Shown here in pieces: positions 1 to 36,863 of a stretch of 36,863 nucleotides of DNA. The stretch comes from Actinomycetota bacterium (GTDB taxonomy: Bacteria; Actinomycetota; Actinomycetes; Actinomycetales; Microbacteriaceae): contig SXMG01000156.1 in NCBI GenBank assembly GCA_005778835.1, positions 1 to 36,863 of the forward strand, written 5' to 3'. How positions within the stretch are numbered: the stretch's first letter is position 1; every line of letters begins with the position of its first letter. A model generated the notes under the pieces. It was not told the origin of the DNA and did no database searches. It saw nothing but the letters and a program-made list of their open reading frames with translations. Both the position numbers and the translations under genes were made by a program.

Positions 1-788
1 AGCTTCGTGACGGCCAGGCCGATACCGCCCGTGCCCTTCGTGAGCCACATGACGTCGCGCACGCTCTTGGCGATGTGCTCGATGTCGTCTTGCATCTCCA
101 TGACGAAGCAGTTCGAGAGCTGCGGGTAGCTCGTGCCCGCGTTGACGAGGGTCGAGCCGGCGGCGAGGTACTCGAGCTTCGACATCTTGTCGTAGAAGGC
201 GATCGCGTGCGTCGTGGGGTCGGCCTCGTTGAGCGACAGGCCCATGGCGACCCGCATCCAGAAGTACTGCGGGGTCTCGAGCGGTTCGTTGTTGCGCGCC
301 TTGATGCCGTAGCGGTTGTTGAGCGTGACGACGCCGATGTACTTGAGCAGGCCGTCGTTGGCCGGCTCGAGCACCGCGGCGAGCTTCTCGAGGTCGAAGA
401 GGTCGGGGAACCGGGGGTCGAGCAGCTGCTCGTTGACACCGCGGTGGATGTAGGCCGAGAAGTGATCCTGGTGCAGCTGGCGCAGCTCGTCGTCGGTCTC
501 GTAGTCGCCGAGCACGCGCTTGTAGATGGTCTTGAGCAGGAGACGCGCGGCGACGACGTCGAACGCCGGGTCGTCCTTGACGTTCTGCAGGGCGACCTGG
601 ATGACCGCCTCGTCGAGCTGCTGGGTCGAGATGCCGTCAAAGAGCGTCAGTTCGAGCTCGCTCGCGATCTGCGTGACCCAGGCGATCGAGTCATCGAGGT
701 CGTGCGCGGCCTTCTCGATCGCCAGGTTGATCTTGTTCGCGTCGTACGGCTCTCGGGTTCCATCGCGCTTGACGACCGTGATGCTCAC
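1..788 (-). CDS. nrdA: Class I ribonucleoside-diphosphate reductase alpha subunit (N-terminal part)
   Basis: Partial gene running off the left edge; 262 residues are visible. It would reduce ribonucleoside diphosphates to deoxyribonucleotides together with a radical-bearing beta subunit outside the window. An ATP-cone (overall activity site) occupies about residues 1-90 and contains KRDGTREPYD at 7-16. The catalytic barrel begins later, and NAGTSYPQLSNC (216-227) carries Cys227, the counterpart of the first redox-active cysteine (E. coli Cys225). The ATP-cone argues for NrdA-type rather than cone-less NrdE. The GTG start at 788 is chosen because an AG-rich RBS (GAGGGAGAG) lies just upstream and the ATP-cone begins immediately after it. 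The 339-bp upstream region carries NrdR-box-like sites, a DnaA-box-like dyad and a terminator-like hairpin (listed separately). The family is clear; the class Ia versus other subtype is less sure because the C-terminus is not visible. Confidence 0.93.
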   Translation of the reverse strand, partial: MSITVVKRDGTREPYDANKINLAIEKAAHDLDDSIAWVTQIASELELTLFDGISTQQLDEAVIQVALQNVKDDPAFDVVAARLLLKTIYKRVLGDYETDDELRQLHQDHFSAYIHRGVNEQLLDPRFPDLFDLEKLAAVLEPANDGLLKYIGVVTLNNRYGIKARNNEPLETPQYFWMRVAMGLSLNEADPTTHAIAFYDKMSKLEYLAAGSTLVNAGTSYPQLSNCFVMEMQDDIEHIAKSVRDVMWLTKGTGGIGLAVTK

Positions 789-875
789 GTGGCCACTCTC
801 CCTCTCGCGCCGTCGGCGCTGTTTCTTCGTGCGGTGCGGCAGCTGTGCTCCTGAAGAACGGTCTGCCTCTGGTCA

Positions 876-897
876 GAAAAAGCCCGGAATTCCGGGC
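876..897 (-). terminator. Terminator-like hairpin plus T-tract in the nrdA leader
   Basis: Positions 882-897 are a perfect 16-bp palindrome (GCCCGGAATTCCGGGC). It can form a 6-bp all-GC stem with an AATT loop. On the minus strand it is followed at once by TTTTTC (881-876), the layout of an intrinsic terminator. No minus-strand gene ends here. It lies between the presumed nrdA promoter (about 928-975) and the nrdA start at 788, so it could act as a transcription attenuator. That role is inference. Confidence 0.5.
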
Positions 898-927
898 CGA
901 TCGCGCGGTACCCCCTGCGCGGTTCCA

Positions 928-943
928 TCACTATATATCGGGG
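928..943 (-). promoter_or_regulatory. NrdR box 1 (candidate)
   Basis: TCACTATATATCGGGG matches the NrdR consensus ACACWWWATMTAGTGT at about 12 of 16 positions by eye. On the minus strand it contains TATAGT (935-930), a plausible -10 element for nrdA, so bound NrdR would cover the promoter. It starts exactly 32 bp from box 2, about three helical turns, as known for NrdR operator pairs. Confidence 0.6.
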
Positions 944-959
944 CTCCGACATTGGTGAC

Positions 960-975
960 ACCCAAGATGTAGTGG
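960..975 (-). promoter_or_regulatory. NrdR box 2 (candidate)
   Basis: ACCCAAGATGTAGTGG matches the NrdR consensus at about 12 of 16 positions, with the TAGTG half intact. It pairs with the site at 928-943 at 32-bp spacing. NrdR is the ATP/dATP-sensing repressor of ribonucleotide reductase genes; spacing plus location upstream of nrdA is the main support. Confidence 0.58.
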
Positions 976-984
976 GCGTGTCGT

Positions 985-1027
985 CCACAACTGGGGATAA
1001 GTTCGCGGACTTATCCCCAGCCTGTGG
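985..1027. promoter_or_regulatory. Long dyad of two inverted DnaA-box-like words
   Basis: CTGGGGATAAGT (991-1002) and ACTTATCCCCAG (1009-1020) are perfect inverted repeats separated by 6 bp. They are flanked by CCACA (985-989) and TGTGG (1023-1027). Each arm contains TTATCCCCA, one base from the classical DnaA box TTATCCACA. The dyad sits upstream of nrdA and next to the divergent MFS gene. E. coli nrdAB is known to carry DnaA boxes in its promoter, so a DnaA link to nrdA is reasonable but inferred. No T-tract follows, so it is not a typical terminator. Confidence 0.5.
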
Positions 1028-1127
1028 GCAAGCACCGACACGCCGAGAAGCGCCGCGAATCACCCCTGAATCACGCGTTCTGGGGCCTTCCGGCAACCGA
1101 CTCCGTACACCCTAGGCTGGACTCCTT

Positions 1128-2333
1128 GTGAGTGGATACACCGACCTGTTGAGAACGCCCGGCGTGGCGCGCATCATCGCGGCGCAATTGACGGCGCGCA
1201 TTCCTTCCGGGATGCTCTCGCTGGCGTTCCTCATCCACATCGAGCGCATCTTCGACTCGTACGGTGCCGCCGGGCTCGTGCTCGCCGCCACCAGCGTCGG
1301 CCAGGCCGTCGCCGGGCCGCTCACGAGCCGCTGGATGGGCCGGTTCGGCATGCGCGCCGTGCTCATCGTGACGCTCGTCATCTGCGCGACAGGAATCTTC
1401 ATCGTCGGCTTCGCGCTGCTGCCGCTGTGGGCCTACATGCTCACCGGTCTCATCGTCGGCCTCTCGACGCCGCCGATCCAACCGGCCGTGCGCACGATCT
1501 ACCCGAAGATGGTCACCGGCAAGCAGCTCACCCCCCTGTTCTCGCTCGACGCCTCGGCGCAGGAGATCATCTGGGTCACCGGCCCGTTCATCACGGTCGT
1601 GCTCGCCACCCAGGTCTCGCCGATCGTCGCCATCGCCGTCGCGGGCGGGTTCCTGGTAGGCGGCGGCATCTGGTTCATCGCGAGCCCCGAGGTCGGCAAG
1701 GTGCGCATTCCGCCGAGCCGCCGCAAGCTCGGCGTGGTCATGAAGAACCGCGCGGTGCTGCTGGCGACCGTGTGCGGCTTCCTGCTGATCGGCTCGGCGG
1801 CCTCGATCGAAGTCGGGGTCGTGGCCGTGTTCGGCGAGGGCGGCACCGAGGCGGGCATCCTGTTCGGGCTGTGGGCCATCGCCTCGCTCATCGGCGGCCT
1901 GTCGATGGGGCACCTGCCGATCGGACCTTGGGCTCTCGCCCGCCGCTTCGCGATCGTCGTGGTCGGCATGGCCATGGCGCCGTTCGCCCTCGAGTTCTGG
2001 TGGCTCGCGCTCGCCCTGCTCGTGGCGGGCATCGGCATCGCGCCCGTGCTCGCCGTCATGTTTGCGATCGTCTCGGCGAGCGTGAAGTTCAGCGAGACGG
2101 CCGAGGCCTACGGCTGGCTCGGAACCGGCCAGCTCATCGGCGCCGCGCTCGGCTCGGCGATCGCCGGCTTCCTGATCGACGATTTCGGCCCGATCGGCGG
2201 CTTCTGGGCATCGATCGCGTTCGCCGTGGCCGGATTGCTCGTCGCTGTGCTGTTCCGAGGCTGGCATCCCGACCTGCGTGGACGCGACGCCAGCCCGATT
2301 CCCGACACGGAACCGGTCGAGATCGTCAGCTGA
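1128..2333 (+). CDS. MFS transporter
   Basis: A 401-residue, strongly hydrophobic protein with the spacing of about 12 membrane helices typical of the major facilitator superfamily. The usual MFS motif A is weak: the helix 2-3 loop reads TSRWMGRFGMR (about residues 66-76). It presumably moves a small molecule across the cytoplasmic membrane; no substrate can be named. The GTG start at 1128 follows a TAGGCT hexamer (1113-1118) by 9 nt, with no convincing Shine-Dalgarno sequence, so the mRNA may be nearly leaderless. It is divergent from nrdA and ends 6 bp from the convergent FMN reductase gene. Nothing links it functionally to nrdA. Confidence 0.85.
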   Translation: MSGYTDLLRTPGVARIIAAQLTARIPSGMLSLAFLIHIERIFDSYGAAGLVLAATSVGQAVAGPLTSRWMGRFGMRAVLIVTLVICATGIFIVGFALLPLWAYMLTGLIVGLSTPPIQPAVRTIYPKMVTGKQLTPLFSLDASAQEIIWVTGPFITVVLATQVSPIVAIAVAGGFLVGGGIWFIASPEVGKVRIPPSRRKLGVVMKNRAVLLATVCGFLLIGSAASIEVGVVAVFGEGGTEAGILFGLWAIASLIGGLSMGHLPIGPWALARRFAIVVVGMAMAPFALEFWWLALALLVAGIGIAPVLAVMFAIVSASVKFSETAEAYGWLGTGQLIGAALGSAIAGFLIDDFGPIGGFWASIAFAVAGLLVAVLFRGWHPDLRGRDASPIPDTEPVEIVS

Positions 2334-2339
2334 GTGCCG

Positions 2340-2897
2340 CTACGGACGCAGCGGGCGCAGCGCCTCGGCGTAGCGGCCGAGCGACTCGATCATGCGGCCG
2401 AGCACCGCGTCATGCTTCTCGGTCGCCGTGAAGACGCCGTCGGCGATATGCGCCGCCGGACCGCTGATGGCCACGTCGACCGGCACGCGCACGAGGCCAA
2501 GCGTGCTGAGAACCTGGTCGAGAGCGGCGGCGGCGCGCAGGCCCGATGACGCTCCGCCGTAGGCGACGACGCCTGCCGGCTTGCCCTGCCACTCGTGCAT
2601 GAGGAAGTCGAGCGCATTCTTGAGCGCGGGGCTGTAGCTGTGGTTGTACTCGGGGCTCACGAGCAGCACGGCGTCGGCCTGGTCGACGCGGGCGCTCCAG
2701 GCGAGCGTGTGCGGCTTGGTGTAGGCGCGCTTGCCGGGGTGCTCGGGCTCGTCCATGAACGGCAGGTTCAGCTCGGCGAGGTCGGCGAAGTCGACGTCGT
2801 GGCCCGCGGCCTCGACGCGATCACGCACCCAGTGGGCGACGGGCAGGCCGACACGGCCGGGGCGAACGGAACCGACGATGATGAGAATGCGAGTCAT
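2340..2897 (-). CDS. NADPH-dependent FMN reductase family protein
   Basis: A 185-residue flavodoxin-like protein of the FMN_red family (ArsH/chromate- and azo-reductase-like NAD(P)H:flavin or quinone oxidoreductases). The N-terminal phosphate-binding loop is GSVRPGR (9-15). The conserved SPEYNHSYSPALKN stretch is at 81-94 and YGGASSG at 113-119, which together build the FMN site. Length is normal for the family. It is likely a soluble cytoplasmic enzyme; the physiological acceptor is unknown. It is transcribed alone, convergent with the MFS gene and divergent from the alpha/beta hydrolase at 2969. Confidence 0.9.
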   Translation of the reverse strand: MTRILIIVGSVRPGRVGLPVAHWVRDRVEAAGHDVDFADLAELNLPFMDEPEHPGKRAYTKPHTLAWSARVDQADAVLLVSPEYNHSYSPALKNALDFLMHEWQGKPAGVVAYGGASSGLRAAAALDQVLSTLGLVRVPVDVAISGPAAHIADGVFTATEKHDAVLGRMIESLGRYAEALRPLRP

Positions 2898-2968
2898 GCC
2901 CTCGGCAACCGGGATGCTCGCCGATCGATTCCCGCACCCAGCAGATTCGCGGCGCTAGGCTCCTGGCC

Positions 2969-3739
2969 ATGAGCACCGTGACGCTGCCCCGCTGGCACTG
3001 GGGCGATGCGCACGCCCCCCGACGCGCGCTGCTCGTGCACGGGCTGGGGTCATCCGCTCAGACCACGTGGCGGCTCAGCGAGGGCCTCGCCGAACAGGGG
3101 TGGTCGGCGACGGCCGTCGATCTGCGAGGGCACGGCGACGCTCCGCGAGCATCCCGCTACCGCATCGACGACTTCGCGGGCGATCTGCTCGGCACGCGCC
3201 ACGACGACGGCCGCGCGTGGGATCTCGTGGTGGGCCACTCGATCGGCGCCGCCGCCGCCATGCAGGCCGCGGGCACCGACGCCGACTTCACCCGCCGTCT
3301 CGTGCTGCTCGACCCCGCGCTCACTCTCGACCCCGCTGCGCGGCAGGCCGTGCTCGACGGGCAGCTCGCCAACTTCGACGGCGCCACGGTCGAGAGCATC
3401 GCCGAGCAGTTTCCGCACTGGCACCCGCTCGACGTCGAGTTTCGCGTGCGGGCGGTGAAGGCCGCGTCGCGGTACGCGCTCGAGCGCTCGGTGCTCGACA
3501 ACGACGACTGGGACTGCACGTCGTACGTCGCGCACGTCACCGCACCGACCCTCGTGATCGCCGCCGACCCCGCGCACGGGTCGATGTTTGCTGGCGAGCA
3601 CGCCGCCGAAGTGCTCGCCGCGAACCCACTGTTCGAACACGTCGTGGTGCCCGGCGCCGGGCACAGCGTGCACCGCGATGCCCCCGAGGCGACCCTGCAG
3701 CACCTGCTCGAGTGGCTGCACGCCGCCGAGACCCCGTAA
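2969..3739 (+). CDS. Alpha/beta hydrolase
   Basis: A 256-residue protein of the alpha/beta hydrolase fold. Visible elements are the oxyanion-region HG in LLVHGLGSS (about 21-29), the nucleophile elbow GHSIG with Ser91, a likely acid Asp200 (VIAAD) and the catalytic His232 in PGAGHSVHRD. The triad is therefore complete, and the enzyme is likely an esterase, lactonase or similar; the substrate cannot be predicted. The ATG at 2969 follows TAGGCT (2956-2961) by 7 nt with no Shine-Dalgarno, consistent with a leaderless transcript. It converges with the siderophore-interacting-protein gene, ending 6 bp from it. Confidence 0.9.
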   Translation: MSTVTLPRWHWGDAHAPRRALLVHGLGSSAQTTWRLSEGLAEQGWSATAVDLRGHGDAPRASRYRIDDFAGDLLGTRHDDGRAWDLVVGHSIGAAAAMQAAGTDADFTRRLVLLDPALTLDPAARQAVLDGQLANFDGATVESIAEQFPHWHPLDVEFRVRAVKAASRYALERSVLDNDDWDCTSYVAHVTAPTLVIAADPAHGSMFAGEHAAEVLAANPLFEHVVVPGAGHSVHRDAPEATLQHLLEWLHAAETP

Positions 3740-3745
3740 GGGTCG

Positions 3746-4555
3746 TCAGCGCTTCCAGTAACCCTTGAGCACGGCGCGCTCGACGTCGATGCCCCACTCG
3801 GCGAGCAGCGCGCGGCCCGGCGCGACGATCGACTGCTCGCCGCACGCGAAGAAGAAGCGCTCGAGCGGGTCGGTGGGCGCCGGCAGCGCCTGCAGAGCGT
3901 CCACCAGAGCAGCGCTCGGCCCGTCGACATCCGGGGTCAGGATGCTCACGCTGAGCCCCGCGGGCGGCTCGATGCTGAGCGCAGCGAGGTCGAAGCGCGT
4001 CTCGAGCAGCAGGTATCCCGTGATGCTCGGGCCGAGCATCCGCAGATAGCGGCGCACGGCGGGCAGGGCGCTGTCGTCGCCCGCGAGCACGACTTCGCGG
4101 GGCGCTCCGGAGAGCACGACCGAGCCCTTCGGGCCCCGCATGACGGCGGGCGACCCGAGCGGAGCGCGCGCGGCCCACGCGCCGATCACCCCGAGCTCGG
4201 CGCCGGATTCGCCGTGCACGAACACGTCGAGGTCGATCCAGCCCTCGTCGACAGAATGGTCGACGACGGTCTCGGTGCGGAACTCGGCGCGTGAGCTGTC
4301 GACGTCATCGACGACGACGTCGCCGCCGTCAGCCGAGCCGACGGCCACCGTCACGTGATCTCCTCCGCCCGGGGCGACGAAGCCCGCGAGCTCGCCCGGC
4401 GCGGCCTCGACCAGTCGCAGTCGCACGTACGAGTCGGTCACAGCGGCGTCGCTGCCCGCCTGAGCCAGCACGGTGCGCTCGCCGAGCACCAGCCGCCGCT
4501 CGGCGGGCGGGAACGGGTGGCGGGCGAGCGAGTAGGGCACGGCGGCTCGAGTCAC
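3746..4555 (-). CDS. Siderophore-interacting protein (SIP/ViuB family)
   Basis: A 269-residue protein of the SIP family, flavin-dependent ferric-siderophore reductases that release iron in the cytoplasm. An N-terminal FAD-binding barrel (about 1-145) ends with LDVFVHGESG (109-118) and RGPKGS (140-145). The C-terminal SIP domain has GDDSALPA (159-166), ACGE (237-240) and the terminal GYWKR. The start is the GTG at 4555, whose bases overlap the stop of the upstream MFS gene (GTGA), so translation is probably coupled. One oddity: the usual R-x-Y-T-x-R flavin motif reads RTETVV (93-98), lacking the Tyr and second Arg, so flavin binding may be altered. The pairing with an MFS_3 exporter supports a siderophore/iron role. 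Confidence 0.87.
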   Translation of the reverse strand: MTRAAVPYSLARHPFPPAERRLVLGERTVLAQAGSDAAVTDSYVRLRLVEAAPGELAGFVAPGGGDHVTVAVGSADGGDVVVDDVDSSRAEFRTETVVDHSVDEGWIDLDVFVHGESGAELGVIGAWAARAPLGSPAVMRGPKGSVVLSGAPREVVLAGDDSALPAVRRYLRMLGPSITGYLLLETRFDLAALSIEPPAGLSVSILTPDVDGPSAALVDALQALPAPTDPLERFFFACGEQSIVAPGRALLAEWGIDVERAVLKGYWKR

Positions 4556-5883
4556 GCGGCGGGCACGACGGGGATCGCACCCGTCGCCGGCGGAGGCGCA
4601 TCGCCGTTGTCGATGTCTTCCGGGTTGGGCAGCGTCATCAAGAAGCGGTAGAAGATGAGCCCGAGCACGGTGATGCCGGCGCCGCCGACGATCCACGGCA
4701 CGGTGAGGTCGATGAGCGCGAGCGCACCGCCCAGCAGAGAGCCGATGGGCATCGTGCCCCACAGCAGCGTGCGCCACGTGCCGTGCACGCGCCCGAGCAG
4801 GCGTCCGGGGATGATCGACTGGCGGAACGACATCATGAGCACGTTCCAGATCGTCGTCGTCGCGGCGCCGAGCGCGAAGAAGATGATCGCGGCGATCGGC
4901 ACCGGCAGCAGCCCGGTGAGCAGCACGAGAATGCCCGCGAGCAGGTTCATCGCCGCCATCACCGGTCCGAGTCCGAATCGGGCCGCCAGCCGGGAGGCGA
5001 CGACCGACCCGAGCAGCCCGCCCACGGCCCCGGCGAGCAGGAACAGCCCGAAGGCCGCCTCCGGAATCGCCAGCGTGTCGAGCACGAAGAGCACGAGCGT
5101 CGCCCCCGACGCCGAGAACAGGATCGCGACGGGGATGCTCACGAACCACAGCGTGCGCAGCATCGGGTTGCCCATGATGAAGTGCCAGCCGTCGGCGAGT
5201 TGCGTGCGGAACGGCACCACCTCGCGGGTCTCGCCCGTCGCCACCGCGGCATGGAACTGCCGACCCGAGGCGACGGCGGGCAGCAGGGCCGCGAGCAGAG
5301 CGGCGAGACCGAACGCGGCGACGAGCCCGCCGATGGGGATCAGCACCGCCACGGCGAAGAGTGCCGAGGTGAGCGGCGCGGCCGCGAAGTTCTGCACGAC
5401 GAGCTCAGCGCCTTCGATGCGGGCGTTGGCGCGCGGCAGGCTCTTCTTCGGCACGACGCTCGGCACGACGGCGCGGATGGCGCCGTCGTAGAGCGTTTCG
5501 CACGCGCCGTAGACGAAGATCACGAGGTAGAGCCACCAGATGGTGAGCGAGTTCGTCGCGACGAGCACGACGAGCACCACGGCGAGCGCTGTGCGCACGC
5601 CCGCCGCGAGCGCGAGTGCCTGACGGCGGTCCATGCGGTCGACGAGAATGCCCGCGGGCAGGGCGAAGAACAGCCACGGCAGCATCGCGACGGCGGCGAT
5701 GCCCGCGATGAGCACTGGGTCGTCGGTGAGTCGTGCCGCCAGCAGCGGCGAGGCCGTGCGCGCGATGCCGTCGCCGAGGCTCGAGGCGAGGTTGGCGGTG
5801 AAGACGTTCGCGAAGGTGCGGCCGAGTCCCCGAGGCTGCGGGGCTGCTCCGGATGCTGCGCCGGTGTCTGCGCGTGTGCTCAC
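4552..5883 (-). CDS. MFS_3-type transporter (EntS-like), probable siderophore-linked exporter
   Basis: A 443-residue MFS protein with about 12 predicted helices. The helix 2-3 loop motif is GILVDRMDRRQ and the domain style is that of the MFS_3/EntS group, which includes enterobactin and other siderophore exporters. The first 30 residues are Ala/Gly/Thr-rich and likely cytoplasmic. The GTG start lies 10 bp after the aldo/keto reductase stop and its own stop overlaps the SIP start, giving a tight AKR-MFS-SIP operon. The siderophore assignment comes from the SIP neighbour, not from residues in the transporter. No siderophore synthetase is in the window. A general drug exporter remains possible. 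Confidence 0.85.
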   Translation of the reverse strand: MSTRADTGAASGAAPQPRGLGRTFANVFTANLASSLGDGIARTASPLLAARLTDDPVLIAGIAAVAMLPWLFFALPAGILVDRMDRRQALALAAGVRTALAVVLVVLVATNSLTIWWLYLVIFVYGACETLYDGAIRAVVPSVVPKKSLPRANARIEGAELVVQNFAAAPLTSALFAVAVLIPIGGLVAAFGLAALLAALLPAVASGRQFHAAVATGETREVVPFRTQLADGWHFIMGNPMLRTLWFVSIPVAILFSASGATLVLFVLDTLAIPEAAFGLFLLAGAVGGLLGSVVASRLAARFGLGPVMAAMNLLAGILVLLTGLLPVPIAAIIFFALGAATTTIWNVLMMSFRQSIIPGRLLGRVHGTWRTLLWGTMPIGSLLGGALALIDLTVPWIVGGAGITVLGLIFYRFLMTLPNPEDIDNGDAPPPATGAIPVVPAA

Positions 5884-5893
5884 GCCGCGCTCG

Positions 5894-6880
5894 CTACCAG
5901 CGCTCGTGCACCGCGGCGCGGAACCGGCGGTCGTAGAGCTCGACGACGCGGGCGTGGAACTCGGGGCCGAGCTCGGCCACCTCGCCCGCCGTGGCGTTGG
6001 CGCGCGCCTGCTCGGGAGAGCGGGCGCCGGGAATCACGGTGCTCACACCCGGCAGCTGCGCGAGCCAGGCGAGCGCGGCGGTCGCGGGCTCGAGCCCGTG
6101 CTCGGCGGCGAGCGCCGAGAACTCCTGCGCAGCCTCGACGCCCGTCGCGAAGTCGACCCCGGCGAACGTCTCGCCCTGGTCGAAGTGCGAGCCATCGCGG
6201 TTGTAGGTGCGGTGGTCGTTCTCGGCGAACGTGGTGTCTTTCGCGTACTTGCCGCTGAGCAGCCCCGAGGCGAGCGGCACACGCGCGATGATGCCGACAC
6301 CGGCGGCGATCGCAGCGGGCAGCACCTCGTCGAGCGGCTTGAGCCGGAAGGCGTTGAGCACGATCTGAACGCTCGCGACATTCGGGCGGGCGATGGCCGT
6401 GAGCGCCTCGGCCGAGGTCTCGACGCTCACGCCGTAATGGCGAATCTTGCCCTCGGCGACGAGCTGGTCGAGGTCGTCGTAGACGCGGTCGATCGAGTAG
6501 ACGGGCGTCGGCGGGCAGTGCAGCTGCACGAGGTCGAGGGTCTCGACGCCGAGGTTCTTCAAGCTGCGCTCGTTCCAGGCGCGAAAGTTCTCGGTCGAGT
6601 AGTTCTCGGGCACCTGGGGCAGACGGCGGCCCATCTTGGTGGCGACGAAGACGGTCGCGTCGGGGCGCTGGCGCAGGTACTGGCCGATGAGCTGCTCGCT
6701 GCGGCCATCGCCGTAGACGTCGGCCGTGTCGAACATCGTGACGCCCGACTCGACGGCGGCGTCGAGCACCGCGTGAGCATCCGCCTCGCTCACGTCGCCC
6801 CAGTCGGCGCCGAGCTGCCAGGTGCCGAGTCCGATGGCAGAAACAGTGGCGCCGGTGCGGCCGAGAGTCGAAGTCTTCAT
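5894..6880 (-). CDS. Aldo/keto reductase
   Basis: A 328-residue NAD(P)H-dependent oxidoreductase of the AKR superfamily (TIM barrel). The full catalytic tetrad is visible: Asp51 and Tyr56 in DTADVYG, Lys82 in ATKMG and His121 in VQLHCPP. A C-terminal cofactor-binding stretch PGVSTVIPGARSPEQ follows. It resembles general-stress AKR proteins acting on aldehydes and ketones; no specific substrate is evident. The promoter lies in the end of the upstream hydrolase gene: on the minus strand TAGGCT (6892-6887) sits 6 nt before the ATG, so the transcript may be leaderless. It is the first gene of the AKR-MFS-SIP run. Confidence 0.93.
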   Translation of the reverse strand: MKTSTLGRTGATVSAIGLGTWQLGADWGDVSEADAHAVLDAAVESGVTMFDTADVYGDGRSEQLIGQYLRQRPDATVFVATKMGRRLPQVPENYSTENFRAWNERSLKNLGVETLDLVQLHCPPTPVYSIDRVYDDLDQLVAEGKIRHYGVSVETSAEALTAIARPNVASVQIVLNAFRLKPLDEVLPAAIAAGVGIIARVPLASGLLSGKYAKDTTFAENDHRTYNRDGSHFDQGETFAGVDFATGVEAAQEFSALAAEHGLEPATAALAWLAQLPGVSTVIPGARSPEQARANATAGEVAELGPEFHARVVELYDRRFRAAVHERW

Positions 6881-6889
6881 GACGCCAGC

Positions 6890-7711
6890 CTATTCGCCGC
6901 TCGAGGCCACCCAAGGCGCCGTCGGCTCGGTGACGACCTTCGCGACCGCGGCGGCGAGCTTGGGCCTGATGATGTGCGCGACCCCCGAGACGCGGTGCGA
7001 GCGCACGTGCCGCAGCTGCTCGACGATGGCGATGCCGCCCGGGGCGAGAAAGGGGTCGAGCGCGCCGTAGACGAGGTCGATCGGCACCCGCACGCGCGAG
7101 ACATCGGCGAGGGTCGTCTGCGATTCGATCGCGTTCTTGAGCGAGAGCATGAACGGCTCCCAGTTCCGCTCGGTGAGTTCGAGCACGTTCTTGATCGGAG
7201 CGACGGCGGCGAGCGCCGCAGCGGTGCGCTGCGTGAAGCTCGCATTGGTGCGCAGAAACTCGTAGAGCGTGAAGTAGGCGCCCATGCTCGCGCGGTCGAG
7301 TCGGTCGCCGAGCACGGCGGGCGGCAGGTAGATCGGCGAGCTCACGAGCACGAGGCGATGCAGTTCGCGACGGTGGGTCGCGGCGTACCGCGCGGCGATG
7401 AGGCTGCCGAGCGAGTGGCCGATGAGCGTGAACGGCTCGCGCAGCCCGAGCGAGCGGATCGTGCGGTCGAGCGCCGCGACATGCTCGGCGAGCGTGTAGG
7501 TCGACCCCGGCGGCGCGGGCGAGTCGCCGAAACCGAGAATGTCGATCGTGATGCAGCGGTGGCCGGCCTCGAGCAGGGGCACGAGGTGGTGGAAGGTCAC
7601 CGACGACGAGGCGATGCCGTGGATCATCACGACGACCGGCCCGCTGCCGGTGTCACCGGCGACGTTCAGCAGCGGAGCATCCCGCCGCCGCCACCACTCG
7701 ACCACGCCCAT
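6890..7711 (-). CDS. Alpha/beta hydrolase
   Basis: A 273-residue alpha/beta hydrolase. HG at 31-32, the nucleophile elbow GHSLG with Ser100, an acid in YGALDPFLAP and a His in SGVAHIIRP give a plausible triad and a lid region (about 120-200). It is similar in layout to the hydrolases at 2969 and 16886, but their sequences are clearly different, so this is not a recent duplication. The open frame extends far upstream, yet the ATG at 7711 is preferred: on the minus strand CATAAT (7723-7718) lies exactly 6 nt before it. The substrate is unknown. It is divergent from the lipoprotein gene at 7994. Confidence 0.88.
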   Translation of the reverse strand: MGVVEWWRRRDAPLLNVAGDTGSGPVVVMIHGIASSSVTFHHLVPLLEAGHRCITIDILGFGDSPAPPGSTYTLAEHVAALDRTIRSLGLREPFTLIGHSLGSLIAARYAATHRRELHRLVLVSSPIYLPPAVLGDRLDRASMGAYFTLYEFLRTNASFTQRTAAALAAVAPIKNVLELTERNWEPFMLSLKNAIESQTTLADVSRVRVPIDLVYGALDPFLAPGGIAIVEQLRHVRSHRVSGVAHIIRPKLAAAVAKVVTEPTAPWVASSGE

Positions 7712-7786
7712 GACGGAATTATGGCGGATGCCCCTCAGCACTGGCGGGGCCTGAGAACCACGCAACGAGAACCGCGGCATGAGAAA

Positions 7787-7812
7787 GGGGGGCCGGCGTG
7801 AGCCGACCCCCC
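7787..7812. other. Strong intergenic hairpin between divergent genes
   Basis: GGGGGG-c-CGGC-gtga-GCCG-a-CCCCCC forms a 10-bp GC stem with one C/A mismatch and a 4-nt loop. Read on the minus strand it is followed by TTTCTC, like a weak intrinsic terminator, but no minus-strand gene ends here. The nearest genes, the hydrolase start at 7711 and the lipoprotein start at 7994, are divergent. It might end a small untranslated transcript or insulate the promoters; nothing else supports a function. Confidence 0.5.
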
Positions 7813-7925
7813 AGTCCTTCGCGTCCACCCCTAGTCGCGTAGGAATTCTCCGACCATAGCCACGCCCACGGCGGCGAATCCGGCTTCTCGCCCATCCCTC
7901 TGTCTTCTCACGGCAAGGGCACAGG

Positions 7926-7976
7926 TCACGATCGCGTTTCGGCCGAAAACGTTGGGTGGTGACGCGCCGATCGTGA
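7926..7976. promoter_or_regulatory. Nested inverted repeats upstream of the lipoprotein gene
   Basis: TCACGATCG (7926-7934) and CGATCGTGA (7968-7976) are perfect 9-bp inverted repeats enclosing a perfect 12-bp palindrome TTTCGGCCGAAA (7937-7948). The outer repeat ends 4 bp before the presumed -10 element TAGCGT (7981-7986). This position suits operator sites, but the regulator is unknown. Confidence 0.4.
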
Positions 7977-7993
7977 GGTCTAGCGTGAGCGCC

Positions 7994-8917
7994 ATGACCG
8001 CACACCCCCGCTTCCGCACCATCGTCGTCCTCGCTGTCGCCGCCTCGCTGCTGAGCGGGTGCGCGGCCATGTCGACCGTCGAGACGAGTTCAGACGGCCT
8101 TGCCGACGGTGGCGGGTTCGAGGGCGGTGCCCCCGCCGTCGGCGCCGACGGCGAGTTCGTCAGCGACGAATCGAGCGGCGACCTCTCTGACGACCGCTCG
8201 GTCATCACGACGGGCTTCTTGTATGTGACGGTGGATGCTCCGCTCGAGTCGGCATCCGAGGCGGTGTCGATCACCGAGGCCGCCGGCGGCCGGGTCGACG
8301 GTCGACAGGAGTTCGCCCCCCAGGGTGGAGATGCGGGAGGTGCCGAACTGACGCTGCGCATCCCCGCCGAGCGGCTCACCGCCACGCTCGACCGGCTGAA
8401 AGAGCTCGGAGAGGTCGAAGAGCTGCGGCTCAGCGCCTCTGACGTGACGCGTGAGGTGCAAGACATCGACGCTCGCCTGACGGCCCTGCGCTCGTCGATC
8501 ACGCGGCTGCTGGCGCTGCAGGATGCGGCGGCGACCGTCGAAGACCTCATCGCGCTCGAGACCGCCATCAGCGACCGCCAGGCCGAGCTCGAGAGCCTCG
8601 AGGCACAGCAGCGCTATCTCGCCGACCAGGTGGGCCTCTCGACCATCACCCTGGTGCTCGGCTCGCGCGATGTGGCTCCGGTGACCGAGCCCGACACCTT
8701 CCTCACCGGGCTCATCACCGGGTGGGAGGCCCTCGTCGCCTTCGGCTCGGGGCTGCTCGTGCTGTTGGGCGTGCTGCTGCCGTGGCTCGTGCTGCTCGGC
8801 CTGCTCGGGCTTGCGGTGCTGCTGATCGTGCGCCGCGCCCGTCGTCGGCCGGCGCCCGTCGCCAGCGCCGCAGGCGCCACAGACACCACAGACGCCGCAG
8901 ACGCGGCCGGCGAGTAG
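7994..8917 (+). CDS. DUF4349 domain-containing lipoprotein
   Basis: A 307-residue exported, membrane-anchored protein. The signal peptide ends in the lipobox LLSGC with lipid-modified Cys23, followed by a Gly/Asp-rich linker. The DUF4349 domain (about 65-280) contains a long coiled coil (about 150-212) and ends in hydrophobic segments (about 245-279) followed by the basic stop-transfer RRARRR. A short Thr/Asp/Ala-rich tail closes the protein. This lipobox, coiled coil, transmembrane order is typical of DUF4349 proteins; their molecular role is not established. The ATG at 7994 is chosen over an in-frame GTG 42 nt upstream because the signal peptide begins here and TAGCGT (7981-7986) lies 7 nt before it. 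Confidence 0.87.
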   Translation: MTAHPRFRTIVVLAVAASLLSGCAAMSTVETSSDGLADGGGFEGGAPAVGADGEFVSDESSGDLSDDRSVITTGFLYVTVDAPLESASEAVSITEAAGGRVDGRQEFAPQGGDAGGAELTLRIPAERLTATLDRLKELGEVEELRLSASDVTREVQDIDARLTALRSSITRLLALQDAAATVEDLIALETAISDRQAELESLEAQQRYLADQVGLSTITLVLGSRDVAPVTEPDTFLTGLITGWEALVAFGSGLLVLLGVLLPWLVLLGLLGLAVLLIVRRARRRPAPVASAAGATDTTDAADAAGE

Positions 8918-8922
8918 CTCCG

Positions 8923-10062
8923 TCAGGCCTGAGCGGCCTCGACGACAGCAAGCAACGGCGCGTAGAGCGGGTGCGAGGGCTCGATGCCCATGACGGTCTC
9001 GACGACCTCGGCGGCAGAACGTGAGCCGAGCACCTCGGCGAGCTCGACGCTCTCGGGGTCGTCGTCGACCCTGAACTGCAGGGCGGCGCCGATCGCGGCG
9101 AGCAGGGCTTTCGGCGTCGTGCCGAGCTCGGCGAGCGCCGCTGCCGGTGACAGGAAGCGCTCGTGCCGCGAGAGCTTGCGCAGCGGCTGTCGACCGACGC
9201 GCGTGACGGGGTCGGCGAGCGCGGCATTGGCGAAGCGGCTGAGCGCCGTCTCGCGGTACGCGTCTTGCACCTCGACCGTGAAGCCGTGGCGCGCGACGAG
9301 CAGCTGCGAGGTCTCGCGCAGTGCCGCCTCGACCGAGGCGTGCACGGCGGGGTCGGCGACGGCTTCGTGCACGAACTCGTGCCCGGCGGCGCGACCGAAG
9401 TAGGCGCACGTCGCGTGCCCCGTGTTGACGGTGAAGAGCTTGCGCTCGATCGAGGGGGCCAAGTCGTCGACGAAGTGCGCGCCCGGGATGCTCGGTATGG
9501 CATCTCCGAACGGCCCCACCTCGATCGCCCACTCGCAGAAAGGCTCGACGCGCACGTCGAGGCCGTCGGCCGGGTCGGCGGTCGGCACGATGCGGTCGAC
9601 GGCCGTGTTGGCGAAGATCGCCCGCTCGAGCGCTTCGGGGGCATCGGCCAGCAGCGTGGCGATCTCGGCACGGAGCAGGTCGGTGGCCTGGAGGGCGTTC
9701 TCGCAGGCCATGACGATCAGCGGCCCAGCATCCGTCGACCGCAGCCTCAGTGCGTCGGCGATGACCGGCGCGATGAAGCGCAGCACGGTCGGCCCGACCG
9801 CAGTGGTGGCGAAGTCGGCCGTCGCGACGGCGGCAACAGCCGCCTCACGGTCGGCCGCGCTGTCGATCGCGGTGAAGCCCGTGACCGCGTGCTCGCGGCC
9901 ACCCGGGCCGATCTCGATGACCTGATAGCTGTCGGCGGCCTGGATGGCCGCGATAAGGGGGGCGTTCACGTCGACGAAGACGAGGTCGTGCCCGGCCTCG
10001 TGCAGCAGCAGGCCGATGAAGCCGCGGCCGATGTTGCCGGCGCCGAAGTGAACGGCGGTCAT
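8923..10062 (-). CDS. mtlD: Mannitol-1-phosphate 5-dehydrogenase
   Basis: A 379-residue enzyme that oxidises mannitol 1-phosphate, the product of PTS uptake, to fructose 6-phosphate with NAD+. The N-terminal Rossmann motif is GAGNIGRG (8-15). The polyol-dehydrogenase signature includes Lys208, Asn213 and His216 in KLFTVNTGHATCAYFG. Length matches the bacterial MtlD family. It is the last gene of the mannitol operon; its ATG overlaps the stop of the IIA gene by 4 bp (ATGA), implying coupled translation. It converges on the lipoprotein gene with only 5 bp between stops and no obvious terminator. Confidence 0.96.
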   Translation of the reverse strand: MTAVHFGAGNIGRGFIGLLLHEAGHDLVFVDVNAPLIAAIQAADSYQVIEIGPGGREHAVTGFTAIDSAADREAAVAAVATADFATTAVGPTVLRFIAPVIADALRLRSTDAGPLIVMACENALQATDLLRAEIATLLADAPEALERAIFANTAVDRIVPTADPADGLDVRVEPFCEWAIEVGPFGDAIPSIPGAHFVDDLAPSIERKLFTVNTGHATCAYFGRAAGHEFVHEAVADPAVHASVEAALRETSQLLVARHGFTVEVQDAYRETALSRFANAALADPVTRVGRQPLRKLSRHERFLSPAAALAELGTTPKALLAAIGAALQFRVDDDPESVELAEVLGSRSAAEVVETVMGIEPSHPLYAPLLAVVEAAQA

Positions 10063-10502
10063 GCTGCGTCGTTAACGTCGCCCAGCAGATCGAGTACCTG
10101 CTGCGGCGACTCGGCCGCGAGCAGCTGCTCGACGGCCGAGTCGTCGCTGAAGACCAGCGCGAGCGACGAGAGCACGGCCATGTGGCCGCCGTCTTTGCCC
10201 GCGATGGCGGCCACGACCCGAACGGGGTTGCCGTCCCAGTCGATGGGCTCGTCGTACCGCACGATCGTCAAGGCCGAGGCGAGAATCGCCTCTTTCGCCT
10301 CGTTGGTGCCGTGCGGAATCGCGAGGCCGTTGCCCATGAAGGTCGAGACCAGGGATTCCCGTTGCCGCATCGTCGCTTCGTAGTCGCTCGTCACAGCACC
10401 CGCCGCCTCGAGCAGGCGCGCCGCTTCGGCGATCGCCTCGTCTCGAGTGCGCGCGGTGCCGCTCAGAACGATGCGGTCGGTGGTCAATACGGTGGTGGTC
10501 AC
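10059..10502 (-). CDS. mtlF: PTS mannitol transporter subunit IIA
   Basis: A 147-residue cytoplasmic IIA protein of the mannitol/fructose class. It accepts phosphate from HPr on His64 (GLAIPHGTNEAKEAI) and passes it to the IIB domain of MtlA. Length is typical of free-standing MtlF proteins. It lies 33 bp downstream of mtlA and overlaps mtlD by 4 bp. A separate IIA gene next to a IICB permease is the normal layout in Gram-positive mannitol systems. Confidence 0.95.
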   Translation of the reverse strand: MTTTVLTTDRIVLSGTARTRDEAIAEAARLLEAAGAVTSDYEATMRQRESLVSTFMGNGLAIPHGTNEAKEAILASALTIVRYDEPIDWDGNPVRVVAAIAGKDGGHMAVLSSLALVFSDDSAVEQLLAAESPQQVLDLLGDVNDAA

Positions 10503-10535
10503 GGGAATCCCTGGCCTTTCGCTACTCGAACTCGA

Positions 10536-11981
10536 TCAGCTCTGCTGAGCCTTGATGTGCTCCACGACCATGCCGTACTGCGGGCTGTTCATGAAGTTCT
10601 CGACCGAGACGTGCTCTGCGTGCGGCGCTTGACTCTGCGCCCGAGCCGTCAGGTCTTGGTGGGTGATCACCAAGTCTGCCGTCTCGTCGAGGTTCGCGAT
10701 GGCCTTGTTGGTCACGGTGACCCCCTCGACCCCCGCATCCTTCAGCATCTTGCGCAGCACGGTGGCTCCCATGGCGCTCGAGCCCATGCCGGCGTCGCAG
10801 GCGAAGACCACGGTCGAGATCTTCGTGGCCGTCGACGTCGTGCCGAGCAGGTCGCCCACGCGGCTCTCGCCGCCCTTGAGGGTGGCGTTCTGCGACACCG
10901 CGTTGGTGAAGCCGTCAGCACCCGACTCGAGGGCCTCGAGGTCGCGCTTACGGCTCGCCCGCAGAATCACGGCGGCCACGAGGAACGAGGCAGCTGCAGA
11001 GAGGACTACCGAGAGGATCACACCCACGTAGCTGTCGCTCGCGGTCTGGATGAGCACCGCGAAGATGCTGCCCGGCGACGCCGGCGCACGCAGACCCGAC
11101 TCGAAGATCAAGTTCGTCGTGATGCCGGTCATGCCTCCCGCGATCATCGCGACGATGAGCACGGGCTTCATGAGCACGTACGGGAAGTAGATCTCGTGAA
11201 TGCCACCGAGGAAGTGGATGATGATGGCGCCCGGAGCGGTCGCGCGTGCGATGCCGACACCGAAGAACGTGAAGGCGAGCAGCAGACCCAGGCCGGGGCC
11301 GGGGTTGGCCTCGAGCAGGAAGAGGATCGACTTGCCGGTCTCGGCGGCCTCCTGAATGCCCAACGGGGTGAGAACACCCTGGTTGATGGCGTTGTTCAAG
11401 AAGAGCACCTTGCCGGGCTCGATCACGAGGCTCGCGAGCGGCAGCAGACCGGTCTCGGTGAGGAACTTGGCACCGGCGCCGAGCGCGTCGCTCAGCACGG
11501 TCACGACCGGCGCGATGCCGAAGAAGGCACCGAGCGCGAGACCGAAGCCGAGGATGCCTGCCGAGAAGTTGTCGACGAGCATCTCGAAGCCGGCGCGGAT
11601 CTTGCCGGCCCAGAGGGCGTCGACCTTCTTCATGAGCCAGGCCGCGAGCGGGCCGACGATCATGGCGCCGAGGAACATCGGGATCGTCGTGCCGACGATG
11701 ACGCCCATGGTCGCGATCGAGGCCACGACGCCGCCGCGCGTGCCGTAGACCATGCGGCCTGCGGTGTTCGCGATGAGCAGCGGCAGCAAGTAGATGATCA
11801 TCGGGCCGACGAGCGCCTCGAGGGTCGCGTTCGGCGTCCAGCCGGTGGGGATGAAGAAGGCGGTGATGAAGCCCCACGCGATGAAGGCCGCGATGTTGGG
11901 CATGATCATCCCGCTGAGGAAGGTTCCGAATCGTTGGACCCGGACCCTCGCGCTCGTGCGAGGTGCTGACGTCGTCGTCAT
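10536..11981 (-). CDS. mtlA: PTS mannitol transporter subunit IICB
   Basis: A 481-residue membrane permease that imports and phosphorylates mannitol. The IIC domain (about 15-345) has multiple hydrophobic helices and the conserved GGIHEIYFPYVL (259-270) that contributes the substrate and phosphotransfer site. A linker (about 345-385) leads to the IIB domain, whose P-loop-like ACDAGMGSSAMGA carries the phospho-cysteine Cys395. There is no fused IIA, which is supplied by the next gene. The start is the ATG at 11981, with AAGGAGC just upstream as RBS. It lies 36 bp after ptsI in the same operon. Confidence 0.96.
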   Translation of the reverse strand: MTTTSAPRTSARVRVQRFGTFLSGMIMPNIAAFIAWGFITAFFIPTGWTPNATLEALVGPMIIYLLPLLIANTAGRMVYGTRGGVVASIATMGVIVGTTIPMFLGAMIVGPLAAWLMKKVDALWAGKIRAGFEMLVDNFSAGILGFGLALGAFFGIAPVVTVLSDALGAGAKFLTETGLLPLASLVIEPGKVLFLNNAINQGVLTPLGIQEAAETGKSILFLLEANPGPGLGLLLAFTFFGVGIARATAPGAIIIHFLGGIHEIYFPYVLMKPVLIVAMIAGGMTGITTNLIFESGLRAPASPGSIFAVLIQTASDSYVGVILSVVLSAAASFLVAAVILRASRKRDLEALESGADGFTNAVSQNATLKGGESRVGDLLGTTSTATKISTVVFACDAGMGSSAMGATVLRKMLKDAGVEGVTVTNKAIANLDETADLVITHQDLTARAQSQAPHAEHVSVENFMNSPQYGMVVEHIKAQQS

Positions 11982-12017
11982 GGGTGTCGCTCCTTGTTGT
12001 GAGGGGTGATGCTCTGG

Positions 12018-13700
12018 TTAGGGATGGGTGGGGGCTGCGTCGAGCACCGCCTGGCGGGCGGCTTCGGCGCTCTCGGCCGACACGGCGAGTGCGGCGAGTC
12101 TGCGGGCGTCGTCGAGCGTGTGCAGGGCCAGCTCGGCCCGCACGTCGGCGATCGCGGAGGACGACATCGAGAGGCTCGTCGCGCCGAGGCCGACGAGCAC
12201 GACGGCCAGCAGCGGGTCGGCCGCGGCTTCGCCGCAGATGCCGACCGGCACGTCGTGCTCGCGGCCGGCGGCGCCGACCTGCTCGATGAGACGCAGCACC
12301 GCGGGGTGCCACGGGTTCTGCAGGTTCGCGACCGTACCGAGCAGGCGGTCGGCGGCGAACACGTACTGCGTGAGGTCGTTGGTGCCGATGCTCATGAAGT
12401 CGACACGGGGTGCGACGTGGTCGGCGAGGATCGCGCACGAGGGCACCTCGACCATGACGCCGGCGACCTCGATGCCGAGCTCGTGCGCGAGGTCGCAGAA
12501 GTACTGCGCCTCGGCCGCGGTCGACACCATCGGCGCCATGACCTGCACGAAGGCCTCCGAGTCTGCCGTCGCCTGCGCGAGCGCCGTGAGCTGGTCGCGC
12601 AGCACGTGCTCGTGCGCTGCCAGGGCGCGCAGGCCCCGACGCCCGAGCGCGGGGTTCTCCTCCCCCGAATCGGTGAGGAACGCGAGCGGCTTGTCGGCAC
12701 CGGCATCCAGCACGCGCACGACGACCTTCTGGTCGGCGAAGTGGGAGAAGACCTCGCGGTAGGTGGCCGCCTGGTCGTCGACGCTCGGAGCCTTCTCCGC
12801 GCCGAGGAACAGCACTTCGGTGCGGAAGAGCCCGACGCCTTCAGCGCCGCGCGCTGCAGCCTCACGAGCCGAGTCGACCGACCCGATGTTGGCGAGCAGC
12901 GGCACGGCGTGGCCGTCGGCGAGGCGGCCGGGGCCTGAGCTCTGCGCACGGATCGCCTCGAGGGTCTGAGTGCGCTGCAGCGCGAGATCGATGCGCTCTT
13001 GAGCGGGGTCGAGCTCGACGGTACCGTTCTCGGCATCGACGAGCACGATGTCGCCGTCACGCAGCGCGCTCGCCTCGGCGGCGCCGACGACGGCCGTGAT
13101 GCCCTTCTCACGGGCGAGGATCGCCGTGTGCGAGGTCGGGCCGCCGTCGGTCGTCACGAGCGCGAGCACGAGATCGAGGTCGAGCGTGGCCGTGTCGGCC
13201 GGGGCCAGGTCGCGCGCGACGAGCACGAAGGGCTCGGGCGAGTCGGGCACCCCGGGAGCGGGCAGCCCCTGCAGGTGGGCGATGGCACGGCGCGCAACAT
13301 CGTCGAGGTCGCCGGCGCGCTCGCCGAGGTAGCCCCCCATGCCGACGAGCATGTCGCGGAAGGTCGCCATGGCGGCGTGCACGGCGAACTCGGCGGTGGC
13401 GCCGTCTTCGGTGCGGTGCTGCACGTCGGCCGCGAGGGCTGGGTCTTCGGCCATCATCGCGAGAGCATCCAGCACCTCGGCGGCCGTGCCGCCCGCCTTC
13501 TCGCCGCGCTCGCGCAATTGCGCGGCCGTCGCGGCGAGCGATGTGGTGGCTCGCTCGAACTCGGCGGCGGGCTCCAGCTCGCTCGGGGTGTCGACGGGGT
13601 CGGCGACGGGCTCGGGCATGCGCAGCACGGGGCCGACCGTGGTCGCCCGGCCGATGCCCACGCCGCGCATCACCGAATCACGAGTGTCAGTACCGCTCAT
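12018..13700 (-). CDS. ptsI: Phosphoenolpyruvate-protein phosphotransferase (PTS enzyme I)
   Basis: A 560-residue enzyme I that autophosphorylates from PEP and donates phosphate to HPr. The N-terminal HPr-binding/phosphohistidine half contains the active His191 in GGPTSHTAILAREKG. The C-terminal PEP-binding barrel has LFRTEVLF, the SIGTNDLTQY stretch and the active-site cysteine in VGICGEAAADP. Length matches the family (about 560-575). Its ATG overlaps the ptsH stop by 4 bp. Finding the general PTS component inside a mannitol operon suggests PTS function here may be mostly tied to mannitol, although other PTS genes could exist elsewhere. Confidence 0.97.
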   Translation of the reverse strand: MSGTDTRDSVMRGVGIGRATTVGPVLRMPEPVADPVDTPSELEPAAEFERATTSLAATAAQLRERGEKAGGTAAEVLDALAMMAEDPALAADVQHRTEDGATAEFAVHAAMATFRDMLVGMGGYLGERAGDLDDVARRAIAHLQGLPAPGVPDSPEPFVLVARDLAPADTATLDLDLVLALVTTDGGPTSHTAILAREKGITAVVGAAEASALRDGDIVLVDAENGTVELDPAQERIDLALQRTQTLEAIRAQSSGPGRLADGHAVPLLANIGSVDSAREAAARGAEGVGLFRTEVLFLGAEKAPSVDDQAATYREVFSHFADQKVVVRVLDAGADKPLAFLTDSGEENPALGRRGLRALAAHEHVLRDQLTALAQATADSEAFVQVMAPMVSTAAEAQYFCDLAHELGIEVAGVMVEVPSCAILADHVAPRVDFMSIGTNDLTQYVFAADRLLGTVANLQNPWHPAVLRLIEQVGAAGREHDVPVGICGEAAADPLLAVVLVGLGATSLSMSSSAIADVRAELALHTLDDARRLAALAVSAESAEAARQAVLDAAPTHP

Positions 13701-13960
13701 GCGTCGTGGTCTTTCTCGAGAAAGGCCGCGAGCGAGTCGAGCACGGTGTCGGCGTTGTCGCCGTCGACGCGCAGCACGACCTCGTCACCGTGCTCGATGC
13801 CGAGCGAGACGACACCCAGAATGCTCGCGGCGTTGATCTTGCGCTCGCCCTTCTGCAGCTCGACTGCGCAACCCGAGTCGGTGACCGCCTTGACGAAGAG
13901 AGCGGCGGGGCGAGCGTGCAGACCGTGCGCCGATGCGACGGTGAGAGTGCGTTCAGCCAT
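13697..13960 (-). CDS. ptsH: Phosphocarrier protein HPr
   Basis: An 87-residue HPr that shuttles phosphate from enzyme I to IIA proteins on His15 (SAHGLHARPAA). The regulatory serine position is also present (Ser46 in NAASILGVVSLG). Actinobacteria generally lack the HPr kinase that phosphorylates this serine in Firmicutes, so its use here is uncertain. The frame is open further upstream, but the ATG at 13960 gives the exact family length. It lies 13 bp after the IIB-like gene and overlaps ptsI by 4 bp. Confidence 0.97.
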   Translation of the reverse strand: MAERTLTVASAHGLHARPAALFVKAVTDSGCAVELQKGERKINAASILGVVSLGIEHGDEVVLRVDGDNADTVLDSLAAFLEKDHDA

Positions 13961-13973
13961 GAGGAGCTTCTTT

Positions 13974-14309
13974 CTACGAGTCGAGCGGCGAAGAGACGGT
14001 CGTGCGGGAATCGCGGGCGAGCAGCAGCGCGAGAGCCTGACGGGCGGCGCTCGCGTGGTCGTCAGCATCGAGCAGGTAGGCCGGCACGCCGGTCTCGGCG
14101 AGGGCGTCGCGCACCTCGGCGAACTGCTCTGCGAGGTGGTGCCCGACGAGCACGATCGACAGCTCGGCTGCGCGCGAGGGCAGCTGATCGGCGGCGAGCG
14201 GTTCGACGTTCCAGTCGAGCTCGTGCTGCGCGAGCTGCTCGCGCAGGGCCCTGGCGAGGAAGGTGCTCGCGACTCCGGCCGCGCAGACGATCGCTGCCGT
14301 GCGGGTCAT
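13974..14309 (-). CDS. Stand-alone PTS IIB-like protein (lactose/ascorbate-type fold)
   Basis: A 111-residue protein whose N-terminus IVCAAGVASTFLARALREQL has the P-loop-like Cys9-x5-ST pattern of PTS IIB proteins that carry a phospho-cysteine. The rest fits a small alpha/beta IIB domain. The start at 14309 is supported by a strong RBS (AAGGAGG) 5 nt upstream. It is the first gene of the mannitol/PTS operon, although MtlA already has its own IIB domain, so this is a second, unfused IIB. It may serve another permease or relay the phosphorylation state to the MtlR-type regulator next door. No function beyond PTS phosphotransfer is shown. Confidence 0.75.
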   Translation of the reverse strand: MTRTAAIVCAAGVASTFLARALREQLAQHELDWNVEPLAADQLPSRAAELSIVLVGHHLAEQFAEVRDALAETGVPAYLLDADDHASAARQALALLLARDSRTTVSSPLDS

Positions 14310-14337
14310 GATCGCCTCCTTGCGGTCAATCCGGGGT

Positions 14338-14352
14338 CGTGGCTGAGCCACG
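14338..14352. promoter_or_regulatory. Palindrome in the mannitol operon / mtlR intergenic region
   Basis: CGTGGCTGAGCCACG is a perfect palindrome around a single central base, 28 bp upstream of the IIB-like start and 125 bp upstream of mtlR. The 168-bp divergent region (14310-14477) must hold promoters in both directions, and this is its best dyad. It is a candidate operator for the adjacent MtlR-type activator; that link is inference. Confidence 0.42.
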
Positions 14353-14477
14353 GGGCGTGCAGTCGGAGCGGTGGTGATCTCCACTCTGCGCGAGCGCCCC
14401 GCACCGTTCCACTAGACCTGCTTCCGACCCTGCGGAAAGTCGGGTGCGGTACGCCCTCGTCTACAGTGACAAGCACG

Positions 14478-16394
14478 ATGGCCGACAAATACGGGCGGAT
14501 GCTCGAGCTGCTGTTCCAGGCAGACGACTGGGTCACGGCGACCGAGCTCGCCGAGCAGCTCGGTGTGACGACGCGCTCGGTGCGCAGCTACGTCGCGGCC
14601 GCGAAGTCGGCCGCGCATCCCCGGGCCATCGTCACCGCCTCGACGGCGGGCTATCGCTTGAACCGCGAGCAGTACGCCGAGTTCCTCGATGAGAGCCGCG
14701 AACGCGGCGGCAGCGCGGCCGAGACCCCGCAAGACCGCGTGCACCACCTCGTGCGCCGACTCACCGAGTCGCACCTCGGCATCGACGTGCACGCGCTCGC
14801 CGACAGCCTCTTCGTGAGCGAGTCGACGATCGAAGCCGATCTGCGCAAGGTCAAGGCTCTCGTCGAGGGTGCGAGCGCATCGCTCGAGCGGCGTGGCAGC
14901 GTCGTGCGGCTCACCGGCAGCGAGGGCGCACGCCGGCGACTGCTCAGCAGCCTCGTGCAGAGCGAGAGCACGCAGGGCATGCTCGACCTCGACTCGATCG
15001 AGAGCGAGTTCGCGCTCGCAGGGCTCGGCGCCTTCAAGACCGAGCTCATCGAGGCGCTCGACGGCGCCGGATTCTTCATCAACGAGTACGGCATCGACGC
15101 CGTCATCCTGCACGTCGCGATCGCCGTCGACCGCGCGCGCCGCGATCAGCATCTTCCCGATGCGGCGACCACGAGCGTGCCCGAGCGCCATCTGCCGATC
15201 GTGCAGATTCTCGAGCGGCTCACGACCGAGCACTTCGAGGTCGCGCTGACGCTCGCCGACACCGACTACCTCGCCCGGCTGCTCATCACGCGCGTGATCG
15301 CTCCGGGCAACGGCCCCGCCGGCGAGACGGTCGTCGACAGCGACGACGTCGCAACAGTGCGGCGCATCGTCGACCTCGTGCTCGAGGAGTACGTCGTCGA
15401 CTTCCGTGACGAGGCGTTCATCACGCGCCTCGCGATCCACCTGGGCAACCTCGTGGCCCGGGCCCGCGAGAACGCGCACACGCGCAACCCGCTGACGCGC
15501 TCGATCAAGAGCTCGTACCCGCTCATCTTCGACATCGCCGTCTACATCGCCTCGATCGTGCAGAGAGAGCGCGGCATCACGGTCGACGACGACGAGATCT
15601 CGTACATCGCCCTGCACCTGGGCTCGCACCTCGAGCGGGTGTCGCGCCGCGAAGAGCGCGTCTCGTGCACGATCGTGTGCCCGAGCTACTACGACCTGCA
15701 CACGATTCTGCGCACGCGCATCGAGCGCGAGCTCGGCGGTGAGGTGAGCGTCGAGTTCGTGGTGACCCGCACCGACGTCGACCCGCGCGAGCTCACGAGC
15801 GATCTCGTCATCTCGACGATTCCGACGACCTCCGCCCGCGAGGGAGTCGTTGTCGTGCAGCCGTTCCTCACCGACGACGACATCGACGCCATCCGCACCG
15901 CCGCCTCGCGCGTGCGACGCCATCGCCGCCGCACGCGCATCGCCGACGAGCTGCTCGAGTACTTCGACGAGCGCCTGTTCTTCACCACTCCGCCCGGCGA
16001 TGACCCCGAGTCGATCATCCGCGGCCTCGGAGCCGCGCTCGTCGACGCCGAGGTCATCGACGAGGCCTACGTCGCCGGAGCCCTCGAGCGCGAGCGCATG
16101 TCGTCGACCGCCTTCACCGAAGTGCTCGCCGTGCCGCACGCCATGGGCCTGACCGCCGAGCGCACCGCGATCGCCATCGCCCTCTCGCCCACTCCGATTG
16201 CGTGGGGGGATGCCCGCGTCTCGGTCGTCGCCTTCATCGCCTTCAGTGCCGAGGGCCGGGCGCGCTTCCAGCCCTTGTTCGACCAGTTCGTCGAGGTCTT
16301 CGCGAGCCGCCGCGATGTGGCCGAGCTCATCCGTGACTCGACCGATTTCGATGCGTTCATCGAGCAGCTCGCGCAGCTCATCGAGCGCGGCTGA
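14478..16394 (+). CDS. mtlR: PRD domain-containing transcriptional regulator with IIB- and IIA-like domains (MtlR type)
   Basis: A 638-residue PTS-controlled activator. An N-terminal HTH (about 1-60, TELAEQLGVTTRSVRSY) and a second helix-turn-helix (about 85-135) precede two PTS regulation domains (about 185-395) with conserved His in LHVAIAVDR, LAIHLGNLVAR and IALHLGSHLER. Then comes a Gat/IIB-like domain with Cys401 (IVCPSYYD) and a C-terminal mannitol-type IIA domain with His554 (VPHAM). This order is that of MtlR/LicR-type activators, whose activity is set by EI/HPr and IIA/IIB phosphorylation. The frame is open far upstream; the ATG at 14478 begins the HTH and follows TACAGT (14462-14467) by 10 nt. 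Its divergence from the mannitol operon fits control of that operon. Confidence 0.92.
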   Translation: MADKYGRMLELLFQADDWVTATELAEQLGVTTRSVRSYVAAAKSAAHPRAIVTASTAGYRLNREQYAEFLDESRERGGSAAETPQDRVHHLVRRLTESHLGIDVHALADSLFVSESTIEADLRKVKALVEGASASLERRGSVVRLTGSEGARRRLLSSLVQSESTQGMLDLDSIESEFALAGLGAFKTELIEALDGAGFFINEYGIDAVILHVAIAVDRARRDQHLPDAATTSVPERHLPIVQILERLTTEHFEVALTLADTDYLARLLITRVIAPGNGPAGETVVDSDDVATVRRIVDLVLEEYVVDFRDEAFITRLAIHLGNLVARARENAHTRNPLTRSIKSSYPLIFDIAVYIASIVQRERGITVDDDEISYIALHLGSHLERVSRREERVSCTIVCPSYYDLHTILRTRIERELGGEVSVEFVVTRTDVDPRELTSDLVISTIPTTSAREGVVVVQPFLTDDDIDAIRTAASRVRRHRRRTRIADELLEYFDERLFFTTPPGDDPESIIRGLGAALVDAEVIDEAYVAGALERERMSSTAFTEVLAVPHAMGLTAERTAIAIALSPTPIAWGDARVSVVAFIAFSAEGRARFQPLFDQFVEVFASRRDVAELIRDSTDFDAFIEQLAQLIERG

Positions 16395-16397
16395 CCA

Positions 16398-16760
16398 CTA
16401 CTCGTAGACCTTCACGACGAACCAGCGCGCCGGGTCGCCCTCGTCGCGCACGTCGAACACGCAGCTGCGCCCGTCGTCGGCCGTGGCCTGAAACCGCCAG
16501 CCGGTGCAGGTGCGAGGAGCGAGCTCGAGGGCGCGAGCATCCACATCGAGACGACGCCACCAGGAGACCGGCTCGGTGATGACGGTCGGCTGATCAGTGA
16601 CGCGCCAGCGGGTTCCGGCCCAGACGAGCCGCAGCGGTCTGCCCTGCTCGTCGGCCCACAGCATGGCGAGCGGGTCGGGGGTCTCGGGTTCGGCCCGCGG
16701 TGCGGGGGCAGGCTGTGCAGCAGGACGATGGGCGGCAGAACGGTGAGCAGGGGCCGGCAC
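16398..16760 (-). CDS. DUF6504-like small protein under an SOS box
   Basis: A 120-residue protein with a Pro/Ala-rich N-terminus (about 1-35) and a C-terminal domain of the pattern RLVWAGTRWRVTD ... WRFQATADDGR ... FVVKVYE. This resembles DUF6504, a small domain often encoded beside the translesion-repair genes imuB/dnaE2 in actinobacteria. The GTG at 16760 is preferred because AAGGCGAG lies just before it; an in-frame GTG at 16790 would add 10 residues but has no usable RBS. A perfect LexA/SOS box lies at 16822-16837, upstream on the same strand. No imuA, imuB or dnaE2 gene is in the window. The biochemical function is unknown and the family call is moderate. Confidence 0.65.
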   Translation of the reverse strand: MPAPAHRSAAHRPAAQPAPAPRAEPETPDPLAMLWADEQGRPLRLVWAGTRWRVTDQPTVITEPVSWWRRLDVDARALELAPRTCTGWRFQATADDGRSCVFDVRDEGDPARWFVVKVYE

Positions 16761-16821
16761 GGCAGTCTCGCCTTCACAGGTCGCGCGCACTCCGGCCCGG
16801 CGCTCAGCTGGTGGGGATCAC

Positions 16822-16837
16822 TCGAACATACGTTCGA
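16822..16837 (-). promoter_or_regulatory. SOS box (LexA operator)
   Basis: TCGAACATACGTTCGA is a perfect match to the actinobacterial LexA site TCGAAC-N4-GTTCGA. The only gene it can serve is the minus-strand DUF6504-like gene (start 16760, or 16790); the other flanking gene on this strand ends at 16886 and no plus-strand gene starts near. The predicted effect is LexA repression and DNA-damage induction. Confidence 0.85.
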
Positions 16838-16885
16838 GCGCCGACACTACGCCGCCCGACCGCGACACGCCAAGCGCGACTCGGA

Positions 16886-17701
16886 TCAGCGTCGGGCGAC
16901 GAGCTCGTCGAGCAGCGAGGCGAGCGCCGCAGGCTGCTCGACGGGTGTCACGTGATTGCCCGGCACGTGCACGATGCGCGCGTGCGGCACCCTCTCGGCG
17001 AGCATCGCCGCGGCGGCGGCGTCGAGCACGTAGTCATCGCGCCCGGCGACGGCGAGCACGGGCATGCGCAGCTCACTCAGCCGGTCGCTCACGTCGTCGG
17101 GGTTCACGAGCACGGCCCGCATGGCGCGCGCGACCACGCGACGATCGGCCGCTCGCACCTGCTCGATCATGCGCAGTGCGATCTCGCTGCGGCGCGCAGC
17201 CGGGTCGAACAGGGCGGCGACGATCTGCCGGCCGTACCAGCGCGGTGCCCCGATCGCCCGGAGCAGGGCGACGAGGGTGCGGTAGCGGCGGCGCTCGGCG
17301 GCGGTGCGCGGCGCGAGCGGAGTGTTGACGAGCCCGAGCGCGGCGACCCGCTCGGGGTGGGCGAGCGCGACCCGCAACGACGACATGCCGCCCCACGAAT
17401 GGCCGATCAGGGTCGCCCGCTCGATGCCGAGGGAATCCATGATCTGGATGCTCGCGCGAGCATCATCCTGCACCGAGTACTCGCGGCCGGGGTCACCGCT
17501 CGCGCCGTGGCCCGGTGCGTCGACGAGCACGACCCGGTGAGTGGATGCGTACCGCTCGCCGATTGGGCGCCACAGTTCGCGGTCGAGGAAGATGCCGTGG
17601 CGCAGCAGCAGGGCGGGTGCGTCGGGCTGCCCGAACTCGAGCACGGCGAGCTCGCCGACGACGGTGGGGATGCGGTGCTCGGTGAGTGTCGTGGACGACA
17701 T
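16886..17701 (-). CDS. Alpha/beta hydrolase divergent from a TetR regulator
   Basis: A 271-residue alpha/beta hydrolase with RHGIFLD (35-40, the oxyanion-hole region), nucleophile elbow GHSWGG with Ser102, an acid in AGRDDYVLD and catalytic His in PGNHVTPVEQP. The ATG at 17701 is preferred over an in-frame upstream start because GAGAGG lies 5 nt before it and the fold starts soon after. The substrate is unknown. It is transcribed divergently from the TetR gene at 17774, and both operator-like palindromes (17721-17734, 17746-17759) lie in the 72 bp between them, so it is the likely target of that repressor. Confidence 0.88.
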   Translation of the reverse strand: MSSTTLTEHRIPTVVGELAVLEFGQPDAPALLLRHGIFLDRELWRPIGERYASTHRVVLVDAPGHGASGDPGREYSVQDDARASIQIMDSLGIERATLIGHSWGGMSSLRVALAHPERVAALGLVNTPLAPRTAAERRRYRTLVALLRAIGAPRWYGRQIVAALFDPAARRSEIALRMIEQVRAADRRVVARAMRAVLVNPDDVSDRLSELRMPVLAVAGRDDYVLDAAAAAMLAERVPHARIVHVPGNHVTPVEQPAALASLLDELVARR

Positions 17702-17720
17702 GGCGACCTCTCGGAGTAGA

Positions 17721-17734
17721 TAAACAGGTGTAAA
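17721..17734. promoter_or_regulatory. TetR operator 1 (imperfect)
   Basis: TAAACAGGTGTAAA repeats the left half TAAACA of operator 2 with an imperfect right half. It starts 25 bp before operator 2 and lies just upstream of the hydrolase RBS, so it may control the hydrolase transcript. Confidence 0.5.
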
Positions 17735-17745
17735 CACGACATATA

Positions 17746-17759
17746 TAAACAGTTGTTTA
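17746..17759. promoter_or_regulatory. TetR operator 2 (perfect palindrome)
   Basis: TAAACAGTTGTTTA is a perfect 14-bp palindrome ending 1 bp before the presumed -10 element TAGAGT (17761-17766) of the tetR gene. It is a strong candidate site for autoregulation by the adjacent TetR protein. Confidence 0.65.
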
Positions 17760-17773
17760 CTAGAGTGTCAAGC

Positions 17774-18424
17774 ATGACTTCAGCGACTCCAGCGCCCCGC
17801 GCCCGCAATCGCCCCGGCGAAGGCGGGCGCCTGCGCGACGACATCGTCGACGCGGCCGATGCGCTGCTCGCCGACGCCGGCTCGGCGGCGCGCCTGAGCC
17901 TGCGGGCCATTGCGCGCGAGGTCGGCATCACCGCCCCCGCGATCTACGCGCACTTCACGACCAAAGAGCAACTGCTGAGCGCGGTGGTCGCCCGGCGCTT
18001 CGCCGGTCTCGCGCAGGCGCTTCGCGACGCTGAGCCCGAGTCGGCCGAACCGGCGTCGACACGTGGCCCCGCGGAGCAGCGTTCGGCCGCGATCTCGACG
18101 GTGCGAGCGCGCACGCGGGCCTACGTCGCCTACGGTCTCGAGCATCCGGGGGTCTATGCCGCTCTCTTCGGGCCCGACGCCGACCACCTCGGCCTCACCT
18201 ACGAGGGCTCGCCGGGCGAAGAGGTGTTCGCCGCCCTGCTCGATCCGGTGTCGTCAGCGCTGGGCGACCACGGTGACGCCCTCGCGGTGGCGACCGACCT
18301 GTGGGTCGCCATGCACGGCATCGTCACGCTGCGATCGAGTCAGCGCGGCTTCGTCTGGGGCGATCTCGATGCGCAGCTCGATCGCTTCGTGAGCGCCCTG
18401 CTCGACGCTCCGCGCACGCGCTAG
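17774..18424 (+). CDS. TetR/AcrR family regulator with WHG C-terminal domain
   Basis: A 216-residue repressor. The N-terminal TetR HTH is LSLRAIAREVGITAPAIYAH (about 42-61), followed by FTTKEQLL. The C-terminal part (about 105-205) contains VAMHGIVTLRS, matching the WHG-type ligand-binding/dimerisation domain. The ATG at 17774 is preferred to an in-frame TTG 21 nt upstream, because TAGAGT lies 7 nt before it. It probably represses itself and the divergent hydrolase through the twin palindromes; the inducer is unknown. Confidence 0.9.
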   Translation: MTSATPAPRARNRPGEGGRLRDDIVDAADALLADAGSAARLSLRAIAREVGITAPAIYAHFTTKEQLLSAVVARRFAGLAQALRDAEPESAEPASTRGPAEQRSAAISTVRARTRAYVAYGLEHPGVYAALFGPDADHLGLTYEGSPGEEVFAALLDPVSSALGDHGDALAVATDLWVAMHGIVTLRSSQRGFVWGDLDAQLDRFVSALLDAPRTR

Positions 18425-18433
18425 CCTCGAACC

Positions 18434-18868
18434 ATGCCGCTGACCGGAGAGTACGCGCCCAGCACGTCGCAGTGGGCCCGCGAGCAGGCCGAGCTCTACG
18501 AGCGCACCAATGGGGTCGAAGGCAATGACCTGCGCGGCCGACCGATCATCGTGCTCACGACGCTGGGTGCCAAGACGGGCAAGTTGCGCAAGACCGCGCT
18601 CATGCGCGTCGAGCACGAGGGCTCGTACGCGGTCATCGCCTCGATGGGCGGCGCGCCGAAGAACCCGGTCTGGCACCACAACCTGCTCGCGCAGTCGCTG
18701 TGCGAGCTGCACGACATGGCGTCGAAGCGCGATTACCGCGCCCGGCTCGTCGAGGGCGACGAACGTGCGACCTGGTGGGCGCGAGCGTGCGCGGTGTGGC
18801 CCGACTACGCGAACTATCAGCTGAAGACCGAGCGGCAGATTCCGGTCTGGGTGCTCGACCCGGTCTAG
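18434..18868 (+). CDS. Nitroreductase family deazaflavin-dependent oxidoreductase
   Basis: A 144-residue protein of the split-beta-barrel Ddn family, whose members use deazaflavin F420 (or related flavins) to reduce nitro compounds and quinones. The typical core is present: [20 protein letters not shown] (38-57), then [20 protein letters not shown], and AWWxR-like [16 protein letters not shown] near the C-terminus. TAGCCT (18422-18427) overlaps the stop codon of the tetR gene and lies 6 nt before the ATG, suggesting an independent leaderless transcript. Its stop overlaps the convergent sufU stop. The natural substrate and true cofactor are not shown here. Confidence 0.9.
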
Positions 18869-19323
18869 GCGCGGCGCTGCAGCAGGTCTTCGGCGGCGAC
18901 CCACGCGAGCATCGCGCACTTGACGCGCGCGACGAACTTCGAGACGCCGCTGAGGGCGGCCGCGTCGCCGAAGGTCTCTTCATCGAGCGGAATCGTGCCG
19001 CGCGACCGCAGCGCTTCGCGGAACTCGTGGATGAGCGCGGTGAACTCGTCGGGCGTCCACGACCAGCCGTCGTCGGTCGACTCTTTCGCGAGCGTCGACA
19101 GCAGTGAGGCGCTCGCTTGCGAGATGGAGCATCCGGAGCCCTCCCACGCGATACCGGTCACGCGCTCGCCCGTGGCATCCCACCGCAGAGCGAGCGTGAT
19201 CTCGTCGCCGCAGACCGGGTTGCGCTGGTGGCTCGTCTCGTCGCCCGCCTCGAGCCCGACGCCGTGCGGGTGCTTCGAGTGGTCCAGGATGATCTGCTGA
19301 TACAGCTGCTCGAGGCCGCTCAC
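18865..19323 (-). CDS. sufU: SufU-type Fe-S cluster assembly protein
   Basis: A 152-residue NifU-like protein of the SufU group, a zinc-containing sulfur acceptor that activates SufS in Gram-positive SUF systems. All metal ligands are present: Cys38 and Asp40 in NPVCGD, Cys65 in GSGCSIS and Cys136 in RVKCAMLAW, with the SufU-specific insertion between the second and third cysteines. Its start overlaps the sufS stop by 4 bp. The remaining SUF genes (sufB, sufC, sufD) are not in the window. Confidence 0.94.
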
Positions 19324-20648
19324 GACTGCTCTCCCTCACTGAGACCGAAGAACGGGCGGATGCTCGCGACGGCCTCGACCGCCCGATCGAGCTCGGCCTC
19401 GGTCGTGTAGAGCCCGGCGCTGAGGCGCAGGCTCGCCGTGACGCCGAAGCGCCGGTGCAGCGGCTGCGCGCAGTGGTGGCCGACGCGGGCCGCGATGCCG
19501 ACCTCGTCGAGCACTTGCCCCGCGTCGTGCGCGTGCACGCCGTCGACGACGATGCTCGCGAGAGCGACGCGCGGCTCGGGGCTGCCGGCGCCGAGCACCC
19601 GCACGTCGGGGACTGTCGAGAGACCCGCGAGCAGGCGCTCGCCGAGCACGTGCTCGGTCGCGGCGATGCGCTCCATTCTTACCTCCTGCACGAACCGGAT
19701 GGCCGCCGCGAGTCCGATGGCCTGCGCGATGCGCGGGGTGCCGGGCTCGAAACGCTGCGGCGAGGGCAGGTACTCGGCCTTCTCCATCGTGACGGTCGTG
19801 ATCATCGAGCCGCCGTAGAGGAACGGCGGCAGTGCGTCGAGCAGCGCGGCGCGGCCGTAGAGCACGCCGTTGCCGGGGGGGCCGTAGAGGTTGTGGCCGC
19901 TGAACACGGCGATGTCGACATCGAGCTCGCGCGGCCGCAGCGGCAGGTGCGGCGCCGATTGGCAGGCATCGAGCACGACGAGCGCGCCGGCCGCACGGGC
20001 GAGAGGCACGAGCACGTCGAGCGGTGTGACGGCACCCGTGACGTTCGAGACGTGCGTGATCGCGAGCACGCGCGTGCGCTCGCTGATGATGCTCGCCGCG
20101 GCGTCGAGGTCGAGCCCGCCGTGGTCGTGCACCGGAATGAATCGCAGCGTCGCACCCGTGCGGGCCGCGAGCTCTTGCCACGGAATGAGGTTGGCGTGGT
20201 GCTCGAGCTCGGTCACAACGATCTCGTCGCCCGGACCGAGCGCGAACTCGGCGGCTGCTGCACCCGCCCCGCGGCCGATGCTCGCAGTGCCGAGCGCGTA
20301 GGCGACGAGGTTGAGCGCCTCGGTGGCGTGGCTCGTGAAGACGATCTCGTGCTCGTCGACACCGAGGAAGGCGGCGACCGTCAGGCGAGCATCCTCGTAC
20401 AGCTCGGTCGCTTCGCCCGCGAGCGTGTGGGCGCCGCGGTGCACGGCCGCGTTCGACTCGCGGTAGAACGCGCTCTCCGCCTCGATGACGACGTCAGGCT
20501 TCTGCGCTGTCGCGGCCGTGTCGAGGTAGGTGAGGGGGTGCCCGTTGACCTCGCGCGACAGGATCGGGAAGCGCTGGCGCACCGCGTCGATCTCGCCGGC
20601 GCTCAGCGGCGCGGCGGTCGAGGGCGCGGCAGGCAGCACGTCGGTCAC
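19320..20648 (-). CDS. sufS: SufS-type cysteine desulfurase homologue lacking the PLP lysine
   Basis: A 442-residue class V aminotransferase-fold protein, clearly SufS-like. It has LEHHANLIPW (149-158), VLDACQSAPHLPL (225-237), the catalytic cysteine Cys393 in RVGHHCAQP and the substrate Arg408. The motif that normally reads SGHK, with Lys forming the Schiff base to PLP (E. coli Lys226), reads SGHNLYGPPGNG here: Asn253, codon AAC at 19892-19890. The usual GIG also reads GNG. A normal desulfurase cannot work without this lysine, so the protein may be inactive, may do something else, or carries a sequence error. The GTG start at 20648 is supported by TACGCT 6 nt before it. It is coupled to intact sufU by a 4-bp overlap. 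Confidence 0.9.
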   Translation of the reverse strand: MTDVLPAAPSTAAPLSAGEIDAVRQRFPILSREVNGHPLTYLDTAATAQKPDVVIEAESAFYRESNAAVHRGAHTLAGEATELYEDARLTVAAFLGVDEHEIVFTSHATEALNLVAYALGTASIGRGAGAAAAEFALGPGDEIVVTELEHHANLIPWQELAARTGATLRFIPVHDHGGLDLDAAASIISERTRVLAITHVSNVTGAVTPLDVLVPLARAAGALVVLDACQSAPHLPLRPRELDVDIAVFSGHNLYGPPGNGVLYGRAALLDALPPFLYGGSMITTVTMEKAEYLPSPQRFEPGTPRIAQAIGLAAAIRFVQEVRMERIAATEHVLGERLLAGLSTVPDVRVLGAGSPEPRVALASIVVDGVHAHDAGQVLDEVGIAARVGHHCAQPLHRRFGVTASLRLSAGLYTTEAELDRAVEAVASIRPFFGLSEGEQS

Positions 20649-20767
20649 AACCCCAGCGTATTGCGTCGCGCCCAGCGACCCCTGGGCTCCTCGAGTGCCT
20701 GCGGCCCGGGGCGCCACGCTCCTCGCCCAGCACCCCCCTTGCGCGCTCCGGTGAACGCGCCCCGCAC

Positions 20768-20826
20768 GCTTCAACGGATGCGGAACTATGCGAATGCTGC
20801 TCGCTTTCTTCCGCATCCGTTGAAGC
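20768..20826. repeat. Long intergenic inverted repeat (18-bp arms)
   Basis: GCTTCAACGGATGCGGAA (20768-20785) and its exact reverse complement (20809-20826) enclose a 23-nt loop. It sits in the 219-bp divergent gap between sufS and the small membrane protein gene, 42 bp before the latter. No T-tract follows on either side. It could be an extragenic palindromic repeat, a structured RNA or a regulatory dyad; the rest of the gap shows only the two -10-like elements. Confidence 0.75.
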
Positions 20827-20867
20827 ACAGCGAGCGTGAGCACCGCCAGTCCGGTTAGTGTCGTTTC

Positions 20868-21188
20868 GTGGGCAACCCTCGTGTCTCTGAAGCCGTGCGC
20901 GACGGAATCGGCAAAGGTCTGATCGTTCTGGCGCTCGGCGCAGCAGCGCTCTCGATCCTCATCGGCGCACTGCAGATCGAGGTGATCTCGTCGGATGCCC
21001 GATTCTTCCCCTGCGGCGCGGTCTTTCGACCTGCTCTGGTGATGCCGGAGGCGGCCGAGGTCTGCGACGATGCCCTGGCATCGCAGCTTCAGTGGATGAT
21101 CGTGACCGGCGCGATCGCGGTGGTGGCCCTGCTGGCGGGAATCCTCCTGAGAGCATCGGTGCCGAAGCGCCTGAAGCACCGCCGCTGA
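20868..21188 (+). CDS. Small two-helix membrane protein, unknown function
   Basis: A 106-residue protein I do not recognise. Two hydrophobic segments (about 16-38 and 75-97) flank a loop with two cysteines (FFPCGAV, EVCDD), which may be extracytoplasmic and disulfide-bonded. The C-terminus is basic. The GTG at 20868 follows TAGTGT (20856-20861) by 6 nt, supporting the start. It follows the long hairpin and converges on the racemase-family gene. Confidence 0.7.
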   Translation: MGNPRVSEAVRDGIGKGLIVLALGAAALSILIGALQIEVISSDARFFPCGAVFRPALVMPEAAEVCDDALASQLQWMIVTGAIAVVALLAGILLRASVPKRLKHRR

Positions 21189-21196
21189 TCGTTCGC

Positions 21197-21904
21197 TCAG
21201 CGAGCGAGCGCCCAGTCGACTGCGGCCTCGGCGTGCAGGCGGGTCGTCGGAAAGAGCGGCACCGCGACGTGCTGTTGCTCGACGAGCAGCTCGATCTCGG
21301 TGCAGCCGAGCACGATGCCCTGCGCGCCGCGAGCCACGAGTCGCTCGATGATCGCGAGATACGCCTCCCGCGAGGCCTCCGACACCATTCCGAGCACGAG
21401 CTCGTCGTAGATGACGCGGTGCACCACGGCCTGGTCGTCGTCGTCGGGAACGAAAACCTCGAGGCCGTGCGAGGCGATCCGCTCGCGCATGAAGGGCTGC
21501 TGCATAGTGAAGCGCGTGCCGAGCATCCCGACCCGATCGAGGCCAGCGGCGCGCACGGCGAGCGCGGTCACGTCGCCCAGATGCAGCAGCGGGATGCTCA
21601 CCGCGGCCTCGATCGCCGGCGCGACCAGGTGCATGGTGTTGGTGCAGAGCACGATCGCCTCGGCTCCGGCCGCCTCGAGAGCCTGCGCCTCGCGAGCGAG
21701 CAGCTCGCCCGCCTGCCGCCACTCCCCCGCCGACTGCAGCCGCTCAATCGTGGCGAAGTCGACCGAGACCATGACCAGATCGGCCGAGTGCACGCCGCCG
21801 AGCCGCTCGGCGACGAGCTCGTTGATGAGCGAGTAGTAGAGCGCCGAGCTCTGCCAGCTCATGCCGCCGAGCAGGCCGATGCGGCGCACGCGGGCGTCAG
21901 CCAC
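21197..21904 (-). CDS. Aspartate/glutamate racemase family protein
   Basis: A 235-residue PLP-independent amino acid racemase-fold protein. It begins with the family motif IGLLGGMSWQSS (9-20) and has both catalytic cysteines, Cys87 in LCTNTMH and Cys201 in GCTEIELL. It probably interconverts L- and D-aspartate or a related amino acid; specificity cannot be read from the sequence. The GTG start at 21904 overlaps the end of the DUF389 gene by 8 bp, so the two form an operon with coupled translation. Confidence 0.92.
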   Translation of the reverse strand: MADARVRRIGLLGGMSWQSSALYYSLINELVAERLGGVHSADLVMVSVDFATIERLQSAGEWRQAGELLAREAQALEAAGAEAIVLCTNTMHLVAPAIEAAVSIPLLHLGDVTALAVRAAGLDRVGMLGTRFTMQQPFMRERIASHGLEVFVPDDDDQAVVHRVIYDELVLGMVSEASREAYLAIIERLVARGAQGIVLGCTEIELLVEQQHVAVPLFPTTRLHAEAAVDWALAR

Positions 21905-22880
21905 CGAGCTCGACCTCGTAGACGGGCACGAGCACGAGCGTTACGAGCTCGGGCTCGATGCCGCGCTCGACGAGAGCCGCCTCGAGGGCATCGGTGTCGG
22001 GCAAGGGCAGTGGCCCGCCCAGCGTGACGGTCAACTCGAAAGTGGTGTAGTCGATGCCGCGAATGGTCCAGCCCGAGTCGTCGCTCCACTCGTCGATGAC
22101 CTCGACAACCGCGCGCTCGATGATCGACTTCGACCCGATCTCGATGCTCGTCAGCGACAGGGGCAGCCCCACGATGATGAGCATCGACGTGAGCAGGATC
22201 ACGGGTTTGCGCAGGCTCGCCCGACGCGAGCCGTCGGTCGCTGCCACGGCGGCCAACTTGTTCACGCCGTAGAACGACATGACCACGATGCCCGTGGCGA
22301 TGATCGCCACGACGTTGGTCACGAACAGCAGCAGTGCGCCAGCCGCTTCACCGAGTGCGCCCGATTCGAGCGTGAGGCCGACGACGGTGAGCGGCGGCAC
22401 GAGAGAGATCGCGATCGCGACGCCCGGCAGAGTGTCAGAGATGTCGCGGCGAACGAGCGCCACCGAGCCGACGACTCCTGTGCCGAGAGCGGCAAGAAGG
22501 TCGATGAGCCTCGGGCTCACTCGACCTGCCACCTGCGAGTTGGTCGCAGCGATCACGTCACCCGACACGGTCATGCCGATGAGATAGCCGATGACGATCG
22601 CGACCGTGGCGCCCGCCACGACCAGCAGCAGCGAGCGAACGAGGTTCGATCGGTCGCCGAGCACGGTGGCGAGCATCGTGCCCTGAATCGGCCCGAGCAG
22701 CGGGGCGACGATCATCGCGCCGATGACCGCGGCCGTCGAGTCGGCGACGACCCCGGCCGAGGCGATGATCGCCGAGAGCACGAGCAGCATCCAGAACCGG
22801 CTGTAGCGGGCGGGCGCCTCGGGGCCGTCGAAGAATACCGACTCGCGCATCTGCACGGGCGTGGCGAAGCGTGACTCCAT
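21897..22880 (-). CDS. DUF389 domain-containing membrane protein
   Basis: A 327-residue integral membrane protein of the DUF389 family. The signature DSTAAVIGAMIVAPLLGPI (47-65) is present, with about six helices between residues 28 and 230 and a C-terminal soluble domain (about 235-327). Transport or stress roles have been proposed for the family, but none is established. On the minus strand TAGATT (22892-22887) lies 6 nt before the ATG, suggesting a leaderless mRNA. It is the first gene of the DUF389-racemase pair and divergent from the Dabb gene. Confidence 0.9.
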   Translation of the reverse strand: MESRFATPVQMRESVFFDGPEAPARYSRFWMLLVLSAIIASAGVVADSTAAVIGAMIVAPLLGPIQGTMLATVLGDRSNLVRSLLLVVAGATVAIVIGYLIGMTVSGDVIAATNSQVAGRVSPRLIDLLAALGTGVVGSVALVRRDISDTLPGVAIAISLVPPLTVVGLTLESGALGEAAGALLLFVTNVVAIIATGIVVMSFYGVNKLAAVAATDGSRRASLRKPVILLTSMLIIVGLPLSLTSIEIGSKSIIERAVVEVIDEWSDDSGWTIRGIDYTTFELTVTLGGPLPLPDTDALEAALVERGIEPELVTLVLVPVYEVELGG

Positions 22881-22931
22881 GCGCTGAATCTAGCCCTCGG
22901 CGGGCCGCCGCGCGCCCTCTAGAGTGAAGGC

Positions 22932-23231
22932 ATGATCCGCCACATCGTGCTCTTCAAGCTGGCCGCCGACGACGAGACCCAGCGCCGCGACGACGCCCAC
23001 GGCATCGCCGAGCGGCTCGAAGCTCTCGAGACGCAGATTGCGGGCATCCAGAGCATTCGGGTCGATCGCGACCTCGGTCTCGTCGCCGGCCACTGGGATG
23101 TCGCGCTCGTGTCGGAGCACGACGACAACGCCGCCCTCGAGGCCTATCAGGTGCACCCGGCGCACAAAGAGGCCTTCGCCTACATCTCGTCGGTGATCAG
23201 CGATCGCGCCGTGGTCGACTACTCGCTCTAG
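22932..23231 (+). CDS. Dabb family (stress-responsive alpha/beta barrel) protein
   Basis: A 99-residue dimeric alpha/beta-barrel protein of the Dabb family. It starts MIRHIVLFKLA and carries the typical YQVHPAHKEAFAYI near residues 72-85. Family members include stress proteins and small cyclases or monooxygenase-like folds, so no reaction can be assigned. TAGAGT (22920-22925) lies 6 nt before the ATG. A membrane-protein gene follows 11 bp later and is probably cotranscribed. Confidence 0.9.
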   Translation: MIRHIVLFKLAADDETQRRDDAHGIAERLEALETQIAGIQSIRVDRDLGLVAGHWDVALVSEHDDNAALEAYQVHPAHKEAFAYISSVISDRAVVDYSL

Positions 23232-23242
23232 CGACGCCGCCG

Positions 23243-23803
23243 ATGACCTCTGACGAGCAGTCGACGACGCGGGCTCCGCGCTTGCCCGGTTGGATGATCG
23301 CGCGCCCTGGCGAGCAGCTCTCGATCGAGCGCATGCGACTGCGCATGTCGGCCTACGTCTACGGCAACATTCTCGTGCTCACCGCCATCGTCATCGCCAC
23401 CGGCAAGTCGATCGTGGGCGGCGAAGCGGCGCTGCTCGTCACGGTGACGGCGCTCACCACCTACAGCGCGCACATTCTCGCGCACGACGTCGGTCAGCAG
23501 CTCGGTCGTGGGCCCGGCGAGCACCGGCCGCACATGGCTCACGAGATTCGCGACGCCCTGCCCATCCTGGTGTCGGGACTCGTGCCGGCCGTGATCCTCT
23601 TCGTGGCGACGTTCAACTTCGTGCCGACGCAGCTCGCGCAGCTCACCGCCGCAGTGTGGGTCGTCGGCCGTCTCGCGCTCATCGGCTTCATCGTCGAGCG
23701 AATGAGCGGCCGCGAGCCGACCTGGCGCACGCTCTCGGGCGGCATGCTACTCGCGCTGCTGAGCGCGGTGGTCGTCGTGCTCAAGGTGGTGTTCGCGCAC
23801 TGA
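23243..23803 (+). CDS. Hypothetical multi-pass membrane protein
   Basis: A 186-residue protein with about four to five hydrophobic segments (near 40-55, 60-78, 108-125, 132-150 and 165-183). The cytoplasmic N-terminus is polar. A histidine-containing loop (SAHILAHDVGQQL, about 75-87, and EHRPHMAHE) lies between helices 2 and 3. I do not recognise a family. It starts 11 bp after the Dabb gene and likely shares its transcript. Confidence 0.72.
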   Translation: MTSDEQSTTRAPRLPGWMIARPGEQLSIERMRLRMSAYVYGNILVLTAIVIATGKSIVGGEAALLVTVTALTTYSAHILAHDVGQQLGRGPGEHRPHMAHEIRDALPILVSGLVPAVILFVATFNFVPTQLAQLTAAVWVVGRLALIGFIVERMSGREPTWRTLSGGMLLALLSAVVVVLKVVFAH

Positions 23804-23819
23804 GCTGCGCGAGCGGCGC

Positions 23820-24011
23820 TCAGACCCCGAGCGCGCTCAATCCGCCGTAGACCGCGTAGGCGGGCCAGACGATCGCCTGCAGCAGGCCGAGGATGACGCC
23901 CCAGAAGCTGCCGTCGCTCTGGCCGATGAAGTAGATCGCTGCACCGATGTACGCCAGCAGGCCTGCGAAGCCCCACGTCGCGCCCTGCTGCACGGAACCG
24001 TTCTTGGCCAT
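23820..24011 (-). CDS. Small conserved membrane protein
   Basis: A 63-residue protein with two hydrophobic segments (about 10-27 and 33-60) rich in Gly, Trp and Tyr. It resembles short conserved membrane proteins common in actinobacteria, whose function is unknown. The ATG at 24011 is chosen over an upstream in-frame start because AGGAGG lies 6 nt before it. It is divergent from prfC. Confidence 0.72.
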   Translation of the reverse strand: MAKNGSVQQGATWGFAGLLAYIGAAIYFIGQSDGSFWGVILGLLQAIVWPAYAVYGGLSALGV

Positions 24012-24110
24012 GAGGGCCTCCTGCCTCTGTGGTTGTCGTTCGTCATCGTGCTGAGTCACCGCACAGCGTACGCCCGCGAGGCGACGGCCGGGAGGGCCGA
24101 TCGGCCCGCA

Positions 24111-24139
24111 TTCTTCGGGATGCTCCGCGCACCTAGAAT
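24111..24139 (+). promoter_or_regulatory. Candidate prfC promoter
   Basis: TTCTTC (24111-24116) and TAGAAT (24134-24139) are separated by 17 bp, a sigma-70-type arrangement. The predicted start near 24146 would give a leader of about 30 nt ending in the GGAGGA RBS before the ATG at 24178. Confidence 0.5.
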
Positions 24140-24177
24140 GGAGGTTTGCGCAGGAGTCGACACAGCCGGAGGAATCG

Positions 24178-25779
24178 ATGAGCGAACAGCTCGACGTCGC
24201 TCACGAAGCGTCGCGGCGTCGCACCATCGCCGTCATCTCGCACCCCGACGCGGGCAAGTCGACGCTCACCGAGGCGCTTCTGCTGCACGCGCAGGCGATC
24301 GGCACGGCGGGCGCCGTGCACGGCAAGCGCGGGCGCTCGACGACGGTCTCCGACTTCATGGCGATCGAGCAGCAGCGCGGCATCTCGATCAGCAGCGCCT
24401 CCATTCAGTTCGACTACCGCGACGTCGTCATCAACCTCGTCGACACCCCCGGCCACTCCGACTTCTCCGAAGACACCTACCGCGTGCTGTCGGCCGTGGA
24501 TGCTGCGATCATGCTCATCGACGCCGCCAAGGGCCTCGAGACCCAGACCATGAAGCTCTTCGAGGTGTGCCGCCGCTGGAACGTGCCGATCATCACGATG
24601 GTCAACAAGTGGGATCGCCCCGGCAAGGAGGCGCTCGAGCTCGTCGATGAGATTCGCGAGCGCACCGGCCTGCTGCCCACCCCCATCACGTGGCCCGTGG
24701 GCGATGCCGGCTACTTCGAAGGGCTGCTCGACGTCGAGAGCGGCACGATGCAGCGGTTCGAGCGCTCGAGCGGCGGCGCGACGGTGTCGCACTGGACCGA
24801 GCTCGAGCCCGAGCAGGCGGCGGCTGAGCACGGCACCGCGTGGCAGACGGCACGCGAAGAGGTCGAGCTGCTGGCCCTCGACGACCACGTGCACGACACC
24901 GAGCGCTTTCTGGGCCGCGAGACCACTCCCCTGGTCTTCGGCGCCGCCGTGCACAACATCGGCATCCACATGCTGCTCGATCTGGTCGCCGCCGAGGCTC
25001 CCGGTGCGGTGGCACGCCGCGCCGTCGACGAGACCGCTCGTGCCGTGGACGACGACTTCTCCGGCTACGTCTTCAAGGTGCAGGCCGGTCTCGACTCGGC
25101 GCACCGCGACCGCATCGCCTTCCTGCGCGTCTGCTCGGGCCGCTTCGAACGCGGCATGACCGTGACCAACGCTCGATCGGGCCGCACGGTCACGACGAAG
25201 TATGCGCAGCAGCTCTTCGGCAGCGAGCGCGAGACCGTAGAAGAAGCCTGGCCCGGCGACGTCGTCGGGCTCGTCAACGCGACCATGCTGCGCCCCGGCG
25301 ACACGGTCTACCTGGGCAACCCGGTGCAGTTTCCCGAGCTGCCGCGCTTCGTGCCCGAGCACTTCAGCGTCGTGCGGGCCGCCGACCTCTCGAAGTACAA
25401 GCAGTTTCGCAAGGGTGTCGAGTCGCTCGAGCAGGAGGGTGTGCTGCAGGTGCTGCGGTCAGAGCGACGCGGAGAACAGCATCCGGTGCTCGGCGCGGTC
25501 GGCCCGCTGCAGTTCGAGGTCTTCGCGCAGCGCATGGAGCTCGAGTTCTCGTGCCGCGTCATTCTCGAGCCGCTGAGCTACGAGATGGTCTACCTCACCG
25601 ACGAGGCCTCGGCGCCGGCGCTCGACCGCCAGCGCGAGTGCGAGATCGCCCGTCGAGGCGACGGTGTCGTGCTCGCCCTCGTCTCGACACCGTGGCGCGC
25701 CCGCTCGATCGCGACGACGAACCCGGAGCTCACGCTGCTCACCGTGACCGGCGAGCCGCTCGTCGGGGTGGCCGCGTAG
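24178..25779 (+). CDS. prfC: Peptide chain release factor 3
   Basis: A 533-residue translational GTPase that removes RF1/RF2 from ribosomes after termination. G1 is SHPDAGKST (21-29), G3 is DTPGH (89-93) and G4 is NKWD (143-146; the usual form is NKLD/NKMD). Domains II and III follow, including FRKGVESLEQEGVLQV and GPLQFEVFAQRM, which are RF3 hallmarks. Length is normal for RF3. GGAGGA precedes the ATG at 24178. It appears monocistronic and converges on the UvrA-like gene with 12 bp between. Confidence 0.96.
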   Translation: MSEQLDVAHEASRRRTIAVISHPDAGKSTLTEALLLHAQAIGTAGAVHGKRGRSTTVSDFMAIEQQRGISISSASIQFDYRDVVINLVDTPGHSDFSEDTYRVLSAVDAAIMLIDAAKGLETQTMKLFEVCRRWNVPIITMVNKWDRPGKEALELVDEIRERTGLLPTPITWPVGDAGYFEGLLDVESGTMQRFERSSGGATVSHWTELEPEQAAAEHGTAWQTAREEVELLALDDHVHDTERFLGRETTPLVFGAAVHNIGIHMLLDLVAAEAPGAVARRAVDETARAVDDDFSGYVFKVQAGLDSAHRDRIAFLRVCSGRFERGMTVTNARSGRTVTTKYAQQLFGSERETVEEAWPGDVVGLVNATMLRPGDTVYLGNPVQFPELPRFVPEHFSVVRAADLSKYKQFRKGVESLEQEGVLQVLRSERRGEQHPVLGAVGPLQFEVFAQRMELEFSCRVILEPLSYEMVYLTDEASAPALDRQRECEIARRGDGVVLALVSTPWRARSIATTNPELTLLTVTGEPLVGVAA

Positions 25780-25791
25780 CCGCAGCGACGG

Positions 25792-28149
<2,358 letters not shown>

Positions 28150-28248
28150 GCGCTCATTCTGGCGTGCCGCGCCGACGCACGACGACCCGCGGAACGATCT
28201 GACGAGGGAGCTTGACCCCGACGCAACGTCATAGTTTTCGATGGGATC

Positions 28249-29493
28249 ATGCGCCTCACTCCCCTCGCCTACCTCTCGTCGTACGTGCTCTCGCTGCTCG
28301 GCAACTCGATCGCCGCGATCGCGCTGCCGCTCATCGTGCTGCAGACCACTGGCAGCGCTCTCGGTGCCGGCATCGTCGCGGCCGCGACGGCGATACCGGC
28401 CGTTATTGCCGGCCTCGCCATGGGCGTCGTCATCGACCGCATCAACCGCCGCACCTCGTCGGTCATCACCGACCTGATCTCGGCCGCCTCCATCGCAGCG
28501 CTGCCCATCGTTGATCTGATCAGTGGGCTCAGCATCGGATGGTTCGTGCTGTTCGGCATCATCGGCTCGCTCGGCGATGTTCCCGGCATGACGGCGCGCG
28601 AGACGCTGCTGCCCGCGGTCGTGCGGCACAGCGGGGTCTCCGCCGAGCGCCTCATCGGCCTCCGCGAAGCCCTCGGTGCCGTGGCTCTGCTCATCGGGCC
28701 CGCGATCGCGGGTGTGCTCATCACCGCGCTCGATGGATCGACCGTGCTCTGGATCACCGCCGGAACCTCGTTCGCGGCCGCCCTCATCACGCTGCTCATC
28801 CCGCACCGGGTCGGGCGCATCGCCGAGGAGCCGCTCGACGCTCCGACGGTGTCGAGTTGGGGCCAGCTGCGCGACGGCTGGCGTGCACTCACAAGCAATC
28901 GTTTCCTGCTCGCCGTCACGACCATCAGCCTGCTCGCCGTCACCGTGCTGGCGGCGCTGCAGGGTCTCGTGCTGCCCGTCTACTTCACCGTCATCGAGCA
29001 ACCAGGGCTGCTCGGCTTCGTGCTCAGCGCCCTCGCGGTCGGCATGCTCGTGGGCGCGGGGGTCTTCGCCGCCCTCGGCCAGGGCGTCTCGCGGCGGATC
29101 TGGTTCGCGGTCGGGATGATCGGCACCACTGCGGGCTTCGCACTCATCGCCTGGCTGCCGTCGCCGGCAGTCGTCTTCGCCGGGGCCGTGGTCGTCGGCG
29201 CGGCGAGTGGCGTGCTCAACAGCGTGCTGGGGGTGCTGCTGATCGAACGGATTCCTGACGCACTGCGCGGTCGCGTGCTCAGCTCGCAGAACGCCATCAT
29301 GACGCTCGCGGCACCTGCGGGCATCATGGCGGCAGCCCTCCTGGTCGAGTACGCCACGCTCGAGCTGGCGGCCGCCGTGATCGCTTCCCTCTGGATCGTG
29401 GCGCTGATCGTGGGGCTGGCCTCGCGATCGCTCCGTACGCTGGATGCGGAACCGAGCAACCCCGAAGAGGTCGATCCCGATGCGCAGCAGTGA
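28249..29493 (+). CDS. MFS transporter, probable drug efflux pump
   Basis: A 414-residue MFS protein with about 12 helices. The helix 2-3 loop GVVIDRINRRTSSV is a variant motif A, and the layout is that of MFS_3/macrolide-efflux-like exporters. The ATG at 28249 lies 99 bp from the divergent UvrA-like gene. Its last 14 bp overlap the start of the merR gene, so the two are cotranscribed. Being next to a DrrC-like protein and a MerR regulator suggests multidrug or toxic-compound export; the substrate is unknown. Confidence 0.87.
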   Translation: MRLTPLAYLSSYVLSLLGNSIAAIALPLIVLQTTGSALGAGIVAAATAIPAVIAGLAMGVVIDRINRRTSSVITDLISAASIAALPIVDLISGLSIGWFVLFGIIGSLGDVPGMTARETLLPAVVRHSGVSAERLIGLREALGAVALLIGPAIAGVLITALDGSTVLWITAGTSFAAALITLLIPHRVGRIAEEPLDAPTVSSWGQLRDGWRALTSNRFLLAVTTISLLAVTVLAALQGLVLPVYFTVIEQPGLLGFVLSALAVGMLVGAGVFAALGQGVSRRIWFAVGMIGTTAGFALIAWLPSPAVVFAGAVVVGAASGVLNSVLGVLLIERIPDALRGRVLSSQNAIMTLAAPAGIMAAALLVEYATLELAAAVIASLWIVALIVGLASRSLRTLDAEPSNPEEVDPDAQQ

Positions 29494-30244
29494 ACTGGCC
29501 GCACTGGCAGGCGTCACTGTGCGCACCCTGCGGCACTACCACCAGCTCGGAATCCTCGACGAACCGCCCCGTTCGGTCAACGGCTATCGCGAGTACGACG
29601 TGCACCACCTCGTGCGGATCCTGCGCATCACTCGTCTCGCGAGCCTCGGGCTGCCGCTGCAGGGCCTCGCCGAGATTCTCGACGCCCCGGGCGACGACTC
29701 GAGCGCGCTGCTCGACGAACTCGACGCCGAGGTCGCCGCGCAGATCGAGCGGCTCGAGGCGCGGCGAGCGACGATCGCAGAGCTTCGACGGTGGAATGCC
29801 GCCCCCGATCTACCCAGCGAGCTTGCTCCGTACGCCGCACTCTTGGCCGCCAGCGCGTCGACAAGTGAGATCGCGCGATTCGATCGCGAGCAGACCATCC
29901 TGCTGAGCCACTTGGTGGGGCCGAGCGGCACCGAGGCGATCACGGCGCTCTACGCGCGGTTCGCCGACCCCTCGGTTGCCGAGGTCTCGCGAGCGTTCAC
30001 CGAGCGCTTCGCCGCGTTGCCGCCCGATGCCTCAGACGACGAGATCGCTGCTCTTGTCGAGCAGCTGGTGACGTCGTTCGGCCCGCTCGTGCGTGACCTG
30101 CGACTCGAGATCGCCGAACTCGACCTCAGCACGGCGACAGCTCTGCTCACCGATCACGCCGACGACATGCTCAATAGTGCGCAGCAACGAGCCCTCGCTC
30201 TCATCGAGCAGGGCCTGCTCGAGCACGCCGACGACGCGGGCTGA
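29480..30244 (+). CDS. MerR family transcriptional regulator
   Basis: A 254-residue regulator. The N-terminal MerR winged helix is textbook: SSELAALAGVTVRTLRHYHQ (3-22), then LGILDEPPRSVNGYREYD. It is followed by the coiled-coil dimerisation helix (about 75-105) and a long C-terminal effector region (about 115-254) of unknown ligand. The ATG at 29480 follows GAAGAGG and overlaps the MFS gene by 14 bp. MerR regulators of efflux pumps commonly activate their own operon in response to the exported drug, which is the likely role here. Confidence 0.92.
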   Translation: MRSSELAALAGVTVRTLRHYHQLGILDEPPRSVNGYREYDVHHLVRILRITRLASLGLPLQGLAEILDAPGDDSSALLDELDAEVAAQIERLEARRATIAELRRWNAAPDLPSELAPYAALLAASASTSEIARFDREQTILLSHLVGPSGTEAITALYARFADPSVAEVSRAFTERFAALPPDASDDEIAALVEQLVTSFGPLVRDLRLEIAELDLSTATALLTDHADDMLNSAQQRALALIEQGLLEHADDAG

Positions 30245-31213
30245 TCAGGCCGCAGCGTCGTCCCACCAACGCAGCACGCGCAGCGCGTACATCGTCAACC
30301 ACGGGGAGGGCTCGCCGACCGGCACGTCGAGCTCGAACCAGACGCGGCCCGGGTGGCGACGCTCTTGTACCCAGCTGCCGTCGGGCTGCTGGGCGGTGCG
30401 AATGATCCCGATCGCGTCGGATGCCCGCTCATCGGGCGGCGTGCCCTCGAGCAGCGACACTCGACGCAGATAGTCGAGCGCGTTGAGGGCGCTGTAGACG
30501 TGGCGGAACGGGTAGGCGAAGTGCGTGGCCCACGGCGCCACGAGCTCGCCGGTCGACTCGCGGTAGAGCATCCGTCGCCGCAGCAGGTACTTCTCGGCCG
30601 CGTGGCGGACGGGACGCAATCGCGTGTCGCCGGTGCGTTCTTCCCACTCGAGGATGCCCTTGAGCGAGTTGAGCGTCGAGTGGAAGCTCGACCGCGTCGA
30701 GCCTTCGACCCACTCGCAGTTCCAGCCACCCTCCTCCATCGCGTGCTCGGCGAACCACGTCGCGATGCTCTCCACGTCGGCGCCGAGCCACGCGCCGTTG
30801 GCGAGCGTGAAGCCGTTGATGCAGGCGTCGACCTCGCCACCCCAGTAGGGCAGGTCGTCGTACTCCCACCGGCTGTTCGCGTCGAGCTTCTCGGCGGTGC
30901 CGGCGAGCGCCGAGGCGTCGAGGCCCCACTCGCGCAGGGTATTGAGGCTCCACGTCGTGGCCGTCCACGGCTGGCCGTGCTTCGCCTCTTCGCCGTTCCA
31001 GTCGAAGTCACCGGGAAAGTAGGCGCCGCCCGCCCACTGCCCGTCGGCGTCTTGATATGACAGCAGCTCGGCGCCCATGCCCTCGGTTGCCACCCGGGCG
31101 CGGGTTGCCTGCCAGACGGCCTCGGGCTCGTCGGCCAGGTCGCGCTCGACCTGCCAGCGCAGGGCCGGGTCGGTGTCGAGCATCCACTGCAGCACACGCG
31201 GTTCGATCGCCAT
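30245..31213 (-). CDS. Terpene-cyclase/prenyltransferase-fold-like protein
   Basis: A 322-residue protein with Trp-rich repeats of the alpha/alpha-toroid type: SYQDADGQWAGG (about 52-63), EEGGWNCEWVEGS and RTAQQPDGSWVQERR, resembling QW-type motifs of squalene cyclases and prenyltransferases. The catalytic DxDD or zinc-ligand patterns of those enzymes are not evident, so it may be a non-catalytic or different member of the fold. No signal peptide is seen. The ATG at 31213 lies 6 nt after TACGCT on the minus strand (31225-31220), which argues against the longer open frame upstream. It ends directly against the merR stop. Confidence 0.75.
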   Translation of the reverse strand: MAIEPRVLQWMLDTDPALRWQVERDLADEPEAVWQATRARVATEGMGAELLSYQDADGQWAGGAYFPGDFDWNGEEAKHGQPWTATTWSLNTLREWGLDASALAGTAEKLDANSRWEYDDLPYWGGEVDACINGFTLANGAWLGADVESIATWFAEHAMEEGGWNCEWVEGSTRSSFHSTLNSLKGILEWEERTGDTRLRPVRHAAEKYLLRRRMLYRESTGELVAPWATHFAYPFRHVYSALNALDYLRRVSLLEGTPPDERASDAIGIIRTAQQPDGSWVQERRHPGRVWFELDVPVGEPSPWLTMYALRVLRWWDDAAA

Positions 31214-31291
31214 GCGGCGAGCGTAGACCCGCACACCGACTCTTGACACGAGATCCGGTTGCCGAGAGCGTGTGCACACGAAGGAGGCACC

Positions 31292-31939
31292 ATGACTCGA
31301 GTGCGCGCCGATCTCATGATCTCGCTCGACGGCATTGCCGCGACGGATGACGCTACCCCGGAGAGCCCTTTCGGCGAAGACTGGGCTCGACTGACCGAGC
31401 ACTACGTGGCGACGAAGTCGTTCCGCGAGCGGGTCTTCGGCGACACGTCTGGTGAGGGCACGACAGGCCTCGACGACGAGTGGCACCAGCGGTACTTCGA
31501 GGGCGTCGGCGCCGAGATCATGGGCGCTGGCAAGTTCGGACTGCACGCATACCCCGATGACCCCGACTGGCGCGGATGGTGGGGCGATACCCCGCCGTTC
31601 CGCTACCCGGTCTTCGTGCTGACCCACCGCGAACTGCCGCCGATCGAGATGCAGGGCGGCACGACGTTCCACTTCATCAACGCCTCCCCCACCGACGCCC
31701 TCGCGATCGCCGCCGACGCAGCAGGCTCGGCCGACGTGCGCATCGGCGGCGGTCCGACCTCGCTACGGCCCTACCTCGCTGCGGGCCTCGTCGATGAACT
31801 GCATGTCGCCATCACACCGATCGTTCTGGGGCGCGGCATTCGGTTGTGGGATGACCTCCGCCACCTTGAGCGCGACTACCAGGTCAGCTCTGTCACAGCA
31901 CCGAGCGGGGTCATCCACGTCACCTTCACGAGAGGGTGA
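31292..31939 (+). CDS. Dihydrofolate reductase family protein (RibD C-terminal-like)
   Basis: A 215-residue protein of the DHFR/RibD-C fold. It starts TRVRADLMISLDGIAA, and near the end has the conserved GGGPTSLRPYLAAGLVDELH (159-178) followed by ITPIVLGRGIRLW, hallmarks of this small reductase family. These proteins bind NADPH; the substrate of this one is unknown and it is unlikely to be the housekeeping DHFR. The ATG at 31292 has a strong RBS (GAAGGAGG). TTGACA (31248-31253) upstream is a possible -35 element. It converges on the tetR gene at 31955. Confidence 0.9.
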   Translation: MTRVRADLMISLDGIAATDDATPESPFGEDWARLTEHYVATKSFRERVFGDTSGEGTTGLDDEWHQRYFEGVGAEIMGAGKFGLHAYPDDPDWRGWWGDTPPFRYPVFVLTHRELPPIEMQGGTTFHFINASPTDALAIAADAAGSADVRIGGGPTSLRPYLAAGLVDELHVAITPIVLGRGIRLWDDLRHLERDYQVSSVTAPSGVIHVTFTRG

Positions 31940-31954
31940 CGGTTGCCGTGGCTG

Positions 31955-32575
31955 TCAGTCAGCCGTGCGCGGGCGGAGTCCGTCGACGAGCAGCTGAAGG
32001 CTGCCGAGCAGCGTCGCCTCCGCGCCTTCGAGGGTGATCGACTTGAACGCGGGGGTCTCGAGCATGATCGTGGTCACGCCGTGAATCTGCGCCCAGCAGG
32101 CGAGGGCGAGCTCGTCGACATCACCCTCGCGAAACAGACCGCGAGACTGTGATGTCGCGACGACCTCGCGCAGCACCTCACGCGAAGTGCGGGAGGCGAT
32201 CTCGATGGGGTCAGGCTCGCCGACAGGCATGCACAACGAGCGCTGGAACATGAACCGGAACTCGGTCGGGTACTGCCAGGCGAATCGCACATAGACGAGG
32301 GCGATCTCCGCCACCTCGGCTCCGTCTACCGCGGCGGCCGCGGTGAGTCGCTCGCCCAGTTCGGTGAAGGCTCGAACGGCCAAGCCGCGCAGCAGGTCGC
32401 GCTTGTCAGAGAAGTGGTTGTAGGCCGCGGTGTGGCTGACCTGCGCGCGGCGGGCGACCTCGCGCAGTGTCAGCGCGTCGGGCCCCACATCGCGAGCGGC
32501 AGAAGCGGCCGCATCAAGGAGGGCATTACGCAGATCTCCGTGATGGTACGACGACTTCTCGCTTGATGTTGACAT
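31955..32575 (-). CDS. TetR/AcrR family regulator with WHG domain
   Basis: A 206-residue repressor. The HTH is LTLREVARRAQVSHTAAYNH (41-60), followed by FSDKRDLLRGL. The C-terminal WHG-type domain contains CWAQIHGVTTIML (about 162-174). It is divergent from the epimerase-like gene with only 68 bp between the starts, and that gap holds a perfect palindrome and a second imperfect copy. It probably represses both genes. The ligand is unknown. Confidence 0.92.
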   Translation of the reverse strand: MSTSSEKSSYHHGDLRNALLDAAASAARDVGPDALTLREVARRAQVSHTAAYNHFSDKRDLLRGLAVRAFTELGERLTAAAAVDGAEVAEIALVYVRFAWQYPTEFRFMFQRSLCMPVGEPDPIEIASRTSREVLREVVATSQSRGLFREGDVDELALACWAQIHGVTTIMLETPAFKSITLEGAEATLLGSLQLLVDGLRPRTAD

Positions 32576-32595
32576 TGGTTATATGTTGCCATAAA

Positions 32596-32608
32596 TTACC
32601 ACTGGTAA
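32596..32608. promoter_or_regulatory. TetR operator (perfect palindrome)
   Basis: TTACCACTGGTAA is a perfect palindrome around one central base, midway between the divergent tetR and epimerase genes. A second, imperfect copy begins 18 bp later. Confidence 0.65.
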
Positions 32609-32613
32609 CAATC

Positions 32614-32626
32614 TAACCGTTGGTAA
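32614..32626. promoter_or_regulatory. TetR operator (imperfect copy)
   Basis: TAACCGTTGGTAA keeps the right half TGGTAA of the first operator. It overlaps TAATAT (32624-32629), a likely -10 element for the epimerase gene, so binding would block that promoter. Confidence 0.52.
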
Positions 32627-32643
32627 TATCGAAGGGAAACACC

Positions 32644-33972
32644 ATGAACACCGTCCACGTCGTCATCGGATCCGGAGCTCTCGGCCGCGGTGTCGCCGCC
32701 GCGCTTGTCGCGCGCGGTCTCACTGTTCGCCTGCTGAGCCGGTCGGGCACAGCCTTGGTGCCAGGAGCAGAGTCGCAGCGCATCGACGCGTCACAGGGCG
32801 AGGCCCTGCGCGAAGCGCTGAAGGATGCCCGGGTCGTGTACCAGTGCGCGCAACCGCCGTACACGCGATGGTCGACAGACTTCCCCATCCTGCACGAGAC
32901 CATCCTCACGGAGACCGCACGTGCTGGCGCTGACCTCGTGGTCGCCGACAACCTCTACGCCTACGGCGACCCGGATGGCTCGACGCTGACGGAGGATTCC
33001 CGCGAGGAACCGAACTCGACGAAGGGCGCGGTGCGCAAGTCGATCGTCGATCAGTCGCTCGCTGCGCACAGAGATGGCCGGCTGCGCGTCGCCGTCGTGC
33101 GGGCCGCCGACTACTTCGGGCCCGGACACGACCAATCGAGTTCTCCCGTCTTCGGCGCTGCCACGAGCGGCCGGACGATGCGCTTCCTGGGCCGCATGAA
33201 TCAACCGCGATCGCTGAGCTTCGTGCCCGATGTCACCGCTGCGATGGCCACCATCGGAACGAGCGACGCCGGCTGGGGGCGAGTGTGGATCGCGCCCGTG
33301 CAACCGCCCATGACCCAGGCGCAGTTCGCCGAGAAGGTGTGGGCAGCAGCGGGGCAGTCGGGCACGCCCAAGGTGCGCACGATCGGTCGTCGCACCATCA
33401 CAGCCCTGAGTCCGGTCTGGCCCCTCGGTCGAGAGCTTCGCGAGATGCTCTACCAGGTCGAGCGCCCTTTCGTCGCCGAGTCTCGGCAGTTCGAAGAGGC
33501 CTTCGGAGTGCATCCGACACCGATCGATACCGCGATCGCGCAGACGGTGGCGCACTATCGATCGAGCGTTCCGCAGGCTCCCGCGGCTCGCCCAGGTCGA
33601 GCATGGCGAGGAGTCGTCAACGCGGCCGCGGCCCTCGGTGTCGCCATCACGCTCGCGCTGGGCATCGGTGCCGGTATCGACATCGCCAACTTCGATCGCA
33701 CGTCAGGTGGATACGAGGCGCCCTACGAGGGGTGGACGGGCACCCCGACAGACTGGAGCGCCGGCGCGGTCACGCAGGAGGGTTTTCGCAACCCGGGCAT
33801 CGTTCTGGACACGCTCTTCGACTGCACGACGGGGATGATCTCGGTCGAGGCATTCGGGTGGGAGATCGAATTCCGCGTGGTCTCTGAGCGGGGCGTCGCC
33901 GTGCACAAGCCGATCGAATCGTGCATCGACGCCGGGTTCGAACCCGACTTCGTTCCGACGCCCGGAGTGTGA
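32644..33972 (+). CDS. NAD(P)-dependent epimerase-like protein with C-terminal membrane anchor and tail
   Basis: A 442-residue protein. Residues 1-315 are an atypical extended SDR/NAD-dependent epimerase domain: Rossmann motif GSGALGRG (9-16), VVYQCAQPPYTRW and LVVADNLYAYGDP. A hydrophobic segment (about 323-346) then leads to a tail of about 91 residues with two cysteines (FDCTTG, IESCIDAG) that could form a disulfide outside the cell. Such a tail is not usual for the family. ATG 32644 is preferred (GAAGGGA upstream) over an in-frame start 24 nt earlier. TetR-type control is likely through the two palindromes upstream. The substrate is unknown. Confidence 0.82.
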   Translation: MNTVHVVIGSGALGRGVAAALVARGLTVRLLSRSGTALVPGAESQRIDASQGEALREALKDARVVYQCAQPPYTRWSTDFPILHETILTETARAGADLVVADNLYAYGDPDGSTLTEDSREEPNSTKGAVRKSIVDQSLAAHRDGRLRVAVVRAADYFGPGHDQSSSPVFGAATSGRTMRFLGRMNQPRSLSFVPDVTAAMATIGTSDAGWGRVWIAPVQPPMTQAQFAEKVWAAAGQSGTPKVRTIGRRTITALSPVWPLGRELREMLYQVERPFVAESRQFEEAFGVHPTPIDTAIAQTVAHYRSSVPQAPAARPGRAWRGVVNAAAALGVAITLALGIGAGIDIANFDRTSGGYEAPYEGWTGTPTDWSAGAVTQEGFRNPGIVLDTLFDCTTGMISVEAFGWEIEFRVVSERGVAVHKPIESCIDAGFEPDFVPTPGV

Positions 33973-33980
33973 CCAGTCGC

Positions 33981-34364
33981 TCAGCCTGCGTGATCGCCAG
34001 CTAGATCGGTCAGCAGGTACTGCTCGAGCTTGAGCCACGTCGGGGGCCTCAAGGTGCCCTCCGGCAGCAACGCGAACGCCGCGCCTTCATCGATGAGGCG
34101 CGGCTTCGTGAGTGTCACCACCGCGCCGTCGACCCGCAGTCGAGCCGAGCCAGCAGCGAGCACATTGCGCACCCAATCCGACTGCACGCCGTACACGGGC
34201 ACGAAGAGGTAGCCGCCGTCGACGCGGTGGGCATCGAGCGGCGTCTGGTACTCGCGGCCCGAGGAGCGGCCCACGTGAATGATCACGGGCCGCTTGCCCC
34301 TTTTGAGCTCAGCGGGGTTGAACGTGTACTTGTTCATCCGCGCCCACCATCGAGGCATCGGCAT
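33981..34364 (-). CDS. Nitroreductase/deazaflavin-dependent oxidoreductase family protein
   Basis: A 127-residue member of the Ddn-like split-barrel family. The core PVIIHVGRSSGREYQTPLDA (26-45) is followed by GGYLFVPVYGVQSDWVRNVL, corresponding to the cofactor-binding region. It is shorter and distinct from the protein at 18434. F420 use is typical of the family but not proven here. It lies 3 bp downstream of a tetR gene on the same strand, so it is probably cotranscribed with and regulated by that repressor. Confidence 0.87.
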   Translation of the reverse strand: MPMPRWWARMNKYTFNPAELKRGKRPVIIHVGRSSGREYQTPLDAHRVDGGYLFVPVYGVQSDWVRNVLAAGSARLRVDGAVVTLTKPRLIDEGAAFALLPEGTLRPPTWLKLEQYLLTDLAGDHAG

Positions 34365-34367
34365 CGT

Positions 34368-35072
34368 TCAGTCCTCTGTTCGGGCGGCACGGTCGAGGCC
34401 GTCGAGCAGCAGCCCGAGCGTGAACTCGAACTCGGTCTGCGAGTCGCACCAGCCCAGAGTCGGGTCGCCGTCGGCATGCAGCTCGGCGGCGACCATGGCC
34501 GAGGTGTAGGGAAACTGCTCGGCAAACTGCGCCACGAGGTCGTCGCTCATCTCGACGCCCTCCATGGTCGGATCGCCGTTCGAGGAGCTGAAGGGCTCTT
34601 GCGCGAAGCCGAGCACCATGCTGCTCAGTGCGTGCAGGCCGCGGTGCGCTGTGCGGTACGAGACCCCGCCGCGGATCATCGCGGCGAGCACCGCCTCGAA
34701 CATCGACTGCACCGCCAGCGGAATCGTGCTGCGCGAGGTGATGAGAGCGGGCGCCCAGGGGTGCTGCAGCATGACGCGGCGGGCTGCGAGGCTGCGGGTG
34801 CGCACATCGTCTCGCCAGTCGTCTGAGGTCGAGCTCGCCTTCTCAGCGGCCGCCGTCGACTGGTCGAGCGCCTGGGCTACGACCCTCTCGACCAGACCGT
34901 CGAGCAGCGCGTCTTTGTTCGCGATGTGGTGGTAGAGCGACATCGCCTCGACCTGCAGCTCGGTCGCGACACGGCGCATGCTCACGGCCGGCAGCCCTTC
35001 GGCATCAGCGATCGACATCGCCGCCTCGAGCACGCGGTCGCGGGTGACCGGCTGTCGTTCTGCAGTCGCCAC
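34368..35072 (-). CDS. TetR family regulator (TetR_C-type)
   Basis: A 234-residue repressor. The HTH is VSMRRVATELQVEAMSLYHH (about 35-54), followed by IANKDALLDGLVERV. The long C-terminal part (about 80-225) resembles the TetR_C (tetracycline-repressor-like) domain. The GTG start at 35072 has GAGAGG upstream; the frame runs on further, but those residues do not fit the family. It heads a two-gene operon with the deazaflavin-type oxidoreductase and is divergent from the DUF4386 gene, with twin palindromes between. Confidence 0.9.
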   Translation of the reverse strand: MATAERQPVTRDRVLEAAMSIADAEGLPAVSMRRVATELQVEAMSLYHHIANKDALLDGLVERVVAQALDQSTAAAEKASSTSDDWRDDVRTRSLAARRVMLQHPWAPALITSRSTIPLAVQSMFEAVLAAMIRGGVSYRTAHRGLHALSSMVLGFAQEPFSSSNGDPTMEGVEMSDDLVAQFAEQFPYTSAMVAAELHADGDPTLGWCDSQTEFEFTLGLLLDGLDRAARTED

Positions 35073-35103
35073 GGCATCCTCTCGACCTCCTCCATCTTGC
35101 GCC

Positions 35104-35120
35104 ACCTTACGATGTATGGC
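35104..35120. promoter_or_regulatory. TetR operator (imperfect copy)
   Basis: ACCTTACGATGTATGGC is an imperfect version of the palindrome at 35122-35138, starting 18 bp earlier, with the left half ACCTTA intact. Confidence 0.5.
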
Positions 35121-35121
35121 T

Positions 35122-35138
35122 ACCTTACACCATAAGGT
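35122..35138. promoter_or_regulatory. TetR operator (perfect palindrome)
   Basis: ACCTTACACCATAAGGT has perfect 6-bp arms around CACCA. It lies between the divergent tetR (start 35072) and DUF4386 (start 35177) genes, where a repressor could control both. Confidence 0.65.
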
Positions 35139-35176
35139 GCGCGAGTCACGGGCACCACTCACCGATCGGAGCACTC

Positions 35177-35866
35177 ATGCACCCCCTCTCCCGCACCGCC
35201 CGCTTGACCGGCGCCTTCTACCTGGGCCTCGCCATCACCGGGATGCTCGGCTTCCTGCTCATCAGGCCTCAGGTCTTCGTCTCAGGCGGCAGCGTTGCCG
35301 TGCTCGAGGCGCTCGCCGGCAACCTGCCCCTCGCTCGAGTCGGGCTGCTGCTCGAGCTCGGCATCGTGGTGACGCAGGTGCTCACCGCACTCTGGTTCTT
35401 CAAGCTCTTCCGCGGCGTGAACTCCTTCGCCGCGGGCTCGCTCGCGACCCTGGGCCTCATGAACGCGGTCGCGATTCTGGGCAGCGCCGCCTCGCTCAGC
35501 ACCGCCATCCAGCTCGCCGAGAGCTCGAGCGCCGACGCCGCCGCACAGGTCAGCCTGCTCATCGTGCTCTCTGAAGGCTTCTGGGCCGCGGGCGTCGTCT
35601 TCTTCGGCTCCTGGCTGATCCCGATGGGTCTGCTTGTACTGCAGTCGGGCTTCGCCTGGCGCTGGATCGGCTGGGTGCTCGTCGTCGGCGGCATCGGCTA
35701 CATCGCGAGCATCGTGCTCGACACCCTCGCCCCCGAGGCGGCCGACCTGGTCAGCCTGCTGACGATCCCTGCGACGATCGGCGAGTTCTCGATCTTGCTC
35801 TACCTGCTGATCCGCGGCGTGCACTCGCGCGCGCTCGTCCCCGCACGAGAGCCAGTCGCCGCGTAG
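35177..35866 (+). CDS. DUF4386 domain-containing membrane protein
   Basis: A 229-residue membrane protein with about six helices. The family pattern is clear: TARLTGAFYLGLAITGMLGF (7-26) at the start and GLLVLQSGFAWRWIGWVLVV later. The function of DUF4386 is unknown. CGGAGC precedes the ATG at 35177. The upstream twin palindromes suggest that the divergent TetR protein controls it. A strong hairpin follows 5 bp after the stop codon. Confidence 0.9.
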   Translation: MHPLSRTARLTGAFYLGLAITGMLGFLLIRPQVFVSGGSVAVLEALAGNLPLARVGLLLELGIVVTQVLTALWFFKLFRGVNSFAAGSLATLGLMNAVAILGSAASLSTAIQLAESSSADAAAQVSLLIVLSEGFWAAGVVFFGSWLIPMGLLVLQSGFAWRWIGWVLVVGGIGYIASIVLDTLAPEAADLVSLLTIPATIGEFSILLYLLIRGVHSRALVPAREPVAA

Positions 35867-35871
35867 CGAAT

Positions 35872-35901
35872 GGGTCGTCGGGCGCGGGTACCCGGCGACC
35901 C
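35872..35901. terminator. Hairpin terminator between DUF4386 and tRNA-Ala
   Basis: GGGTCGTCGGG (35872-35882) pairs with CCCGGCGACCC (35891-35901) over 11 bp (one T-G wobble) with an 8-nt loop. It lies just after the DUF4386 stop and 26 bp beyond the 3' end of the convergent tRNA. It has no T-tract, but such hairpins are common terminators in actinobacteria, and it could serve both directions. Confidence 0.6.
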
Positions 35902-35927
35902 TGATCGGGTTTGGCAGAGCGACGTGA

Positions 35928-36003
35928 TGGTGGACCTGAGGGGATTCGAACCCCTGACCTCCTCGATGCGAACGAGGCGCGCTACCAACTGCGCCACAGG
36001 CCC
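35928..36003 (-). tRNA. tRNA-Ala (anticodon CGC)
   Basis: A 76-nt cloverleaf on the minus strand. The acceptor stem GGGCCTG pairs with CAGGTCC (one G-T wobble), the anticodon stem CCTCG/CGAGG encloses loop TTCGCAT giving anticodon CGC, and the T-arm contains GGTTCGAATCC. The CCA end is encoded. It reads GCG codons, which are abundant in this high-GC window. Confidence 0.97.
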
Positions 36004-36022
36004 GTAGAGCGTCACCACCATA

Positions 36023-36676
36023 TCACCGCGGCTGGGGCGCCCCGAACGCGTTGAGCAGCCACGGCGGAGCGTGCCCCGTCACGATCACCTCGAGCTCCGG
36101 AGGCTCGTCGCTTGGGCCCGGGGTGTGCACCGAGAACGAGAATCCTCCCGATGGAGACTGCAGCCTAAGGGTCGCCGAGGCCCGCGCGAGCTCGTCATCG
36201 TTCCAGTGCGCATACTCTTCGTCCAGCTCGAGCTCGACGCCGTCGTGCACGACGCGCACCCGTCGACGGTCGACGTAGGGGCACCACGGCGGCTCGACGT
36301 GGTCCATCGGAGTCCACTCGCGCGCCTCGGTGCGCTCGCGCTCGACGTCGCCGACACCGTGCTCGCTGGCCAGCCGGTCGAGCGCCCCGCGCAGCAGGGC
36401 GACGGCATCGTGCAGCGTCATCCCCGAGTCGTCGCGGCCGTCAGCATCCGGCTCGGGATGCTCGCGCAACGCCACGACCACCTGCATAGCCGTGCGGCTC
36501 ACGCCGAGCGCCGCACCCTCGTCGCGGTGCGCCTTGCACAGCCACAGCTGGTGAGCCGGATGCCCTGGCAGGTCGCCCAGCCCAGGGTCGTCGGCCGCGC
36601 GCACGCACGAGACGAGTGACCGCGAGTCAGCGGGGTCGACGTCGGCGTCGCAGACGTCGCACAGCGGCGGTCGCAC
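36023..36676 (-). CDS. Hypothetical zinc-finger protein, first of two tandem paralogues
   Basis: A 217-residue protein I do not recognise. An N-terminal metal-binding pattern CDVC (6-9) ... CKAH (47-50) suggests a treble-clef or zinc-ribbon fold. A central block REWTPMDHVEPPWCPYVDRR (about 118-137) is shared almost exactly with the truncated gene at the right edge. The C-terminal half (about 140-217) is mixed beta-like with acidic stretches (ELELDEEYAHWNDDE). No signal peptide or membrane segment is seen. The GTG at 36676 is the start that includes the full metal site. It lies 20 bp after the stop of its paralogue and 19 bp before the tRNA. Confidence 0.7.
   Translation of the reverse strand: MRPPLCDVCDADVDPADSRSLVSCVRAADDPGLGDLPGHPAHQLWLCKAHRDEGAALGVSRTAMQVVVALREHPEPDADGRDDSGMTLHDAVALLRGALDRLASEHGVGDVERERTEAREWTPMDHVEPPWCPYVDRRRVRVVHDGVELELDEEYAHWNDDELARASATLRLQSPSGGFSFSVHTPGPSDEPPELEVIVTGHAPPWLLNAFGAPQPR
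36251..36333 (-). repeat. Tandem gene duplication segment, copy A (copy B at 36781-36863)
   Basis: This 83-bp segment recurs 530 bp to the right with about 8 mismatches; the final 34 bp are identical. Copy B reaches the window edge, so the repeat may be longer. It encodes the shared REWTPMDH...PPWCPYVDRR block. Confidence 0.8.
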
Positions 36677-36696
36677 CGTGATCCGCTCGAGCAGAC

Positions 36697-36863
36697 TCAG
36701 CTGGCCGCGCGCCGGCGGCGCAGCACCTCGTCGAGGTCGGGCGGGCGCGTCGGCAACTGGTCGACGAGGCCCATGCGGGCGACGCGTACACTTCGACGAT
36801 CAACGTAGGGGCACCAGGGCGGCTCGGCATGGTCCATCGGAGTCCACTCGCGCGCCTCGGTGC
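36697..36863 (-). CDS. Paralogue of the zinc-finger protein (C-terminal fragment at window edge)
   Basis: The gene runs off the right edge; only its last 54 complete codons are seen, ending in TGA at 36697-36699. The visible part begins TEAREWTPMDHAEPPWCPYV, nearly identical to the neighbour's central block, then diverges to a short basic tail ending in EVLRRRRAAS. At DNA level 36781-36863 aligns with 36251-36333 without gaps and with about 8 mismatches in 83 bp. It therefore lacks the acidic C-terminal half of its paralogue. Probably the two form a tandem duplicated operon. Confidence 0.72.
   Translation of the reverse strand, partial: TEAREWTPMDHAEPPWCPYVDRRSVRVARMGLVDQLPTRPPDLDEVLRRRRAAS

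Follow-up and report, generated by a model that had tools for sequence, protein, structure and literature searches.

Does a bacterium whose sufS gene reads as lacking the codon for the PLP-binding lysine really possess such a protein, or is its draft genome wrong at this place? The gene lies in the window, that is, the whole stretch of 36,863 nucleotides that was analysed, which is the complete contig C154 of a draft genome (G000; 168 contigs totalling 2,465,148 bases, with a completeness of 81%) presumably made from short reads. The codon concerned is located mid-contig, away from the contig ends. SufS together with SufU supplies sulphur to SufBCD. In the SufS cycle (PMC8300815, PMC11408855), the internal aldimine formed with the lysine gives way to an external aldimine with the cysteine substrate, and the persulphide formed on the SufS cysteine is passed to SufU. 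Without the lysine, this catalytic cycle should fail. A literature search for K226A found nothing.

The sequence-only reading of this DNA had reported AAC on the minus strand at 19892-19890, turning the SGHK motif into SGHN with Asn253. Rereading of the sequence confirmed this codon in a frame that was open throughout its 442 aa, and in HMMER alignments Asn253 stood opposite the SGHK lysine of three PDB chains (8odq, 9ddd and 1t3i). Cys393, Arg408, Asp227 and Gln230, described as intact, were all located, and His151 and His252 were intact as well. The gene was full length and in frame, from GTG at 20648 to TGA at 19320, and the GTG start of sufU overlapped the sufS stop codon, as had been claimed. 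The predicted protein scored 509.2 bits against the TIGR01979 profile (cut-off 475.1), and the downstream neighbour scored 118.9 bits against the TIGR01994 SufU profile (cut-off 92.5). Cysteines were found by eye in the NPVCGD, GSGCSIS and VKCAM motifs of the latter, and we take them to be metal/sulphur-site residues; a SufU-type sulphur acceptor is present in the genome, adjoining sufS. The window protein thus resembles the SufS family (TIGR01979; PDB 8odq, 9ddd, 5j8q and 1i29) in its full length, its catalytic Cys and Arg, its overlap with sufU, the retention of the Asp, Gln and His of the PLP site and a score above the family cut-off, whereas, as printed, it differs from the family by the missing PLP lysine and by T258P, I260N and G324R. 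An active enzyme has the PLP lysine, and the printed codon AAC encodes Asn; the view of the window protein as an active type II cysteine desulfurase rests on codon 253 being an error. The coordinates of the features are collected in the table.

Table. Features of the sufS-sufU locus in the window
Feature	Position	Strand	Details
sufS coding sequence	19320..20648	minus	442 aa; GTG start 20648, TGA stop 19320; TIGR01979, 509.2 bits
Codon 253, AAC (Asn), PLP-lysine position	19890..19892	minus	sequence; PDB-chain alignment; relatives Lys 157/158, stop 1
Codon 258, CCC (Pro)	19875..19877	minus	relatives T 139, N 8, Y 5, S 4, M 1, A 1
Codon 260, AAC (Asn)	19869..19871	minus	relatives I 121, V 35, L 2
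Codons 323-324, GTA AGA (Val-Arg), second odd patch	19677..19682	minus	residue 324 Gly in 156/158 relatives
Codon 44, ACG (Thr)	20517..20519	minus	Ser in 151/158 relatives, Thr in 3; variant also occurs elsewhere
Codon 393, catalytic Cys, intact	19470..19472	minus	sequence and relatives
Codon 408, substrate-carboxylate Arg, intact	19425..19427	minus	sequence and relatives
sufU	18865..19323	minus	overlaps sufS stop; TIGR01994, 118.9 bits

The conservation of residue 253 was studied in relatives. Ninety-eight other genomes were searched, and 18 with weaker or no matches were left out; one of these was G020, in which the search of the genus genomes found no SufS-grade match. The genus set comprised 26 genomes, namely this draft and 25 others. 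A comparable SufS was present in 24 of the 25, with lysine (AAG) in 23 and TAG in the remaining one, G017. Outside the genus but inside the family or order, lysine was found in all 56 SufS sequences retrieved (sets of 6 and 50; in the latter, L218, missed by the motif search, was read by eye). In a collection of genome contigs, all 80 loci kept from at least 583 confirmed ones, a few of them from the genus, had lysine (79 assigned by motif, L058 by eye). The pooled set of 160 sequences contained 158 distinct texts, a few organisms being represented twice; of the 158, 157 had lysine and one had the stop. The absence of the lysine is not conserved among orthologues, as it would be in a pseudoenzyme: it was missing in one of the 158, through a stop. 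The pattern that the sequence-only reading had named as counting against a real Asn253, with lysine in all close relatives and this genome as a lone outlier, was nearly borne out, the single exception being a TAG stop and not Asn; among the 158 relatives, none had Asn at residue 253.

The sequence-only reading had also pointed to GNG in place of GIG (I260N), and indeed Asn was found at residue 260 in 0/158 relatives. Two further changes that it did not mention, T258P and G324R, were equally private: Pro at residue 258 and Arg at residue 324 (G 156, L 1, D 1) each occurred in 0/158 relatives. The deviation is more than the one base (AAC versus AAG) of codon 253: three conserved codons were altered within 21 nt. 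The window SufS was 81-90% identical to those of its 11 nearest relatives, the closest available being G012 (90% over SufS).

K253N, T258P and I260N were all nonsynonymous and all fell inside 21 nt. Polarisation by the relatives showed a transversion in each of these codons, in every case at a base that the relatives conserve. Relative to G012 alone, codon 258 differed at two bases and codon 257 carried one synonymous difference, and the patch at codons 253-260 is accordingly not purely a matter of three base changes. Transversions by themselves are unremarkable, because over the whole of sufS the window branch (10 transitions, 9 transversions) resembled the G012 branch (10 and 7). Clustering was examined against G012 with a test for at least three changed residues within eight codons with quiet flanks; 57 such stretches were detected in 114 genes, 18 of them on this contig, the codon 253 cluster included. 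What is odd is not clustering alone: three columns conserved across 158 relatives have changed jointly at the active-site loop.

The dN/dS ratio of sufS against G012 was 0.158, or 0.147 when codons 253, 258, 260, 323 and 324 were omitted, and the values for 231 other within-genus pairs ranged from 0.061 to 0.486, with 0.291 as the median. Where the outgroups agreed, the window SufS had 8 private residues and that of G012 had 5; K253N, T258P, I260N and G324R made up four of the 8. Outside the odd sites, sufS is thus under ordinary purifying selection, and because of this, the gene is neither a pseudogene of long standing nor a paralogue that has diverged; a lineage with a new function should look different as well. 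At codons 323-324, the rare codons GTA and AGA (13 and 10 among 7347 codons, two listed genes having been excluded for a frame problem) are not decisive. In SufU, 6 private residues were counted in the window and 2 in G012 where the outgroups agreed (one site upstream of the start was dropped); this excess is weak.

A search for sufBCD and for a second sufS had also been proposed. The SufB/SufD core domain was present in 23 of the 26 genus genomes and missing from G000, G017 and G007, so that both lesion carriers, G000 and G017, were among the three without it. In G000, a 19 kb region of G012 mapped to the ends of contigs C78 (to 11159) and C80 (from 14001), and about 2.8 kb between them was missing from the assembly. 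The end of C78 carried the C-terminal 105 aa of SufC (99% identity to G012), and the N-terminal 187 aa of SufB (91% identity to G012) were encoded at the start of C80; by comparison with G012, sufD is expected inside the gap. Hence sufC and sufB fragments were recovered beside an assembly gap, whereas the SufB/SufD core domain was absent from the assembly. Because the sufC and sufB ends flank this gap of about 2.8 kb, the SUF pathway appears to be retained in G000, and its true loss was rejected as an explanation there. Contig C20 of G017 (4221 bases) also ended inside sufB.

Matches of G000, G017 and G007 to the suf region of G012 stopped on both sides of sufB-sufD-sufC. On G012:C3, sufB/sufD lay at about 105,000 and sufS at about 918,000, so these genes do not form one suf operon; on single contigs of G012, G004, G014 and G016, sufS-sufU was located about 0.75-0.9 Mb from sufB/sufD.

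As for a second sufS, only one SufS-grade match was found in the draft (414.6 bits; the next match reached 214.7). A paralogue was rejected as the source of the window gene, given this single match and a window mostly collinear with G012. A NifS/IscS-like desulfurase was, on the other hand, encoded on contig C111 of the draft (L002:1447-2601), with its lysine intact in ISGHKLGAPKG. It belongs to the same superfamily as the window SufS and differs in its intact lysine; its best model was TIGR03402 (369.9 bits, below the cut-off of 530.75). The neighbouring gene was named by reading as presumably nadC-like.

The quality of the draft was assessed with 724 genes called in an 850 kb portion of G012, which were used against 392 kb of G000, window included. 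After exclusion of two genes by a frame check, 113 genes (35,099 codons) were compared between G000 and G012. An internal stop was found in one of the 113 genes, where TAC had become TAA at codon 55 of 303. This ORF (L243 in G000:C111, at about position 9203) was otherwise intact and 95% identical to G012; by its look, it presumably encodes an ECF-type sigma factor. Three other internal stops in G000 were set aside, two lying near protein ends (601 of 604 and 407 of 425) and one being a wrong-frame gene call. No internal stop was found in the 33 window genes compared with G012, nor in 73 gene-locus comparisons in near-complete relatives, a set that included G008, apparently itself a MAG.

A further irregularity was observed at the start of contig C80 (L223), inside sufB. 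Identity to G012 was 78% over positions 1-149 and 93% over the following 409 nt. Since the same 149 nt of G012 were 83-95% identical to six other species of the genus, the contig end is an outlier and the stretch is not simply variable. Judging from these identities, approximately one short read of another organism may have closed the contig. Local assembly errors supported by no read are described for MAGs in PMC7111523, which counts 13 in one curated 1.13 Mb genome.

Features of the sequence that might promote an error at codon 253 were also studied. The best 21-mer over this codon ranked 19th of 1177 for exact sharing between species of the genus, and the others ranked 49 to 145. Such shared 21-mers could tangle the assembly of mixed strains at codon 253, which is suggestive only. 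Known Illumina error motifs end in GG (PMC4787001); of the changed bases, that of codon 258 alone was preceded by a motif of this type, on the plus strand. On the minus strand, all three changed bases lay 2-6 nt after GGC, as do 20.9% of gene bases, a post hoc observation in which the three bases are not independent. A general error hotspot at codon 253 was unsupported outside the genus, given lysine in 56/56 family/order sequences and 80/80 contig-collection loci (from at least 583).

The one relative with a stop deserves separate consideration. In G017, a genus draft that is likewise 81% complete, TAG was located at 4207-4209 of L168 (G017:C170), which corresponds to window codon 19890-19892, and the sufS frame was intact apart from it. 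This TAG was the sole internal stop in 65 genes compared, on a contig that had been chosen for that stop. Independent random errors would only rarely strike the same codon in G000 and G017, and this coincidence fits the error reading poorly.

Taken together, the Asn253 codon probably reflects a local mistake of the consensus or the assembly in this fragmented draft, and the gene would be an ordinary sufS of a Microcella species, the genus assignment being our inference. Of the three options of the sequence-only reading (non-catalytic partner of SufU, new activity, sequencing error), error is favoured, and nothing positive was found for the other two. It is favoured because lysine was present in 157/158 relatives, three private changes fell in 21 nt and dN/dS was ordinary elsewhere, and also because other defects, an internal stop and the chimera-like C80 end, were seen in this draft. 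At least three bases would then be wrong within some 21 nt (19870-19890), and presumably no read supports AAC. In the living organism, residue 253 is most likely lysine and SufS-SufU works normally. An organism with the lysine and a locally wrong draft is the simplest account, because the rest of sufS, sufU and the sufB/sufC remnants look maintained. An error could also have arisen by assembly chimerism with a different class-V aminotransferase gene, and the chimera-like end at C80 of the same draft gives this some plausibility; it is nevertheless extremely improbable, since the codons on either side match the genus consensus and a 181-base query against the draft yielded, beyond the gene itself, nothing stronger than two stretches of 29 and 41 bases.

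A recent, real inactivation ranks next after a consensus error and is possible, albeit with a rather low probability. SufS would have been inactivated at the PLP lysine, and the C111 desulfurase or another sulphur source would compensate. The intact SGHK of that second desulfurase and the TAG at the identical codon of G017 are consistent with such a loss, and the 6 versus 2 private residues of SufU are a weak hint of relaxation. However, SufBCD, which SufS-SufU feeds in this family, appears to be retained, with a sufC fragment almost unchanged from G012, and sufS dN/dS is low; moreover, decay should hit a gene along its whole length, not mainly in conserved active-site columns. A functional SufS without the lysine is unlikely. 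That a lysine-less form has been maintained, either as a SufU-binding pseudoenzyme or with new chemistry on the SufS scaffold, would be compatible with the six other intact active-site residues (Cys393, Arg408, Asp227, Gln230, His151 and His252), and a natural precedent exists: in PMC12910592, Rv3778c of Mycobacterium tuberculosis is described as a likely non-catalytic protein without the PLP lysine and as only distant kin of desulfurases. The window protein, as printed, resembles Rv3778c in being desulfurase-related and without the lysine. It differs in its close orthology to SufS, with 81-90% identity to the 11 nearest relatives, and in its sufU partner, so the analogy is a loose one. Maintenance is very improbable, considering that Asn253 is absent from all relatives, that the incomplete draft has no second SufS-grade match to be regulated, that T258P and I260N strike the adjacent conserved loop and that 90% identity to G012 gives no sign of a diverged lineage.

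It is conceivable, though very improbable, that some Microcella populations carry real PLP-lysine lesions (Asn with the altered loop here, amber in G017), and that SufS in them is a non-catalytic partner of SufU or has been repeatedly inactivated, with the NifS/IscS-like enzyme supplying sulphur. If true, the desulfurase of such a SUF system would be missing its essential cofactor anchor, contrary to a basic expectation of Fe-S assembly. As it stands, the locus illustrates that local errors of uncurated drafts may mimic a pseudoenzyme, and such errors can be exposed with the help of relatives, selection tests and other defects of the same draft.
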